Shown here: in pieces, positions 1 to 57,481 of the stretch
Layout: every line of letters begins with the position of its first letter
How positions within the stretch are numbered: the first letter of the stretch is position 1
Assembly (NCBI GenBank): GCA_017456145.1
Contig: JAFTJZ010000008.1
Coordinates: 1 to 57,481 of the forward strand
Direction: 5' to 3'
Origin: Clostridia bacterium
GTDB lineage: Bacteria > Bacillota > Clostridia > Oscillospirales > CAG-272
DNA length: 57,481 bases
The notes under the pieces: model-generated
The model's database searches: none
What the model saw: only the letters and a program-made list of their open reading frames with translations
Told to the model about the DNA's origin: nothing
Position numbers and translations under genes: made by a program

Positions 1-320
1 AGGTTGTGCGAACACAGCTTTCTAACTATAATAATCCTTTTGTTCACTTCTTTGTCACGCGACAAAGAAGTGAACCGAAGAAAACGCGCATAAGGGACCG
101 CTGTCCCTTATGTATCCCTGCTGTTGCTGCGCGCTAACGCAACCTTGCGGTTGCTGAGACGCGCGCGAAGGGGAAAAGTTCGATCATTCCTCCATCTCTT
201 CGGCACCGCCTCGAGATGGGTTGGAAGTGGTCATTTGGGATTTGATCAAATTGGGGCAGAATAATTATATTGTTTTGTGATAGAAACGGTCATTTGGAAT
301 TTTGCTAAAACTCTGTAGGG
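1..320 (-). repeat. Multi-hairpin dispersed element, copy A (inverted)
   Basis: This non-coding stretch is a minus-strand copy of the element seen at 31.3-31.9 kb. From the left it holds the end sequence TGTGCGAACA (7-16), a 14-bp hairpin with arms around TTCACTTCTTTGTC (about 43-75), a GGGAC hairpin (about 91-113), and the shared core around CCAACCCATCTCGAGGCGG, whose reverse complement is near 198-235. The hairpin arms differ from other copies by changes on both sides. No gene is supported here; reading frames over it are short and composition-driven. Confidence 0.75.
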
Positions 321-366
321 GAGAGTGGCTCCCTTGTCGCCATAGGCAACCTCATCGACAAAAAAA

Positions 367-1581
367 TCACACCAGGATTTCGTCTTCGGATTCGGAGGTA
401 TAGACCTCCTCGGCCTCCTCTTCGTTTTTGGCGGGGTGGCGGAGATTATGGACGGGGACGGGGTAGGAGGGAACGTCGAGGGAGGCGTTTTCCTCACCGA
501 GATAATAGCGTGGGAAGAGCTTATGCCAGACGCGGCAGCAGGCGAAGGTGTCGGCGACGGAAGAATGGGGGATGCCGTCCCAATCAATGCCAAAGCACGC
601 CATGGCATCGACCAGCGACGCGTGCAGCACGTCGGGGCGGTGCTCATGAATAAAGCGGACGAACTCATTGGCGCAGCAGCGCACCTTATCATGGAGTGCG
701 TTTCTCTCCGCCTCGGTATCGTAGATGTATTTGATATGGCTGTAGTCGGTCGAAACACCGTAGGCGATCAGGTTGTCCGCATTTTCAAACAGCTCCTTGA
801 TTTTTGGGGTCAGCTCGGCGAGTGTCGGCGCATCCTGCACCATGGCGGGGGTGATGCCGTGGATCTTTTCGGTGCGTTTCCATTTCTTTTTATGGATGGG
901 GCGGATGAGCGTATCCATGATCAGATCCTCATTGCCGTCAACGATGGAGATGGAGATGATCTCATCATGATCGTAGACGCCGGTCAGCTCCAGATCGAAA
1001 AAGAGAACGCGGGAGGGATCCATGCCGTAAGCCGCATGACGATGCTCGTCCCCTTCGGCGCGCAGCACGGCCATTTCCTCCTCATAGCACTTGCGGCAGA
1101 GCTTGCGGCGGTAGCGCACCTCCTTATTGCAGCGGATGCAATTGAGGGGCAAGCGGACAGCGGTCTTTTTGTCATAGAGATACAGGATGCTCTTGTCGCC
1201 CTTATAGGTATAAGCCACGGGCTCCTCGCGCACCTCATACATCATCTGGTGCAGCCGATCCTCGGTATAATAACCATAGGAGGCGGCGCGGCGAACGCTC
1301 ATGCGCTCAATGACCGTGCCCGATTCCAGTGTCATTTCCTCGCGAGGCTTGGCGGTGTCCTTGTACCAAAGCTCGGGGGGAGTCTCCTTGACGCGGGCGG
1401 GATCAAAGTAATAGATGATGCTGCCGTCGGTATTGAGATCATAAGCGACGGGGTCGCCCACGGGGGACAGATGCATCTGGGAGAGCATGGCGCGGGTCAG
1501 ATAGCGCTTGCTTTCCAGATCCTTTTTCTTGAGCTTGGGAATTTTGGCGCCGGAGCGCAGGGTGATGGTATTGTTGTTCAA
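367..1581 (-). CDS. DnaQ-like 3'-5' exonuclease domain protein
   Basis: A 404-residue protein whose C-terminal half is a DEDDh exonuclease fold. The first acidic motif FDLELTG lies near residue 190, a second Asp is in YGVSTDYSHI, and HSSVADT near 340 gives the catalytic His and last Asp. The middle (about 147-165) has CIRC and CRKC pairs, which look like a zinc ribbon. The N-terminal half repeats a YxxD/YYFD pattern of unknown role. The reaction would be 3'-5' removal of nucleotides from DNA or RNA; the substrate is unknown. I chose a TTG start at 1581 because AAGGAGG sits 6 bases upstream. An ATG at 1680 extends the frame by 33 residues but has no ribosome site. Transcription probably starts from a promoter near 1738-1766. 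Confidence 0.88.
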   Translation of the reverse strand: MNNNTITLRSGAKIPKLKKKDLESKRYLTRAMLSQMHLSPVGDPVAYDLNTDGSIIYYFDPARVKETPPELWYKDTAKPREEMTLESGTVIERMSVRRAASYGYYTEDRLHQMMYEVREEPVAYTYKGDKSILYLYDKKTAVRLPLNCIRCNKEVRYRRKLCRKCYEEEMAVLRAEGDEHRHAAYGMDPSRVLFFDLELTGVYDHDEIISISIVDGNEDLIMDTLIRPIHKKKWKRTEKIHGITPAMVQDAPTLAELTPKIKELFENADNLIAYGVSTDYSHIKYIYDTEAERNALHDKVRCCANEFVRFIHEHRPDVLHASLVDAMACFGIDWDGIPHSSVADTFACCRVWHKLFPRYYLGEENASLDVPSYPVPVHNLRHPAKNEEEAEEVYTSESEDEILV

Positions 1582-1737
1582 AACGAGCCTCCTTGTAGGT
1601 TCCGCCGCCCGAGATGCAAGCACGGCGCGGCGCAAACGCTTGTGGGTAGAATATAAATCAAACAGCGGCAGCTGCCGCATGATCGCAAAAGGATGTCATC
1701 GGTGCCGATGCAACCGAAAAATAGCACACTAACATAC

Positions 1738-1766
1738 ATTATACCATAGATCGGGACAAATTGCAA
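1738..1766 (-). promoter_or_regulatory. Promoter of the DnaQ-like gene
   Basis: Read on the minus strand this is TTGCAA, a 17-base spacer and TATAAT. It lies about 150 bases upstream of the TTG start, so the transcript has a leader containing an ATCGG/CCGAT hairpin and a GCGGCAGCTGCCGC palindrome. Confidence 0.7.
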
Positions 1767-1922
1767 GGGAAAAGCGGCGTAAAATATAAATTTTATTGCC
1801 GAAATTACAGCGCTCTGTGTTCTGTCGGGTGATTGATACAAGAAACAAGTTTTTTCGATAGATTTATTAACAAAAATGTCACAATATTGCGACAAATACG
1901 TTTGTTTTTTAAGCAATATGTA

Positions 1923-1951
1923 TTGACAAATGGAAAAAAATGAGGTATAAT
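1923..1951 (+). promoter_or_regulatory. Promoter of the SipW operon
   Basis: Consensus TTGACA, 17-base spacer, TATAAT. Just after the expected start point, TGCAAAG and CTTTGCA (about 1957-1980) can form a 5' hairpin in the leader. The 1582-2019 gap holds only this promoter, the divergent one and AT-rich sequence. Confidence 0.85.
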
Positions 1952-2019
1952 GATATTGCAAAGGCAAGGTGTCTTTGCACACTGAGAAATTAAAAAATAT
2001 ACAAGGAGGTATACTACCT

Positions 2020-2610
2020 ATGAAAAAGCTCAGTATTTTGGTCGCTCTTATTCTTTGCGTTACGATCGGAGGCGTGTATGCCACTTGGATCTATATCGGC
2101 GGAGATCTGGATCCCGCAAAATCCCAGATGTCCGTCGACCTTGCATCCGCCACCAATGACACTGCCTCGGGTACGTTGTCCATTGAATCCAATACGATTC
2201 GAATTATGATCGATCAAAAGGATCAGGATCCCGAGGGGGGCTACGATTATACCGCAGTTACCGAGGTCACGGGTGAGGTCGTCATCCGCTTTACGCCTCA
2301 TTTGGCTGCCAGTGAAACGGTTCAGAACAATGGCGTGGATTCTGTGGTGTATATTGATGCCATCAACAGCGGTACTTATGGCGGTAAAGAAATTTTCTCC
2401 ACAAGCAGTGTTCCGCTGGACATTGAGTGGGGGACAGCGACAAACGGTTATTTTGAAGTCACACTTACCGCAGAGCAGGTAAAGGGATTGCTGAATTTTG
2501 GTTCGTTTGAGTTGGATACGCATAACAAGTATACGGATTTCCAAACGGCGCTGAGCCAAGTGAATCTGGAGATCGTTCTGGCTGCAAAGACGAACACATT
2601 GAGCGAATAA
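2020..2610 (+). CDS. SipW-dependent secreted protein, TasA/camelysin-like
   Basis: A 196-residue secreted protein. An N-terminal hydrophobic segment (about residues 2-20) ends in GGVYATWIY, which matches the pattern of SipW-processed signal peptides (small residue, aromatic, Ala, then polar). The remainder is Thr/Val-rich and probably beta-structured, as in TasA and camelysin, which form extracellular fibres or surface layers. The start at 2020 is set by AAGGAGGT 9-16 bases upstream; an ATG at 1969 in the same frame lacks a ribosome site. The next gene is a SipW-type signal peptidase, which makes this its likely substrate. A strong hairpin follows the stop. Substrate status is inferred from the signal motif and neighbours. 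Confidence 0.82.
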   Translation: MKKLSILVALILCVTIGGVYATWIYIGGDLDPAKSQMSVDLASATNDTASGTLSIESNTIRIMIDQKDQDPEGGYDYTAVTEVTGEVVIRFTPHLAASETVQNNGVDSVVYIDAINSGTYGGKEIFSTSSVPLDIEWGTATNGYFEVTLTAEQVKGLLNFGSFELDTHNKYTDFQTALSQVNLEIVLAAKTNTLSE

Positions 2611-2622
2611 GGCCATATATGC

Positions 2623-2659
2623 AAAAGTATATCCCATGCCCGTCATGGGATATACTTTT
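2623..2659 (+). terminator. 16-bp hairpin between substrate and sipW
   Basis: AAAAGTATATCCCATG pairs perfectly with CATGGGATATACTTTT across a 5-base loop. It ends in TTTT and abuts the ribosome site (AAGGAG) of the signal peptidase gene. It could be a partial terminator or processing barrier that keeps substrate mRNA in excess of peptidase mRNA. Confidence 0.75.
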
Positions 2660-2673
2660 AAGGAGACCTGACC

Positions 2674-3555
2674 ATGACACCCTTTGATTTATATATATTT
2701 TTTCTGTGCCTGATCGTATTTACCCTTTTGACGGGGCTGTTTACGGTCATGCTGACGTACATCATCAAGCAGCAGCTGCGCCTGATCGCGCACGGGCTTG
2801 AGGATGAACGCATCAAAAAAGAATATGAGCGCGAGATCAACCGCAGCCGAGCGGCGCGGGTGGTTTGCCGCGCCCTCGGCACGGTGCTCCTTGCGATTGT
2901 TTTTCTTGCCTTTGCTGCGTCGGTCTATATACAACTGGCGAGCGATCGGGTGAGCGGCTCGCTTGCGGTGCCCAAGGTCGTCATGAGTACCTCCATGCAG
3001 TATCAGCACAGAGAGAACGAATATCTGACCGAAAACGGGCTTGAGCAGATTTCTATGTTCGATATCATCTTCGTTCATGAGCTGCCTGCCGAGGAGGAGT
3101 TGGAGCTTTACGATATCGTGATATATGAATATCAGGATCAGCTGATCATTCACCGCATCGTCGGCATTGAGGAGCCGAATGCTGCCCACCCTGATGAGAG
3201 ATATTTCCTTTTGCGGGGCGACTCCAACAAATATTCGGACGAGTTTCCCGTGCTCTACGAGCAGATGATGGCGATCTATCGCGGGCAGCGGATTCCGTTT
3301 ATCGGCAGCTTTTTCGCCTTTATGCAGTCCCCGGCGGGCTACCTGTGCATTTTGCTGGTGCTCTTTGCCGTGATCGCCACGCCCATTGCCGAGAAAAAGC
3401 TCTGGGCTGCCATGGTGGCGCGCCTGAAGGAGATCGGATACATCCCGCACGATGACGGTCAGGGCGGCGGCGATACCGCAGAGAATGCGCAGTCGCGGGC
3501 TGAACCGACGGCACAGCCGCCGACGGACAAGCCCGACGAAGGAGGAACGCCATGA
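2674..3555 (+). CDS. sipW: Signal peptidase I, SipW type
   Basis: A 293-residue membrane serine protease of family S26B, the archaeal/ER-type peptidase that Bacillota use to mature TasA-like proteins. There are hydrophobic helices near residues 5-30 and 70-90, then the catalytic domain: Ser in VMSTSMQY (about 110), His in IIHRIVGI (about 155) and Asp in LLRGDSN (about 178). This Ser-His-Asp set is typical of SipW rather than the Ser-Lys pair of ordinary LepB. A C-terminal helix (about 225-245) and a charged, Pro-rich tail follow. It sits between two proteins with SipW-type signal peptides and overlaps the second by ATGA, so it is translationally coupled. The family call is firm; the substrate pairing is inferred. 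Confidence 0.9.
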   Translation: MTPFDLYIFFLCLIVFTLLTGLFTVMLTYIIKQQLRLIAHGLEDERIKKEYEREINRSRAARVVCRALGTVLLAIVFLAFAASVYIQLASDRVSGSLAVPKVVMSTSMQYQHRENEYLTENGLEQISMFDIIFVHELPAEEELELYDIVIYEYQDQLIIHRIVGIEEPNAAHPDERYFLLRGDSNKYSDEFPVLYEQMMAIYRGQRIPFIGSFFAFMQSPAGYLCILLVLFAVIATPIAEKKLWAAMVARLKEIGYIPHDDGQGGGDTAENAQSRAEPTAQPPTDKPDEGGTP

Positions 3556-4592
3556 GACGGACGAGACTTTTCTCTTTGCTCGGAGTTTTGTTGTTGGCGC
3601 TCTGTCTGACGGTTTCGGGCGTGTGGGCGATGTGGATCTACAGCACCGACCCCGCTGACGTCGAAAGCACACTGGCGGCAAGTCTTGAGCAGTTTGTCTG
3701 GGAGGATATTTATATTATCGATGCGACGGTGCTCTCCGGGACGGACGGCACGGTGGACGGATATTCCTCCACGACCCTGCGCAGCAGCGTCACGCTCGAC
3801 GGGGCGCAGCAGGTGAGCATCGCCGTGACGGTGTACAATCACTCGCAAAAGACCTATCTGTATGCCAATACGCGGCAGGTCAGTTATGACAACGTGAATG
3901 TTACCTACAACGTCAATGAGGGCAAGGGCTTTCTTGACGGCGGCGCGACGCTCAATATGACCGTTACCTTCTCGACGGTCGGCGGCACGCTCACCGAGCA
4001 GACGCTGACCTCGGCACTGGAGCTGATGTTTGCCGAGGCGACGGGCGACCCGCACACGGTGGTCAGCGATGGCAACGACGCGGACAATATCAACACACTG
4101 TTTGCGGGAAATACGCGTTATGACGGAAACAGCACCGCCAACCGTTGGACCAACTGGGCGGCCGACGGGGAGGGACTCGGTGTCCCTGCGACGCTGACCG
4201 TTCTTTATCCCGACGAGCAGACCGTCAACTCCATCTCGTTTTACCATTTTGTGGACTCGGTCAAGCCTGTGAGCATGGAGGGCGTGGGCAGCTGTGATTT
4301 CCCGGTCTCCATCGACGTCTACTATCTGGACGACGACGGAACGTATCAGCTTTTGGGTGATTACACCGAGAGTCGAAATTTCACCGACGCTGCGCGGCGG
4401 CGGGGGGATGCGGTCTACGGTGTGAAGTTCGGAAACAGCAACAGCTACACCTATCTGACCTCGACGTACACCGGGGAGGCTCCCCGCACGACCTATACGC
4501 TCGGGCAGAGCATTACGACGCGCGCACTTAAGATCGTGCTGACGCCAAAGGCGCAGTCTTATGTGGGGCTGCTTGAGCTGGAAATAGAATAA
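3552..4592 (+). CDS. SipW-dependent secreted protein with discoidin-like C-terminus
   Basis: A 346-residue secreted protein, start ATG overlapping the sipW stop. The signal region (about residues 5-26) ends in SGVWAMWIY, the same arrangement as GGVYATWIY in the first gene of the operon, so the two probably share the processing enzyme. Residues 30-150 are Thr/Ser-rich and beta-like. The C-terminal 170 or so residues (from RWTNWA) resemble F5/8-type C (discoidin) domains: a run of strands, aromatic residues and a final VGLLELEIE, as in the usual IxELxV ending. This would suggest binding to glycan or a surface. The protein may be a minor or anchoring component of the fibre formed by its partner; that role is a guess. 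Confidence 0.75.
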   Translation: MRRTRLFSLLGVLLLALCLTVSGVWAMWIYSTDPADVESTLAASLEQFVWEDIYIIDATVLSGTDGTVDGYSSTTLRSSVTLDGAQQVSIAVTVYNHSQKTYLYANTRQVSYDNVNVTYNVNEGKGFLDGGATLNMTVTFSTVGGTLTEQTLTSALELMFAEATGDPHTVVSDGNDADNINTLFAGNTRYDGNSTANRWTNWAADGEGLGVPATLTVLYPDEQTVNSISFYHFVDSVKPVSMEGVGSCDFPVSIDVYYLDDDGTYQLLGDYTESRNFTDAARRRGDAVYGVKFGNSNSYTYLTSTYTGEAPRTTYTLGQSITTRALKIVLTPKAQSYVGLLELEIE

Positions 4593-4600
4593 TACCATAG

Positions 4601-4972
4601 GGGGCTGCGTCATAGGCGCAGCCCCTGCTCTTTGTCGACGAGCAGACTTGGGGCTTTGCCCCAACCCCCACTTAAGGTGCTTTTTCGAGAAAAAGCACCT
4701 TAAGAATCCTTAAAAAGCTTTTTCAAAAGGTTCATTTTATGGGTTTTCGCCCCATCGTGTTGGGTGGAGAATGCTTTGGTCTACAGTCTGAAGGGGTTGC
4801 GTCATAGGTGCAGCCCCTGCGCAAACAGCCGACGGGAGGCTGCTTTACCGCACGGATGTATGTTTTAACCTGCAAAACAGGTGAAATTTGCGGTGTTCAG
4901 CCGCAGAGCCAAAACGTCGAGGGGCGAGTATCAAATGCATTTTTGCATTTGACTCCCCCTTTTTTATACACT
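4601..4972 (+). repeat. Dispersed repeat R1, copy 1
   Basis: Starts with the hairpin GGGGCTGCG/CGCAGCCCC (4601-4625) and continues through CTTAAGGTGC hairpin arms to a CTACAGTCTG motif (about 4790). A second part then runs from a repeated GCGTCATAGGTGCAGCCCC to TTTGCATTTGACTC near 4960. A near-identical copy lies at 20171-20465 and a short one at 46077-46200. The first hairpin probably ends the SipW operon. No gene is supported in the 4593-5063 gap. Confidence 0.8.
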
Positions 4973-5006
4973 CCGATCGGTTGCATTAAAATCACCAAAC
5001 GGGCGA

Positions 5007-5035
5007 TTGACTTTTTCGGGTGGGCATGATATGAT
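5007..5035 (+). promoter_or_regulatory. Promoter of the HTH-OPRT/pyrF operon
   Basis: TTGACT, 17-base spacer, TATGAT, followed by a leader of only about 20 bases before AAGGAGG. There is no room for a PyrR-type attenuator, so control is more likely through an operator; the AT-rich dyad-like stretch ATATGATATGTATAAT overlaps the -10. Confidence 0.7.
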
Positions 5036-5063
5036 ATGTATAATCTAAATCAAGGAGGTTTAT

Positions 5064-5915
5064 ATGGTTTCAATTGCGGAAAGGATCAAAGCACTGCGCC
5101 AAGGGAAGCGGGTCACACAAAGTCAGCTTGCCGATGCGCTGGGGGTGTCGGCGCAGTCGGTCAGCAAGTGGGAAACGGGAGTCAGCGTCCCCGACATCTC
5201 CGTCCTGCCCCTGATCGCACGTTATTTCGGCATCACGATGGACGATCTGTTCGGTTATCGGCTCGACGCGCTGGGCTACAAGCAGCGGTTCATTCGCTTT
5301 ATGGCAGACAACGGAATGCTGCGTCTCGGGCAATTTCGCTTACAGAGCGGGCGGTTGTCGCCTTATCTGATTCACAGCGGACACTATCGCGCGGCGGGAC
5401 TTTTGGCAAGACTCGGGGCGTTTTTCGCAGAGGCTGTGCATGAGAGTGCGGCGGGGACAGCACTGTTGCTCGTGAATGAGGCGCGCGAGGTTCCGCTCGC
5501 CGTTGCCACGGCGATGACGCTGTACACACGTTACGGCAGCGATGTCGAATATCGGCAGATCGATGAGCTGACGCCCGGGGAGATCGCTGCGGAGCGCATG
5601 ACGCTGATCACGGATACTTTTACCTCAGGACAGACGCTGCAAAGTGCGCTTGCGGCGGTGCGGGCGCGCTGCGGCTGCTGCCCGCGCGAAGTCATCGTCT
5701 CGGTCGATCGCATGGAGCAGGCAGACGGCGCGCACCTCTCTGCCCGCCGTGTATTGGAGCGCGAATTTGGTGTGCATATTTGTTCCATCGTCACCTTTGA
5801 CGATATTTTGCAGGCGATCGACGACGGCATTATTGCAGGTACGGACTATATACAAGCAATGCGTGAATACCGTGCGCAATATGTACGCACACAATGTGAG
5901 GAGAAAAATATATGA
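5064..5915 (+). CDS. HTH (XRE) regulator fused to an OPRT-like domain
   Basis: A 283-residue two-domain protein. Residues 1-60 are a Cro/C1-type helix-turn-helix with the typical SVSKWETG recognition region. Residues 74-268 align by eye with PyrE: FRLQSGRLSPYLIHSG (91-106) matches the substrate-loop motif, LITDTFTSGQT (181-191) the PRPP loop, then SVDRME and FGVHICSIVTFDDI. The PRPP loop keeps one acid (TD instead of DD), and the RKxxKxH catalytic loop of true OPRTs is missing, with a shorter region in its place. I infer a non-catalytic sensor of PRPP, orotate or OMP that controls this operon, analogous to Bacillus PurR (HTH plus PRT fold). The alternative is a bifunctional enzyme-repressor. 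The gene overlaps pyrF. Confidence 0.8.
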   Translation: MVSIAERIKALRQGKRVTQSQLADALGVSAQSVSKWETGVSVPDISVLPLIARYFGITMDDLFGYRLDALGYKQRFIRFMADNGMLRLGQFRLQSGRLSPYLIHSGHYRAAGLLARLGAFFAEAVHESAAGTALLLVNEAREVPLAVATAMTLYTRYGSDVEYRQIDELTPGEIAAERMTLITDTFTSGQTLQSALAAVRARCGCCPREVIVSVDRMEQADGAHLSARRVLEREFGVHICSIVTFDDILQAIDDGIIAGTDYIQAMREYRAQYVRTQCEEKNI

Positions 5916-6892
5916 TGAAAAACGAAAATAGTACGGTGGATCGTCTGATCGAGCGGATTCTTGCGATGAAAAATCCGTCCGTGGTGGGGATTGATCCCGA
6001 TTACAGTAAAATTCCCGCCTGCTACCATGGCATCGGTGGCTCGGACGGAGACACCCTTGCGGCAGTCGCGGCAGAGATCGAATTCTTTGGAAAGGATATT
6101 ATTGACGCGGTGTGCGACATCGTGCCCGCAATCAAGCCGCAGATGGCGTTTTATGAAAAATACGGCTGGGCGGGAGTGCGGGCGTTCGAGCGGACGGTTG
6201 CGTACGCCAAGGAGCGGGGCTTGGTGGTGATCGAGGATGCCAAGCGGGGCGACATTGGCAATACGGCGTATGCGTACGCGCAGGGACATCTGTCCGATGT
6301 CGAGGTGAGCGGCGGCATGCGGGTACGAGGATATGACGTCGATTTTCTGACGGTCTCGCCGTATCTCGGCAGTGAAAGCCTTGCCCCGATGGTCGATGCC
6401 GCAGTGACGCACGGTAAGGGCATCTTTATTCTGGTCAAGACCTCCAACCGGAGCGCGGGAGAGGTACAGGACGCAAGGACGGCGCGCGGCGAGACGGTCA
6501 GCGAGATGATTGCCGATTATGTGGCAAACGAGGCAGAGCGCGCGGTGGGGGCGTACGGATATTCCGGCATCGGCGCAGTCGTGGGCGCGACGTATCCGCA
6601 GGAGATGCGTACTTTTCGGCAGCGGATGCCAAGGAGCTTTTTTTTGGTGCCCGGCTACGGCGCGCAGGGGGGGGCGGCGGCAGACGCAGTCGGCTGCTTT
6701 TGTGCTGACGGGCTTGGCGCAGTGGTCAATTCCTCGCGCGGGTTGCTGTACAGTCACATGAGCGAGCAGGAGCGTGCCGCGTGCACGCGGGAGGAATACC
6801 GCGCCCGCGTCCGTGCGGCGACGATCCACATGAGAGATGCGCTGCTCGATGCCTTGCGAAAGGAATACGGCAAGACGCTGTTGTATGGGTGA
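5912..6892 (+). CDS. pyrF: Orotidine 5'-phosphate decarboxylase, type 2
   Basis: A 326-residue enzyme converting OMP to UMP and CO2, the last step of de novo pyrimidine synthesis. The length and motif set fit the long type 2 family: GIDPDYSKIP at the N-terminus, IEDAKRGDIGNT (about 106-117) with the catalytic Asp/Lys pair, TVSPYLGSESL, and NSSRGLLY near the C-terminus for phosphate binding. The ATG overlaps the stop of the HTH-OPRT gene (ATGATG), so the two are translated together; a second ATG 3 bases later is equally possible. No other pyrimidine gene is in the window, so this is an isolated, separately regulated pyrF. Confidence 0.95.
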   Translation: MMKNENSTVDRLIERILAMKNPSVVGIDPDYSKIPACYHGIGGSDGDTLAAVAAEIEFFGKDIIDAVCDIVPAIKPQMAFYEKYGWAGVRAFERTVAYAKERGLVVIEDAKRGDIGNTAYAYAQGHLSDVEVSGGMRVRGYDVDFLTVSPYLGSESLAPMVDAAVTHGKGIFILVKTSNRSAGEVQDARTARGETVSEMIADYVANEAERAVGAYGYSGIGAVVGATYPQEMRTFRQRMPRSFFLVPGYGAQGGAAADAVGCFCADGLGAVVNSSRGLLYSHMSEQERAACTREEYRARVRAATIHMRDALLDALRKEYGKTLLYG

Positions 6893-6961
6893 AAAATCAC
6901 AAAAAACGGTGAAGTCCATTTCAAAAAAGGGAAATTTCGTTTCAAAAATCAGGAAAAACTC

Positions 6962-6991
6962 TTGACAAGCACCGCTGCGATGTGTTACAAT
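6962..6991 (+). promoter_or_regulatory. Promoter of the first GxGYxYP gene
   Basis: TTGACA, 18-base spacer, TACAAT. The -10 covers 6986-6991, which rules out the ATG at 6990 as a start codon and places the real start at 7029. Confidence 0.8.
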
Positions 6992-7028
6992 GAATTACTT
7001 CATTTTTCACAACGGAGGAAACCATGAA

Positions 7029-9359
7029 ATGAAAAAATTTCTGTATTTGATTTCACTTCTGCTGTGCCTTACATGCGTACTGTCGTTGCTCGTGGCGTGC
7101 ACCGAGCCGGACGCCGACGACACTCCCGCACCGGATGACTCTCAGCAGGAAACGCCGCCCGCCGAGGTTATGGTTGACATCATTGCCGATGGGGCGACCG
7201 CCTACCGCATCATTCGCGGAGAGCTGTACACGACCGCGGACGCGGTGACCCAAGCAGCCATCCACCTGCGTCAGGCGATTATCGATACGACCGGCGTGGA
7301 GATCGGCATCAATACCGACTATGAGGAATATTCGGCGGACATCCCCGAGATTGTTGTCGGTAAGACCACCCGTGCCGTCGGCACCAATTTGGATCTTGCG
7401 CTGGAGGATAATCAATTTTGGGTCTATTTTGACGGCAAGGACATTCTGCTCACGGGGAACACCGAGTACGCTGTGGAGAATGCGGTGGATTATTTTATCA
7501 CCACCTATCTGACCGGCGCGACGGTGACGATTCCGCAAAAGCTGGACTATGTCGGATCGTTTGCGCTGCCGCCCGACGTTTACGTCATCGGTGATATCCG
7601 CAACACCACCGGCAAGGGTAACAACGAGGACTGGAACGACATGATCCGTCTGATCGCCTCGATGCAGGGGCGTCTGAATAAGGTTGCCAAGGAGAACGGT
7701 TACTTCGTTTATCTGATCGACAACAACGGCGCCACCTACGTTAATAACGATTATTTCTGGCTGGATTATATCAGCGGCGAGGGCAAGCTGCTGGAAGGTA
7801 GCCGGCGCATCGAGCTGAACAGCTGGCAACAGCTCTGGGACGCTCTTGGCTCACATATCACCGCCTCCGGCATCGTTGTCTGGGATCCGAACGCGCCCGC
7901 AACGGCCAATGTCGCGGCGACCATCTGCTCAGTGGAGGGCTATTTGCCCGTGCGTTATGACACCGGTGAGGACAGTCTGTATACCTGGCTGACCTCCAAC
8001 GGTGTTGAGGTCAAGCTGAGTCTGGTGGATATGTTCACGGGTGAGCTTGGCACCAAGATCGCCGACACCGACATCGATTCCACCGGCTCGATCAAGTGCG
8101 ACCCATATCTGTGGGCGATGGAAAAATATATGGATCGCTGCAGCGCGACCATGCTGGCGTACGCGCTGGACGGAGCCTCGCAGGTCGAGAGCAACTATAT
8201 CTACCAACAGGCAGAGGGTACCTCTCCTGCTTATAACCAGCTCTATAGCCACGATTATTATATTTATAACGAGTGTTTCTTTATCGACCTGACTTGCATT
8301 GCCGATGAAAAGCCTTGCGATGACCCCGATCAGCCCATGGGTACCGATGCCAAGACATTGGCAGCCATTCTCTCCACCATGGAGGAGAGAAACAACGGGC
8401 AGTTCTCCAAGCTGATGGGTTTCCCGCCTTGGTACATGAAGTATACCAGATTCCATAATCTCGGCAAGACGGCAGAGGTCACGTTGGAGTGGACCTTCGT
8501 TGCCTTTATCACCGAATATAACTTTATTAAGGAGGCCGATGCGGCACATCCCTCTTGGATGACCAACGCCTCTGTCTACTGCCAGTACGAGATGACCACC
8601 GAGAAGTTTGAGAACAACGAGTCTCCTTTGGAGGAGATTTATGACGACCGCACTCGCTATTTCAGCATCTACATCGGCGACTATGATTCCTCTGCATGGC
8701 TCAAGCTGATGGCACCCGACTGCTTTGAGAGCAGCCAGCTGGGGCAGATCCCCCTGATGTGGGCATTCAATCCCAATCTGTCCGACCGCGTGCCGATGAT
8801 CTTCGATTACGTTTATGAGAAGAAGACCGAGCTTGACTACTTTACCACGGGAGATACGGGCGCAGGCTACGTATTCCCCTCCAGACTCAAGGATCTGAAT
8901 ATGTGGGTCGAGTACAACGAGCCGTATCTGGAGAAATTTGATATGGATATCGTCGGCTTTATCATCGACGATCGCGCGCTGTCGCTGGAAATTCTTCAGA
9001 CTTATGCCCGGATCACGCCGTACGGTGCCTTCACCAACGTAGGGACTTATGCCTCGGAATATCTGACCGTGCTTGACGATCAGACCGTCTTCCTGCGCGA
9101 GTGGGATATTTATCCGTATCAGGGTGAGGCGTGCTTTAAGGAGATGTACAACCAGTTTACCCGTTACGGGACGTACAACTTTGCGGGATATCGCTGCATT
9201 CGTCAGTACACGCCCGACATCGTGAAGGCGGTCAACGATTTCTTGGCATACGCCGAGGCGCAGCCCAATGATCGTTACGACTATATGTACGTCGATACCT
9301 ATACGCTGTTTGATCTGATCCTGCAATCCGAGCAGGGCGCTTGGGTCTACAGTGAATAA
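7029..9359 (+). CDS. Secreted lipoprotein of the GxGYxYP putative glycosidase family
   Basis: A 776-residue lipoprotein with a signal peptide and lipobox LLVAC (Cys near residue 22) and an acidic linker. Residues 40-180 resemble the small GH20b/DUF4838-type N-terminal domain, with IPEIVVGKTTR. The C-terminal third carries YFSIYIGDYDSSAWL and TGAGYVFPSR, the signature GxGYxxP of the family, which is predicted to act on polysaccharides at the cell surface; activity is unproven. Start: GGAGG at 7014-7018 lies 10 bases before ATG 7029. A nearer ATG at 7024 reads ATG AAA TGA and overlaps the real start. A promoter (6962-6991) and a strong terminator (9371-9399) flank the gene. A paralog follows directly. 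Confidence 0.85.
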   Translation: MKKFLYLISLLLCLTCVLSLLVACTEPDADDTPAPDDSQQETPPAEVMVDIIADGATAYRIIRGELYTTADAVTQAAIHLRQAIIDTTGVEIGINTDYEEYSADIPEIVVGKTTRAVGTNLDLALEDNQFWVYFDGKDILLTGNTEYAVENAVDYFITTYLTGATVTIPQKLDYVGSFALPPDVYVIGDIRNTTGKGNNEDWNDMIRLIASMQGRLNKVAKENGYFVYLIDNNGATYVNNDYFWLDYISGEGKLLEGSRRIELNSWQQLWDALGSHITASGIVVWDPNAPATANVAATICSVEGYLPVRYDTGEDSLYTWLTSNGVEVKLSLVDMFTGELGTKIADTDIDSTGSIKCDPYLWAMEKYMDRCSATMLAYALDGASQVESNYIYQQAEGTSPAYNQLYSHDYYIYNECFFIDLTCIADEKPCDDPDQPMGTDAKTLAAILSTMEERNNGQFSKLMGFPPWYMKYTRFHNLGKTAEVTLEWTFVAFITEYNFIKEADAAHPSWMTNASVYCQYEMTTEKFENNESPLEEIYDDRTRYFSIYIGDYDSSAWLKLMAPDCFESSQLGQIPLMWAFNPNLSDRVPMIFDYVYEKKTELDYFTTGDTGAGYVFPSRLKDLNMWVEYNEPYLEKFDMDIVGFIIDDRALSLEILQTYARITPYGAFTNVGTYASEYLTVLDDQTVFLREWDIYPYQGEACFKEMYNQFTRYGTYNFAGYRCIRQYTPDIVKAVNDFLAYAEAQPNDRYDYMYVDTYTLFDLILQSEQGAWVYSE

Positions 9360-9370
9360 GAATACCCCGT

Positions 9371-9399
9371 GGGGCTGCCGAAATGGCAGCCCCTTTTTT
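9371..9399 (+). terminator. Intrinsic terminator
   Basis: GGGGCTGCC, 5-base loop, GGCAGCCCC, then TTTTTT. Ends the first GxGYxYP transcript. Confidence 0.95.
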
Positions 9400-9496
9400 G
9401 CGGGTAAGCGGAGCTTCAAACGCTTGATACGGACGGGAGCGGATGGGGCGGTCGTCTCTGCTTTTTTATAAAATTGTCCAAAATCGGTAAATATGC

Positions 9497-9525
9497 TTGA
9501 CAATGGGGCTACGGTATGATAGAAT
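9497..9525 (+). promoter_or_regulatory. Promoter of the second GxGYxYP gene
   Basis: TTGACA, 17-base spacer, TAGAAT, about 40 bases before the start codon. Each of the two paralogs therefore has its own promoter. Confidence 0.8.
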
Positions 9526-9563
9526 GATATATACCATTCATTTTTTCAAAGGAGAAATGTGTT

Positions 9564-11888
9564 ATGAAACAAACCATACGCTTGTTATCGGTGCTTTTGT
9601 GCCTTGTCTTGGCACTCACGGTGCTGATCGCCTGCCGGGAGTCTGAGGATCCCATCGATCCCGACCAGGGGCAGACGCAGGGAGATCCCTCTGCATCCGA
9701 TACGGTGGACATCGTCAAGGACGGTACGTCTGTTTTCCGCATTGTGCGCGGTGACCTGTATTATCCCGGGGACACCGTTGTTGATGCCGCCGTCACGCTG
9801 CGTGAGTCGCTGATCACTGCTACGGGCACGGCGCTGGACATCACGACCGACTATACCGAGGTGTCCGCGGACATTCCCGAGATCCTGGTTGGCGATACCA
9901 ACCGCGAGATCTATCAGGAGCTGCCCGATGACCTTGCCGAGAACGAGTTTGTGGTCTATTATAACGGGCATGACCTTTTGCTGGCGGGAAACACCCAGCT
10001 GTCTGCGCGCAAGGCAGTGGAATACTTCCTTGAAACCTATCTTGGCTACAACGCCGAGGACGGCAGCTTTGCAAAGACTTCCTGCGCCATTCCGAAGGAT
10101 CTCAATTATCGCGGCTCCTTTGAGCTGCCGCCCAAGGTCTACGTCATCGAGGGCGTCAAATACGTCTCCTCCGGCAACAACGAGGATTATAACGACACCG
10201 TTCGTCTTTATACCTGTATGCAGGGACGTCTGAACAAGACCGCCGAGGAGAACGGGTTCTACGTGTATCAGAAGTACGATTCCGAGGATCAGTTCTGGCT
10301 GAATTACATCATGGGCGAGGGCAAGATGCTGGAGGGTGCCGAGGTGGTCAAGATCAGCACTTGGAGGGACCTTTGGGAGGTCTTTGGCGAGCACATCAAG
10401 GCCGCGGGCATCGTCCTTTGGGATCCGAGCGTTCCTGCCACCTCCAATGTCGCCTCCACCATCTGCTCGGTCGAGGGCTATCTTCCCGTGCGATATGACA
10501 CGGACAAAAACAGCCTGTATACGTGGCTGACAAATAATGGTGTCGAGGTCAAGATGGATCTTTGCGGAATGTTTACGGGCAAGCTTGGCACCAAGATCGC
10601 CGATACCGACATCGATTCCTCCGGCTCGATCAAATGCGACCCGTATCTGTGGGCACTGGAAAAATACGGCGACCGTGTCAATCCCGCCATGGTTGCCTAC
10701 ACGCTGGACGGCGCATCGCAGGTGGAGGGCAATATTATTTACGATAGAGCAAGTGTCTCCACCACGCCCGATGCCAACCAGATCTACAGCCACGATTACT
10801 ACATTTATAACGAGTGTTTCTTCGTCGATCTGACCTGCAAGGCAGACGAGGCCCCCTGCGATGACCCCAATCAGCCCATGGGAAGTGATGCCAAGACGCT
10901 GGGCACCATTCTTGGTTACTTCCAGCAGCGCAACAACGGAAAGTTCGGTAAGCTGATGGGCTTTCCCCCTTGGTACATGAAATACACCAAACACAACGGC
11001 TGGGGCGAGAGTGGCGAGGTTCAGCTGGAGTGGGCGTTTGTCGCCTTTATTACCGGTTATGACTTCATCAAGGAGGCCGACGCATGGAATCCCTCTTGGA
11101 TGACCAACGCATCTGTTTATTGTCAGTATGAGATGACCACAGAGAAGTTTGAAAACAATGATGCCCCCTTGGACGAGGTGTTTGACAAGCGTACTCGCTA
11201 TTTCACGGTCTATATCGGTGATTATGACTCCTCTGCATGGCTCAAGCTGATGGTTCCCTCATGCTTTGAGAGCAATCAGCGCGGCAAGATGCCCATGATG
11301 TGGGCGTTTAACCCCAACTTGTCCGACCGAGTTCCCATGATCTTTGATTACGTTTATGAGAACAAAACCGAGAACGATTACTTTGTCACAGGTGACAGCG
11401 GTGCGGGCTACGTCTTCCCGTCTCGTCTTGCCGATCTGGACAAGTGGATCGATTATAACGAGCCGTATCTGGAAAAATTCGATATGGATATCGTCGGCTT
11501 TATCATCGATGATACCCGCCTGTCGCTGAAGGCTATGGAGGCGTATGCCGAGATCGCGCCGCTGGGTGCCTTTACCAACACGGGAGATTATCTGACCGTT
11601 CTCAATGACGAAACGATTTTCATGAGATTGCACGGCTCGATCCAGCCCGTTCACAATACCGATGACACCCGCGAGGGGATGTACAACACGCTCATAAACA
11701 GCGGCACGAACTTCGCCGCATACCGTACCATCCGCCAGTATACCCCCGATCTGGTTGGCTTTGTCAATGACTTTATCAGCTACGCAGAGGCAAAGAACGA
11801 CGGGTATGAGTATAAGTACGTCGATATGTACACGCTCTTTGACTTGATCCTGCAATCCGGTCAGGGGAATTATATCTACAGCGAATAA
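9564..11888 (+). CDS. Second GxGYxYP-family lipoprotein, tandem paralog
   Basis: A 774-residue paralog of the preceding gene, closely similar along its length (for example KFDMDIVGFIID, YFPSR-type motif and NECFF segments in the same order). It has its own signal peptide and lipobox VLIAC, the IPEILVGDTNR segment in the N-terminal domain, YFTVYIGDYDSSAWL, and SGAGYVFPSR as the GxGYxxP signature. Near residue 680 it lacks a few residues present in the first copy, and it differs in the segment after DETIFMRLHG. AAAGGAG precedes the ATG. The tandem duplication with separate promoters suggests diverged substrate range or dosage. No transporter gene is directly linked. Confidence 0.85.
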   Translation: MKQTIRLLSVLLCLVLALTVLIACRESEDPIDPDQGQTQGDPSASDTVDIVKDGTSVFRIVRGDLYYPGDTVVDAAVTLRESLITATGTALDITTDYTEVSADIPEILVGDTNREIYQELPDDLAENEFVVYYNGHDLLLAGNTQLSARKAVEYFLETYLGYNAEDGSFAKTSCAIPKDLNYRGSFELPPKVYVIEGVKYVSSGNNEDYNDTVRLYTCMQGRLNKTAEENGFYVYQKYDSEDQFWLNYIMGEGKMLEGAEVVKISTWRDLWEVFGEHIKAAGIVLWDPSVPATSNVASTICSVEGYLPVRYDTDKNSLYTWLTNNGVEVKMDLCGMFTGKLGTKIADTDIDSSGSIKCDPYLWALEKYGDRVNPAMVAYTLDGASQVEGNIIYDRASVSTTPDANQIYSHDYYIYNECFFVDLTCKADEAPCDDPNQPMGSDAKTLGTILGYFQQRNNGKFGKLMGFPPWYMKYTKHNGWGESGEVQLEWAFVAFITGYDFIKEADAWNPSWMTNASVYCQYEMTTEKFENNDAPLDEVFDKRTRYFTVYIGDYDSSAWLKLMVPSCFESNQRGKMPMMWAFNPNLSDRVPMIFDYVYENKTENDYFVTGDSGAGYVFPSRLADLDKWIDYNEPYLEKFDMDIVGFIIDDTRLSLKAMEAYAEIAPLGAFTNTGDYLTVLNDETIFMRLHGSIQPVHNTDDTREGMYNTLINSGTNFAAYRTIRQYTPDLVGFVNDFISYAEAKNDGYEYKYVDMYTLFDLILQSGQGNYIYSE

Positions 11889-12002
11889 TCACACAAAGCC
11901 TTCGGCGGTGCCGTTTCCCGCGATATCGGGCAGCGGCCGCCGGGGGCGTCGCACACAACTGACGGTTAACGTGGTTTTTGTGTCATTCAACCACGCGGAC
12001 AC

Positions 12003-12031
12003 TTGACAGTTGTATCGATATATGATATAAT
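12003..12031 (+). promoter_or_regulatory. Promoter of the first ABC exporter operon
   Basis: TTGACA, 17-base spacer, TATAAT. The match is exact at both hexamers. Confidence 0.9.
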
Positions 12032-12045
12032 AATGCTACTGCGAC

Positions 12046-12072
12046 AACGCGTCCGACAGCGGGCGCGTTTTT
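12046..12072 (+). terminator. Leader hairpin with U-tract (candidate attenuator)
   Basis: AACGCGTCC pairs with GGGCGCGTT (one G-U) across GACAGC and runs into TTTTT, only about 10 bases after the expected transcription start and 45 bases before the gene. It would stop transcription early unless overcome. Confidence 0.6.
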
Positions 12073-12116
12073 GTTGCCGTAAAATGAAGAGATCAAAAAA
12101 AAGGAGAAGTCGCTCC

Positions 12117-13919
12117 ATGATATTCGGACGTCATATCAATCGATATTATATACGATACTTATATTTGTTTCTGGGCGGTATCGCGGCCCTTCTGATGGTG
12201 GATATTTTCCAGCTCAAGGTGCCCGAGCTGTACAATCTGATCGTTAACGGCATCAATGACGGCGTAGCGGAGGTCAACGGTGTTCTTTTACCGTTTGATC
12301 TGGATTTCTTGCTGGATCATATCTGCCGCCCCTTGATGATTATCATCGTGCTGATGGTCTTCGGACGCTTTTTGTGGCGTGTCTGCTTTTTCAACGCGGG
12401 TGTCAAGGTGGAGACCGATCTGCGCGGGAGAATGTTTGATCACTGCAAGGATCTGCCGCAGGAGTATTATCAGGTGAATAAGGTCGGCAATCTGATGTCT
12501 CTGTTTACAAACGATCTGGAGACCATTCAGGAGTGTATTGCCTTTGGCGTGCTGGAGCTGACCGACGCGGTGCTGCTGGGTGGACTTGCCATCGCCAAAA
12601 TGTGGAACATGAATCCGACGCTGACGCTGTTTACTCTGATCCCCATGGCACTGTTGCTTTCCGTCGGTGTGTTGGTTGGAAAATATCTGACGCTCAAATG
12701 GGACGCAAGACAAGAGGCGTTCTCTGAGCTTTCCGACTTTGCACAGGAGAATTTCTCGGGGATCTCGGTCGTCAAGGCTTTTGTCAAGGAGGCAGCAGAG
12801 CTGCTCGCCTTCCGCCATCTCAACCGCAAAAATGAAAAAGCCAACGTCGAATATACCAAGCTCTCCACACTGATGAACATCTCGGTGACGCTCTTGGTAG
12901 AGTCGGTCATCTGTATTATTTTGGGATATGGCTCGTATCTGGTCAAAACGGATGTTTTCAACGCGGGACAGCTGGTCGAATTTATCGGCTACTTTACCGC
13001 CATCGTCTGGCCGATCATGGCGGTCAGCGAGCTGATCGACATGACCTCCCGCGGGCGTGCCTCGGTCAAGAGAGTGGGCGAGCTGCTGGATGCCAAGGCA
13101 ACGGTTACCGATCGTCGGGGCGTTCGCGAGATCGAGGGGCTGCGGGGTGAGATCCGCGCCGAGCATCTGACCTTCCGTTATCCCGGGGCGGACTATGATG
13201 CCCTCTCGGACGTCTCCTTTACCATCCGCGCGGGAGAGAGCGTGGGTATCGTGGGAAAGACCGGCTGCGGAAAGACCACGCTGGTCGATCTTTTACTGCG
13301 CACGTATAATGTCCCCGACGGGATGCTGTTTTACGACGGAAATGATGTCAACGATATTTCCATCCGTTCGGTGCGAAACAGTGCTGCCTACGTGCCGCAG
13401 GATAACTTTTTGTTCAGCGATACGGTGGAGAACAATATTGCTTTTGCCACAGTAGAGCACGGCGCTGCCGACGACCCCGCCACGCTGGAGGCGGTACGCA
13501 CCGCCGCGGCACTGGCAGACGTCCATGATAATATCATGGAATTTCATGAGCAGTATAAAACGGTGCTGGGTGAGCGCGGTGTGACCGTCTCCGGCGGACA
13601 AAAGCAGCGCATCTCCATTGCTCGCGCGCTGATGAAAAACGCGCCCATTCTGATCCTGGACGACTCGGTCAGTGCGGTCGATACCAAGACCGAAAAGAAA
13701 ATCCTCGCGCAGCTCAAGGAAAATCGTGCAGGTATGACCACGCTCCTGATCGCGCACCGTATCTCGACCGTTGAGGATATGGATCGAATCCTCTTTTTGG
13801 AGGACGGTCGCCTGATGGATTTCGGGACGCATACCGAGCTGTGCGAGCGCTGCGAGGGTTATCGCAATCTGGTACATCTGCAAAAGCTGGACGAGGAAGG
13901 AGGAAATGCCAATGCGTGA
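12117..13919 (+). CDS. ABC exporter half-transporter, degenerate-site subunit
   Basis: A 600-residue fused membrane and ATPase protein. Six membrane segments fill residues 15-300, followed by a nucleotide-binding domain: Walker A GKTGCGKTT (about 380), Q-loop PQDNFL, signature VSGGQKQRIS, Walker B ILILDDS (about 512) and H-loop IAHRIS. The residue after the Walker B Asp is Asp rather than the catalytic Glu, as in the non-consensus half of heterodimeric exporters (TM287/288, BmrCD type). The next gene has the normal Glu, so the two should form one pump; the substrate (drug, peptide or lipid) is unknown. Start at 12117 follows AAGGAG by 10 bases; ATGs further upstream lie in the promoter or leader. 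Confidence 0.92.
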   Translation: MIFGRHINRYYIRYLYLFLGGIAALLMVDIFQLKVPELYNLIVNGINDGVAEVNGVLLPFDLDFLLDHICRPLMIIIVLMVFGRFLWRVCFFNAGVKVETDLRGRMFDHCKDLPQEYYQVNKVGNLMSLFTNDLETIQECIAFGVLELTDAVLLGGLAIAKMWNMNPTLTLFTLIPMALLLSVGVLVGKYLTLKWDARQEAFSELSDFAQENFSGISVVKAFVKEAAELLAFRHLNRKNEKANVEYTKLSTLMNISVTLLVESVICIILGYGSYLVKTDVFNAGQLVEFIGYFTAIVWPIMAVSELIDMTSRGRASVKRVGELLDAKATVTDRRGVREIEGLRGEIRAEHLTFRYPGADYDALSDVSFTIRAGESVGIVGKTGCGKTTLVDLLLRTYNVPDGMLFYDGNDVNDISIRSVRNSAAYVPQDNFLFSDTVENNIAFATVEHGAADDPATLEAVRTAAALADVHDNIMEFHEQYKTVLGERGVTVSGGQKQRISIARALMKNAPILILDDSVSAVDTKTEKKILAQLKENRAGMTTLLIAHRISTVEDMDRILFLEDGRLMDFGTHTELCERCEGYRNLVHLQKLDEEGGNANA

Positions 13920-15801
13920 ATATCAACCGCTGTTGTTCGTAGGCGCGGCGATCGGCATTTTTTCCATCGCCTTTATCATTGCCTACGCTCTGATCAAGGA
14001 TAAAAAAGCCGCTGTCGGCTTTGACCGCCATATGAAGGATTCCGAGATCATCCGACGCCTTCTCAAATACGCCCGTCCTCACATCGGCTCCTTTGTGCTG
14101 GTAGGCTTTGTGATGCTGATCTCCATCTCGTATGATATCATCTCGCCGCGGATCATCTCGGATATCGAGCGACTGATCACCTCGGATTTTGTCATGAGCG
14201 ATATTCTGGTACGGGTGGCGGTCTACGCGACCATTCTGATCGTTTCGCTCACCGGTGCGTATGTTCAGGCGATCGTTCTGCAAAAGACAGGCCAGAAGAT
14301 CATTTCCAAGCTGCGTGAGGATCTGTTCGTGCATATCGAGAGTCTGTCGCACGCGCAGCTCAATGCTACCCCCGTGGGTAAGCTGGTCACCCGTGTGACC
14401 AACGATACCGGCTCCATTTCGATGATGTTCACCCACCTGCTGGTCAATTTGCTCAAGAATATCTTTGTGATCATCGGCGTCTTTTTCGCCATGCTCACGC
14501 TCAATCTGCAGCTGACGCTGCTGGTGCTGTGCTTTGTGCCCTTTATCGTGCTGTTTACCGTGATCTTCCGCAAATTCTCCCGTGCCTCCTACCGCAAGGT
14601 CAAGGACGGCACGACAGACATTAACACCTTCCTTTCGGAAAATCTATCGGGGATGAAGATCATTCAGATCTTCAACCGCGAGGGTAAGAAAAAGCGGGAT
14701 TTTGACGAGAAGAACCGCAAGCTGGAAAAATCCAAAATGCAGGAAACCATGGTTTTCGGCGTCTTCCGCCCGATGGTGTATATGCTGTATATCTCTACGG
14801 TGCTGTGCTTGTTTTATGTCGGCGGGAAGGGATATCTGGACGGCGTATCGTTTATGGGGCAGAGCATTGACGCGGCGATTATCGTGGCGTTCTATATGTA
14901 TATCAATAAGTTCTTCAACCCCATTCAGAATCTTGCCGAGCAATTTAACCGCCTGCAATCCGCCTTTGCCTCGGGCGAGAAGGTTTTCACCGTCATGGAC
15001 ATTAAGCCCGACATTGTCGATCATCCGAACGCCATTGAGCTGGAGACGGTGCGCGGCGAGATCGAGTTCCGTGACGTCTGGTTCTCGTATGTGCCCGATG
15101 AGTGGGTGCTCAAGGGCGTTTCCTTCAAGATCGATGCAGGTCAGACCGTTGCCTTTGTTGGCTCCACCGGCTCGGGAAAAACGACCATTCTTTCTCTGAT
15201 CTGTCGCAATTACGACATTCAGAAGGGTCAGATCCTGATCGACGGTATCGATATTCGCGATATAAAGGTCTCCTCACTGCGTCGTCATTTCGGACAAATG
15301 CTGCAGGATGTTTTTCTGTTCTCGGGGACCATACGCTCCAACATTGTCTTGCGCGATGAGAACATCAGCGATGAGGAGGTCATGCAGGTCTGTCGTTACG
15401 TCAACGCCGATCATTTTATCGATAAGCTGGCAAACGGGCTGGACGAAGAGGTGCGCGAGAGAGGGAACAACTTCTCGGCAGGGCAGCGCCAGCTGCTCTC
15501 CTTTGCTCGCACCATGGCGCATAAGCCCTCGGTCATGATTCTGGACGAGGCAACCGCCAACATCGATACCGAGACCGAGCTTTTGATCCAGGATTCGCTG
15601 GAGAAAATGATGAATATCGGCACCATGCTTATGGTTGCGCACCGCCTGTCCACCATCAAGAGCGCCGATCGCATCATCGTCCTCTCCCATGGAGAGATCA
15701 TTGAGCAGGGAACCCACACCGAGCTGCTCGCAAAGGGCGGCAGATATCATCACCTGTATACGCTGCAATACAAAAAGGAGCAGCTGCAGGGCAAGGCGTG
15801 A
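13912..15801 (+). CDS. ABC exporter half-transporter, catalytic subunit
   Basis: A 629-residue partner of the preceding gene, overlapping its end by 8 bases. There is one extra N-terminal helix (about 5-25), the six-helix exporter core (about 60-350) and a nucleotide-binding domain: Walker A GSTGSGKTT (about 416), Q-loop LQDVFLF, signature FSAGQRQLL, Walker B VMILDEAT with the catalytic Glu (about 541) and H-loop VAHRLS. GGAGG lies 8 bases before ATG 13912, while ATG 13906 would be only 2 bases away, so 13912 is preferred. With its partner it should form a heterodimer with one active ATPase site. Confidence 0.92.
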   Translation: MREYQPLLFVGAAIGIFSIAFIIAYALIKDKKAAVGFDRHMKDSEIIRRLLKYARPHIGSFVLVGFVMLISISYDIISPRIISDIERLITSDFVMSDILVRVAVYATILIVSLTGAYVQAIVLQKTGQKIISKLREDLFVHIESLSHAQLNATPVGKLVTRVTNDTGSISMMFTHLLVNLLKNIFVIIGVFFAMLTLNLQLTLLVLCFVPFIVLFTVIFRKFSRASYRKVKDGTTDINTFLSENLSGMKIIQIFNREGKKKRDFDEKNRKLEKSKMQETMVFGVFRPMVYMLYISTVLCLFYVGGKGYLDGVSFMGQSIDAAIIVAFYMYINKFFNPIQNLAEQFNRLQSAFASGEKVFTVMDIKPDIVDHPNAIELETVRGEIEFRDVWFSYVPDEWVLKGVSFKIDAGQTVAFVGSTGSGKTTILSLICRNYDIQKGQILIDGIDIRDIKVSSLRRHFGQMLQDVFLFSGTIRSNIVLRDENISDEEVMQVCRYVNADHFIDKLANGLDEEVRERGNNFSAGQRQLLSFARTMAHKPSVMILDEATANIDTETELLIQDSLEKMMNIGTMLMVAHRLSTIKSADRIIVLSHGEIIEQGTHTELLAKGGRYHHLYTLQYKKEQLQGKA

Positions 15802-15820
15802 TTGGAAGAAAAAATAGAAG

Positions 15821-15874
15821 GCGGGGAACTTTTGTGTACAAAAGTTCCCCCGCACCCCCCTCAAAAAACTTTGG
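15821..15874 (+). repeat. Hairpin-tail element R2
   Basis: GGGGAACTTTTGT pairs with ACAAAAGTTCCCC and is followed by the family tail CGCACCCCCCTCAAAAAAC. Acts as or near the end of the exporter operon. Confidence 0.75.
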
Positions 15875-15880
15875 AAAAAA

Positions 15881-15920
15881 AGGATAGGATGTCACCGTAA
15901 GGAAAGCATCCTATCCTTTA
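15881..15920. terminator. Intrinsic terminator
   Basis: AGGATAGGATG pairs with CATCCTATCCT, followed by TTA; preceded on the left by AAAAAAA. It can work in both directions between the exporter and the convergent lipoprotein gene. Confidence 0.8.
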
Positions 15921-15961
15921 TTATCTCAAGTTCTTGAAAGAGGGGGGCCGGAGGAGGAATC

Positions 15962-16050
15962 GATGTTTGGCGTTCGCGATGCTTGGCTGCGCAAAGCATC
16001 GCGATGACGGCGTTGAGCCGTCAAGGCAAACTCGAAGATCGCATGCGTTC
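15962..16050 (+). repeat. Three-hairpin module R3, copy 1
   Basis: Bounded by GATGTTTG (15962) and CAAACTCG (16027). Inside are a hairpin CGCGATGCTT/AAGCATCGCG and a hairpin GACGGC/GCCGTC. Copies at 27136 and 35981 keep the layout but change both sides of each stem. Confidence 0.75.
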
Positions 16051-16094
16051 ATTTTCTTCTCGAGAATTTTCTTCCCCCGGCTTATTCTCATTCC

Positions 16095-16784
16095 TTATTT
16101 CACCGTTACCGCACAAACGGGAGGAACCATCACCATCGCATCGTTCGATGCACTGATAATCACCTCTCCCTTGTCGGAAAGCGTTACGGTTGCCTTTCCT
16201 TCGGCATCGGTCACAATACCGCTGTCTGCACCGTCGACCAGAATTTTTGCGCCTTCCACGGGAACTGTGATCGGATTCCATGCCTCGTCATAACCGGCAC
16301 TGCTCAAGGTCAGCGTCAGCGTCTCCCCTGCGCTTACCTCTGCCGTCACCTTGTCAAAGTAGCAGAAACTGTCCGACCAGGTAGTCAGATCGGTGTAAAC
16401 GTAAGCGTAAATGTGGTCGCCTGCCTTGACCGGCTCGGTCAGGTCCGTCATAACGGAGGTGTTGTTGAGCGTATAACCATAAACACCACTCTCGTCGCCC
16501 CACAGCTTGGTCATGCTCAGACCGTACTCGGTCTGCGCGGAGCCAAAGCCATCGGCACCGCCGTCGTAATACTTGTCGTGTGCTGCCAGCAGCGCGTCGT
16601 TGATGGTCAGTGCGCCGTCGCCGTCCTCGTCCTCTACGGCAACCTCGGCGTAGCTGATGACCATGTCACCCTTGGCAATGGTCACATACATGACCTCGCC
16701 GGACTCGCCGCAAGCGACCAGACACAGCGAAAGACTCATCACCAGCGCCAGCACAAGTGCTGCGATCTTGCATTGTCTTTTCAT
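16095..16784 (-). CDS. DUF4430/transcobalamin-like lipoprotein
   Basis: A 229-residue lipoprotein: signal peptide with lipobox CLVAC (Cys 25), then residues 30-140 with ALTINDALLAAH, GVYGYTLNN and VKAGDHIYAYVYTD. These resemble the DUF4430 / transcobalamin-like fold, where a central turn (GWxYxxN-type) precedes a GDxIxxxY strand. Residues 145-229 look like an Ig-like or carboxypeptidase-regulatory-type domain. In Clostridia such proteins occur near B12 riboswitches and are thought to bind cobamides outside the cell. A cobalamin riboswitch with its own promoter lies upstream on the same strand (17552-17672), with one small gene between. AAAAGGAG precedes the ATG. The B12-binding role is inferred. 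Confidence 0.72.
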   Translation of the reverse strand: MKRQCKIAALVLALVMSLSLCLVACGESGEVMYVTIAKGDMVISYAEVAVEDEDGDGALTINDALLAAHDKYYDGGADGFGSAQTEYGLSMTKLWGDESGVYGYTLNNTSVMTDLTEPVKAGDHIYAYVYTDLTTWSDSFCYFDKVTAEVSAGETLTLTLSSAGYDEAWNPITVPVEGAKILVDGADSGIVTDAEGKATVTLSDKGEVIISASNDAMVMVPPVCAVTVK

Positions 16785-16814
16785 GTTGAAATTCTCCTTT
16801 TCTTAAAAAGAAAT

Positions 16815-17144
16815 TTATAGATTCGGCGATGATTCGCCGGAATCGTCTGATGGATCAGCGGCTGTGTCCGCGTGGGCAAGACGCCCCTGTCGCCGCCGTC
16901 GTTTTTGCTCGATGCGCCGCTGCCGGGTGCGCTCGATCCGCTCCTCGTGATCCTGACGGAGCGGCTTGATGCCCGCTGTCTCCAGCGCGCGTGGCCAAGG
17001 CCCCAGATGCGCCTTGATGGCGACCACCTCGTCCTCGGTAAAGTCGTCCCTGCGCGGATAGCGGGAAAGTCCGGCGGTGAGCAGTTGTTGCTGTTTTTGC
17101 TGCAGCAATGCGATGCAGGTCGCTGTGTCGTAGATGCTTTTCAT
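16815..17144 (-). CDS. Small basic protein with HNH-repeat-like segment
   Basis: A 109-residue protein, start ATG 17144 with AGGAGA upstream on the minus strand. Residues 10-60 run as a helical segment with YPRRDDFTEDEV, then AHLGPWPRALETAGIKP. This resembles the homing-endonuclease-associated (HNH_repeat) motif, whose hallmark is FGSWxxALxxAG; that motif probably binds DNA. The rest is strongly Arg/Lys-rich with a polar acidic tail. No nuclease domain is visible. It sits between a cobalamin riboswitch and the DUF4430-like lipoprotein gene, 30 bases upstream of the latter, so it may share the transcript. Function unknown. Confidence 0.6.
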   Translation of the reverse strand: MKSIYDTATCIALLQQKQQQLLTAGLSRYPRRDDFTEDEVVAIKAHLGPWPRALETAGIKPLRQDHEERIERTRQRRIEQKRRRRQGRLAHADTAADPSDDSGESSPNL

Positions 17145-17220
17145 ATGTACTTCTCCTATTGTTCTTCCCAATGAAGTGTACCAGTCGGCTACGCAGGGAT
17201 GACATGAATATTGATAACCG

Positions 17221-17353
17221 GTAGGGACCGGCGTCCTCGATGGTCCGTGATGATCGGATCTGCGTTTGTGCAAGATGGAAATTCTTGAAACGTATCAATT
17301 CGTACGTAGCCATAATGATATGCCCTCGGACCGTCCGGGAGGCCGGTCCCTAC
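17221..17353. mobile_element. MITE-like element with 26-bp inverted ends
   Basis: GTAGGGACCGGCGTCCTCG at 17221-17246 and its inverted counterpart at 17328-17353 match at about 22 of 26 positions. The 133-bp unit has no coding capacity of its own. It lies between the riboswitch terminator and the small gene, so it may be a later insertion into the leader. Confidence 0.6.
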
Positions 17354-17426
17354 AAAAACGGAGTGTGTTCGACCCGTGGTGTACTGCCGCAAATGATACG
17401 GTATCGATAAAAAAGCAAACAGAAAA

Positions 17427-17455
17427 GCCCGTCTTTCGTTGTACGAAAAACAGGC
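17427..17455 (-). terminator. Riboswitch-associated terminator
   Basis: On the minus strand GCCTGTTTTTCGT pairs with ACGAAAGACGGGC (two G-U pairs) and is followed by TTTTCTGTTTGCTTTTTT. It lies about 100 bases past the aptamer. A weaker GGGCA/TGCCC hairpin with TTTTTT precedes it at 17481-17495. Confidence 0.75.
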
Positions 17456-17551
17456 GCATCGATCTTCCGCGCATAAAAAAGGGCACAGCTTGCCCCCTGA
17501 CGGCGGAAAACGGATGCACCTTTCATACCCAAAAATGTCCGAATGTATACG

Positions 17552-17672
17552 GATCACGGCAAGTATTCCGACTTTGGTGTGCGACAGCATACTCTTTACG
17601 GCAATGGCGGTTGCGTCGGATTTTCACCGAACTTCCCTCTCATCTCCCCGTGTGGCGGGGAGAACCGTGATC
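17552..17672 (-). ncRNA. Cobalamin riboswitch
   Basis: On the minus strand the RNA opens with GATCACGG, which pairs with CCGTGATC at the other end (17552-17559). Inside are AGGGAAGTTCGGTGAAAATC (17619-17638) and CAACCGCCATTGCCGTAA in the core, and the B12-box-like AAGTCGGAATACTTGCCG before the closing stem. These are the conserved blocks of the AdoCbl class. The promoter start point coincides with the closing stem. Downstream are one or two intrinsic terminators, then the small gene and the DUF4430-like lipoprotein, which are the likely controlled genes. Confidence 0.88.
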
Positions 17673-17678
17673 ATATGT

Positions 17679-17707
17679 ATTGTAACACATCACGAGATAA
17701 ATGTCAA
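17679..17707 (-). promoter_or_regulatory. Promoter of the riboswitch transcript
   Basis: On the minus strand TTGACA, 17-base spacer, TACAAT; the +1 falls at about 17672, the first base of the aptamer closing stem. Confidence 0.88.
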
Positions 17708-17776
17708 TAGGGGATATGAAAATTTTTGAAAAAAACAAAAACCCTTCGAATTTTTTGCTTTTTTTGCATTTAACCC

Positions 17777-17805
17777 TTTACAAATCTTAAAAAAAGGTGT
17801 ATAAT
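17777..17805 (+). promoter_or_regulatory. Promoter of the amino acid ABC importer
   Basis: TTTACA, 17-base spacer, TATAAT, divergent from the riboswitch promoter about 70 bases away. Confidence 0.85.
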
Positions 17806-17861
17806 ATAACCACGAAATAATGCTTTAGCAAACTAAAGCGATAAGGAAAGGATATAATATC

Positions 17862-18680
17862 ATGAAACGTTTTACAACCCTGCTGCTCGTCATTGCGATG
17901 CTGTTTATCAGCGTTGCGGGCTTTACCTCCTGCGGTCAGACCGACGACTGGAAGACAGTCGAGGAAAAGGGCTATTTTGTTTGCGGTATCACCATGTATG
18001 CTCCCATGAACTATTTTGACGAAGATGGCAACCTGGTCGGCTTTGATACCGAATTTGCCAACGCTGTTGCCGAATATCTCGGCGTTGAGGCAAAATTCCA
18101 AGTCATCAACTGGCCCAATAAGTATATGGAGCTGGAGAGCGGTGCCATTGACCTGATCTGGAACGGCTTCACCTACGGTGAGGAGAAGGACGGCGTTTCC
18201 CGTACCGAATACGTTGATTTTACGTATGCCTATCTGGAGAATCGTCAGTGCTTGGTTACCAAGGCGGACCGTGTGAATGAGCTGAACAGCGCAGACGCAC
18301 TCAAGGGCAAGAAGGCCGTTGCCGAAGGCGGTTCCTCCGGTGAGGCGCTCGCCATTACGTTGACCGACGAGGATAAGGTCACGACCTTTACCTCGCAGGC
18401 ATCTGCGCTGATGGAGCTCAAGGCAGGCAATGCAGACTTTGCTATCATCGACTATCAGATGGCAAACGCTATGGTGGGTCAGGGTGACTACACCGATCTC
18501 GTGATCAACGAGGCGATCCAGCCCGAGAGCGAGGTTTACGCCATCGGTTGCCGTAAGGGCAGCACGATGACGGAGAAAATCAACGAGGCAATCGTGGCTC
18601 TGTACGAAAACGGCACGCTGGCAGCACTGGCAGAAAAGTACGGCCTGACCAACGATCTGGTCACCGAGTTCGGTGAGTAA
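17862..18680 (+). CDS. Polar amino acid ABC transporter, substrate-binding lipoprotein
   Basis: A 272-residue extracellular solute-binding protein of family 3. The signal peptide ends in a lipobox near FTSC (Cys 25). The two-lobed domain begins at GYFVCGITMYAPMNYFDEDG, with GFDTEFANAVAEYLG, the hinge motif DLIWNGFTYGEEK and DFAIIDYQMANAMVG. This family binds amino acids such as Gln, Glu, His, Arg or cystine; the ligand cannot be read from sequence. AAGGAAAGGA precedes the ATG. The permease gene follows after 5 bases and the ATPase after that, giving a complete importer. Confidence 0.93.
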   Translation: MKRFTTLLLVIAMLFISVAGFTSCGQTDDWKTVEEKGYFVCGITMYAPMNYFDEDGNLVGFDTEFANAVAEYLGVEAKFQVINWPNKYMELESGAIDLIWNGFTYGEEKDGVSRTEYVDFTYAYLENRQCLVTKADRVNELNSADALKGKKAVAEGGSSGEALAITLTDEDKVTTFTSQASALMELKAGNADFAIIDYQMANAMVGQGDYTDLVINEAIQPESEVYAIGCRKGSTMTEKINEAIVALYENGTLAALAEKYGLTNDLVTEFGE

Positions 18681-18685
18681 TCCCG

Positions 18686-19345
18686 ATGGATGTTTGGTCT
18701 GTTACGCTGAAACTGTTTGAAGGTTTCGGCCTGACTTGCTCACTCTTTCTTCTGACGCTGGTCTTTTCGCTCCCGCTGGGACTTGTGATCGTGTTTGGCT
18801 CCATGTCAAAATTCAAGCCGCTGTCGATCTTTTGCCGCACGGTGGTTTGGATCATTCGCGGAACACCGCTGATGCTGCAGCTTTTTGTGGTCTTTTACGT
18901 TCCCGGTATGTTGTTCAATATTCAGCTGTTTACGGGGGAAAACGGACGTTTTACCGCGGCGCTGGTGGCGTTCGTGATCAACTACGCCTGCTATTTCTCG
19001 GAGATCTACCGCGGCGGCATCGAAGGCATTCCGCGCGGACAGTACGAGGCGGCGCAGGTGCTCGGCATGACGGCAAGGGAGACCTTCTTTACTGTCATTC
19101 TGATGCAAGTCATCAAGCGTATTTTGGCACCGATCAGCAATGAGGTCATTACCTTGGTCAAGGACACCTCGCTGGCGCGTGCCATTGCCGTAGCGGAGAT
19201 CTTTTTCATCAACGAGATGGATTTCCTCTCCCGCGGCTTGATCTGGCCCATGTTCTATATCGCCGTGTTCTTCCTCCTGTTTGTCGGCGGGCTGACGCTG
19301 CTGTTCCGCTACCTTGAGAAGAAACTGTCCTATTACAGCATATAG
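18686..19345 (+). CDS. Polar amino acid ABC transporter, permease
   Basis: A 219-residue inner-membrane permease of the HisM/GlnP family with about five hydrophobic segments. The EAA loop is intact: YEAAQVLGMTARETFFTVILMQ (about 130-151). N-terminal GFGLTCSLFLLTLVFSLPLG and IIRGTPLMLQLF match the family. As the only permease in the operon it probably works as a homodimer with the next gene's ATPase and the binding protein before it. The start lies 5 bases after the previous stop, with a weak GGTGAG site inside that gene. Confidence 0.93.
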   Translation: MDVWSVTLKLFEGFGLTCSLFLLTLVFSLPLGLVIVFGSMSKFKPLSIFCRTVVWIIRGTPLMLQLFVVFYVPGMLFNIQLFTGENGRFTAALVAFVINYACYFSEIYRGGIEGIPRGQYEAAQVLGMTARETFFTVILMQVIKRILAPISNEVITLVKDTSLARAIAVAEIFFINEMDFLSRGLIWPMFYIAVFFLLFVGGLTLLFRYLEKKLSYYSI

Positions 19346-19354
19346 GAGGGTGTC

Positions 19355-20161
19355 ATGGCATTTTTGGAAATACGTAATTTGAAAAAACGGTTCGGCAGTA
19401 CGCAGGTGCTGCACGGGATCAATTTTTCGATGGAGGAGGGCGAGGCGGTCGCAGTGATCGGCTCCTCGGGCGGAGGAAAAACCACCTTCTTGCGCTGTCT
19501 GAACTTTTTGGAGATGGCAGATGAGGGAACCATCCGTATTGAGGGGGGCTTTGCCTTTGATGCGGCCGAGACCTATACCCCTGCCCAGATCCGCGCTATG
19601 CGCCTGAAGATGGGGCTGGTGTTCCAGTCGTTCAACCTTTTCCCTCAGTATACGGCGCTGGAGAATATCTATCTGCCGATGCAGCTGCGTACGATCGAGC
19701 AATTGAAAAAGGAGATTCCCAACCGACGCTCCCGCCGTGCGGCCATCAACCGCGCGCAGGAGGAGAACCGAGCCCGCGCGCAGGAGCTGCTTGCCAGTGT
19801 GGGGCTTGCGCAGAAGGCGGAAAACTACCCCTGCCAGCTCTCGGGCGGGCAGCAACAAAGAGTAGCCATAGCCCGCGCACTCTCCCAGACTCCCGCGGTG
19901 CTCTGCTTTGATGAGCCGACCAGCGCCCTTGATCCCGAGCTGACGGGCGAGGTGCTGCGCGTCATCAAGGATCTCAAGGACAAGGGCTGTACGCTGCTGG
20001 TCGTGACCCATGAGATGGAATTTGCCCGTAAGGTTGCCGACCGTGTGGTCTTTGTCGCCGACGGGCTGATCGAGGAGGAGGGAACACCCGAAGAAATCTT
20101 CCGGAATCCCCGCTCCCCAAAAACTGCTGCGTTTTTACAGCATACGGTCAATCAATTGTAA
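19355..20161 (+). CDS. Polar amino acid ABC transporter, ATP-binding protein
   Basis: A 268-residue GlnQ/HisP-type ATPase. Walker A GSSGGGKTTFLRCLN (about 35-49), Q-loop VFQSFNLFPQYTALEN, signature LSGGQQQRVAIARAL (about 163), Walker B VLCFDEPTSALDPE with the catalytic Glu, and H-loop VVTHEMEFA. Relative to GlnQ it has an insertion of about 25 residues rich in Arg and Glu between Q-loop and signature (KKEIPNRRSRRAAINRA region), seen in some clostridial members. It energises the permease just upstream. The R1 repeat follows and probably ends the transcript. Confidence 0.95.
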   Translation: MAFLEIRNLKKRFGSTQVLHGINFSMEEGEAVAVIGSSGGGKTTFLRCLNFLEMADEGTIRIEGGFAFDAAETYTPAQIRAMRLKMGLVFQSFNLFPQYTALENIYLPMQLRTIEQLKKEIPNRRSRRAAINRAQEENRARAQELLASVGLAQKAENYPCQLSGGQQQRVAIARALSQTPAVLCFDEPTSALDPELTGEVLRVIKDLKDKGCTLLVVTHEMEFARKVADRVVFVADGLIEEEGTPEEIFRNPRSPKTAAFLQHTVNQL

Positions 20162-20170
20162 TGTATAAAT

Positions 20171-20465
20171 GGGGCTGCGTCATTGGCGCAGCCCCTGCAG
20201 GTTGTCGACGAGCAGACTTGGGGCTTTGCCCCAAACCCCATTTAAGGTGCTTTTTCGAGAAAAAGCACCTTAAGAATCCTTAAAAAGCTTTTTCAAAAGG
20301 ATCATTTTATGGGTTTTCGCCCCACAGTGTTGGGTGGTGAATGCTTTGGTCTACAGTCTGTGCGCTTTTACCTGCAAAGTAGGTAAAATTGCGGTGCTTA
20401 GCCGCAAAAACAAAAACGAGGGGTGAGTTTCAAATGCAGTTTTGCATTTGACTCACCCCGTTTCC
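20171..20465 (+). repeat. Dispersed repeat R1, copy 2
   Basis: Nearly identical to 4601-4972 for the first 190 bases (GGGGCTGCG hairpin, CTTAAGGTGC hairpin, CTACAGTCTG). It resumes at a CCTGCAAAGTAGG segment and a TTTGCATTTGACTC end. The leading hairpin (20171-20195) ends the importer operon. Apart from this repeat and a TATAAT at 20566 I see nothing in the 20162-20618 gap. Confidence 0.8.
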
Positions 20466-20618
20466 TTTCGAGATAATCGGGATCCCATGCGTTGTTGTCA
20501 AACCGCAGCGCACCACGCAAACAAAAAATTCACAGAAACACCATACTTTATTCATAATACTATGCTATAATGATAAATTGTAGACTTATTTACAAACGAA
20601 ACGAGAGGGGGCTTATTT

Positions 20619-22364
20619 ATGCTGAAAAAACTCGCGGCGAGCATCCGCGAATATAAAAAAGCATCCATTCTGACACCGTTGTTTGTCTCGCTGGAGGTGG
20701 TCATCGAGTGTATCATACCGTTGCTGACCGCCGATCTGATCAATGAGATCGAGGGTGGCTGCGGGCTGGATGTCATTGCTCGTTATGGACTTTTACTGGT
20801 GCTGATGGCGGCGCTGTCGCTGACCATGGGCGTGCTGTCGGGGCATTATTGCGCCATTGCCTCGGCGGGCTTTGCCAAAAATCTGCGGCACGATCTTTTT
20901 TACCGCGTGCAGGATTTTTCCTTTACCAACATTGATAAATTTTCCACGCCGAGTCTGGTGACCAGATTGACCACCGACGTTTCCAACGTGCAGATGGCGT
21001 TTATGATGATCATCCGCACCGCCGTGCGCTGTCCGTTTATGCTGATCTTTGCTTTTGTTATGTCCATTCGTCTGGGCGGCCCGTTGGCTTGGGTGTTTGC
21101 GGTGATCATTCCCTTGTTGGCAGCGGGGTTATTTTCCATAATTTTCAAAACCATGCCGCTGTTTCGTCGCGTGTTCCGTAAGTATGACCGCCTCAACGAG
21201 TCGGTGCAGGAAAACGTCAAGGGTATGCGCGTGGTCAAATCCTTTGTCCGCGAGGAATATGAGCAGAGCAAGTTCAATACGGCAGCCAGTGACGTTCGCG
21301 ACGACTTCACCCGCGCTGAAAAGATCCTGGCGCTGAATACGCCCCTGATGCAGTTCTGCATCTATTGCTGCATGATCTGCATTTCCTTCTTCTGTGCAAA
21401 GCTTGTGATTTCGACGGGCGGTACCACGCTGGGGCTGGGTACGCTGTCGGGTATGACGACCTATTCCATGCAGATTTTGATGAGCATGATGATGGTCTCG
21501 ATGATCTTCGTTATGGTCACGATGGCGGGGGAGAGTGCCCGCCGTATCGTCGAGGTGCTGGATGAGCAGCCTACGCTGCACAACTGTGAGCAGCCTGTGT
21601 ACGATATTCCCGACGGCAGCATTGATTTTGATGGGGTCAGCTTCCGTTACAGCGAGGACGCCGAGAAGATGGCGCTTGCCAATATTGATCTGCACATTGC
21701 GTCAGGACAGACGGTCGGTATTATCGGCGGCACTGGCTCATCCAAGACCACCATGGTCAATCTGATCTCCCGCCTTTATGACGTAACCGAGGGCTCGCTG
21801 AAGGTCGGCGGGCGCGACGTGCGCGAATACGATATCGAATCCCTGCGCAACAGCGTGGCGGTGGTGCTGCAGAAGAACGTGCTTTTCTCGGGAACCATCA
21901 AGGAGAATCTGCGCTGGGGTGACCCCAATGCCTCTGACGAGGAGATGCAGCGCATCTGCCGTCTTGCCATGGCGGACGAGTTCATCCGAACCTTCCCCGA
22001 CGGATATGATACCTATATCGAACAAGGGGGTGCCAATGTGTCGGGTGGGCAAAAGCAGCGCCTTTGCATTGCACGTGCGCTGCTCAAAAAGCCCAAGATC
22101 CTGATTCTTGACGACTCCACCAGCGCCGTGGACACCCGCACCGATGCCATGATCCGCAAGGCGTTTCGCGAGGAGATTCCCGGAACGACCAAGATCATCA
22201 TTGCCCAGAGAATTTCGTCGGTGCAGGATGCCGATCTGATCGTGGTCATGGAGGGTGGCACCATCAACGGTGTTGGCAGCCATGACGAATTGCTCAAGAC
22301 CAACGACATCTATCGCGAGGTCTTCGAGTCGCAGACCAAGGGGGGAGGGGATGACAATGCCTAA
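20619..22364 (+). CDS. ABC exporter half-transporter, degenerate-site subunit (second pair)
   Basis: A 581-residue exporter subunit: six membrane helices (about 15-310) and a nucleotide-binding domain with Walker A GGTGSSKTT (about 368; Ser replaces the usual third Gly), Q-loop LQKNVLFSG, signature VSGGQKQRLC and Walker B LILDDSTSAVD (about 493) with Asp in place of the catalytic Glu. The Walker A change recurs in this branch of clostridial heterodimeric exporters. The H-loop position reads IAQRIS, so the switch His is replaced by Gln, a third sign of a degenerate site. The partner is the next gene. Substrate unknown. Confidence 0.92.
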   Translation: MLKKLAASIREYKKASILTPLFVSLEVVIECIIPLLTADLINEIEGGCGLDVIARYGLLLVLMAALSLTMGVLSGHYCAIASAGFAKNLRHDLFYRVQDFSFTNIDKFSTPSLVTRLTTDVSNVQMAFMMIIRTAVRCPFMLIFAFVMSIRLGGPLAWVFAVIIPLLAAGLFSIIFKTMPLFRRVFRKYDRLNESVQENVKGMRVVKSFVREEYEQSKFNTAASDVRDDFTRAEKILALNTPLMQFCIYCCMICISFFCAKLVISTGGTTLGLGTLSGMTTYSMQILMSMMMVSMIFVMVTMAGESARRIVEVLDEQPTLHNCEQPVYDIPDGSIDFDGVSFRYSEDAEKMALANIDLHIASGQTVGIIGGTGSSKTTMVNLISRLYDVTEGSLKVGGRDVREYDIESLRNSVAVVLQKNVLFSGTIKENLRWGDPNASDEEMQRICRLAMADEFIRTFPDGYDTYIEQGGANVSGGQKQRLCIARALLKKPKILILDDSTSAVDTRTDAMIRKAFREEIPGTTKIIIAQRISSVQDADLIVVMEGGTINGVGSHDELLKTNDIYREVFESQTKGGGDDNA

Positions 22365-24351
22365 GACAACGTCAAACGCAGCACCGGGCAAGAATCGCGG
22401 TGCAATGCCGCCCAAGCCCCGCGCCAAAAAGGGAACGCTTGGCAGACTTTTGCGCTATCTGATCAAGGATTACAAGGGACTTTTGGTTCTGGAGCTGCTT
22501 TGCATCGCGCTGTTTGCTCTGGTCAGTGTCGCACCTGCTATATACGTAGAGCAGATCGCCTCTCTGATCGAAGAGGGACTGAACACCATCAAGCAAACAG
22601 GGGCGGACAGCGCAGCGGAATATCTCGCGATCTACGAGGGGATTTCGCCGCGGCTGATCTCCACCGTGCTGACCATGATCTGCGTATATATCGTGGGTCT
22701 GATCTGCGCCTTCACCTACACGCGTCTGGGCGCGATCATCACACAGGGCTTTCTCCACAAGATGCGCAGACGTATGTTTGACCATATGCAATCCCTGCCC
22801 ATCAAATATTTTGATACCAATACCCACGGCGACATCATGTCCTATTACACCAACGACATCGATACGCTGCGCCAGTTGATCTCACAATCGCTGCCTGCTG
22901 TGTTCTCGGCATCGCTGACGCTGATCACGCTGTCCTGCATCATGATGTATTTCAGCGTATGGTTGTTCTTGGTGGTGCTTTGCGGTGTGGTTGCCATGAT
23001 CTTTGTGGCAAGAGGCGTTGGCGGACGCTCCGCGCGGTATTTCATTCAACAGCAACGCTCGCTGGCAAAGGTCGAGGGCTTTGTCGAGGAGCTGATGCAC
23101 GGGCAGAAGGTCGTCAAGGTGTTCTGCCACGAGAAACAGACCGAAAAGGACTTCGACCGCATCAATGAGCAGCTTTTCCGCGATGCCACCAGTGCACACA
23201 ATTATGCCAACATTCTCATGCCCATCATGGGGAATATCGGTAACATCATGTACGTCATTGTCGCCTTTGCGGGCGGTATGCTGCTGATCAGCGGGGTGTA
23301 TAACCTCTCCATCGGCAATCTGATAACGGGCGGCAGCGCGCTGGGGATCTCGGTGGTTGTCACCTTCCTCGGCATGACGAGACAATTCTGCCAGAACATT
23401 TCCAACGTCTCGCAGCAGATCAACTCGGTCGTCATGGCGCTTGCCGGCGCAGATCGTCTGTTCACGCTGCTGGACGAGATCCCCGAGACCGATGAGGGGT
23501 ACGTCACACTGGTCAATGCCCGCGAGGAGGACGGCAAGCTGGTCGAATGCACCGAGCGCACGGGCACTTGGGCATGGAAACATCCTCATGCGGATGGCAC
23601 AGTGACCTACACGCGGCTGTGCGGCGACGTTCGCATGGAGGGCGTGGATTTTGGTTACGTGGAGAACAAGATCGTATTGCACGATGTGACCTTGTATGCC
23701 GAGCCCGGGCAGAAGGTTGCCTTTGTCGGCGCAACGGGCGCGGGCAAGACGACCATCACCAATCTGATTAACCGATTCTACGACGTGGCAGACGGTAAGA
23801 TCCGCTACGACGGTATCAACATCAACAAGATCAAGAAGGCCGATCTGCGACGCTCGCTGGGAATCGTGCTGCAGGATGTCAACCTGTTCACAGGGACGGT
23901 CATGGACAATATTCGCTACGGTAAGCTGGACGCGACCGACGAGGAGTGTATCGCCGCGGCCAAGCTGGCGAATGCGGATGACTTTATTCGCCGTCTGCCG
24001 CAGGGTTATCAGACCATGCTGACCGGCAACGGCGCCAACCTTTCGCAGGGACAGCGGCAGTTGCTCTCTATCGCCCGCGCGGCGGTGGCTGACCCGCCCG
24101 TGATGATCATGGATGAGGCAACCTCCTCCATCGATACCCGCACCGAGGCGATCGTGCAGGCAGGAATGGATGCCTTGATGAAAGGTAGAACTGTCTTTGT
24201 CATTGCACATAGACTTTCAACCGTCCGCAACTCGGACGTCATTATGGTGCTTGACCACGGCGTCATCATCGAACGTGGCAGCCACGAAAAGCTGATCGAA
24301 GAAAAAGGTAAATATTATCAGCTCTACACCGGTGCGTTTGAGTTGGAATAA
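22357..24351 (+). CDS. ABC exporter half-transporter, catalytic subunit (second pair)
   Basis: A 664-residue partner overlapping the preceding gene by 8 bases. After a basic N-terminus (KNRGAMPPKPRAKKG) come six membrane segments and a nucleotide-binding domain: Walker A GATGAGKTT (about 457), Q-loop LQDVNLFTG, signature LSQGQRQLLS, Walker B VMIMDEATSSID with the catalytic Glu (about 582) and H-loop IAHRLS. An insert of about 40 residues with acidic and Trp residues (ERTGTWAWKHPHADG) precedes the first strand of the ATPase domain. ATG 22357 sits 8 bases after GGAGG; ATG 22351 would be only 2 bases away. Confidence 0.92.
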   Translation: MPKTTSNAAPGKNRGAMPPKPRAKKGTLGRLLRYLIKDYKGLLVLELLCIALFALVSVAPAIYVEQIASLIEEGLNTIKQTGADSAAEYLAIYEGISPRLISTVLTMICVYIVGLICAFTYTRLGAIITQGFLHKMRRRMFDHMQSLPIKYFDTNTHGDIMSYYTNDIDTLRQLISQSLPAVFSASLTLITLSCIMMYFSVWLFLVVLCGVVAMIFVARGVGGRSARYFIQQQRSLAKVEGFVEELMHGQKVVKVFCHEKQTEKDFDRINEQLFRDATSAHNYANILMPIMGNIGNIMYVIVAFAGGMLLISGVYNLSIGNLITGGSALGISVVVTFLGMTRQFCQNISNVSQQINSVVMALAGADRLFTLLDEIPETDEGYVTLVNAREEDGKLVECTERTGTWAWKHPHADGTVTYTRLCGDVRMEGVDFGYVENKIVLHDVTLYAEPGQKVAFVGATGAGKTTITNLINRFYDVADGKIRYDGININKIKKADLRRSLGIVLQDVNLFTGTVMDNIRYGKLDATDEECIAAAKLANADDFIRRLPQGYQTMLTGNGANLSQGQRQLLSIARAAVADPPVMIMDEATSSIDTRTEAIVQAGMDALMKGRTVFVIAHRLSTVRNSDVIMVLDHGVIIERGSHEKLIEEKGKYYQLYTGAFELE

Positions 24352-24366
24352 TGTGAATAATAGAAG

Positions 24367-24424
24367 GCGGGGGGAAAACTTTTTGGAAAAAGTTTTCCCC
24401 CCGCACCCTTCTTTCAAAACTTTA
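24367..24424 (+). repeat. Hairpin-tail element R2
   Basis: GGGGGGAAAACTTTTT pairs with AAAAAGTTTTCCCCCC over a 2-base loop, then the tail CGCACCCTTCTTTCAAAAC. Probably terminates the second exporter operon. Confidence 0.8.
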
Positions 24425-24477
24425 TATCAAGGGATTGGCGTTTTTTTAGCGGTTCGTTTCTGCTTTTTGAACCAATC

Positions 24478-24606
24478 GTTTGGGGTAGGGGCCCCAAAAG
24501 GAAAATAGCTCCGCTCATTCCGAATAGAACCGCTAAAAATTTTATCGATAAATTTTCAAAAGGTTTTGAGGGGGTGTGGGGGGACTTTTTTCAAAAGTCC
24601 CCCCAC
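24478..24606. repeat. GGGGTAGGGGCCCC block plus inverted R2 hairpin
   Basis: TTGGGGTAGGGGCCCCAAA (24479-24498) is followed by a segment with AGAACCGCT and then the tail and hairpin of R2 in the opposite sense (GTGGGGGGACTTTT/AAAAGTCCCCCCAC, 24576-24606). The same succession occurs around 31030-31160 and 35868-35980. Confidence 0.7.
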
Positions 24607-24627
24607 GTCGTTCCCCCTCGCCGATAT

Positions 24628-25257
24628 TCATTTGTCAATCTTCGTCTTATACACAAACCGATCAAATCGCGTGATGCCAAAGGAGCGCAGCAGCGCCTCA
24701 GATGCATCGATATCGGCCTCGGTGTTGTAGGTGGGGATGGAGGGCAGGCGCACGATGACGCGCTCTGCACCGATCAACGCAACCAAGCGCCGCAGATTTT
24801 GCAGCATCTGCGCGTTGTCACAGCCCGTGTAGCGCAGATAGATGTCGGGATTGGTATCCTTGCAGTCCACGATGAAGTAGTCAATGCACGCAGCGGCTTT
24901 TTCCACCGCCTCCCATGAGACGTTGAGTGAGGTTTCCACCCACAGCCGCCATGACGTGCCGCAAAGCTCGCGGAAACGGGCAAGATACGCAGGGCGCAGG
25001 AGCGGCTCGCCGCCGCCAAAGCAGATGCCGCCGCCCGTGGCGAGAAAGTAGAGCTGATCGATCTTGACCATGTCGTACAGCTCTTCAGGTGTCAGATCGC
25101 GCGTCTTGGTGCCCTCACGCCAGGAGTGCGGATTGAGGCAGTAGGCACAGTGCAGCGGACAACCGTAAAACGCCGCCAGCGTGGTCACCCCCTCTCCGTC
25201 CACCTCCAGACGGTGGCGAGAGATGCCGATAAAGCGGTCTTTTCCTGTACTTTCCAT
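24628..25257 (-). CDS. Radical SAM enzyme, activase-like
   Basis: A 209-residue radical SAM protein. The cluster motif is CPLHCAYC (CxxxCxxC) near residue 34, followed by CLNPHSW, as in glycyl-radical-enzyme activases and other short members. The SAM-binding GGGEP motif is present in ICFGGGEPLLRP near 78, then YFIVDCKDTNPDIYLRYTG. No extra Fe-S (SPASM) domain is present, so it is a minimal barrel. The ATG (25257) shares one base with the stop of the upstream gene (TGATG), so it is translationally coupled to a Cys-rich membrane protein. No glycyl radical enzyme lies in the window, so the partner proteins upstream are the plausible substrates; that is inference. Confidence 0.87.
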   Translation of the reverse strand: MESTGKDRFIGISRHRLEVDGEGVTTLAAFYGCPLHCAYCLNPHSWREGTKTRDLTPEELYDMVKIDQLYFLATGGGICFGGGEPLLRPAYLARFRELCGTSWRLWVETSLNVSWEAVEKAAACIDYFIVDCKDTNPDIYLRYTGCDNAQMLQNLRRLVALIGAERVIVRLPSIPTYNTEADIDASEALLRSFGITRFDRFVYKTKIDK

Positions 25258-26018
25258 CAAATTCCACCGGGGACGGGAATGTCGCCCGCCGTTGCCTCTT
25301 CAACGATCAGCGTGTCCACGACCACCGCCGTCCACAGATAGCTGCCAATGTCCTCGGGGTCAGCACCCTCGTCGGGCGTGAAGACCAAGCCGACCACCGT
25401 TTGCTCATCTTTTTGCGTCTGCGGATTCCAGTAGCTGTATACGTTAAAATATTCGATATACTTGCCCTCTTGCTGCTCGGTGTGCGACCGTGACCAGCTG
25501 TTGACCGACATGACGTCATAGGTCGGCACGGCGGAGATGCAGCCGTTCTCCGAGCAGTAGTTGACGAGGAAATCGTACAGTGCATCGGTGTCGTGGAGCA
25601 AATGACGGTACTGCTCAAATTCGGGCAGATAGACCGTGGGGATGGCAGGCTCGCCGTCGGTGATCACGATATCATCATCGTTCTCGGGAAGAGCAATGGC
25701 GCCGTCCGTGGTGACCATGGAATCGGGATCGGGGGCGAGCTCACCTTCCGTAGTGCGGAAGGTGTCGCACGCCGTGGCGCTCAAGCTGGTCGCGGTGATC
25801 GCTGCGGCAAGCCCCGCGACGGTGACCGCCTTGCCGAGCCTGGCTCTTTTTTCCAGCTCTTTTTCCAGATACCGCACCTCTGCCTCGCACTTGGGGCAGG
25901 TGCCCGCACAGTCGCCCTTGTGTTGGCACTCGGAGGTGACGTAGAAAATATCGTTCTCCGCTGCGATCTGCGCACGAATTTCTTTCAGAATTTTGCAGGT
26001 TTTCTTTCCTTTATACAT
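25257..26018 (-). CDS. Cys-module membrane protein A
   Basis: A 253-residue protein of unknown function. Residues 1-60 form a charged cytoplasmic-type module with Cys 8 and the set C31-x5-C37-x3-C41-x2-C44; the last three have the CxxxCxxC spacing of a radical SAM cluster site. A hydrophobic stretch (about 62-82) ends at ATAC (Cys 84), which resembles a weak lipobox. The remainder is acidic and probably outside the cell, with no family I recognise. The first 80 or so residues are almost identical to protein B upstream while the C-terminal parts are unrelated. AGGAG precedes the ATG. It overlaps the radical SAM gene by one base. Confidence 0.7.
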   Translation of the reverse strand: MYKGKKTCKILKEIRAQIAAENDIFYVTSECQHKGDCAGTCPKCEAEVRYLEKELEKRARLGKAVTVAGLAAAITATSLSATACDTFRTTEGELAPDPDSMVTTDGAIALPENDDDIVITDGEPAIPTVYLPEFEQYRHLLHDTDALYDFLVNYCSENGCISAVPTYDVMSVNSWSRSHTEQQEGKYIEYFNVYSYWNPQTQKDEQTVVGLVFTPDEGADPEDIGSYLWTAVVVDTLIVEEATAGDIPVPGGI

Positions 26019-26050
26019 GATGGGACTCCTTTCGCGGATTTGGGAGATGA

Positions 26051-26989
26051 TTACGGTGTATCCGTGACGACGGCTGCCGTCAGCGTATTGTTTTCGGTAT
26101 AGGTGAGGGCGAGATAACGGGGGCGGGTCAGCTCTTCGCGGACATAATATCCGTCCTTGTCGAAATGATACCCGGTTTCTATGGCGTAATAGTCGGTCTC
26201 CCCGCGGGTGTGGGTATAATATTCGTTCCAGTAAGCGCGTACGAATTTGCGGACAGATTCATCGGGGTGCTTGTGGTTTTGGAGGAAGGTCTGCATAGCG
26301 GCAAGCAGCTCCTTCTTTGTGGAAAATTCCTGCGCGTTCTCGGGGGTGTAGATGGTCGGCACATATGCCATATCTCCGTCAAGGACGTATTCGTATTTTT
26401 CCAACTCGTAGCTTGCCGAGAGCAGTGCGCCGACAGAGGAGAAGGTCAGGTGCAGGTACTCGCGCTGCTCTTTGTAGGTTTCCTCATCCAGATGATAAGC
26501 GATCTGATAAGTGTCCGTGATGGTATCCTCTGAGGTAGAGGCGGATTGGAACGCATCGTCCCAGTGCAGCAGAAAAACGTAGCGCTCCTCCTCCTCAAGG
26601 CAGTGCGCCTCTGCTAGTGCGGTTTTCAATGCAGTGTAGATGGCGCGGTCGGATTGCTTGACAAAATCCGATGGGGTGAAGGACCATTCCACAGTGAGAA
26701 ATTCCTCGGTGCGCTCGGTGATGGGGATCTGCGGCTGGCAGGATGTGCCAAACAAGGTGGTCGCCGTGATGGTCGCCGCCAAGCCTGCGACGGTGACCGC
26801 CTTGCCGAGCTTGGCTCTTTTTTCCAGCTCTTTTTCCAGATACCGCACCTCTGCCTCGCACTTGGGGCAGGTGCCCGCACAGTCGCCCTTGTGCTGGCAC
26901 TCGGAGGTGACGTAGAAAATATCGTTCTCCGCTGCGATCTGTGCACGAATTTCTTTCAGAATTTTACAGGTTCTCTTGCCTTTGTACAT
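26051..26989 (-). CDS. Cys-module membrane protein B
   Basis: A 312-residue protein, first gene of the three-gene operon; start ATG 26989 with GGAG upstream (a longer frame from 27049 lacks support). Its first 76 or so residues match protein A at nearly every position, including the C31, C37, C41, C44 set and the hydrophobic segment, here ending in GTSC. The DNA is also nearly identical there, pointing to recent duplication or gene conversion. The remaining 230 residues are unrelated to protein A: polar, Tyr/Glu-rich, with no family I recognise. The spacing to protein A is 32 bases. Confidence 0.7.
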   Translation of the reverse strand: MYKGKRTCKILKEIRAQIAAENDIFYVTSECQHKGDCAGTCPKCEAEVRYLEKELEKRAKLGKAVTVAGLAATITATTLFGTSCQPQIPITERTEEFLTVEWSFTPSDFVKQSDRAIYTALKTALAEAHCLEEEERYVFLLHWDDAFQSASTSEDTITDTYQIAYHLDEETYKEQREYLHLTFSSVGALLSASYELEKYEYVLDGDMAYVPTIYTPENAQEFSTKKELLAAMQTFLQNHKHPDESVRKFVRAYWNEYYTHTRGETDYYAIETGYHFDKDGYYVREELTRPRYLALTYTENNTLTAAVVTDTP

Positions 26990-27030
26990 GAGGGGCTCCT
27001 TTCGTGTGAGAGTTGCGTTATACCTTTCTT

Positions 27031-27265
27031 GTGGGGGAGGGACCCCCACATAGATTTTTGAGCTGCTCGGACAGAACAGAAACGCTTAGAATTTTGCGAA
27101 TGATTTTTTGAAAGGTTTTGAAGGTTCCAAGGGACGATGTTTGGCGTTTTCGGGCAAGCCCGAAACGGCGGTGTTAAGCCGCCGAGACAAACTCGTTGAC
27201 CGCTTGCGGTCAGACTTTTCTCCAAAAGTTTCCTTGGCGGGTACAGGGCAGAGCCCTGCCCGTCG
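27031..27265 (+). repeat. Repeat cluster with three-hairpin module R3, copy 2
   Basis: Contains a GTGGGGG/CCCCCAC-type block (27031-27051) and an AGAACAGAAACGC segment also seen at 55000. The R3 module lies at 27136-27212: GATGTTTG, hairpin TTTCGGGC/GCCCGAAA, hairpin CGGCGG/CCGCCG, CAAACTCG, hairpin TGACCGC/GCGGTCA. The module sits inside the loop of a CCAAGG(A)/CCTTGG stem (27127/27230). This fills the 26990-27349 gap; no gene is supported. Confidence 0.75.
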
Positions 27266-27349
27266 GAGACATACATATCCCCTTCTCACCTATATAGACG
27301 CAAAGAGGATGCAAAATGTTGCGTAAAAATTGTAAACAATTTGTGAACT

Positions 27350-28588
27350 TTAGGCTTGGGGGTTGGGCAGAGGCACAACATCCACGCTCTTGCGGGTCAT
27401 CCATTTCCCGTTGGTGAAATCGGGAATGATCTGGGGGGCGCCGCCTTGTGCGATGGAGCGCTCGGAGAGGACGGTGACGCTCATCCATGCGACGGCGTCG
27501 TAAACGTCAATGGGCATATCGCGCTCGCCCCGCAGCGCGGAGAAAAATTCACGAAATTCGAGAAAATCCATGCCGCCGTGTCCCAGGCGCAGCTGCTCGT
27601 CCGTGATATTTTTCCAGATGTCGGGGAGGTAATCGGTATAATTTTCGGCGCTCCCGTGGGTTGGGATGTGGGTGTTGCAATCGCCCTCCAGCATGACCAT
27701 GTTGCCCTCCTGCATGGCAAGACCCTTCGTGCCGCGCACGGTGAACTCGCGGGAGTAGTATTTCGGCAGCGTGGTGTCCAGCGTCAGCGTAATGGTCTCG
27801 CCGTTTGCGCAGGTGATGATGGTGTTGACAATATCGCCTTGGGCAAATTTGGCACCCGAGAGAGAGGGATCGGGATTTTTATCTGTGAGGGAGAAGGCGG
27901 TCAGCCCTGCCGCCTTGGAGGCAACCGAGACCAGCGATACCATGCGGTTGCCGCGGTTGATGTCAAGCAGGCGGGCGATGGGACCGAGCTCGTGCGTGGG
28001 GTAGTTTTCACCGTTGCGACGCAGGTAATTATCAATTCTGTAGTGACGGTTGACGTAGCCGCCGAGAATCTCGTCCCGCAGATCGTGGCTGTATGCGCCG
28101 TGGCAGTGGACCACCTCGCCAAAGCGTCCCGCACGATGCAGCGCCGTCGCCAAAAGCTCGAAACGATCAAAGCAGCAGTTCTCCATGAACATCATCGGTG
28201 TGCCCGTCTCCTCAACGGCGCGCACCAACGCGTAACATTCTTCCAAATCGTATGCGCCGCCGACCTCCATGGCTGCCGCCTTGCCGGCGTACAGTGTCTC
28301 GATGGTCATGCGGATGTGGTCGTCCCATGGCGTAGCGATCACCACGGCATCGATCTCGTCCATGGCAAGCACCTCGCGATAATTCTGTGTGCCGTAGGGC
28401 CTGTTGCCGCGGAGCGATTCTATTTTGTCCTGTGCCCGCGTGACGCGATCCTCATACTGATCACAGACGGCGGCGATTGTGACGTCGTCAAAGGCGGACA
28501 GTGTGTCCAGCAGCATCCGACCGCGCGCACCGCAGCCGACCATGGCGACGGAAATTGTTTTTTTCTGAATGGGAAATGTGGAGCTCAT
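27350..28588 (-). CDS. GH109-like Gfo/Idh/MocA family enzyme
   Basis: A 412-residue NAD(P)-dependent enzyme. The Rossmann start VAMVGCGARGRMLLD gives the dinucleotide site; EVGGAYDLEECYALV, FMENCCFDRFELL, GAYSHDLRDEI and NYPTHELGPIARLLDINRGN match the pattern of GH109 alpha-N-acetylgalactosaminidases, which cleave by an NAD-dependent redox mechanism. It may act on N-acetylgalactosaminides such as mucin or blood-group glycans, or be a related oxidoreductase. No signal peptide, so cytoplasmic. Start at 28588 follows AAAAGGAG; the upstream ATGs overlap the promoter or leader. It diverges from a GH78 rhamnosidase. Confidence 0.85.
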   Translation of the reverse strand: MSSTFPIQKKTISVAMVGCGARGRMLLDTLSAFDDVTIAAVCDQYEDRVTRAQDKIESLRGNRPYGTQNYREVLAMDEIDAVVIATPWDDHIRMTIETLYAGKAAAMEVGGAYDLEECYALVRAVEETGTPMMFMENCCFDRFELLATALHRAGRFGEVVHCHGAYSHDLRDEILGGYVNRHYRIDNYLRRNGENYPTHELGPIARLLDINRGNRMVSLVSVASKAAGLTAFSLTDKNPDPSLSGAKFAQGDIVNTIITCANGETITLTLDTTLPKYYSREFTVRGTKGLAMQEGNMVMLEGDCNTHIPTHGSAENYTDYLPDIWKNITDEQLRLGHGGMDFLEFREFFSALRGERDMPIDVYDAVAWMSVTVLSERSIAQGGAPQIIPDFTNGKWMTRKSVDVVPLPNPQA

Positions 28589-28634
28589 GTTGTTTTCTCC
28601 TTTTATTACAGCCGATAACGGGCTTTTTTTCATG

Positions 28635-28663
28635 ATTATATCATACGATGACATCGGTGTCAA
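28635..28663 (-). promoter_or_regulatory. Promoter of the GH109-like gene
   Basis: On the minus strand TTGACA, 17-base spacer, TATAAT. The spacer contains ATGACATCGT-type symmetry, and the divergent GH78 promoter lies about 40 bases away, so a single regulator could cover both. Confidence 0.88.
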
Positions 28664-28703
28664 CCATGACGACCGGAAAACTTGAAAAATATGCAGATTT
28701 CTC

Positions 28704-28732
28704 TTGATTTTTCAGCGATTTTATGGTATAGT
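28704..28732 (+). promoter_or_regulatory. Promoter of the GH78 gene
   Basis: TTGATT, 17-base spacer, TATAGT. Confidence 0.75.
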
Positions 28733-28770
28733 ATAAAAAATCCACTGCCATGAGCGAAAGGATATCACAT

Positions 28771-30996
28771 ATGAGAAAACAGTTTATTTCTGCAGACCAA
28801 AAGCTCTGCGATGCTAAAAATCACGCTCCCGCTCCCGCGTTGCGTCGGTCATTTGTACTGGACTTCGTCCCCACCGCAGCCAAGCTGGAGATCTGCGGCC
28901 TTGGCTTTTACGCGCTGTTCGTTAACGGACGGGAGATCACCAAGGGACCCTTGGCACCTTACATCAGCAACCTTGACCACTACTGCTATACCGACACCTA
29001 CGACGTAGCACCGTATCTGACCCGCGGCGAGAATGTCATCGGTGTGCTGCTGGGCAACGGCTTTCTCAATCCCTTTGGCGGCTTTGTCTGGGATTTTGAC
29101 CGCGTGCCGTGGCGCGACGTGCCAAAGCTCGCATTGGAGCTGACGGTCACGGGCGGGGGCGGCGAGAGCCGCACCATTGTGGCTGATCCTTATTTTCGCA
29201 CACATCCCTCTCCCATTCTTTACGACGAATATCGCTTTGGCGAGCATTATGATGCCCGCATGGCGCAGCTGCTCGGCGATTGGACCTCACCGGGATATGA
29301 TGATCACACCTGGGTCGCAGCCATTCCCGCGGCAGCACCGCGCGGACAGCTGCGTTCGTGTACTTGCGAGCCGATTGCCGTCAGTCAGGTCGTCAAGCCC
29401 GTCTCGATCACCAAGCAGGAGGGCGGCTATCTTTACGACTTCGGCATCAACACCGCCGGTGTGACCGCGCTGCATCTGATCGGCGCAAGCGCAGGGCAGG
29501 AAATTCGCGTCACCCACGGCGAGGTGCTCCGGGAGGGCAGGTTGTCCTGCTATAACCTCAAGTTCGGCGGTCGTCCCGAATTTGAGGAGGGCTATAAAAT
29601 TCTCAATTATACCAACGTCTATACCGCGCACGGGCAGGGAGGGGCAGAGGACTATACGCCCCGTTTTGTCTATCACGGATTCCGTTATGCCTTTGTGGAG
29701 GGCTTGACCGATGAGCAAGCTACGCCTGACGCGCTGACCATGCTGGAGATGCACTCCGATCTGAAATGGATCGGGGATTTCTCCTGCTCCGATGAGACGG
29801 TCAACACGCTGTACACCATGGCGCGCCGATCTGACCTTGCCAATTTCTATTATATCATCACCGATTGTCCCCACCGCGAGAAGAACGGCTGGACGGGAGA
29901 CGCCTCGATGTCCTCCGACCACATGGTCCTGATGTACGACGTGGAGAAGAGCTGGCGGCAATGGTTGGACAACATCCGCGCTGCGCAATCTCCTGCAGGA
30001 GGACTTCCGGGAATCGTGCCGACGCACGATTGGGGCTACAATGACGGCGGCGGTTACGGTCCGGCATGGGATAGCGTGCTGTTCAATCTGCCGTATATGC
30101 TCTATCGTTATCGCGGCAATACCGATGTGATCCGCGAGAACGCTCACGCTATGTTGCGCTATCTGGAGTTTGCTATGACGCGCCGCCGCGAGGACGGAAC
30201 GGTTGCCTACGGCCTTGGCGACTGGCTGCCCGTCGGTTGTGCCAACGGCTATATCGCGCCGCTGTACGTGACCTGCACCATCACGCTGATGGATATGGCG
30301 AATAAGGCAGTCGAGATGTTCCGCGCCATTGGGCAGGTACATTCCGCGGCGTATGCCAAGGGCATTGCCGACGAGCTGCGTGAAACGATTCGCCGCGTGG
30401 CGTTGGATAAAAACACCATGACGCTGGAGCACAACGGCAGTCAGACACCGCAGGCGATGGGGCTTTATTACGGCGTCTTTGAGCCGGAGGAGCAGGGAGC
30501 TGCGTTTGCACGGCTTGTGGAGATGATCCATGCCAAGGGCGACAACTTTGACTGCGGACTTCTCGGCTTGCATTGCCTGTTCCGCGTTTTGAGCGCGCAC
30601 GGTGAGAGCGAGCTGGCATATCATCTGATCACCAAGAAGGACTTCCCCTCCTACGCGCATTGGATCGAAACGGGAGAGACCAGCTTGGCGGAGATGTTTA
30701 TGGAGAATTTCCTTGATCGTTCCTCGCATAACCATCACATGTACGGCGACATTGCCGCCTGGTTTACCATGACGCTAGCAGGACTTCGCCCGGACAGCGA
30801 AAATACCGTGCAGATTATGCCTCATCCTGTCGGCAACTTGACATGGGCGCAGGCGCATTATGATCTGCCCGCCGGTCGCGTCAGCGTCCGCTGGGAGCGA
30901 GATAACGCCCAAGCCAAAACCATCCGCCTGAACTATACCGTTCCCGATGGCATCACCGCCGTCGTGCATCTGTCCGAAGGGTTTGAGATGGCGTGA
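28771..30996 (+). CDS. Alpha-L-rhamnosidase, GH78
   Basis: A 741-residue cytoplasmic glycosidase removing terminal alpha-L-rhamnose. The N-terminal beta domains carry LFVNGREITKGPLAPYISN and YTDTYDVAPYLTRGENVIGVLLGNGF, hallmarks of the family, then GYLYDFGINTAGVTAL. The (alpha/alpha)6 catalytic domain has TDCPHREKNGWTGDASMSS (about 375-393), corresponding to the DCPxRxExxGWxGD motif with the general acid region, and DWGYNDGGGYGPAWDS. The C-terminus ends in a small beta domain. There is no signal peptide, so imported oligosaccharides are the likely substrate. AAAGGA lies 8 bases before ATG 28771, which is preferred over ATG 28750. Confidence 0.92.
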   Translation: MRKQFISADQKLCDAKNHAPAPALRRSFVLDFVPTAAKLEICGLGFYALFVNGREITKGPLAPYISNLDHYCYTDTYDVAPYLTRGENVIGVLLGNGFLNPFGGFVWDFDRVPWRDVPKLALELTVTGGGGESRTIVADPYFRTHPSPILYDEYRFGEHYDARMAQLLGDWTSPGYDDHTWVAAIPAAAPRGQLRSCTCEPIAVSQVVKPVSITKQEGGYLYDFGINTAGVTALHLIGASAGQEIRVTHGEVLREGRLSCYNLKFGGRPEFEEGYKILNYTNVYTAHGQGGAEDYTPRFVYHGFRYAFVEGLTDEQATPDALTMLEMHSDLKWIGDFSCSDETVNTLYTMARRSDLANFYYIITDCPHREKNGWTGDASMSSDHMVLMYDVEKSWRQWLDNIRAAQSPAGGLPGIVPTHDWGYNDGGGYGPAWDSVLFNLPYMLYRYRGNTDVIRENAHAMLRYLEFAMTRRREDGTVAYGLGDWLPVGCANGYIAPLYVTCTITLMDMANKAVEMFRAIGQVHSAAYAKGIADELRETIRRVALDKNTMTLEHNGSQTPQAMGLYYGVFEPEEQGAAFARLVEMIHAKGDNFDCGLLGLHCLFRVLSAHGESELAYHLITKKDFPSYAHWIETGETSLAEMFMENFLDRSSHNHHMYGDIAAWFTMTLAGLRPDSENTVQIMPHPVGNLTWAQAHYDLPAGRVSVRWERDNAQAKTIRLNYTVPDGITAVVHLSEGFEMA

Positions 30997-31016
30997 GGGG
31001 TTGAGAACATTTTTGC

Positions 31017-31165
31017 CTCCGGCGGCTTAAGAACCTTTTTGGAAAAAAGGTTCTTAAGAATCTCCAAAAACTTTTGGAAAAATTACCGGCAAAACTTTTA
31101 ACGGTTCTGTTCTAACCAAACGGATAACATCGTCCTTTTGGGGCCCCTACCCCAAAAGACAGGCG
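31017..31165. repeat. R2 hairpin and GGGGCCCCTACCCC block
   Basis: CTTAAGAACCTTTTT pairs with its complement at 31026-31057 (tail CCAAAAACTTTTGG); then AACGGTTCTGTTCT and TTTTGGGGCCCCTACCCC, the inverse of the block at 24479. Probably ends the GH78 transcript. Confidence 0.72.
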
Positions 31166-31194
31166 AATGTTTACATAACGATAATCCGGGGCAT

Positions 31195-31302
31195 GCCGAG
31201 CGCATTCCGCTGCGCGGAACGGACGAGTTTGTCTTGAGGCCTTGACGGCATCATTTCGCTACTTTGCGCCGCAAAGTGGCGAAATTGACAAACATCGGCG
31301 CC
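31195..31302 (-). repeat. Three-hairpin module R3, inverted copy
   Basis: On the minus strand GATGTTTG (31302), a long hairpin around TTTCGCCACTTTGCG, a second arm pair around GCCGTCAAGGC, CAAACTCG, and a hairpin GTTCCGCG/CGCGGAAT type. Confidence 0.7.
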
Positions 31303-31314
31303 GCCCCTACCGAT

Positions 31315-31560
31315 TTGATTAAATTCCAAATGACCGTTTCCAACCCATCTCGAGGCGGTGCCGAAGAGATGGAGGAATGTTTGAAATCGTCCCCCTCGCG
31401 CGAGCATGAGCGAGCGCAGCAGCAGGGGGATATATAAGGGGGCGAAGTCCCCTTATACGCGTTTTCTTTCGTCTATTTCTTTGTCGCGTGACAAAGAAAT
31501 AGACAATAAGTCAATTATGATTAGAAAAATATGTTCGCACATTCTTAATTCAGCTTGAAT
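31315..31560 (+). repeat. Multi-hairpin dispersed element, copy B
   Basis: Begins at AATGACCGTTTCCAACCC and shares the core CATCTCGAGGCGGTGCCGAA with copies A and C. It contains ATAAGGGGG/CCCCTTAT and GTCTATTTCTTTG/CAAAGAAATAGAC hairpins and ends at TGTTCGCACA (about 31530). Compared with copy A the last hairpin changes TTCACT to TCTATT on one arm and AGTGAA to AATAGA on the other. Confidence 0.78.
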
Positions 31561-31604
31561 ATTCAACAACCTGCGGGAGGGGAGACCCCTCCCCTACAGA
31601 GTTT

Positions 31605-31930
31605 TAGTGAAATTCTAAATGACCGTTTCCAACCCATCTCGAGGCGGTGCCGAAGAGATGGAGGAATGTTTGAAATCGTCCCCCTCGCGCGAGCATGGTG
31701 CGAGCGCAATATACAGTTTGTCTTCCCGGCAGCAGCAAGTTTGCCGCCGCGATGTTTTGTTAAGCAAAACGGCGCGGTGACGGCGTTTAGCCGTCAAGGC
31801 AAACTTTTGCGTTCCGCGCAGCGGAATGCGGTTTTCCTTCGGTTCACTTCTTTGGGGCGTGCCAAAGAAGTGAACATAAATCAAGTATCGTTAGAAAAAT
31901 ATGTTCGCACATTCTTAATTCAGTTTAGAT
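31605..31930 (+). repeat. Multi-hairpin dispersed element, copy C with nested R3-like part
   Basis: Same core as copy B from 31617 to 31690, then an inserted R3-like module between GTTTGTC (31717) and GGCAAAC (about 31803). This is followed by GTTCACTTCTTTGG/CCAAAGAAGTGAAC (about 31843-31874) and the end TGTTCGCACA (31901). Shows that the repeat families are mosaics. Confidence 0.75.
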
Positions 31931-32240
31931 TTTCAACAACCTACGGACCTGCCGAGCTCATTCGCCAAGGCGAATGCCGTCGGTCCCTACAGGTTTGTGG
32001 GAAATCAGAGCAAAGCAGAAGACAGATACACAATCAAGCATTGTTAGAAAGCTATGTTCGCACATTTTTAATTTGTGCAAACCGGCTCTCCTCATCCGTC
32101 ACGGCTTCGCCGTGCCAGATTCGCTTGCGAATCATCTTCTCCGCTGGAGAAGGCTTGCCGTTTCGGCACAGCCGAAACATTTGTTCGCACAATCCCCACG
32201 CAAAAGATGCAATTTTCACCCCCGAAAATTGCATCTTTTT
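31931..32240 (+). repeat. Further hairpin repeats before guaA
   Basis: Includes another TGTTCGCACA near 32056 and a third near 32184. A run of small hairpins follows: CACGGC/GCCGTG, GATTCGC/GCGAATC, TTCTCC/GGAGAA and TTTCGGC/GCCGAAA at 32098-32178. AATTTTC.. pairs around TGCAATTTTC/GAAAATTGCA (32208-32232), giving a terminator-like hairpin ending in TTTTTGAAAAAAA. No gene is supported between 30997 and 32427. Confidence 0.65.
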
Positions 32241-32270
32241 GAAAAAAACGCAGAAATTATAACCACCATC

Positions 32271-32299
32271 TTGAAAAATCCATGACTTTGTGGTAAAAT
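32271..32299 (+). promoter_or_regulatory. Promoter of guaA
   Basis: TTGAAA, 17-base spacer, TAAAAT; leader of about 120 bases with a TGCACG/CGTGCA pairing (around 32321 and 32369). I see no purine riboswitch motif in it. Confidence 0.7.
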
Positions 32300-32427
32300 A
32301 TATAATGAAATAATGTTTCGTGCACGCCCCGCGCTCTATGCTGCATCGCCCCGCGATATTTCAAGGACCGTGCAACCTCCCCACGCTGTGCGCCGCAGAG
32401 GAAAATTAAAATTCAGGAGGAAAACCT

Positions 32428-33429
32428 ATGAATCCCAACGTAAGACCCGAAACCATGGCTCGTATCACCACCCCCGCGCTGGCGAATGCCTTTATCGAAG
32501 AGCAGATCGCCGCTGTTCGCGCACAGGTGGGCGATAAAAAAGTGCTGCTGGCACTCTCCGGTGGCGTGGACTCCTCGGTCGTCGCCGCACTGCTCATCAA
32601 AGCTATCGGTAAGCAACTCGTCTGCGTCCACGTCAACCACGGCTTGATGCGGAAAAACGAATCCGAAAACGTCGTCGAGGTGTTCCAAAATCAACTGGAT
32701 GCCAATTTGATCTACGTCGATGCTACCGATCGTTTCCTTGATCTGCTTGCCGGTGTCAGCGACCCCGAGCGCAAGAGAAAGATCATTGGCGCTGAGTTCA
32801 TCAACGTCTTTGTCGATGAGGCGCGTAAGCTGGAGGGCATCGAATACCTCGCGCAGGGCACCATCTACCCCGATATTTTAGAGAGCATCAAGCAGGCAGA
32901 GGGTAAAAAGGCGGTCAAATCGCACCATAACGTCGGCGGTTTGCCCGAGGATCTGAAGTTCGAGCTGGTCGAGCCCATCAAGCTGCTTTATAAGGACGAG
33001 GTCCGCGTCGTCGGTGAGGCTCTCGGTCTGCCCCATGCGATGGTCTACCGCCAGCCGTTCCCCGGCCCCGGTCTGGGAGTTCGTTGCCTTGGCGCCATTA
33101 CTCGCGACAGACTTCACGCGCTGCGCGAGGCAGATGCCATTTTGCGTGAGGAATTTGACCTGAACGGACTGGCCGAAAAGGTCTGGCAGTATTTCGTCGT
33201 CAGTCCCGATATCAAGTCGGTCGGTGTCAAGGACGATAGCCGCTATGAGGGCTGGCCCGCTATCATCCGCGCCGTCAATACCAAGGATGCCATGTCTGCC
33301 ACCATCGAGGAGATCCCCTACGCCGTTCTGCATAAGATCACCGCGCGCATCACCAACGAGGTCGAGGGCATCAACAGAGTTCTGTATGACCTCACGCCGA
33401 AACCTACCGGGACAATTGAGTGGGAATAA
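32428..33429 (+). CDS. guaA: GMP synthase ATP-pyrophosphatase subunit (no glutaminase domain)
   Basis: A 333-residue protein matching only the C-terminal two-thirds of bacterial GuaA. The ATP-PPase domain has the P-loop ALSGGVDSSV (about 43-52), VHVNHGLMRKNE and AQGTIYPDILES; the dimerisation domain has RQPFPGPGLGVRC and ends IEWE. It adenylates XMP and aminates it to GMP. The class I amidotransferase domain that supplies ammonia in the usual 510-residue protein is absent and not encoded nearby, as in the split archaeal form, so ammonia must come from free NH4+ or a separate subunit. TCAGGAGG precedes the ATG. A purine permease follows. Confidence 0.93.
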   Translation: MNPNVRPETMARITTPALANAFIEEQIAAVRAQVGDKKVLLALSGGVDSSVVAALLIKAIGKQLVCVHVNHGLMRKNESENVVEVFQNQLDANLIYVDATDRFLDLLAGVSDPERKRKIIGAEFINVFVDEARKLEGIEYLAQGTIYPDILESIKQAEGKKAVKSHHNVGGLPEDLKFELVEPIKLLYKDEVRVVGEALGLPHAMVYRQPFPGPGLGVRCLGAITRDRLHALREADAILREEFDLNGLAEKVWQYFVVSPDIKSVGVKDDSRYEGWPAIIRAVNTKDAMSATIEEIPYAVLHKITARITNEVEGINRVLYDLTPKPTGTIEWE

Positions 33430-33442
33430 TTTAATATGCCTT

Positions 33443-33483
33443 TTAAGTGGCTTGAAGCCATAAGTTTCAAGCCACATTTTCTA
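33443..33483 (+). terminator. Hairpin after guaA
   Basis: GTGGCTTGAA pairs with TTCAAGCCAC, followed by ATTTTCTA. May reduce readthrough into the permease gene. Confidence 0.7.
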
Positions 33484-33522
33484 TACCCGAGTGCGGACGA
33501 AAAAAGTAAAAAGGAGACAAAC

Positions 33523-34932
33523 ATGGAACGATTTTTTAAGCTGAAAGAACGCGGTACGACGGTCAAAACCGAATTTATTGCCGGCATGACTACCTTCTTT
33601 GCCATGGTTTACATATTGATGGTCAATGCCAATATGTTCGCCGATCCCTTTGGGGATGGCTCCAATCCGCTGGGCGTTTCGTACGGCGCGATTTATATTG
33701 CGACGGCGATCTCCGCCGTTATCGGCACGACGCTGGCGGGGCTTTTGTCCAATCTTCCGCTGGCGCAGGCGAGCGGCATGGGACTCAATGCCTTTTTCGT
33801 CTATACCGTCTGTATCGGATTTGGGCTGTCCTACGCCAATGCGCTGGTGCTGATCCTGATCGAGGGGTTGGTCTTCATCCTTCTGACTGTGACGGGACTG
33901 CGTAAAAAGATTTTTGATGCGCTGCCGGCTACCATTCTGGCTGCCATTCCGTCGGGAATCGGTCTGTTTATTGCCCTTCTTGGCTTGCAGAATGCGGGTA
34001 TCGTTGTGCCTGACAGCTCGACCTGCGTGGATCTGGCGTCCTTCAATCTGCTGCACCAAAGCTGGGGGAGCATCATGCCCATGGTGGTGACGCTGTGTAC
34101 GCTGCTGGCCATTGTCATCATGTCGCACAAGAACATCCGCGGCTCAGTGCTCATCGGTGTTGTGGGCGGTATGGCTCTTTACTATCTTCTGGGCTTGACC
34201 GTGGACGGTTTTTATGAGGGCCTGGATCTGCAGCTGATCAGTCCTGCGGATGCCTTCCGTGACTTTGGTACGCAATCACTGTTTACCGTATTTACCGAAG
34301 GTTTTGATTTTTCTGCCTACATTGAGACACACGGCAGTGCCAATCTCGTTCTTACCATCGTCACCACGGCGCTGGCGTTTTGCATGGTGGATATGTTTGA
34401 TACGCTGGGTACGCTGTACGCCGCTTGCGAGCGCGCCAATCTGTTGGACGAGCGCGGCGAGCCGCTCAATATGAACCGCGGGATGCTCTCCGATGCTATC
34501 GCGACGACGGCGGGCGCCATCTGCGGAACCTCGACCGTCACCACCTTCAGTGAGGTCAACGCCGGAGTGGCGGCGGGCGGTCGAACGGGACTGACCTCGG
34601 TATTTTGCGGGTTGTTCTTCTTTATCGCAATGTTTTTGAGCCCCATCGCCCAGCTGGTGCCGAGCTGTGCCACGGCTGCAGCGCTGATCTACGTTGGTAT
34701 TTTGATGATGGGTGCGGTTAAAAATATCGATTGGTCGGACTTCAAGGTTTCCGTTCCTGCTTTCCTGACGTTGGCGATCATGCCGTTTACCTATAATATT
34801 TCTTATGGTATTGCCTTTGGCCTGATTTCTTATATCGTCATCAGCGTATTCTGTGGCGATTTCAAAAAGATCAAGGTCAGCTCTTGGGTCATCGCAGCGC
34901 TGTTTGTTGCTATGCTGCTGCTGACGCATTGA
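33523..34932 (+). CDS. NCS2/AzgA-type purine permease
   Basis: A 469-residue polytopic membrane protein of the AzgA-like branch (guanine/hypoxanthine permeases such as PbuG). Key segments: GMTTFFAMVYILMVNANMF, ASGMGLNAFFVYTV, ALPATILAAIPSGIGLFIALLGLQNAGI, MVDMFDTLGTLYAA and AICGTSTVTTFSEVNAGVAAGGRTGLT, all typical and carrying the substrate-site residues. It imports guanine or hypoxanthine by proton symport. AAAAAGGAG lies before ATG 33523; the frame extends upstream to 33436 across the hairpin without a ribosome site. Location after guaA suggests joint purine control. Confidence 0.92.
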   Translation: MERFFKLKERGTTVKTEFIAGMTTFFAMVYILMVNANMFADPFGDGSNPLGVSYGAIYIATAISAVIGTTLAGLLSNLPLAQASGMGLNAFFVYTVCIGFGLSYANALVLILIEGLVFILLTVTGLRKKIFDALPATILAAIPSGIGLFIALLGLQNAGIVVPDSSTCVDLASFNLLHQSWGSIMPMVVTLCTLLAIVIMSHKNIRGSVLIGVVGGMALYYLLGLTVDGFYEGLDLQLISPADAFRDFGTQSLFTVFTEGFDFSAYIETHGSANLVLTIVTTALAFCMVDMFDTLGTLYAACERANLLDERGEPLNMNRGMLSDAIATTAGAICGTSTVTTFSEVNAGVAAGGRTGLTSVFCGLFFFIAMFLSPIAQLVPSCATAAALIYVGILMMGAVKNIDWSDFKVSVPAFLTLAIMPFTYNISYGIAFGLISYIVISVFCGDFKKIKVSSWVIAALFVAMLLLTH

Positions 34933-34950
34933 TGAGGGGTTAAGTTATAT

Positions 34951-35009
34951 GCGAGGGAAAACTTTTTTAGAAAAAAAGTTTTCCCTCGCGCTCCCTTTCA
35001 AAAAACTTT
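34951..35009 (+). repeat. Hairpin-tail element R2
   Basis: GCGAGGGAAAACTTTTTT pairs with its complement ending CCCTCGC, then tail GCTCCCTTTCAAAAAAC. Terminates the permease transcript. Confidence 0.8.
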
Positions 35010-35084
35010 TGGAAAAGGGGAAAGGGCGTTTTTTGAAGCTTTGGTGCGCTGATTTTGGGCGTTGGAGGGACAAAAAGTCCCTGT

Positions 35085-35121
35085 GCAACCTAAAGTTGCG
35101 CAATAGTTGGTGGCGCGCAAC
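35085..35121. promoter_or_regulatory. Candidate operator of the XRE gene
   Basis: Three copies of the half-site GCAAC/GTTGC: GTGCAACctaaaGTTGCGC, and GTTGCGC (35095-35101) facing GCGCAAC (35115-35121). The last arm overlaps the -35 region upstream of TATGAT (35134-35139). Confidence 0.5.
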
Positions 35122-35158
35122 CGAAAAATGTGCTATGATATGCGCGGAGGTGATGAGA

Positions 35159-35776
35159 ATGACCATTGGTCAAAGAATTTGCGAATTGAGAAAAGAAAAA
35201 GGATATTCGCAGGAATACGTGGCAGAGCGGCTGGACGTGACACGGCAGGCGGTGTCCAAGTGGGAGACCGACCAATGTGAGCCGGACACCTATAATCTGA
35301 TCGCGCTCTCCGAGCTTTTCGGTGTGACAGTGGAGTATCTTGCTACGGGGAAGGGCGCTGTGGAAACACCCTCACAATCGGCGCCGGTGGCGGCAATGGT
35401 GGGGAAAAGTCCGCTTTCGATGCGGCAGATCGCCGGGTTAGTATTTTTGACGGTCTGCCTTCTGTCCTCAATGCTCGCCCTCGTGCTGCAAACGCCGGAA
35501 TTGTTGATATTTTCGGCGGCGCTTTTGATCGGTGCGATCGTACTTTTGGTCCATGCCAAGCATGCAGGGCTGATTGCTCTGTGGTTGCAGTGGGTGCTGC
35601 TTTCGATTGTAATGATTTTTGCTGCGGGCAGTCCGCTTATCGTTTTTTCACCGTTCTACTATCAAAATGGGTTTCAGATCAATCTGATGTGGATCATCAG
35701 CGTGTTGTACTGGGTGTGGCTGATCGTCAATCTCGCGTGGACGGTGCGGGTGTTGTGGAAAAGGAAGAAAAGTTGA
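35159..35776 (+). CDS. XRE-family regulator with membrane domain
   Basis: A 205-residue protein. Residues 1-62 are a Cro/C1 helix-turn-helix (RICELRKEKGYSQEYVAERLDVTRQAVSKWETD). A short linker leads to four or so hydrophobic segments (about 85-195) ending in WKRKKS. Membrane-tethered XRE proteins of this layout are common in Clostridia and may sense envelope state; target genes are unknown. GGAGG lies 8 bases before ATG 35159, which is preferred over ATG 35153. It stands alone between repeats, so self-regulation through the upstream dyads is plausible. Confidence 0.85.
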   Translation: MTIGQRICELRKEKGYSQEYVAERLDVTRQAVSKWETDQCEPDTYNLIALSELFGVTVEYLATGKGAVETPSQSAPVAAMVGKSPLSMRQIAGLVFLTVCLLSSMLALVLQTPELLIFSAALLIGAIVLLVHAKHAGLIALWLQWVLLSIVMIFAAGSPLIVFSPFYYQNGFQINLMWIISVLYWVWLIVNLAWTVRVLWKRKKS

Positions 35777-35781
35777 ATTTT

Positions 35782-35833
35782 GTGGGGGAAACTTCTTGAG
35801 AAGTTTCCCCCAAACCCCCTTCAAGAACTTTCA
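35782..35833 (+). repeat. Hairpin-tail element R2
   Basis: TGGGGGAAACTTCT pairs with AGAAGTTTCCCCCA, then tail AACCCCCTTCAAGAACTTT. Confidence 0.75.
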
Positions 35834-35867
35834 TATTATGTTTACGGCAAGCTATTCCGCTATCTTT

Positions 35868-36095
35868 TGGGGTAGGGGCCCCAAAGGGAGGCTGCAGTCG
35901 TGATCCGTCAGCAACCGCTGCTCCGATAACATCCAAGCATTTTTATAAAGTTTTTTGAAGTGGGGGTACGGGGGAGAAACGATGTTTGCTGCTTTCGGGC
36001 TTGCCCGAAACGGCGGTGTTTAGCCGCCGAGGCAAACTCGAAGGTCGCTTGCGACCATCTTTTTCTCCAAAAAAGTTTCTCCCCCGCCTCTTTTT
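35868..36095 (+). repeat. Composite R2 hairpin with three-hairpin module R3, copy 3
   Basis: TTGGGGTAGGGGCCCCAAA at 35868, an inverted R2 tail (AAAGTTTTTTGAAG, 35947), then the arm GGGGGAGAAAC closing with GTTTCTCCCCC (about 36075-36085). The R3 module sits in its loop at 35981-36056: GATGTTTG, TTTCGGGC/GCCCGAAA, CGGCGG/CCGCCG, CAAACTCG, GGTCGC/GCGACC. This fills the gap between the XRE gene and blaI. Confidence 0.78.
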
Positions 36096-36108
36096 TTCTC
36101 CAAACCCC

Positions 36109-36137
36109 TTGACAAACTTGTCTACTTGTGATAGACT
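36109..36137 (+). promoter_or_regulatory. Promoter of blaI-blaR
   Basis: TTGACA, 17-base spacer, TAGACT. Confidence 0.8.
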
Positions 36138-36163
36138 ATATGCGTAGTCTATTGTGGATAGAC
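36120..36163. promoter_or_regulatory. Paired BlaI-type operators
   Basis: Two dyads of identical form GTCTA-N7-TAGAC at 36120-36136 and 36147-36163, 27 bases centre to centre. The first covers the -10 and the spacer, the second the start of the transcript, a layout suited to autorepression by a BlaI dimer pair. Confidence 0.75.
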
Positions 36164-36178
36164 AGAAAGGAGGCCGTT

Positions 36179-36547
36179 ATGGAAGATTATAAGCTTGGCT
36201 TGGTGGAGGCGAAATTTGCGGATATTGTTTGGTCGCAGGCGCCGATGACGACCAAGGAGTTGGTTGCGGCTTGCGAAAAGGCGTTGAACTGGAAACGCAC
36301 GACGACCTATACCGTGCTCAAAAAGCTGTGTGAGAGGGGCATTTTTCACACCGAGGACGGGCAGGTGAGCGTGCTGATCGGCAGAGATGATTTTTACGCC
36401 ATGCAGAGCGAGCATTTCGTCGCGCAGACGTATGATGGTTCGCTGCCTGCCTTTATCGCGGCGTTTACCTCACGTAAGCGCTTGACCGAGGATGAGATCG
36501 TCGAGATCCGTCGGATGATCGATGCATATGAGGAGGGCGGGAAATGA
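36179..36547 (+). CDS. blaI: BlaI/MecI-family repressor
   Basis: A 122-residue winged-helix repressor. KLGLVEAKFADIVWSQAPMT, TTTYTVLKKLCERGIF and the helical C-terminal dimerisation part fit BlaI/MecI. A typical partner cleaves it or triggers its release on a cell-wall signal. AAAGGAGG lies 6 bases before ATG 36179; the ATG at 36128 falls in the promoter. The stop overlaps the start of the M56 sensor gene by ATGA. Two matching dyads upstream support self-regulation. No beta-lactamase is next to it, so the regulated output may be only this pair or a distant gene. Confidence 0.92.
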   Translation: MEDYKLGLVEAKFADIVWSQAPMTTKELVAACEKALNWKRTTTYTVLKKLCERGIFHTEDGQVSVLIGRDDFYAMQSEHFVAQTYDGSLPAFIAAFTSRKRLTEDEIVEIRRMIDAYEEGGK

Positions 36548-39138
36548 GTACGGTTTTTCTGCGTGTCTGCAATCTTGCGCTGGTTGCTGCCTGGGTAGCG
36601 CTTGCGGTCATGCTGGCACGTTTGCTGCTCAGAAAAGCGCCGCGCTGGATCAGCTGCCTTCTGTGGAGCGTCGTTGCGCTGCGGTTGATGCTGCCGTTTT
36701 CTTTTGAAAGTATGTTCAGCCTGATTCCCTCGGCGCAGCCGTTGCCCGAAAATATTGCAATGGTGCCGCAGCCCGTCATCAGCTCCGGCATCGCGGCGGT
36801 GGACAACGTGGTCAATCCCGTGATCTCCGCGACGCTCACACCTGCGGTGGGGGATAGCATCAACCCCATGCAGCTTTTACTGGAGATCGGCGCGTGGGTG
36901 TGGCTGGTCGGCGTGGGAGGCATGCTGGTGTATGCGCTGATCTCCTACCTTCGGCTTACCCGCAGCGTGCGTGCCTCCATCCGCGAGAACGGCGTGCTGC
37001 GCTGCGACGATATTACCTCGCCCTTTATCCTTGGCGTGATCCGCCCGCGCATCTATTTACCTTCGACGCTGGACGAGCAAACAGCGGCGTACGTCATTGC
37101 GCATGAGCGGGCGCATCTGCGGCGGTGGGATCACATCTGGAAGCCGCTGGGTTTTGCATTGTTGTCGGTCTACTGGTTTCAACCGCTTTTGTGGGTGGCA
37201 TACGTGCTGCTTTGCCGCGACATTGAAGCCGCTTGCGACGAGAGAGTCATCCGAGAGATGGACGGCGGTGACAAGAAACGGTATTCCGAGGCGCTGCTCT
37301 CTTGCAGTGTGCGGAGCCGTGCGCTCAGTGCCTGCCCGCTTGCCTTTGGAGAGGTGGGCGTCAAGAGCAGGATACGCGCCGTGCTGAACTACAGACGACC
37401 GGCGTTCTGGGTCATTCTGATTGCCGTGCTGCTCAGCGTCCTGCTTGCCGTTGGACTTCTGAGCGATCCGTGGCAAACGCCCGGTGATCTTTTGCAGCCG
37501 GGCACGTCGTGGGCAGACGAGGACGGTGTGCTGGAGCTGACGGTGCAGGAGAATTTTGAAATTCTCGGCACCATGTCGTTTGACGATGTGCAGATGGACG
37601 TGCGGATGATGTATCGCGAACAATATGCCGAGATATGCGCCATTGATGATGTGTACGGTGACGCACCGCTGCTCAAATGCGGGCTGCGGGCGCGGCGCGG
37701 CAAGCTTGTGCTACTCGTGAAAGAGGATACTGTGCAGACGGGCATTGAGCAGCTGACGCTCAAGCGGCGGACCGGGGACGCGGTGACAGTTGCCCCGAAC
37801 GCCGTTCATACCGAGTATGAGGGAATTTATCTGACCATCGACACCATACAGTACAATCAGGATGGGTCACTTACCCTGTACGCAAGCTGGCACAACGAAA
37901 GCGAGGCGCAGGCTATATATGGCGAGCCTTACGCGATCGATTATTGGGACGGAGCTGCCTGGGTCGATCTTACGCCCGAAAATTTAGGATTTGAGCTGCC
38001 GGGGTATCTGCTCTCTCCCGGTGAGGTTAAGCAAAAAGAGTATTCCACCGCGAGATTTGGCTTGCCGTCTGCGGGGCGCTACCGTCTGCGCAGTCACTTT
38101 TCTATCGAAGATCTGCCCTACAAGGAGTGGGTCGAAACGCAGAACAATTACGAAACGTGGATGGAATTTACCGTTACAAAGCTCTCTGATCCGACACAGG
38201 CAGATGTCGAGGCGCAGCTTTCGTATGTACAGAGTGCGTATCCCGAATACTTTGGACTTGATACAACGGACGGGCTGACCGTCTACGTCTGGCAGATGGC
38301 GGCAGGATCGTATTCCTGCGGGCTTTTGCCGGGGCAGCCGAATGACCACGAGCAGATGCAGCTGCTGCAACTCAAGGGAACGAGCATCGAGCAGATGAAA
38401 ACCATTCTGAATGACTATGCGCTGCCCGAGGATCAGATCACCGTGGAACCGACGTATATGCTGTATTCCAGTTATCTTCATACGTTCAGCGAGGCTGAGA
38501 TCTGGAGCATCAAAGCCATGCTGGGGATTGACGGTTACACGCCGCGCATCGACGCGGCCGTGTGCGATATTGACCGCGACGGTAAGCAGGAACACGTTAT
38601 CATCAGCACGGGACCTACGTTCGGGCGGTTTTCCTTCCGCCTGTCTGTGTATGATGTGGACAGCGGACAGAGCAAGTATAACGGGGTGTTTTATTCGCCG
38701 GTGATGCAGCTGCGGCTGGAGATCGGCACGGACGGTAATTTATATCTGTGCGGTACGGAGCAGCTCAGCGGCGTTGAGCACCGTTATGACGTCACCATGA
38801 AGGATGGCGTGGTGTCCATCACCGAGGATGGCGTACCGATCGGTGAGGAGATGGATCCGGATTCCGTTCCCGGAAGCGCGGATGCCGAAAAGGGCAAGAA
38901 CCGGGTAGTACCACCCACGGCAATTGCCTTTCCTCTGTCGGATGAAACGCACCGATATTTAGAACCGCAGATCATTTTAACGTATGCCGTTGAAAACGAT
39001 AGTCCTTGGGGACGTTACATTTATCACCGCGTTTTCAAGAAATGTTATGATTGCGGTGAGGTCATCGAGGCAGTTGAACCGTACCTCTGCCAATATAATA
39101 ACGAGCTGTGTCAAGGCGGTTGCCTGAGCGGGCGTTGA
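36544..39138 (+). CDS. BlaR1-like M56 metallopeptidase sensor
   Basis: An 864-residue membrane protein. Four helices fill the first 300 residues, with the zinc peptidase motif HERAH (about 186-190) and EAACDERVI downstream supplying the third ligand. This is the BlaR1/MecR1 antirepressor domain, which cuts BlaI-type repressors. After a last helix near 290 the outside portion does not show a penicillin-binding (STxK/KTG) domain. It has a Big_14-like Ig domain (about 420-540, GIYLTIDTIQYNQDGSLTLY), a DUF-like segment with QPNDHEQMQLLQLKG, and a VCDIDRDGKQEHVIIS strand domain. The signal it senses is therefore probably not a beta-lactam bound covalently. Coupled to blaI. Confidence 0.87.
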   Translation: MSTVFLRVCNLALVAAWVALAVMLARLLLRKAPRWISCLLWSVVALRLMLPFSFESMFSLIPSAQPLPENIAMVPQPVISSGIAAVDNVVNPVISATLTPAVGDSINPMQLLLEIGAWVWLVGVGGMLVYALISYLRLTRSVRASIRENGVLRCDDITSPFILGVIRPRIYLPSTLDEQTAAYVIAHERAHLRRWDHIWKPLGFALLSVYWFQPLLWVAYVLLCRDIEAACDERVIREMDGGDKKRYSEALLSCSVRSRALSACPLAFGEVGVKSRIRAVLNYRRPAFWVILIAVLLSVLLAVGLLSDPWQTPGDLLQPGTSWADEDGVLELTVQENFEILGTMSFDDVQMDVRMMYREQYAEICAIDDVYGDAPLLKCGLRARRGKLVLLVKEDTVQTGIEQLTLKRRTGDAVTVAPNAVHTEYEGIYLTIDTIQYNQDGSLTLYASWHNESEAQAIYGEPYAIDYWDGAAWVDLTPENLGFELPGYLLSPGEVKQKEYSTARFGLPSAGRYRLRSHFSIEDLPYKEWVETQNNYETWMEFTVTKLSDPTQADVEAQLSYVQSAYPEYFGLDTTDGLTVYVWQMAAGSYSCGLLPGQPNDHEQMQLLQLKGTSIEQMKTILNDYALPEDQITVEPTYMLYSSYLHTFSEAEIWSIKAMLGIDGYTPRIDAAVCDIDRDGKQEHVIISTGPTFGRFSFRLSVYDVDSGQSKYNGVFYSPVMQLRLEIGTDGNLYLCGTEQLSGVEHRYDVTMKDGVVSITEDGVPIGEEMDPDSVPGSADAEKGKNRVVPPTAIAFPLSDETHRYLEPQIILTYAVENDSPWGRYIYHRVFKKCYDCGEVIEAVEPYLCQYNNELCQGGCLSGR

Positions 39139-39197
39139 GCGTCGTTATGACGTTACGATGCAGAATGGTGTGTCGATTGGGGGAGAGATTAGGAAAT

Positions 39198-39350
39198 AGA
39201 AGGTTGTGCGAACAAAGATTTCTGTCTATAGTTGGTTTGTTGCCTATTTCTTTGGCGCAACCCAAAGAAATAGGCGAAAGAAAACGTGCGAAAGGGGGCT
39301 CCGAGCCCCCTTTCGATTCCCCCGGCTTGTGCGCGTTTTGCACGTAGGGG
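39198..39350 (-). repeat. Multi-hairpin dispersed element, copy D (inverted)
   Basis: Starts with AGGTTGTGCGAACA as copy A does, then GCCTATTTCTTTGG/CCAAAGAAATAGGC, then GAAAGGGGGCT/AGCCCCCTTTC. Hairpin arms differ from copies A-C in a compensatory way. Lies in the 39139-39573 gap. Confidence 0.75.
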
Positions 39351-39439
39351 ACTAAAGTCTTTCGTACGTACGCTTCGCTGCTATTCTATCGGGATAGCGA
39401 AATTCTTTGCAGCGATCCAAATTTATCCAATCCCCTTAT

Positions 39440-39512
39440 TAAAGTTCTTGAAGGAGGGGGTGCGGGGGAGGAAAATTCTTTCAAGAATTTTCCTCCCCCG
39501 CCTCTTTTTTTC
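39440..39512 (-). repeat. Hairpin-tail element R2 (inverted)
   Basis: Tail AAAGTTCTTGAAGGAGGGGG, then GGGGGAGGAAAATTCTT paired with AAGAATTTTCCTCCCCC. Confidence 0.8.
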
Positions 39513-39521
39513 AAAAACCTC

Positions 39522-39553
39522 TTGACAAACAATACTATGTGTGGTATAGTATT
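39522..39553 (+). promoter_or_regulatory. Promoter and PadR operator candidate
   Basis: TTGACA, 17-base spacer, TATAGT. The perfect dyad AATACTAT-N7-ATAGTATT (39531-39553) spans spacer and -10, as expected for an autoregulated PadR gene. Confidence 0.8.
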
Positions 39554-39573
39554 ATACGTAAGGAGGTGTTGGG

Positions 39574-39900
39574 ATGGACATACAGATCAAGCGCGGCCTA
39601 TTGGATGTTTGTGTTCTTGCCGCCATTAAAAATGAGGAATCCTACGGTTATCAGATCATCAAAGATATGAAACCGTACGTGGAGATTTCGGAATCCACGC
39701 TGTATCCCATTCTCCGCCGGCTGGAGGCGAGTGAACTTTTGACCGTCCGCTCCGCCGAGCATAACGGGCGGCTGCGGAAATATTATCGCATCACACCGGC
39801 AGGACTTGACCGTCTGGCGGAATTTCAAGCACAATGGCAGGAGATGCGTGCGATTTATGAATTTGTGACGAGGGAGGAAACCATGCATGAAGAAGAATGA
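39574..39900 (+). CDS. PadR-family regulator
   Basis: A 108-residue winged-helix protein of the short PadR-s2 type: GLLDVCVLAAIKNEESYGYQI, then SESTLYPILRRLE (recognition region) and KYYRITPAGLDRL (wing). Such proteins repress their own operon, usually with envelope-stress genes. TAAGGAGG precedes the ATG. Its 3' end overlaps the DUF1700 gene by 14 bases, and the DUF4097 gene follows. The dyad upstream fits autoregulation. Confidence 0.95.
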   Translation: MDIQIKRGLLDVCVLAAIKNEESYGYQIIKDMKPYVEISESTLYPILRRLEASELLTVRSAEHNGRLRKYYRITPAGLDRLAEFQAQWQEMRAIYEFVTREETMHEEE

Positions 39901-40489
39901 ATTTTTGGAGCAGCTGCAAACGCTTTTGTCGGGGCTGGAGCCGTCCGAGCGGGAAGGCTCGCTGGAATATTATCGTGAGTTGATTGATGACCGTATGGAG
40001 GAGGGGCTTGACGAGGCGGCCGCAGTGGCTGCTGTCGGTACGCCTGCAGCGGCGGCGCAGGCGATTCTGGGTGAGCTGCCGTTGCCGCGCTTGGTCAAGG
40101 CGCGGGTCAGACCGCGGCGTCGGCTGTCCGCATGGGAGATCGTACTGCTGGTGCTGGGTTCGCCCATCTGGCTGTCGCTGTTGATCGCGGTGCTCTCGGT
40201 GCTGATTTCGCTTTATGCCGTGCTCTGGGCGGTGGTGATCAGCCTTTGGGCGGCGGAGCTGTCGCTGGGCGCGGGAGCGTTGGTGGGACTACCGTTATTT
40301 TTAATGTCGATCGTTGAGGGACACTTCGGCGCGGGGGTGATGTACCTTGGCGGAGCACTGCTTTTGGCGGGATTTGCCATATTCGCCTTCTTTGGCTGCT
40401 TGCAGCTGACCAAGGGGCTGCTTGCTTTGAGCCGTAGATTTGTTTTGTGGATCAAGCTCAGCTTGATCGGAAAGGAGACCATGCAGTGA
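39887..40489 (+). CDS. DUF1700 membrane protein
   Basis: A 200-residue protein. Residues 1-60 have the HAAS-type start MKKNEFLEQLQTLLSGLEPSEREGSLEYY, which is helical and typical of DUF1700, then AAAVAAVGTPAAAAQAILGEL. Three or so hydrophobic helices (about 85-185) follow. The family is nearly always found between a PadR regulator and a DUF4097 protein, and is thought to act in envelope stress signalling; the molecular role is not known. Its stop overlaps the GTG start of the next gene. Confidence 0.9.
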   Translation: MKKNEFLEQLQTLLSGLEPSEREGSLEYYRELIDDRMEEGLDEAAAVAAVGTPAAAAQAILGELPLPRLVKARVRPRRRLSAWEIVLLVLGSPIWLSLLIAVLSVLISLYAVLWAVVISLWAAELSLGAGALVGLPLFLMSIVEGHFGAGVMYLGGALLLAGFAIFAFFGCLQLTKGLLALSRRFVLWIKLSLIGKETMQ

Positions 40490-41475
40490 AAAAAAGTGTG
40501 AAAATAATGATGATCGTTGCGCTTGCCCTGATTTTGGCGGGTGGTGTGCTGCTGCTTGGCGGCTGTGTGATATTCGGCGCAGAATCCTTTGAGCACGGGG
40601 CGCAGGAGTATCGGGAAAAGACATATGATATGACCGAGCAGAGCTTTGAGAACATTTGGGTGCAGACCAACGTGGCGGATGTGAGCCTGCTTCCTTCCAC
40701 GGATGACCACTGCCGTGTGGTCTGCTATGAAAGCAACAAGATGTACCACACCGTAGAGGTAAAGAACGGTACGCTGGTCATCCGGGCGGTGGATTCTCGC
40801 AAATGGTATGATCACATTGGTTTGATCTTTGAGGATATGAAGGTCACGATCTATCTCCCGGCGAGCGATTATGCGACCTTGCAGGTGGATACCGACACAG
40901 GGAAGATCACGGTGCCGTCGGGCTTTGCCTTTTCGTCGGTGACGCTGGAGAGCGACACGGGTGCGGTTGAATTTGGGGCAACGTCGCGCGGTACGATGCA
41001 TCTTTGCACCGACACGGGTGCCATTCGCATGAGCGATGCTGCGGCACAGAGGCTGCAGGTTGAGAGCGATACGGGCAGTATTCGGGCAGAGCGGCTGACG
41101 GTAACGGAGACCATGGTGCTGGAGAGTGATACGGGCAGCATAGAGTTACATACGGTACAGGCGGCCGCATTGCAGGTCAGCAGCGATACCTCTGCGGTGC
41201 GGATGGAGGATGTTATCATCGCGGGGAATCTGTCCATAGAGACGCACACCGGCGGCATAGAGCTGCGGGACAGCGACGCGCAGACCCTTCACATTGAGAG
41301 CACCACGGGCAGCGTGTACGCCTCGCTGCTTACCCCGAAGATCTGCTATGCCTCCTCTGATACGGGCAAGGTCGACGTTCCGCAGAGCTATGAGGGCGGC
41401 AGATGTGAGGTTGAGACAGACACGGGCAGTATTTATATCGAATTTCCTTACGGCACGGCGCTTGCCGATCCGTAA
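40486..41475 (+). CDS. DUF4097 adhesin-like beta-helix protein
   Basis: A 329-residue protein. An N-terminal helix (about 5-28, ALILAGGVLLLGGCVIF) may be a signal or anchor; GGC resembles a lipobox. Residues 50-330 are a run of short beta repeats with the phrase SDTG or TDTG at each turn (about ten copies), the DUF4097 pattern of a right-handed beta helix. I place the start at GTG 40486: AAAGGAG lies 8 bases before it and it overlaps the DUF1700 stop (GTGA). The upstream ATG frame (40447) lacks a ribosome site. Confidence 0.88.
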   Translation: MKKSVKIMMIVALALILAGGVLLLGGCVIFGAESFEHGAQEYREKTYDMTEQSFENIWVQTNVADVSLLPSTDDHCRVVCYESNKMYHTVEVKNGTLVIRAVDSRKWYDHIGLIFEDMKVTIYLPASDYATLQVDTDTGKITVPSGFAFSSVTLESDTGAVEFGATSRGTMHLCTDTGAIRMSDAAAQRLQVESDTGSIRAERLTVTETMVLESDTGSIELHTVQAAALQVSSDTSAVRMEDVIIAGNLSIETHTGGIELRDSDAQTLHIESTTGSVYASLLTPKICYASSDTGKVDVPQSYEGGRCEVETDTGSIYIEFPYGTALADP

Positions 41476-41520
41476 GCTCCTTGTCGCAGATCGAGTTTCG
41501 CCGAAATAAAAGACTTCCCC

Positions 41521-41549
41521 TTGACAAAACAAATTGCGTATGATATAAT
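41521..41549 (+). promoter_or_regulatory. Promoter of the third GxGYxYP-like gene
   Basis: TTGACA, 17-base spacer, TATAAT, both exact. Confidence 0.9.
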
Positions 41550-41588
41550 TTGATTGAAAATATAAATAAAACCAAGGGGATATAGCTT

Positions 41589-44363
41589 ATGAGACAGAAG
41601 AATAAGAACGGTTGCCAGAGCATGCCGCAGTGGTTACGCCTATGCTGCTTGATATGTGCGATGCTCTTGATATCGGTGCTTGCCGTAGCGTGTACGGACG
41701 ATGCACCGGATGATGGTGAGCAGCTCCCTGCCGACGATGAGCAGACGGCAGACCAAGATGAGGCGATCGATCTTTCTAAATATACGCTGATCCGCGCTGA
41801 CGGTGCAGGCTCTGATCTGCGGACCTCTTTTGGCAATATCCGCACGGTGATCAAGGATATTTGCGGTGCCGAGCTGGTGGTCGGCACGGACTACGTGGAC
41901 AAATACGTTAACGCCCGCACGGAATATGAGATTATCGTGGGACACACCAATATCCCCGAGGAAAACATATATTACGAAAAGCTTTCCGAGGGCGAATACA
42001 TCATCGCCGTCGAGGGCACCAAGATCATCGTCGTGGGCTACAGCGAGGAGGACACTCTGTATGCCATCGACCGCTTTCTGGAGATGACGGTGGGGTATAA
42101 CGCCGATCATTATGAAAATCCCAAGCGCGAAAATGCGCTGGTGACCGTTACTTACGAGGAGGGCAAGACCGTGGGACAGCTTTTGGAGTCAGGGCGTGTG
42201 ATCGAGGAGATTGAAGAATGTTGGTCTGATCCGATCAACCCTGCAAAGTCATTTGCGTCGGGCGGGTATACGCTCAGTGACGGGGAGATCGTGTTCACCC
42301 GCACGGACGGCGCGTATTGGAACGGGAAGACCGAGGACGGCAGCTATCGTGTGCAGATCACGGTCGAAAACCGCGGCACTGCTGCGCCCATCGTGCAGCT
42401 GATGTGCAACATGGGCAATGGTGTGGAGCATATTTGTCTGTCTGTGGAAGGCAATTTCGTTCGTTTCGTGCGTGGTACCTATGAGCGCGGCGGCGCCCAT
42501 TTTTCGGGCGATGTCAACAATTACACGCTGCGCGTTGACGTTCACCCTGAGGCGGGGCGTGCCCTCTATTATGTTGACGGCGTATTTCTCGGTGAGATGA
42601 ATATTGGCAATGGCGACTCGCCGCTGATTGAAAATACGGGCGTTCGTATCTGCGGCGTCGGCAATGACATCGAGGTGGCAATCAAGGATATCTATATTGA
42701 AAATATCGATACCATTGATGCTCGTCGTTACGATGCGCCTGACATTGAGATCAAAGACGAGGAGGTCTATCCCAAGTCACAGAACGCACCTGCCAAGACC
42801 ATCTACGTCATTGACGGTATGACGCTGTCAGCGCGGGATTTTCTGACGGCGACGACGTTGCAGGGCTTGGTCAACCGCACCACGCCCGAGATCTTTATCG
42901 ACTATCGTGCGTATAATCAGGATCCCCGCTACAGCAATATCGACGATGAGGTCGAATATCTGGAGCTGCTGGAGGCGAAGGGAAGGACTCTTGTTAAGAC
43001 GACGCTGGATGAGCTGTTGGTCCGGTTTGCCGACCGATATGACGGCGTGATCGTAGGGGATTGTCTGGCGACCACGTACAATGAAAACGTGGCGACCTCT
43101 CTGGCGGGCGTGCTGGACGGTGTTTACATGACCGAGGAGCGCTATGACAAAATGAAGGACGAGATCAAAAAGGACATTCTGTTCCGTCTGGACGACCGGT
43201 TTGCCTCCTCGATCGACGCCTATATGTGGCTGTGGAACACGTATGGAGATCGGTTCTCCCGCACGGTTCTGTTCCATCTTCCTTCGGATGCTGAGAGCGC
43301 AGGACACGTGACTCGCGCTTGCCGTGATTATGCGGTCATGTCGCGCGCCTTTACCTTCTGGACGACCGACGTTGTGACACTGGAGGACTACGACTTTTAC
43401 ATGAGCATTTTTGCAGCGTGTGCTCCCAATACACCCGTTATCGGTAGCGGAAACGGGAACTGTTGTTTCCCCGAGTTTGAAATGTTCCAGATATGCGGTC
43501 AGTTTGCAAAATACTTTACATACGGGTTCTCGACGCCCAATATGTCTTTGTTCAACAGCTTGGAGGTCGGGGCGCTGAAACAAAAGGAGCCTGCTGAGGC
43601 GGTGAGCCTTACCGAAGACACGGTCTATGTGACCTTTGATATTTCCGAGGGCGACAATCTGTCCTGGGACTATCACCTCTGGATGCACAATTTTGCCGAC
43701 GAGAAGGCGCGTGCCAACATTGCCAAGGGCTATTCCTTCTGCGGTGCTCTGTACTATGTGGCGCCTGCGATTCTCGAGAATTATTACGCCAAGGCAACGC
43801 CCAACGACTACTTCTTTATGGACGGTGGCGGCATTTCCAATCTATCCTCGCCCGACGATTTCGGCATTCTCTACAATGAGGACGACCGCGAGGCAATCGT
43901 GGACAGAATGCTGGAGCTGACCGAGTACGTGGCAAGCAAGACCGACACCCAAGTGCTGCGCTCGCTGCATAACATCAGCGACGAGATGGGTGAGCGTTAT
44001 GCAAACGAGTGTCCTTCGCTGACGGCGCTGTTCTCGTCCTACGGCAACATGACCGTAGCGATGGGTGGCACGAATAAATATACCGATGCGGTATATATGG
44101 TGGATGACATTGTGCGCTGCCGCTCCTATCTGACTACGTTCCAAGGGGATCTCAAGCCACAGCTGCAAGGATTGCTCAATCAGGCGAGAAACACAGAGGA
44201 CGGCATTGTCTTTGCCAAGGTATTTGTCTACGCCAACCAGATGCTGGACGATGTCAGCGTTCTGGAAACCTTCCGCGAGCAGCTGGAGGCGGGAACTGAC
44301 AAAAACGTGGTGATCGTTCGCCCCGATGTGTTTGCTCAGCTTTACGCAGAGTATGCGAGCTGA
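41589..44363 (+). CDS. Large GxGYxYP-like secreted lipoprotein with LamG-like insert
   Basis: A 924-residue lipoprotein: signal segment (about 15-36) and lipobox VLAVAC. The N-terminal domain (55-190) has YEIIVGHTNIPEENIYYEKL, like the GH20b/DUF4838-type domain of the two paralogs at 7-12 kb. Residues 200-375 look like a concanavalin-type (3-keto-disaccharide hydrolase/LamG) beta domain (ENTGVRICGVGNDIEVAIKDI ends it). The C-terminal part has TIYVIDGMTLSARDFLTATTLQGLVNRTTPEIFIDY and TVYVTFDISEGDNLSWDYHLW, as in GxGYxYP proteins, but the signature region reads FMDGGGISNLSSP, so the GAGY motif is not kept. Probably a cell-surface carbohydrate-active protein; activity unproven. Confidence 0.8.
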   Translation: MRQKNKNGCQSMPQWLRLCCLICAMLLISVLAVACTDDAPDDGEQLPADDEQTADQDEAIDLSKYTLIRADGAGSDLRTSFGNIRTVIKDICGAELVVGTDYVDKYVNARTEYEIIVGHTNIPEENIYYEKLSEGEYIIAVEGTKIIVVGYSEEDTLYAIDRFLEMTVGYNADHYENPKRENALVTVTYEEGKTVGQLLESGRVIEEIEECWSDPINPAKSFASGGYTLSDGEIVFTRTDGAYWNGKTEDGSYRVQITVENRGTAAPIVQLMCNMGNGVEHICLSVEGNFVRFVRGTYERGGAHFSGDVNNYTLRVDVHPEAGRALYYVDGVFLGEMNIGNGDSPLIENTGVRICGVGNDIEVAIKDIYIENIDTIDARRYDAPDIEIKDEEVYPKSQNAPAKTIYVIDGMTLSARDFLTATTLQGLVNRTTPEIFIDYRAYNQDPRYSNIDDEVEYLELLEAKGRTLVKTTLDELLVRFADRYDGVIVGDCLATTYNENVATSLAGVLDGVYMTEERYDKMKDEIKKDILFRLDDRFASSIDAYMWLWNTYGDRFSRTVLFHLPSDAESAGHVTRACRDYAVMSRAFTFWTTDVVTLEDYDFYMSIFAACAPNTPVIGSGNGNCCFPEFEMFQICGQFAKYFTYGFSTPNMSLFNSLEVGALKQKEPAEAVSLTEDTVYVTFDISEGDNLSWDYHLWMHNFADEKARANIAKGYSFCGALYYVAPAILENYYAKATPNDYFFMDGGGISNLSSPDDFGILYNEDDREAIVDRMLELTEYVASKTDTQVLRSLHNISDEMGERYANECPSLTALFSSYGNMTVAMGGTNKYTDAVYMVDDIVRCRSYLTTFQGDLKPQLQGLLNQARNTEDGIVFAKVFVYANQMLDDVSVLETFREQLEAGTDKNVVIVRPDVFAQLYAEYAS

Positions 44364-44408
44364 TTCGGTAACCAAAGGTTTTGCTCCTTGGGAACTTAAA
44401 TCATCAAA

Positions 44409-44440
44409 AAAAAGGATGTCGAAGATCGGCATCCTTTTTG
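44409..44440. terminator. Bidirectional terminator
   Basis: AAAAAGGATG pairs with CATCCTTTTT across an 11-base loop; A-run left and T-run right suit the convergent genes on either side. Confidence 0.88.
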
Positions 44441-44471
44441 TGTGAGAGGGGTTGAGTATATCTTGCTTTTC

Positions 44472-45440
44472 TTACTTTACACCCACATATCCCGTTTGCT
44501 CGATCATGCTTTGTCCTGCGTCAGAGAGCAGCCAGTCGATGACGACCTGCACGTTGGGATTTTGCTCGTCGGCGCGGTGGACGGCGTAGATGTCGTAGGT
44601 CAGGGGATAGGTGTTGTTTTTGATGTTTTCGACGTTCGGCTCAATACCGTCCGGCGCGAGCAGCTTGACACTGCCCTCGGCAACCAAGCCCTCCACGTAA
44701 TAACGGAAGGAAAAGCCGATGGCGCTGCCCCATGCCGCGTCGTAATCCGGAACGGGGGTCTCGCCGCCCGCGGCCATGAAGGAGAGAAAGGCACTTTGCG
44801 ATCCACTGCCCGCGTTTCTCTGTAGCGCGGCAATGTTCTTGTCCTTTCCGCCGAAGTCCGACCAGTTATTATAGCGTCCTGCGTAGATGCCGCGAATTTC
44901 CTCTTGCGTCAGCGAGGACACGGTGTTGCTTTTGTTCACAAGAAAGACGAACGCCTCCCGTCCGATGGGGGTGTAGACCAGCGAAACTCCTTGCTCCGCG
45001 GCATAAGCGACCTGCTCATCGGAGGGTGCAACACAGATGGCGATGTCGATGTCGCCGTCGACGATCGCCTGATACGCGCCGCGGGTGTTGCGATATTGCA
45101 GTGCGCTGTTTTCTGTAAAATTCCCGCCGTCAAATTCCACGCAGCCCTCGGGATAAATGGCGTGTACCGTTGCCGAGAAGAGAGGATAGAGCGCTGCTGC
45201 ACCGTCAATCACAGGCAACTTGCCTGACAGTTTCGGCTGCCCTTCGACTTTGACGATTTTCGTCTCCTCTACAAACGGGAGGTAAGCGTCCAGCTCAATG
45301 GATTTGGCCTGCATTCCCTCGCTGTAGCGGGGGAGGACGCGGTAGGTGAAGGTGTGGTAGATGGTCAGATTGAGCAGTACAAACACCAGTGCGATACCGC
45401 AAAGGGAAAGGAGCTGCTGTATAAATCGTTTATGATTCAT
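44472..45440 (-). CDS. PstS-like membrane-anchored binding protein
   Basis: A 322-residue protein with an uncleaved-looking N-terminal helix (about 10-32) and no lipobox, then a PBP-like type 2 domain: LPVIDGAAALYPLFSATVHAIYPEG, RNTRGAYQAIVDGDIDIAICVAPSD, NKSNTVSSLTQEEIRGIYAGRYNNWSDFGGKD and LQRNAGSGSQSAFLSFM, all PstS hallmarks. PstS normally delivers phosphate to PstCAB, but no permease or ATPase is linked here. The operon instead holds two small membrane proteins, so a sensing or scavenging role is possible. The final gene of its operon. Confidence 0.85.
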   Translation of the reverse strand: MNHKRFIQQLLSLCGIALVFVLLNLTIYHTFTYRVLPRYSEGMQAKSIELDAYLPFVEETKIVKVEGQPKLSGKLPVIDGAAALYPLFSATVHAIYPEGCVEFDGGNFTENSALQYRNTRGAYQAIVDGDIDIAICVAPSDEQVAYAAEQGVSLVYTPIGREAFVFLVNKSNTVSSLTQEEIRGIYAGRYNNWSDFGGKDKNIAALQRNAGSGSQSAFLSFMAAGGETPVPDYDAAWGSAIGFSFRYYVEGLVAEGSVKLLAPDGIEPNVENIKNNTYPLTYDIYAVHRADEQNPNVQVVIDWLLSDAGQSMIEQTGYVGVK

Positions 45441-45452
45441 GCCGCACCGCCC

Positions 45453-45593
45453 TCATGCTCGCTCGTTGGCAATTACCGCAATGATCGAGACCTCGCGATA
45501 TAGATGCACCGTCCATATGACGGTTGCCGCTGTGGCAAGAATACCGAGCGTTAAAATAACGGCAAGGGCGATTTTATAAGCCTTTTTAGACAT
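45453..45593 (-). CDS. Small single-pass membrane protein (46 residues)
   Basis: A small gene between two larger ones, start ATG 45593 with GGGAGG upstream, stop TGA 45453-45455, 12 bases before the PstS-like gene. The protein starts MSKKAYKIAL, has one hydrophobic helix (about residues 8-27, ending in a WTVHLYR boundary) and a short tail ending in ANERA. The compact spacing on both sides and the good ribosome site make it a real gene. No family recognised; it may be a partner subunit of the anchored PstS-like protein. Confidence 0.75.
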   Translation of the reverse strand: MSKKAYKIALAVILTLGILATAATVIWTVHLYREVSIIAVIANERA

Positions 45594-45605
45594 TGTGAGC
45601 CTCCC

Positions 45606-45968
45606 TTACATATGAGACAAGGCGAGCGTGAACAGAAGGATCATGGCGAGCATGACCAGTGTCAAAAGAGCGAGCAGAATGCTCCAAACCAGCAAGGCGG
45701 TGGAGACCTCCATCGGGGGGCGCTGTCCGCCGCCCGCTGCCTTGATCGTGCGGTGGCAGATGAGGTAGAAAACCAGACTATGAATAAAGTACGAAAGGAT
45801 CACGGCAGGAACGATCAAAAATAAGCGAATAAAGAGGGGATCCCGGATCAGGATGAACGCAGATACGACAAGGGTGATTGCCAGCAGCGCGTAGCTTGAG
45901 ATCGATCGCGCGCGCAGCAGTCGGGCAGACGGAATCATCTCAGGCAGGTTGGCTTTTCTTTGTTTCAT
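45606..45968 (-). CDS. Small membrane protein of unknown family
   Basis: A 120-residue protein, first gene of the three-gene minus-strand operon, start ATG 45968 with AAAGGAGA upstream. It has a basic N-terminus (MKQRKANLPE) and three or four hydrophobic helices (about 28-45, 50-75, 92-118). No motif that I recognise. Its link to the PstS-like protein and the 46-residue protein is by operon position only. Confidence 0.75.
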   Translation of the reverse strand: MKQRKANLPEMIPSARLLRARSISSYALLAITLVVSAFILIRDPLFIRLFLIVPAVILSYFIHSLVFYLICHRTIKAAGGGQRPPMEVSTALLVWSILLALLTLVMLAMILLFTLALSHM

Positions 45969-46016
45969 AGTGTCTCTCCTTTCACGAAACGGTTGATGAA
46001 ACCGCTTGATGGTTTT

Positions 46017-46046
46017 ATTATAACACGACGCCGACGTTGGTGTCAA
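46017..46046 (-). promoter_or_regulatory. Promoter of the PstS-like operon
   Basis: On the minus strand TTGACA, 18-base spacer, TATAAT. The spacer includes ACGTCGGCGTCGT, a near-palindrome. Confidence 0.85.
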
Positions 46047-46076
46047 GACGTGAAAGTTTAAGATTTAATTAACAGG

Positions 46077-46310
46077 GACTGCGTCATTGGCGCAGCCCCT
46101 GCTCTATTATGGCGTTTGAGGTTGGGGCGCTGCCCCAAACCCCGCATAAGAAACTTTTTGAAAAAAGTTTCTTATGGATCTTCAAAAACTTTGGATCGTT
46201 TTACGGGGATTGTCAAGCCATGGTTATAAAATGGATTCAAGGTTTTTGGAGGTCCCGGGTGGGTGCAGGGCAACGCCCGGGCCGCCAAAGGGGTCCGTTC
46301 ATCCCTCACC
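46077..46310 (+). repeat. Short R1 copy plus R2-type hairpin
   Basis: GACTGCGTCATTGGCGCAGCCCC (46079 on, shortened by substitution) matches the start of R1; then TTGGGGCGCTGCCCCAAA and the hairpin CATAAGAAACTTTTT/AAAAAGTTTCTTATG (46145-46175). It ends in CAGGGCAACGCCCGG. The sequence ends close to the 3' end of holA. No gene in the gap. Confidence 0.7.
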
Positions 46311-47358
46311 CCTCGCGGCAGATCAGGCGCTCCAGCACCGTGTAGCCTTGGGGTGAGAGCTTGAGGGCGGTATCAGCCTCGGCGCAGGCGGCGACGGTGG
46401 CTTGCAGCTCCTCGATCGAGCGACGGGAGGCGCTTTTGGTATATAGTCCAACCTTATATTCGTGCATGGAGAGCACTTTTGCCATCTCGGCGACGGTGCG
46501 TCCTTCGGTTGACATACGGCGAATGGCCAGAAGGTCACAGCTGACGCGAATGACCTCGCCCAGGATAACCGTTGGCTCGACGCGGCGAAATTTCATGTCC
46601 GAGAGAATGGACAGTGCCAGTGCATGGTTGCGGTCGGTCAAGGCGTTGGCAAAGGCGAAGGCGTCAAATTCCATCGTCACGCAGGCTGCGGCGGTGATGT
46701 CCTGTTCGGTCAGGAGTTCTCGCCCGTGTGCGCGCGCGTAATAACTGATCTTGTCGATCTCAGTCGCTAACGTATGCATATTCCGCCCGCAGACGTCAAT
46801 GACCTTAGCGCACAGCTCGGGGGAGGCCTCAACGCCGTTGTGTGCAAAGTGACGCCCCACCCAGCCCATCAGCTTGGCGGGTGTGCAGCGTTCGTATTGC
46901 ACCGTATGCAGCAGCTCGCCGAGGCGCGAGAGCAGCGCCGAGGGGCGCTTGGGCAGATAGCCCTCGTCGATCGCTCCCGCCGCAACGGGGATGAGCAGCG
47001 TGTTATAATCGTATTCAGGCAGCTGCTCCAGCACGGCGCACAGTGCATCGATCTCGCTTTGCCGCATGGCGGTGAAATTCAATCCCCGCAGCACGATGAT
47101 TTTTCGGTCAGCGAGCATGGGCAGCGATCCGAGCGCATCCAACAGACGCTCGGGAGTGAAATCCAACGCGTCGAGTATGATCTCGTTGAAGGCGCGTGTG
47201 GTCTGATCGGGACACAGCGTTTCTCGCGCAAATTCTATGCCGATGTTCTTGAGGTAATCCTCCTCACCAAAAAGAAGATAGCCTGCGGCGGGCGTATTTT
47301 TGATCTCCTTGCGGAAGTCGGCATCTTTCAGGATGGTAAGGGGTGCTTGTTTTGCCAT
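46306..47358 (-). CDS. holA: DNA polymerase III delta subunit
   Basis: A 350-residue clamp-loader subunit. GYLLFGEEDYLKN starts the AAA+-like domain; LLDALGSLPMLADRKIIVLRGLNF, then YLPKRP and the long helical C-terminal part with LATEIDKISYYARAH, LTEQDITAAA and ALALSILSDMKF follow. These are the sequence order and length of HolA, which opens the beta clamp. The start at 47358 is followed by MAKQAP; the longer frame from 47415 crosses a repeat and lacks a ribosome site. No rpsT or comEC neighbour (common partners) is present; repeats separate it from both sides. Confidence 0.9.
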   Translation of the reverse strand: MAKQAPLTILKDADFRKEIKNTPAAGYLLFGEEDYLKNIGIEFARETLCPDQTTRAFNEIILDALDFTPERLLDALGSLPMLADRKIIVLRGLNFTAMRQSEIDALCAVLEQLPEYDYNTLLIPVAAGAIDEGYLPKRPSALLSRLGELLHTVQYERCTPAKLMGWVGRHFAHNGVEASPELCAKVIDVCGRNMHTLATEIDKISYYARAHGRELLTEQDITAAACVTMEFDAFAFANALTDRNHALALSILSDMKFRRVEPTVILGEVIRVSCDLLAIRRMSTEGRTVAEMAKVLSMHEYKVGLYTKSASRRSIEELQATVAACAEADTALKLSPQGYTVLERLICREG

Positions 47359-47482
47359 GAGGGCTCCTTTCTGCAGATAAATGACACCGGGGCGCAGCCC
47401 CTTTGGAGCGGCCAAAGGATTCGGCTTGGCGAATCAGAGCTGTTTTTCAAAAGGTTCTTTGGTGGGTGCGGCAACGTCCTGC

Positions 47483-48262
47483 TTATCCCCGGACCAAAAT
47501 CTTTCCCTCCCATTCGGGGGCGGCGGGGACTTCGAGGATTGCGGCGATGGTGGGAGCAAGGTCGAGAATAGAGACGTTCTCCAGTGCTTGTCCTGCGGTA
47601 AACTGCTTGCCGACAAAGAACATGGGAATGGTCATATCCTGCGGATCGTCGGAGCCGTGTCCGCGGCCGTGCCCACCGTGGTCGGCGGTAATAATGACGG
47701 TGTACTCGTCGCCGAATCTCTCAATAACGCGACGGGCATTGTCGATGGCGGCACTGATGTAGTCAAGGTAGGTCTGTGTCATCCAACCGCTGTCGTGACC
47801 GCCCTTTTCGTCGGTTTCCACCATGTAGAGAAAAACAAAATCGGGGTGACTTTTTTCGATCCGAGCGATGGCACGGTCGGTCAGATAGCCGTCGGTGGCG
47901 TCCTCTGCGTAGGCGTTGATGTATTCCGCAAAGCGCAGAGAGCCGGGGCGGGAGACATCGCGCAGGGGTTCCCAGCCGTAGTACATCGCGCAGGACAGCC
48001 CTGCGCCCGCCGCCTGCTCGAACAGACCGTTGATCGGACGCACCTGCGGCATATAGAGGTTGGTGGTAATGCCGTGGCGCTCGGGAGGAACGCTGTGAAA
48101 CATGGACATATGGCAAGGCAACGTGACGGAGGGGAATACCGTGCGCGCATCAAGCGCGTGGGAGCCGTTTTGCAGCAGTGTCTGCACGTAAGGATTGCCG
48201 CAGCCCAGCACGCCGTCCGGGCGCATACCGTCAATCGAGATGAGAATAACTTTGCTTTTCAT
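47483..48262 (-). CDS. Alkaline phosphatase/phosphodiesterase superfamily enzyme
   Basis: A 259-residue enzyme of the nucleotide pyrophosphatase/phosphodiesterase fold. The start VILISIDGMRPDG gives the first metal Asp; FPSVTLPCHMSMFH carries the nucleophile Thr; ETDEKGGHDSG and ITADHGGHGRGHG supply the remaining metal ligands. No signal peptide, so cytoplasmic. The family hydrolyses nucleotide or phospho-diesters or phosphonates; the substrate cannot be told here. It is flanked by repeat-derived sequence on both sides and lies between holA and cysE, all on the minus strand. Confidence 0.87.
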   Translation of the reverse strand: MKSKVILISIDGMRPDGVLGCGNPYVQTLLQNGSHALDARTVFPSVTLPCHMSMFHSVPPERHGITTNLYMPQVRPINGLFEQAAGAGLSCAMYYGWEPLRDVSRPGSLRFAEYINAYAEDATDGYLTDRAIARIEKSHPDFVFLYMVETDEKGGHDSGWMTQTYLDYISAAIDNARRVIERFGDEYTVIITADHGGHGRGHGSDDPQDMTIPMFFVGKQFTAGQALENVSILDLAPTIAAILEVPAAPEWEGKILVRG

Positions 48263-48464
48263 GATGGTTGTCCTTTCTTTTTGATGCCGGGGTTATGCCC
48301 CAAGCTTTGCCAAGGAACCTTTTGAAAAAGCCTCCTTGGCGCCTTCAAAACCTTTGAGAATTTATATTTATGATCGGTACGGTTCTGTTTGAACGGAACT
48401 GTTAAAGTTTATTACAAGTTCTTGGCGAGTGCAGGGCAAAGCCTTGCCTCTTTGTTACGATTTT
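48263..48464. repeat. R2-related repeat remnants
   Basis: GGGGTTATGCCCC, CCAAGGAACCTTTTGAAAAAGCCTCCTTGG and a TACGGTTCTGTTTGAACGGAAC segment, then GCAGGGCAAAGCCTTGCC. Same parts as in the other R2 regions, degraded. Confidence 0.6.
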
Positions 48465-49211
48465 TTACCGCCAGATCTGCGCGGCGAGATCATCCAGACG
48501 GGACTCCAGACGGGCGAGCTCTTGCGCGACGGGATCGGGGATGTGGATCTGGTCGACGTCGTCTGCGACGCGACGACCATGCTGGCGAACGACCTTGGCG
48601 GGGACACCGACCGCGGTAGAATTGTCGGGAATCTCGCTCAGGACGACCGCGCCGGCGGCGATCTTGGTGTTGTCGCCCACGCGGAAGGGACCGAGCACCT
48701 TGGCCCCCGCGCCCACCATGACGTTGTTGCCCAGCGTAGGATGGCGCTTGCCGATATCCTTGCCCGTACCGCCCAGCGTAACACCCTGATAGATCGAGCA
48801 GTTGTCGCCGATCTCGGTGGTCTCTCCGATCACGACCCCCATGCCGTGGTCAATAAAAAAGCCCTTGCCGATGGTTGCGCCGGGGTGAATCTCCACACCG
48901 GTGGCGCGTCGAGCCAGCTGGCTGACCAGCCGCGCGGAAAAATAATGCTTGCCGATATATAATTTGTGTGCGACGCGATATGCCAAAATGGCGTGCACAC
49001 CCGAATACAGCAGCAGCACCTCCAGATCGCTCTTCGCAGCCGGGTCACGCTGTCGCACCGCTGTGATGTCATCGCGAATTTCATCGAGGATGGCATCTTT
49101 GATGCCGCGTGCCTTGTCGATGCACAGCTTGGTGCCATCGCGTGCCGTGCGCAGCAGAGGCGAGAGGCGGGCGCTTGCTTGCTTGATGATTTCGTTTACG
49201 TTGATCTCCAA
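48465..49211 (-). CDS. cysE: Serine O-acetyltransferase
   Basis: A 248-residue enzyme making O-acetylserine from serine and acetyl-CoA, the first step of cysteine synthesis. The N-terminal helical part (EVLLLYSGVHAILAYRVAHKLY) is followed by the left-handed beta helix with GVEIHPGATIGKGFFIDHGMGVVIGETTEIGDNCSIYQGVTLGGTG, including the catalytic Asp-His pair, and GAGAKVLGPFRVGDNTKI. The C-terminal tail is about 35 residues and ends IWR instead of the Ile that binds cysteine synthase in enterobacteria. No cysK nearby. The promoter is at 49250-49278; AAGGAG lies upstream. Confidence 0.95.
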   Translation of the reverse strand: MEINVNEIIKQASARLSPLLRTARDGTKLCIDKARGIKDAILDEIRDDITAVRQRDPAAKSDLEVLLLYSGVHAILAYRVAHKLYIGKHYFSARLVSQLARRATGVEIHPGATIGKGFFIDHGMGVVIGETTEIGDNCSIYQGVTLGGTGKDIGKRHPTLGNNVMVGAGAKVLGPFRVGDNTKIAAGAVVLSEIPDNSTAVGVPAKVVRQHGRRVADDVDQIHIPDPVAQELARLESRLDDLAAQIWR

Positions 49212-49249
49212 TTTTTCGGATAACTCCTTTCGTGGAATTGTCTACCTAT

Positions 49250-49278
49250 ATTATACGCGATTGTGGGGAATTTGTAAA
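49250..49278 (-). promoter_or_regulatory. Promoter of cysE
   Basis: On the minus strand TTTACA, 17-base spacer, TATAAT; leader about 32 bases, so no T-box or S-box fits. Confidence 0.8.
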
Positions 49279-49451
49279 GAGGTTGCGCGGTTTTTTTTAC
49301 AGCTTTTTATATAACGCTGCTGTCGATGCTGCATTTTTATGTCGAGCGACTCCGGGGAAGGAGGAAAAAGGAAACGCGCTGCGGGGTGAAAAATCAGTAA
49401 AAAGGTCGAAAATTTGTGACTTTTGCCATATCCTGTTTTTCGACATTTTCA

Positions 49452-49633
49452 GACTGTGGAAAAAAGGAGTTTTCCACAGTCAAAAACCAACTAAAGCAAG
49501 CAAGGCTGTGGAAAACTCTGTGGAAAGTGTGCAAAACCTTATGAAATAACGGAATTTTGGGGGAGGTTCATGGCGCTGCCGTGTGGAAAATTAAATTTCG
49601 CGTTGGGGAAAAGTGGGAAAACTTTGTGGAAAA
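49452..49633. promoter_or_regulatory. Cluster of DnaA-box-like sites
   Basis: TTTTCCACA (matches TTWTNCACA) or its complement occurs at 49455-49463, 49470-49478, 49507-49515, 49582-49590 and 49625-49633, with TGTGGAAAG at 49519-49527. The first two form a perfect 12-bp inverted repeat (GACTGTGGAAAA) with a 6-base loop. The surrounding 49212-49922 gap has no gene. It could be a DnaA-binding locus or binding sites of another factor. Confidence 0.5.
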
Positions 49634-49922
49634 GTCGGGATAAACGCTGTCAAGAGGGTTTGCGAAAAAAGTTGAAATTCTACGCTTTTCACAAGAATGT
49701 TGTGTAAATGCACGAAAGTGTCAAACGGTGTCACACGAACGCGCCGCAGCGTGGCTGCATATCTTGAAAATAGCGACACCACTCGACAATTCAAAATAGG
49801 TGTATGGCGGTGGAAGAAAATTCCTGTATAAAATCCGTCGCGCACTGTTTAAGAGGGGGGCGCTGTTGGGCAAAATATGGCTGTAAGGGATGCCGATTGC
49901 CCGAAGGAGGTAGAGAAAGACC

Positions 49923-50504
49923 ATGAGTGTCAAACGCGGAGATATTTATTATGCAGATCTGAGCCCGGTCGTCGGCTCAGAGCAGGGCGGACTTCGCCCT
50001 GTGCTGATCATACAAAACGATGTTGGAAATCGATACAGCCCCACGGTGATTGCGGCAGCCATCACCTCGCGTCTGGGGAAGAATCGCCTGCCCACGCATA
50101 TTGACGTTTATGCTGACCGCGTGGGGTTGGTCAAGGATTCCGTCATTCTGCTCGAGCAGGTGCGGACACTGGATAAACGGCGCCTGAAGGAGAAGATGGG
50201 ACATTTAGATGAGGGAATGATGGATCAGGTCAACCGTGCAATTGCCGTCAGCGTGGGGCTTGGCGATTGGCAACCGACCGAGCAACCGCGTTATGCAGCG
50301 GCTGCAGTTCAAACGGTGCAAGGTGCACAGACTACACACACAGCTCCTGCCGCGGTTGCCTCTGCACAGGACTTGCCGATAGAAACCGTTGGACAGGCGA
50401 CCGCAAGTACAGCCGTTTCGGCGGAGATGGCGGCGCAGCTCAATACACAAAATGCCGCCTCCCCCGAGTTCGGCGAGGTCATAGACGGGGACGTCGTGAG
50501 ATGA
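49923..50504 (+). CDS. mazF: MazF/PemK-family endoribonuclease with long tail
   Basis: A 193-residue protein. Residues 1-115 are a MazF fold: [30 protein letters not shown] with the conserved RP turn, then [40 protein letters not shown] and [11 protein letters not shown]. The family cleaves mRNA at short sequences. Residues 120-193 are a low-complexity Ala/Thr/Gln-rich tail ending in [12 protein letters not shown], not usual for MazF (about 115 residues). No mazE-like antitoxin gene is upstream; 49.6-49.92 kb holds no plausible small ORF. GAAGGAGG precedes the ATG. Confidence 0.87.
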
Positions 50505-50635
50505 TCGGAAGAAAGTGGGATACTGTCGGACGTCTCGCTCAAGGCGCTTGATGAGACAAGTTCCTGAAATCCCCACAAAGGTCTTGGAGATGGTGCGAGT
50601 CTATTTTAAGCTTTTGAAAGTCCGACAATATAGTG

Positions 50636-50671
50636 AGCCCCCTCGGTGCAAAGGGCGCCGAGGGGGCTCTT
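50636..50671. terminator. Bidirectional terminator
   Basis: GAGCCCCCTCGG pairs with CCGAGGGGGCTC across an 11-base loop. Separates mazF from the convergent CNNM/CorC gene. The U-run is weak on both sides. Confidence 0.8.
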
Positions 50672-50680
50672 GCGAGAGGA

Positions 50681-52063
50681 TCAATCCTTATCCTTCTCAT
50701 TTTCTTTTTCTTTATCCTTGTCTTTCTCTTTGTCCTTGGACTTCTTTTCGTCCTCGTCCTCCTCGGGCGCGGGCTTGAGAATGACGGTCGTCTGTTCGAT
50801 GCGATGATCCACGACGGAATCGACGTGGATGGACAAGCGCTCGGTTTCGATCTCGCAGGTCGTACCGTCGTCGGGAACAGCTCCCAACTGACCGAAAATG
50901 TAGCCGCCGAAGGTGTCGCACTCTTCATCCTCAAAGTCGATGCCAAGCGTTTTCGCGACTTCTTCGAGCATGGCGCTGCCCGTGATGGCGTAGCGATCCT
51001 CGTCAAGCTGACGGATATCCTCCACGACCACCTCGTCCTTGTCGCCCAGATCACCAACCAAAAGTTCCAGCAGGTCGTGCAGCGTAATCACGCCCATGGT
51101 ACCGCCGTACTCATCTACAACGACGGCAAAATAGTTGCGGGATTCCTTCATGTTGTTAAAAAGAACGTCTGCTTTGGTGTTCGCGGGGACGAAGTAGGGC
51201 TTTTCCGATGCTTCGCGCAGCGCGTCCTCAATGGTAGCGCACTCGGTGCGGAAAAATTTGCGGCTGTTCAGAATGGCGACGATGTCGTCAGCGTCCTCGC
51301 CACAAATGGGATAAAAGCCGTGACGGGTCTCGGTGACGGTCTTTCTCCACTCGTCGATGCCGTCCTCTTCATAAAGAAGAACGACCTCGCGGCGATGGGT
51401 ACACACCTCGGAAACGGAGGTGTCGTCAAACTCAAAGATGTTCTGGATCATCTCGTTCTCCATGCTGTCGATGGTGCCGTGCTCACTGCCGGTGTCCAGC
51501 ATCAGGCGGATCTCCTCCTCGGTGACGGGCTCGCTTTCCTCATCGGGATTGATGTGGAACAGACGAAGCAGGCCGTTGGTCGAGACGGTCAGGACCCACA
51601 CAAAGGGGGCAAAGCAGACTTGCACGAAACGCAACAGACCCGACAGTCCCAGTGCCAGCGATTCTGCATACTTCATGGCAATGCGCTTGGGAACCAGCTC
51701 GCCGCAGACAATGCTGAAATAGGAGAGGACGATGGTAATCAGCAGCACGCAGATGTTCTGCAGAGCCTCCGTGGGGATCATGGTCAGACCGACGGATTGC
51801 AGCCAATCAACCAACGGATTGGCAAAGCTGTCCGCCGCATAAGCGGAGCCCAGAAGGGCTGCCAGTGTAATAGCGACCTGAATGGTCGACAAAACCTTGG
51901 AAGAGTCACGGGTCAGTGCGAGCAGCTTTTTGGCTCGCTTATTGCCTTCCTCAACCATTTTTTCAAGTTTAGCTTCATTTACGGAAATTACTGCGATCTC
52001 CGCCGCGGCGAAGATAGCATTGAGGCAGATCAGCACGATCTGCAAAATGATAGGGCCTAACAT
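50681..52063 (-). CDS. CNNM/CorC-type membrane protein with CBS pair
   Basis: A 460-residue protein of the HlyC/CorC (CNNM) family. The DUF21 membrane domain fills residues 1-190 (LICLNAIFAAAEIAVISVNEAKLEKMVEEGN, SAYAADSFANPLVDWL). A CBS pair follows (about 210-335, with MIQNIFEFDDTSVSEVCTHRREVVLLYEEDG), then the CorC_HlyC domain (EYGGTMGVITLHDLLELLVGDL, GYIFGQLGAVPDDG). The family is linked to Mg2+ or Co2+ export and its regulation. The C-terminus is an unusual 30-residue Lys/Glu/Asp run (DKEKDKDKEKENEKDKD). It has its own promoter and a long leader. Confidence 0.92.
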   Translation of the reverse strand: MLGPIILQIVLICLNAIFAAAEIAVISVNEAKLEKMVEEGNKRAKKLLALTRDSSKVLSTIQVAITLAALLGSAYAADSFANPLVDWLQSVGLTMIPTEALQNICVLLITIVLSYFSIVCGELVPKRIAMKYAESLALGLSGLLRFVQVCFAPFVWVLTVSTNGLLRLFHINPDEESEPVTEEEIRLMLDTGSEHGTIDSMENEMIQNIFEFDDTSVSEVCTHRREVVLLYEEDGIDEWRKTVTETRHGFYPICGEDADDIVAILNSRKFFRTECATIEDALREASEKPYFVPANTKADVLFNNMKESRNYFAVVVDEYGGTMGVITLHDLLELLVGDLGDKDEVVVEDIRQLDEDRYAITGSAMLEEVAKTLGIDFEDEECDTFGGYIFGQLGAVPDDGTTCEIETERLSIHVDSVVDHRIEQTTVILKPAPEEDEDEKKSKDKEKDKDKEKENEKDKD

Positions 52064-52324
52064 AAGTTTAACTCCATTTCAGATTCCCGCAGCGCGGGTC
52101 GTGTTGTTTGGCGGTGAAACATTGCACCGTGTTTGAAAAAAGCACAAAAAGGCACAGCCTATACCCCCACACGCTCTTACCGTGTGCCAAGGTGCATAGA
52201 CGATGCCCGAATATCATGAAATCATATGAAACTTATGTACAGAACAAATACAGTTTCCGACGTCCGTACTGCCGCCGTCGTCCATTTCCGTCTCACCGCC
52301 TTTCTGATGGGGTTGTGTATAATT
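52064..52324 (-). ncRNA. Structured 5' leader of the CNNM/CorC gene
   Basis: About 260 bases between the promoter and the start codon on the minus strand. Near its 3' part GGCACA can pair with TGTGCC (52183-52188 and 52151-52156), followed by TTTTT; alternatively CACACG pairs with CGTGTG (52081-side arms 52181-52186 and 52168-52173). The two pairings share bases and exclude each other, as in attenuators. Short frames with GGCGGTGAG-type sites occur inside (start ATG near 52259). I match no known riboswitch. The rest of the 52064-52533 gap holds the two divergent promoters. Confidence 0.5.
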
Positions 52325-52330
52325 TCATAC

Positions 52331-52359
52331 ATTGTACCATATCCGCGCGGCTTTGTCAA
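52331..52359 (-). promoter_or_regulatory. Promoter of the CNNM/CorC gene
   Basis: On the minus strand TTGACA, 17-base spacer, TACAAT. Confidence 0.85.
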
Positions 52360-52451
52360 GGGGAAAAACGCTTTTTTGATAAAAATATCGTGCTTCCAAT
52401 TTTTGCGTGTAAGAAATATCGGCATCGCGCAGCGAATTTTTTAATAATATC

Positions 52452-52480
52452 TTGCATTGTCGGTAAAAATGTGGTATAAT
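52452..52480 (+). promoter_or_regulatory. Promoter of proB
   Basis: TTGCAT, 17-base spacer, TATAAT. Confidence 0.72.
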
Positions 52481-52533
52481 ATAGAATGATTTAGTAAGGT
52501 AAAGTGCGAGAGGCACGAAAGGATCATACATAT

Positions 52534-53304
52534 ATGAGAATTGTAGTAAAAATCGGCACGTCGACGCTGGCGCACGCGACGGGGCGGCTCAATATACGAC
52601 GCGTGGAGGAGCTTTGCTCGGTGCTCTCCGATCTGAAGAACGCGGGGCATGAGATCATCATGGTGTCCTCGGGCGCGATCGGCATGGGCGTAGGCAAGCT
52701 GTCACTTGCGGGCAGACCCGATGATATGCCGGGCAAGCAGGCGGCGGCTGCGGTCGGACAGTGCGAGCTGATGTACACTTACGACAAGCTGTTTTCCGCT
52801 TATAATCACACGGTGGCGCAGATTCTTCTGACGGGAGAAGACGTGCATCATGCCGAGCGGTGCGAGAATTTCCGAAACACCATGCAACGGCTGCTGGCAT
52901 GGCAGGTACTCCCCATCATCAACGAGAACGATACCATCTCCACGGAAGAAATTGCCGTGGGTGACAACGACACGTTGGGTGCGATTGTGGCAGTGCAGGT
53001 AAACGCCGATCTTTTGGTGCTGCTCTCGGACATTGACGGGTTGTACACCGCCGACCCGCACAAGGATGAACACGCGCGTCTGATTCCCCGCGTAGAGGCG
53101 CTGACCGACGAGATTCTCGCCCTGGCGGGAGACAAAGGTTCCTCGCTCGGTACGGGGGGCATGAAGACCAAGCTCCGCGCGGCACAGCTTTGCATGGAGG
53201 CGGGGGTCGATATGATCATCGCCAACGGCGAGCATCCCGCATTGCTCTACGAGATTGCCGAGGGCAAGAGCGTCGGGACGAGATTTGAGGGAAAGAGGAA
53301 GTAA
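52534..53304 (+). CDS. proB: Glutamate 5-kinase
   Basis: A 256-residue kinase phosphorylating glutamate for proline synthesis. RIVVKIGTSTLAHATG (2-17), MVSSGAIGMGVG, GKQAAAAVGQCELMYTYDKLF, LPIINENDTIS, GDNDTLGAIVAVQVNADLLVLLSDIDGLYTADP and GTGGMKTKLRAAQLC are the family blocks. It ends at EIAEGKSVGTRFEGKRK, without the C-terminal PUA domain found in the 367-residue E. coli form. AAAGGAT precedes ATG 52534; the frame extends to 52504 without a ribosome site. Proline operon genes follow. Confidence 0.96.
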   Translation: MRIVVKIGTSTLAHATGRLNIRRVEELCSVLSDLKNAGHEIIMVSSGAIGMGVGKLSLAGRPDDMPGKQAAAAVGQCELMYTYDKLFSAYNHTVAQILLTGEDVHHAERCENFRNTMQRLLAWQVLPIINENDTISTEEIAVGDNDTLGAIVAVQVNADLLVLLSDIDGLYTADPHKDEHARLIPRVEALTDEILALAGDKGSSLGTGGMKTKLRAAQLCMEAGVDMIIANGEHPALLYEIAEGKSVGTRFEGKRK

Positions 53305-53511
53305 TTGCAGCTTTGCCGCAAGCCCTACAAGGGGACTTATTGAAAAAAGGATTTTTAAGATTTCCCAAAGCTATAATCAAATGTGGTAAAATCGAGGCTC
53401 TGCAATACAGCAGCAGTAGCGTTAGGTACCGGTCAATTCCTTATCCAAGTTTTGTGAAAGGGGGAAGGGAAAACTTTTTTCAAAAAAGGTTTCTCTGACA
53501 AACAACAAACC
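53305..53511 (+). repeat. Degenerate R2 repeat between proB and proA
   Basis: Contains GGGGACTTATTGAAAAAAGG near the left and an R2-type hairpin GGGAAAACTTTTTT/AAAAAAGGTTTCTC (53463-53495) just before proA. No gene. The repeat ends 17 bases before the proA start. Confidence 0.65.
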
Positions 53512-54774
53512 ATGAAATCAACCATAGAAATTTTAACCGCCGCCAAGGCTGCGACCATGGGGCTTGGCGCGCTGACCACCGAGATCAAAAACGCGGCGCT
53601 GACTGCCATGGCGCGCGCGCTGATCGAGGCGCAGGACGAGATCCTCGCAGCCAACCAAAAAGACGTTGCGGCGGCGCGCGACAAGCTGTCCTCGGTCATG
53701 ATCGACCGTCTGACTCTGACCCCCGCCCGTATTGAAGGCATGGCGAAGGGCATTTTGGACGTTGTGGCGTTGCCGGATCCCGTAGGTGAGGTGCTTGCCA
53801 CGGTGGAGCGCCCCAACGGGCTGAAGATTGAAAAGCGTGCTGTTCCTGTCGGCGTGGTAGCTATTATATATGAGAGCCGCCCCAATGTGACCTCAGATGC
53901 GGCGGCATTGGCGCTCAAGAGCGGAAACGTATGCATATTGCGCGGCGGCAAGGAGGCGTTTTCTTCCTCTTATGCCATTGTGCAGGCGTTGCGCCGCGGA
54001 CTGTCCACGGTGGGACTGAACGAGGATCTGGTGCAGCTGGTGGAAGACACGACGCGAGCGAGTGCCAACGAGCTGATGACAGCGGTCGGATACGTGGATC
54101 TATTGATTCCGCGCGGCGGTGCGGGGCTGATCCGCGCTTGCGTTGAGAATGCGCGCGTTCCTGTGATCCAAACCGGAACGGGTATTTGCCACATCTACGT
54201 GGATGCAAGCGCAGATATTGGGGCAGCTTTGGACATATTGGAGAACGCCAAGTGCAGCCGTCCGTCGGTCTGCAACGCCTGCGAGGTTTGTCTGGTGCAT
54301 CGGGACATTGCAGCAAAGTTCCTCCCTTTGCTGGATGCACGGCTGCATGATATGCGGGCAGCGAACGGGAGTATACCCGTGCAATTTCGCTGCGACGAGC
54401 GGGCGTTGCCCCACATGGCGCATGGCGTCGCCGCGGGCGCAGATGATTTTGATACCGAATTTTTGGATTACCTTCTCGGCGTGAAGGTCGTGGATGGCGT
54501 TGAGGCAGCAGTGGCGCACATTGCCACACATTCGACCCACCACAGTGAGGCGATCCTGACACGTGACGATGCGTCAGCTGCCGCTTTTGTGTCGGCGGTG
54601 GACAGTGCGGCGGTCTACGTTAACGCCTCGACTCGCTTTACTGACGGCGGCGAGTTCGGCCTCGGCTGCGAGATGGGCATCTCTACCCAAAAGCTCCACG
54701 CACGCGGCCCGATGGGTCTGCGCGAGTTGACTACCTACAAGTACGTGATCACAGGCTGTGGGCAGGTTAGGTGA
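53512..54774 (+). CDS. proA: Gamma-glutamyl phosphate reductase
   Basis: A 420-residue NADPH-dependent enzyme reducing glutamyl phosphate to the semialdehyde. [59 protein letters not shown] and [12 protein letters not shown], with the catalytic Cys in the last (about 260), are diagnostic. [22 protein letters not shown] is near the C-terminus. No Shine-Dalgarno site lies before the ATG (CAAACAACAAACC). An R2 repeat ends close upstream and may have replaced it. Confidence 0.95.
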
Positions 54775-54780
54775 ATAGGA

Positions 54781-55118
54781 GGCGGGGAAGAACCTTTTGT
54801 GAACAAAAGGTTCTCCCCCGGACCCCCTTTCCAAAAAACTTTGGGAAAGGGATTGATATGATCGGAACAGCAGCGGCTGGTGGATAACGACAGCAACGTC
54901 CATTTGGGGCCCCCGCCTCAAATGATTGTGTGTGAGTAAGTGCTTGCATTGGACTGTCTTGTGGGGGAGGGGCCCCACATGGAAACTTGTTTTGCTTGGA
55001 CAGAACAGAACCGCGACAAATTTTATCCCAAAATATATTTTTATTAAAGTTTTTGAAGATTCCAAAGAAACTTTTTTCAAAAAGTTTCTTTGGCAGGGTA
55101 CGGGGCAGAGCCCCGAAA
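54781..55118. repeat. R2 hairpins and GGGGCCCC blocks between proA and proC
   Basis: GAACCTTTTGT-type hairpin (54784-54820) and tail GGACCCCCTTTCCAAAAAAC, then TTTGGGGCCCCCGCCTCAAA (54903), GTGGGGGAGGGGCCCCAC (54961), and the hairpin CCAAAGAAACTTTTT/AAAAAGTTTCTTTGG (55064-55095), ending in GGGGCAGAGCCCC. This fills the gap; no gene. Confidence 0.7.
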
Positions 55119-55145
55119 ACGAACGCCCTACAAGAAAGGAACACT

Positions 55146-55943
55146 ATGAAATACGGATTTATAGGCGGCGGCAACATGGGCGGTGCGATGGCGAAGGCGG
55201 CAATTGAGGTTGTCGGCGGGGCGAACGTACTGCTGTGTGACCGCGACGAGGCAACGACGGCGGCGCTGGCAGAGAAGATCGGCGCGACGCCCTCGACTTA
55301 CGAGCAGATTGCAGCAGAGAGCCGACTGATCTTTGTGGCGGTCAAGCCCAATTTGGTTGCCATGGTGCTGGAAAAACTGCGCCCCATGCTGCAAAGTCGA
55401 GCGAGCGAGGTCTGTGTGGTCAGCATTGCAGCGGGTGTGACCATCGCAACTATGGAGGGCGTTCTTGGCGGGGACATTCCGCTGATTCGCATGATGCAGA
55501 ACACGCCTGTTGCGGTTGGCGAGGGGATGATGGTTTATGCGCTTTCACCCGCGGCGCGCGCAAGTGACGCGGCAGCACTGGAGGCAGCCATGTCCCGTGC
55601 GGGCAAGATCCTGCCGCTGGAGGAAAAGCTGATCGATGCAGCGACGGCAGTCATGGGCTGCGGGCCTGCGTTTGCTTACTTATTTGCCGAGGCACTTGCC
55701 GACGGCGGTGTGGCTTGCGGATTGACGCGCGCACAGGCGCAGGTGTATGCGGCGCAGATGCTGCTTGGCGCGGCAAAAATGGTTTTGGAAACGGGCGAGA
55801 ACCCCGGTGCGCTCAAGGATGCCGTCTGTAGCCCGGGTGGCTCGACCATTCAGGGCGTCCGCGTGCTGGAGGAACAAGCCTTCCGCGGCGCGGTCATCGA
55901 CGCCGTCATCGCGGCGTATCAGAAAACGCAGGGGTTAGGGTAA
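55146..55943 (+). CDS. proC: Pyrroline-5-carboxylate reductase
   Basis: A 265-residue enzyme, last step of proline synthesis, reducing P5C with NAD(P)H. The Rossmann start KYGFIGGGNMGGAMAKA (2-18), FVAVKPNLVAMVLEKL, RMMQNTPVAVGEGMMVYAL, GCGPAFAYLFAEALADGGVACGLTRAQA and CSPGGSTIQGVRVLEE (substrate site) are the family blocks. AAGAAAGGAACACT precedes the ATG. It lies after proB and proA but about 370 bases of repeats separate it from proA. The longer frame from 54987 runs through the repeat and is rejected. Confidence 0.96.
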   Translation: MKYGFIGGGNMGGAMAKAAIEVVGGANVLLCDRDEATTAALAEKIGATPSTYEQIAAESRLIFVAVKPNLVAMVLEKLRPMLQSRASEVCVVSIAAGVTIATMEGVLGGDIPLIRMMQNTPVAVGEGMMVYALSPAARASDAAALEAAMSRAGKILPLEEKLIDAATAVMGCGPAFAYLFAEALADGGVACGLTRAQAQVYAAQMLLGAAKMVLETGENPGALKDAVCSPGGSTIQGVRVLEEQAFRGAVIDAVIAAYQKTQGLG

Positions 55944-55959
55944 CGGTACGGTAAAGAAC

Positions 55960-56020
55960 CGCGGGGAGAAACTTTTTTGGAAAAAAGTTTCTCCCCGCAC
56001 CCCTCTTCAAAAAACTTTAT
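55960..56020 (+). repeat. Hairpin-tail element R2
   Basis: CGGGGAGAAACTTTTTT pairs with AAAAAAGTTTCTCCCCG, then CACCCCTCTTCAAAAAAC; ends the proC transcript. Confidence 0.82.
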
Positions 56021-56029
56021 ATCAATGGG

Positions 56030-56058
56030 TTGACAAAAGTCCTACGCTGTGATATAAT
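56030..56058 (+). promoter_or_regulatory. Promoter of the antisense RNA
   Basis: TTGACA, 17-base spacer, TATAAT; start near 56065. Confidence 0.85.
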
Positions 56059-56064
56059 ATACAT

Positions 56065-56157
56065 GAGAAAGGCTACCGGCAGACGGTTCGCCCTCAAAAC
56101 GTGTAATTCAAAAGAATTAACCGCTTAGTTTGGAGACGTGGGCGGTTAATTCTTTTT
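56065..56157 (+). ncRNA. Candidate type I antitoxin RNA
   Basis: A plus-strand RNA of about 93 bases from its own promoter to the hairpin AAAGAATTAACCGC/GCGGTTAATTCTTT and TTTTT. It overlaps the 3' end of the minus-strand toxin mRNA, including the stop codon, in antisense. Its start AAGGCTACC..CGGTTC..GCCCTC is also the start of the toxin mRNA's 5' part, so the locus has inverted symmetry. Confidence 0.65.
56111..56157. terminator. Shared bidirectional terminator
   Basis: A perfect 14-bp stem (56111-56124 with 56142-56155), loop 17 bases, T-runs on both sides. Lies at the convergence of the two transcripts. Confidence 0.85.
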
Positions 56158-56211
56158 GATTGCGACGATCAGCAACAGAACGATAATCAAAATTAAAGTT
56201 ATGTATTCCAT
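56146..56211 (-). CDS. Type I toxin candidate, 21-residue membrane peptide
   Basis: A minus-strand gene with GAAGGGGGC 8 bases before ATG 56211 and a TAA at 56146-56148 that lies in the terminator stem. The 21-residue peptide begins MEYIT, has about 13 hydrophobic residues (LILIIVLLLIVAI) and ends KKN. This is the form of holin-like type I toxins (TxpA, BsrG, Fst classes), which act on the membrane. The promoter is at 56305-56333, and an antisense RNA converges on it. The layout is like TxpA/RatA. The toxic activity is inferred. Confidence 0.68.
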   Translation of the reverse strand: MEYITLILIIVLLLIVAIKKN

Positions 56212-56304
56212 CGGCAACGCCCCCTTCCGAGGGCAAGATTGAACCGCCTACCGTTTGTGGTAGCCTTGGCTCTCTGTCGCGTGACGCGGCGTTGAACCGC
56301 AGAT

Positions 56305-56333
56305 ATTATAGCATATTCCGACATGAAAATCAA
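56305..56333 (-). promoter_or_regulatory. Promoter of the toxin mRNA
   Basis: On the minus strand TTGATT, 17-base spacer, TATAAT; start near 56298. A hairpin GCCGCG/CGCGGC-like lies in the leader. Confidence 0.78.
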
Positions 56334-56344
56334 GAGGGTCAAGG

Positions 56345-56376
56345 GCAGAACACCGCGCGTCGGTGTTCTTTTTTTG
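56345..56376 (+). terminator. Terminator before RNA unit 1
   Basis: AGAACACCG, loop CGCGT, CGGTGTTCT, then TTTTTT. Occupies the place that the GCCCGCCG/CGGCGGGC hairpin has before units 2 and 3, so it may be unit 0's terminator. Confidence 0.85.
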
Positions 56377-56395
56377 GAAAAATTTCAAAAAAGCC

Positions 56396-56424
56396 TTTAC
56401 AAACGCAAGAGAGCGTGGTATAAT
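56396..56424 (+). promoter_or_regulatory. Promoter of RNA unit 1
   Basis: TTTACA, 17-base spacer, TATAAT, then GAGGATGCCAAAC. Same hexamers and following GA(G/A)ATGCCAAAC-type sequence as the other two units. Confidence 0.85.
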
Positions 56425-56430
56425 GAGGAT

Positions 56431-56670
56431 GCCAAACTAACTTTATAAACGTGATGCTGTAGGTGTACTATCTTTATTTATAGGGATAGGTATGCTTTTT
56501 TGAGTATATTCTACATATTGATGGCGAAGAATTTGATAAAATGCAAATTCCACTCACGCTGTTGATATGTATAATGGATATTATCAAATTATACACCTAT
56601 TTCACGTGAAGTTAGTTTGGCGACTACTGGAGTTTGCGTTTTTGTGCACAGCTCCGGTTGTGCACTTTTT
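56431..56670 (+). ncRNA. Tandem structured RNA, unit 1
   Basis: From the expected start GCCAAACTAACTT (56431-56443), which pairs perfectly with AAGTTAGTTTGGC (56609-56621). Inside are pairs ACGTGA/TCACGT (56449/56602) and TAGGTGTA/TACACCTA (56460/56592), then TTTGATAA/TTATCAAA (56532/56581). After the closing stem come GGAGTTTGCG and the terminator GTGCACA/TGTGCAC with TTTTT (56644-56670). No coding sequence of any length is conserved in the core. Function unknown. Confidence 0.72.
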
Positions 56671-56676
56671 ATTTTC

Positions 56677-56783
56677 AAGGAGGTAATGAACATCCCCAAA
56701 AATTAAAACGCAGGTTCTGCATTGTTGTCACACAAACTCCGAGAGCCGCCAAACGAAAACGCCCGCCGAATATTCCGGCGGGC
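56677..56783 (+). repeat. Conserved spacer module after RNA unit 1
   Basis: AAGGAGGT (56677-56684), a six-residue frame ATG..TAA (56686-56706, MNIPKN), then CAAACTCC and CCGCCAAAC, which complement GGAGTTTG and GTTTGGC of the unit, and the hairpin GCCCGCCG/CGGCGGGC (56761-56783). Repeated with few changes after units 2 and 3 (57063, 57401). Confidence 0.75.
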
Positions 56784-56813
56784 ACCTTTCCTGGAAAATT
56801 TTCTAAAAAAGGG

Positions 56814-56842
56814 TTTACAAATGCGAAAATGTGTGGTATAAT
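56814..56842 (+). promoter_or_regulatory. Promoter of RNA unit 2
   Basis: TTTACA, 17-base spacer, TATAAT. Confidence 0.85.
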
Positions 56843-56848
56843 GAGGAT

Positions 56849-57056
56849 GCCAAACAAAAAACAAATATTCTTCATTAAGGGAAACTCTCTATTTTTACGG
56901 GGGTTTTGTACCCATTTGCAAACTAATCCTATGAATTTGGTAAAAGCGCAGATTCCGCGGGTTGGTTTGGAGAGTTATCCTATCAATTTGTTTTTTGTTT
57001 GGCGACAATTGGAGTCTGCGTTTTTCGGTGCGCTGGCTTCGGTTGGCGCACTTTTT
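56849..57056 (+). ncRNA. Tandem structured RNA, unit 2
   Basis: GCCAAACAAAAAACAAAT (56849-56866) pairs perfectly over 18 bases with the segment ending GTTTGGC at 56986-57003. AACTCTC/GAGAGTT (56883/56970) forms the next stem. The core is different from units 1 and 3 except for TTTGGTAAAA (56936) followed by GCAGATTCC. The terminator GTGCGC/GCGCAC plus TTTTT (57028-57056) has compensatory changes relative to unit 1. Confidence 0.72.
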
Positions 57057-57062
57057 ATTTTC

Positions 57063-57175
57063 AAGGAGGTAATGAACATCCCCAAAAATTAAAACGTAGG
57101 TTCCGCATTATTGTCACACAAACTCCGAGAGTCGCCAAACGAAAACGCCCGCCGAACATTTCGGCGGGCACCTTT
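57063..57175 (+). repeat. Conserved spacer module after RNA unit 2
   Basis: Same as after unit 1: AAGGAGGT, MNIPKN frame, CAAACTCC, GTCGCCAAAC, and a GCCCGCCG/CGGCGGGC hairpin whose loop differs (57147-57169). Confidence 0.75.
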
Positions 57176-57199
57176 CTTGGAAAATTTTCTAAAAAAGGG

Positions 57200-57228
57200 T
57201 TTACAAATGCGGAAATGTGTGATATAAT
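57200..57228 (+). promoter_or_regulatory. Promoter of RNA unit 3
   Basis: TTTACA, 17-base spacer, TATAAT. Confidence 0.85.
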
Positions 57229-57234
57229 GAGAAT

Positions 57235-57394
57235 GCCAAACAAAAACGAATAACATTGCTTTTAGCGTGTGTATTTTTATTTTTGATAAAAATGCAGATG
57301 CCGGCTTTTCATGCGCTTTGAGCGATGTTTAAGTTTTTGTTTGGCGACAATCGGCTCTGTGTTTTTTGTGCACAGCTCCGGTTGTGCACTTTTT
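57235..57394 (+). ncRNA. Tandem structured RNA, unit 3
   Basis: GCCAAACAAAAAC (57235-57247) pairs with GTTTTTGTTTGGC (57333-57345); after an internal loop AACATTGC pairs with GCGATGTT (57252/57322, one G-U). The core is short and contains TTTGATAAAA (57282) and GCAGATGCC. Terminator GTGCACA/TGTGCAC with TTTTT (57368-57394). The spacer module starts at 57401 and the window ends inside it, so the array continues. Confidence 0.7.
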
Positions 57395-57481
57395 ATTTTC
57401 AAGGAGGTAATGAACATCCCCAAAAATTAAAACGCAGGTTCCGCATTGTTGTCACACAAACTCCAAGAGTCGCCAAACGAA

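Follow-up and report, generated by a model that had tools for sequence, protein, structure and literature searches.

T-box leaders are long Firmicute RNAs that occur many times per genome and follow a terminator/antiterminator logic. The family described here differs from them in that the T-box matches of its genome lie elsewhere (the T-box model RF00230 gave nine matches, five over the cut-off and none at an element) and in that its genes, as far as Pfam shows, are not amino-acid genes. The ZTP, fluoride and yxjA purine riboswitches, transcriptional switches that work by displacing an internal strand, in the parts of the published accounts found likewise combine a 5′ leader, a pseudoknot or exchanged strand and a terminator platform (PMC10085676, PMC11077080, PMC9756952), and a strand-displacement riboswitch (PMC10085676) is the known analogue of how the present RNA would work. 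Unlike those riboswitches, our family has no Rfam aptamer match, no common gene pathway, a promoter at a fixed distance and a single frame that holds cores of differing size. Passages of Naville and Gautheret (2010; PMC2965389) describe attenuators at the ends of insertion sequences (IS) that stand before unrelated genes in bacilli and enterobacteria. The likeness is that similar attenuators precede unrelated genes; the difference is that the mobile attenuators, in those passages, are highly conserved and recently spread IS parts, whereas here structure is conserved across many families of the class.

The window, meaning the whole stretch of 57,481 nucleotides that was analysed, is contig C110 in full; it belongs to the draft genome (2.92 Mb, 117 contigs) of a Clostridia bacterium. 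Since it is a complete contig, the array that it carries could not be extended. The first-pass annotation had described three tandem units spaced 418 and 386 bases apart, each with a TTTACA-17-TATAAT promoter, a GCCAAAC...GTTTGGC closing stem, a terminator and a similar spacer, and all of these parts were found. The RNA starts (GCCAAAC) are at 56431, 56849 and 57235, the closing stem (P1) has 16, 18 and 13 consecutive pairs in units A, B and C, and the inter-unit spacers are identical at 104/110, 84/87 and 84/87 aligned bases. The paired sequence changes that had been noticed in stem and terminator are present as well, and the covariation of both across the family agrees with them. A core motif had also been given, TTTGRTAAAA-NN-GCARATnCC, which units B and C contain exactly; in unit A the gap between the two halves is one base shorter. 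The motif is complementary to 15 bases between stem and terminator (14 in unit C), which yields a pseudoknot between a core strand, S, and a later strand, S″.

All features that follow are on the plus strand except where stated. Unit A has its promoter at 56396–56424 (boxes at 56396 and 56419), with the spacing seen family-wide, and a leader RNA of the long class at 56431–56675, in which P1 pairs 56431–56446 with 56606–56621 and which scores 124 bits with our covariance model. S (AAAATGCAAATTCC, 56538–56551) lies in the core and forms the pseudoknot helix with the complementary S″ (GGAGTTTGCGTTTTT, 56629–56643). A candidate antiterminator strand (GCGACTACTGGA, 56620–56631) has support from the family, and its match to the unit's own terminator is poor by eye. 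The intrinsic terminator, hairpin (56644–56665) plus first T run, occupies 56644–56670. Behind every terminator of the array come AAGGAGGTA-ATG and an ORF of six codons; after unit A this Shine-Dalgarno (SD) sequence and ORF (MNIPKN, 56677–56706) are likely the remnant of a downstream gene. The spacer carries an inverted relic of the element's own 3′ module, here at 56733–56754 on the minus strand (GTTTGGCGGCTCTCGGAGTTTG), and a palindromic hairpin lies between units A and B at 56761–56783.

Unit B follows the same plan, with a TTTACA-17-TATAAT promoter at 56814–56842 (boxes at 56814 and 56837) and a long-class leader RNA at 56849–57061 (P1 56849–56866 with 56986–57003), whose 162 bits must be read knowing that the unit is itself among the 68 elements of the covariance model. 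Its S (AAAAGCGCAGATTCC, 56942–56956) and S″ (GGAGTCTGCGTTTTT, 57011–57025) contain a compensated pseudoknot pair, GCAGA/TCTGC, changed from A-U to G-C. The terminator is at 57028–57056 (hairpin 57028–57051), the SD and six-codon ORF at 57063–57092, the minus-strand relic at 57119–57140, where there is a weak antisense match to the model (57084–57345, E 0.013), and the palindromic hairpin of the B/C interval at 57147–57169. Unit C belongs to a short class, so that the array mixes both classes. It has a TTTACA-17-TATAAT promoter at 57200–57228 (boxes at 57200 and 57223) and a leader RNA at 57235–57399 (P1 57235–57247 with 57333–57345) that scores 82 bits and aligns with the short class. Its S strand (AAAAATGCAGATGCC, 57288–57302) also takes part in an 11-bp local hairpin with a core strand, S′, and its S″ (GGCTCTGTGTTTTT) is at 57353–57366. 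The terminator (57368–57394, hairpin 57368–57389), the SD and six-codon ORF (57401–57430) and, at the contig end, the minus-strand relic (57457–57478) complete the unit.

By eye, the six-codon ORF resembles the gene start after another element, L088, so the downstream gene of the array has probably decayed. We read the array as three duplicated leaders without their gene, whose cores come from three different branches of the family, and the three copies may now yield only short terminated RNAs. The inverted 3′ relic was considered as a working part of the element and rejected. Among 212 elements scanned it is present only after the window units and L004 (at 1600–1640, just downstream of the element), and we treat it as a remnant because all of these belong to one genome.

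Other features of the window were also recorded. On the minus strand, 56146–56211 encodes a hydrophobic peptide of 21 aa (MEYITLILIIVLLLIVAIKKN) with promoter-like sequence upstream by eye; a plus-strand promoter near 56031–56058 faces this ORF, and the two share an inverted repeat at 56105–56161. The locus resembles a type I (Fst/par-like) toxin-antitoxin system. Three plus-strand ORFs upstream of the array (52504–55943) are presumably proB, proA and proC of proline biosynthesis. A cobalamin riboswitch (17541–17683, minus strand, 55 bits), far from the array, is the sole Rfam match in the window at gathering thresholds.

The units are not a chance pattern, since the same element is found elsewhere in the genome and in many others. 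Further copies of the array in its own genome were found by blastn, and one own-genome copy used as query gave matches in 18 of 59 genomes, its own included. A pattern for the 3′ part gave at least 118 stretches in a collection of species genomes. Among the matches listed, 111 of 118 records bore the name Clostridia, Clostridiales, Oscillospiraceae or Ruminococcus in their title, and the remaining seven were Ruminococcaceae, Christensenella, Clostridiaceae, Bacillota (two) and, both lacking the MAG label, Pumilibacter intestinalis and Lachnospiraceae bacterium MD329. Ruminant gut samples are named in many of these listed titles. The resulting set of 118 elements contains window units A and B, three of 121 anchors having lain too near a contig end; another count used 133 of 135 elements.

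As the first-pass annotation had proposed, a covariance model was built, from 68 elements, and searched against other genomes, and covariation was found above that of shuffled alignments. The model matched 85 of 146 genomes of the same family (E 0.01) and 78 of 391 genomes of the class (E 1e-6), own genome included in both cases. A phylum-wide draw gave 1 match in 398, the own genome alone, with at least 14 genomes of the draw from the same order or class. The own genome has eight strong matches, two of them identical copies on contigs C66 and C99, and the highest number, 13, was observed in a relative, G159. These copy numbers are rough, as searches of many genomes score only some candidates and so hide copies, and the ten matches of the own genome in the family search include two weak antisense ones.

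We extracted 221 elements, at least four of which are counted twice via alternative starts (L044, L158, L218, L259). Most are 190–220 nt long, and a second group measures about 150–175 nt. In both length classes P1 and (A)AUA come first and one type of 3′ module comes last; beyond the helices, conservation is found mainly in the (A)AUA after P1 and in the S motif.

No element matched Rfam 15 in the window at gathering thresholds, nor did permissive scans of 3 and then 20 further loci (the latter taken from 40 short-class loci) place any family over its gathering score in an element. The sole family to exceed its score in the permissive scans was a flanking tRNA in L277, and the strongest sub-threshold match to overlap an element was STnc180, antisense, in L249, with 31 of the 50 bits needed. 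The view that no described family looks like this one agrees with the absence of Rfam matches in the elements scanned. No description was found in the open-licence part of the PMC literature that was searched, so an unnamed catalogue entry may exist. The large microbiome catalogue of structured RNAs by Fremin and Bhatt (2021; PMC8040213) could hold an unnoticed member; the passages found in its main text contain nothing like the family, and those found in PMC2965389 do not describe it. The family, apparently undescribed, is present in many copies in gut Clostridia, where it stands before genes that are unrelated to one another.

Three helices have support from covariation: the closing stem, the terminator and a previously unreported pseudoknot. 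In the long-class alignment (A1; 68 elements picked by hand from 124 non-redundant ones, window unit B among them), P1, pseudoknot and terminator together had 97.7% of cells paired and 180 double-change cells, where shuffled alignments gave 61.0; the paired signal was lost when the partners were slid. The short-class alignment (A2; 43 of 45 short rows, drawn from 38 of 40 fetched loci) gave 97.4% paired and 92 double-change cells against 20.8, including 8 double changes at one pair of the pseudoknot. The short-class P1 is diverse (GCGACAC/GTGTCGC, ACCACAC/GTGTGGT), and it was the covariance model, not pattern or blast, that brought in 38 of the 43 short elements. Where the pseudoknot is extended (YYCC with the GGAG side), pairing is less regular in this class, at 86.5%. 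A fixed 3′ pattern was used to find most long elements, which kept most of S″ from varying in the long set, and the model that found the short class was built mainly from these elements. On a tree made from the 5′ part, only 2 and 1 branches carried a change of both partners in the informative pseudoknot pairs.

S also has a local partner in the core, and the two pairings of S, local and with S″, are mutually exclusive. In the long class the local partner (GAAUUUG...CAAAUUC) is 92.4% paired. Differing loop lengths barred the use of alignment columns in A2, and the local S′:S hairpin was therefore counted sequence by sequence; 38 of 43 short rows had at least 7 pairs, and once the duplicate of L259 and L158, where another A run had been taken for S, were set aside, the count was 35 of 40. 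Estimated energies favour the pseudoknot over the local hairpin in one long element (−15.9 vs −4.9 kcal/mol) and in one short element (−11.9 vs −9.0 kcal/mol), and they are −12.2 kcal/mol for a candidate antiterminator vs −14.4 kcal/mol for the terminator. These are single examples, and the values allow either fold outcome.

The candidate antiterminator consists of the bases after P1, GCGACNAUCGGA (the strand is also given as GACNAUCGG), which can pair with the loop and 3′ arm of the terminator. In the long class 98.5% of its cells are paired, with 30 double changes at one strongly covarying pair (an earlier long-class pairing count used 110 of 118 elements); the short class gave 89.0% paired vs 87.4% in shuffles. 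A test stratified by P1 base, using 183 of the 221 elements, found 146 of 161 paired against a null mean of 129, a value reached in 0 of 5000 shuffles. One control failed: antiterminator base N1 also covaries with P1 base 194. On the tree from the 5′ part, N1 changes with P1 base 194 and with the terminator equally often, on six branches each; both associations stay significant in stratified shuffles, and 0 of 161 long elements are without both partners. Shared ancestry or a second partner may thus explain part of the signal. An antiterminator that pairs with the 3′ arm of a terminator, as this one would, is also at a kinetic disadvantage relative to one that takes the 5′ arm. We consider that the alignments make an antiterminator plausible rather than demonstrated for the long class, where its signal is partly confounded, and that the signal in the short class is weak.

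Across the family, the promoter keeps a fixed distance from the RNA, and a gene tends to start soon after it. In 141 of 219 elements the last base of the −10 box is at −6. An SD sequence and ORF within 60 nt of the T run follow 148 of 210 elements, as against 13.3% of 4200 random sites, with a median of 26 nt from T run to SD and start codon; 62 of the 210 lack such an SD and ORF within 60 nt, and for 22 of 221 no downstream ORF was found. Pfam and PADLOC were run on 144 of the 194 distinct downstream ORFs, chosen by length (50–700 aa, 173 ORFs) and list order. The ORFs are unrelated, with 68 Pfam families among the 144, the commonest being BspA-type LRR proteins (18); zinc ribbons (6), SHOCT (4) and an EcoRI-type methylase (1) are among the others. 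A loose lipobox rule fits 41 of the 194.

Two further readings were rejected. Among the 144 ORFs PADLOC found 21 families, each in one protein, and for that reason we see no general link to defence genes. Leader-peptide attenuation is not general either, since an SD-preceded ORF of at least 6 codons is present in just 33 of 221 elements. As a separate observation, three elements of one MAG, SIG706 (L140, L171 and L172), stand before similar SLOG/DprA-like genes, that of L140 being YAcAr. L140 and L172 have identical 3′ modules (58/58) and nearly identical downstream sequence (107/110), with weakly similar cores (z 7.2).

An SD sequence and gene start just 3′ of the terminator lead us to read the element as a 5′ leader that attenuates transcription, an orphan riboswitch-like class of Clostridia, and we put the probability of this reading at roughly 0.6. 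At the level of sequence, it draws on the family itself, the position of the promoter, the covariation of P1, terminator and pseudoknot, and the position before genes. The predicted RNA starts at the first base of P1, which would enclose a core containing the A-rich S strand (AAAAANGC...YYCC). S could pair locally in the core or, after P1 closure, with S″ (GGAG...GCGUUUUU), placed between P1 and the terminator, to give the pseudoknot, and this choice would decide whether the terminator 5′ of the ribosome-binding site forms. We infer the order of events to be synthesis of the P1 5′ strand, a core with S paired locally, closure of P1, invasion of S by S″, and then the terminator. With S″ held by S, the terminator would form and the gene would be off. 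With S kept in the core, the antiterminator strand, which overlaps S″, would be free to pair with the terminator loop and 3′ arm, giving read-through. The core would then be a putative sensor, in which a signal, by stabilising S in its local pairing, would free both S″ and the antiterminator strand. The direction of switching is part of what we infer, and the reverse logic is possible.

The first-pass annotation had also proposed a fixed frame with interchangeable cores, which gained support at the window array and at two further loci. Similarity was measured as a z of local scores, pairwise identity with cheap gaps having a shuffled baseline of 0.7–0.8. Pairs of window units gave z of about 8–20 for the promoter, 18–22 for the 3′ module and 57–81 for the spacer, and −0.7 to 0.6 for the cores with the S motif removed. 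The neighbours on G424:C59 share downstream sequence (108/110) and promoter (36/39) with unrelated cores (z −0.3), the 3′ module having diverged too (z 6.6). Two units on G159:C6, 1.4 kb apart, share promoter (34/35) and 3′ module (60/61) with a core z of 0.7; their downstream identity is weaker (86/110). In total, flanks are shared and cores unrelated in five pairs at three tandem loci of three genomes. In seven other pairs whose downstream sequences are alike, the cores are related as well (z 6.6 to 98), so that exchange is no general rule; a further pair, with unrelated downstream sequence, was left uncounted. The window cores have their relatives in other places: the unit B core is 85% identical over 143 nt to that of L195, from another genus, the best matches of the unit A core are L210 and L141 (78% over 117 nt), and those of the unit C core are short-class elements.

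Because tandem neighbours share flanks but not cores, the cores look exchanged, which we regard as partly shown by these comparisons. Drift would not easily leave flanks about 95% identical around unrelated cores, and the simplest reading would be recombination between members or replacement. Assembly error could also be the cause (the own draft has 7.5% contamination), and would then have to have recurred in three genomes. A tentative extension, to which we give well under even odds, is that the leaders make up a modular sensor system, in which an unchanging frame, made up of the promoter, the base of P1, the S/S″ latch and the terminator, receives swappable cores by recombination and so rewires duplicated genes, the cores being a library for different signals that control accessory surface or secreted proteins in gut Clostridia.

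The attenuator may instead have a core that senses a tRNA, another RNA or a protein, and not a small molecule. Long cores that fall into at least two length classes and can be exchanged at some loci seem more than a single small-molecule pocket needs, and the downstream genes have no common pathway. On the other side, no T-box or ribosomal-protein leader was matched in the window at the gathering threshold or, over threshold, in the permissive scans of 23 other loci, and we consider sensing of a macromolecule possible, though doubtful.

The units had been proposed at first pass to encode independent small RNAs, and this stands in so far as each has its own promoter and terminator and is structured. 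As a general account, however, trans-acting RNAs of ~160–245 nt, terminated, with cores that pair with targets and nearby genes that are incidental, appear improbable to us. The promoter-like sequence is found family-wide, the cores vary greatly, and no intact gene follows the window array, all of which would suit such RNAs. Yet the terminator typically lies just 5′ of the ribosome-binding site of a gene, at a distance far from random and usually with little room for another promoter; S″ adjoins the terminator, as it would in a cis switch; and family-wide, judged by position only, a gene follows.

Insertion-sequence ends left as attenuators before unrelated genes, as in the passages of PMC2965389, are a very improbable source of the family. 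The unrelated downstream genes and tandem copies would fit, as would the inverted 3′-module relics at two places of the genome and the one phage record (MT835503.1) that blastn with one long element recovered. Against this stand the conserved promoter, closed RNA domain, pseudoknot and terminator with paired changes over many families of the class, and no transposase among the 25 commonest of the 68 downstream Pfam families. Plasmids gave no match by blastn with one long element, and viral contigs none to the exact 3′ pattern, which would miss the variant in the phage record. That record (L288, 250–680) carries by eye a full long-class element with a diverged closing stem (GTCACACGAAC/GTTCGTGTGAC), and the gene downstream of it begins much like two others, the EcoRI-type methylase that follows the L156 element and the gene start after L162.

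A separate observation concerns L034, L046 and L174, where an insert with a common end sequence (TCTTGATGTCCCAT...) interrupts the loop of the terminator hairpin, each time at the same point. It looks as if it were terminator-targeting, and we take it to be probably a transposon; in L058 a different sequence is joined at that point. That the sequence works as DNA, a recombination or insertion site with incidental RNA structure, is equally hard to credit: the exchanged neighbour cores within a kept GCCAAAC/GTTTGGC frame in the window and the terminator-loop insert would suit it, but G-U pairs and a pseudoknot between non-adjacent strands are kept, the promoter puts the RNA start at the first base of the stem, and the terminators precede genes.

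Read as a transcription-attenuating 5′ leader, the element would be a control RNA that is common across a large group of Clostridia from gut and rumen. Its strong matches in the own genome are about as many as those to the T-box model there (eight and nine), with up to 13 in a relative, and many of the downstream genes have no known role. Should the cores prove to be exchangeable sensors, the family would supply natural examples of how an RNA switch is rewired, and every core would give testable access to a new signal.
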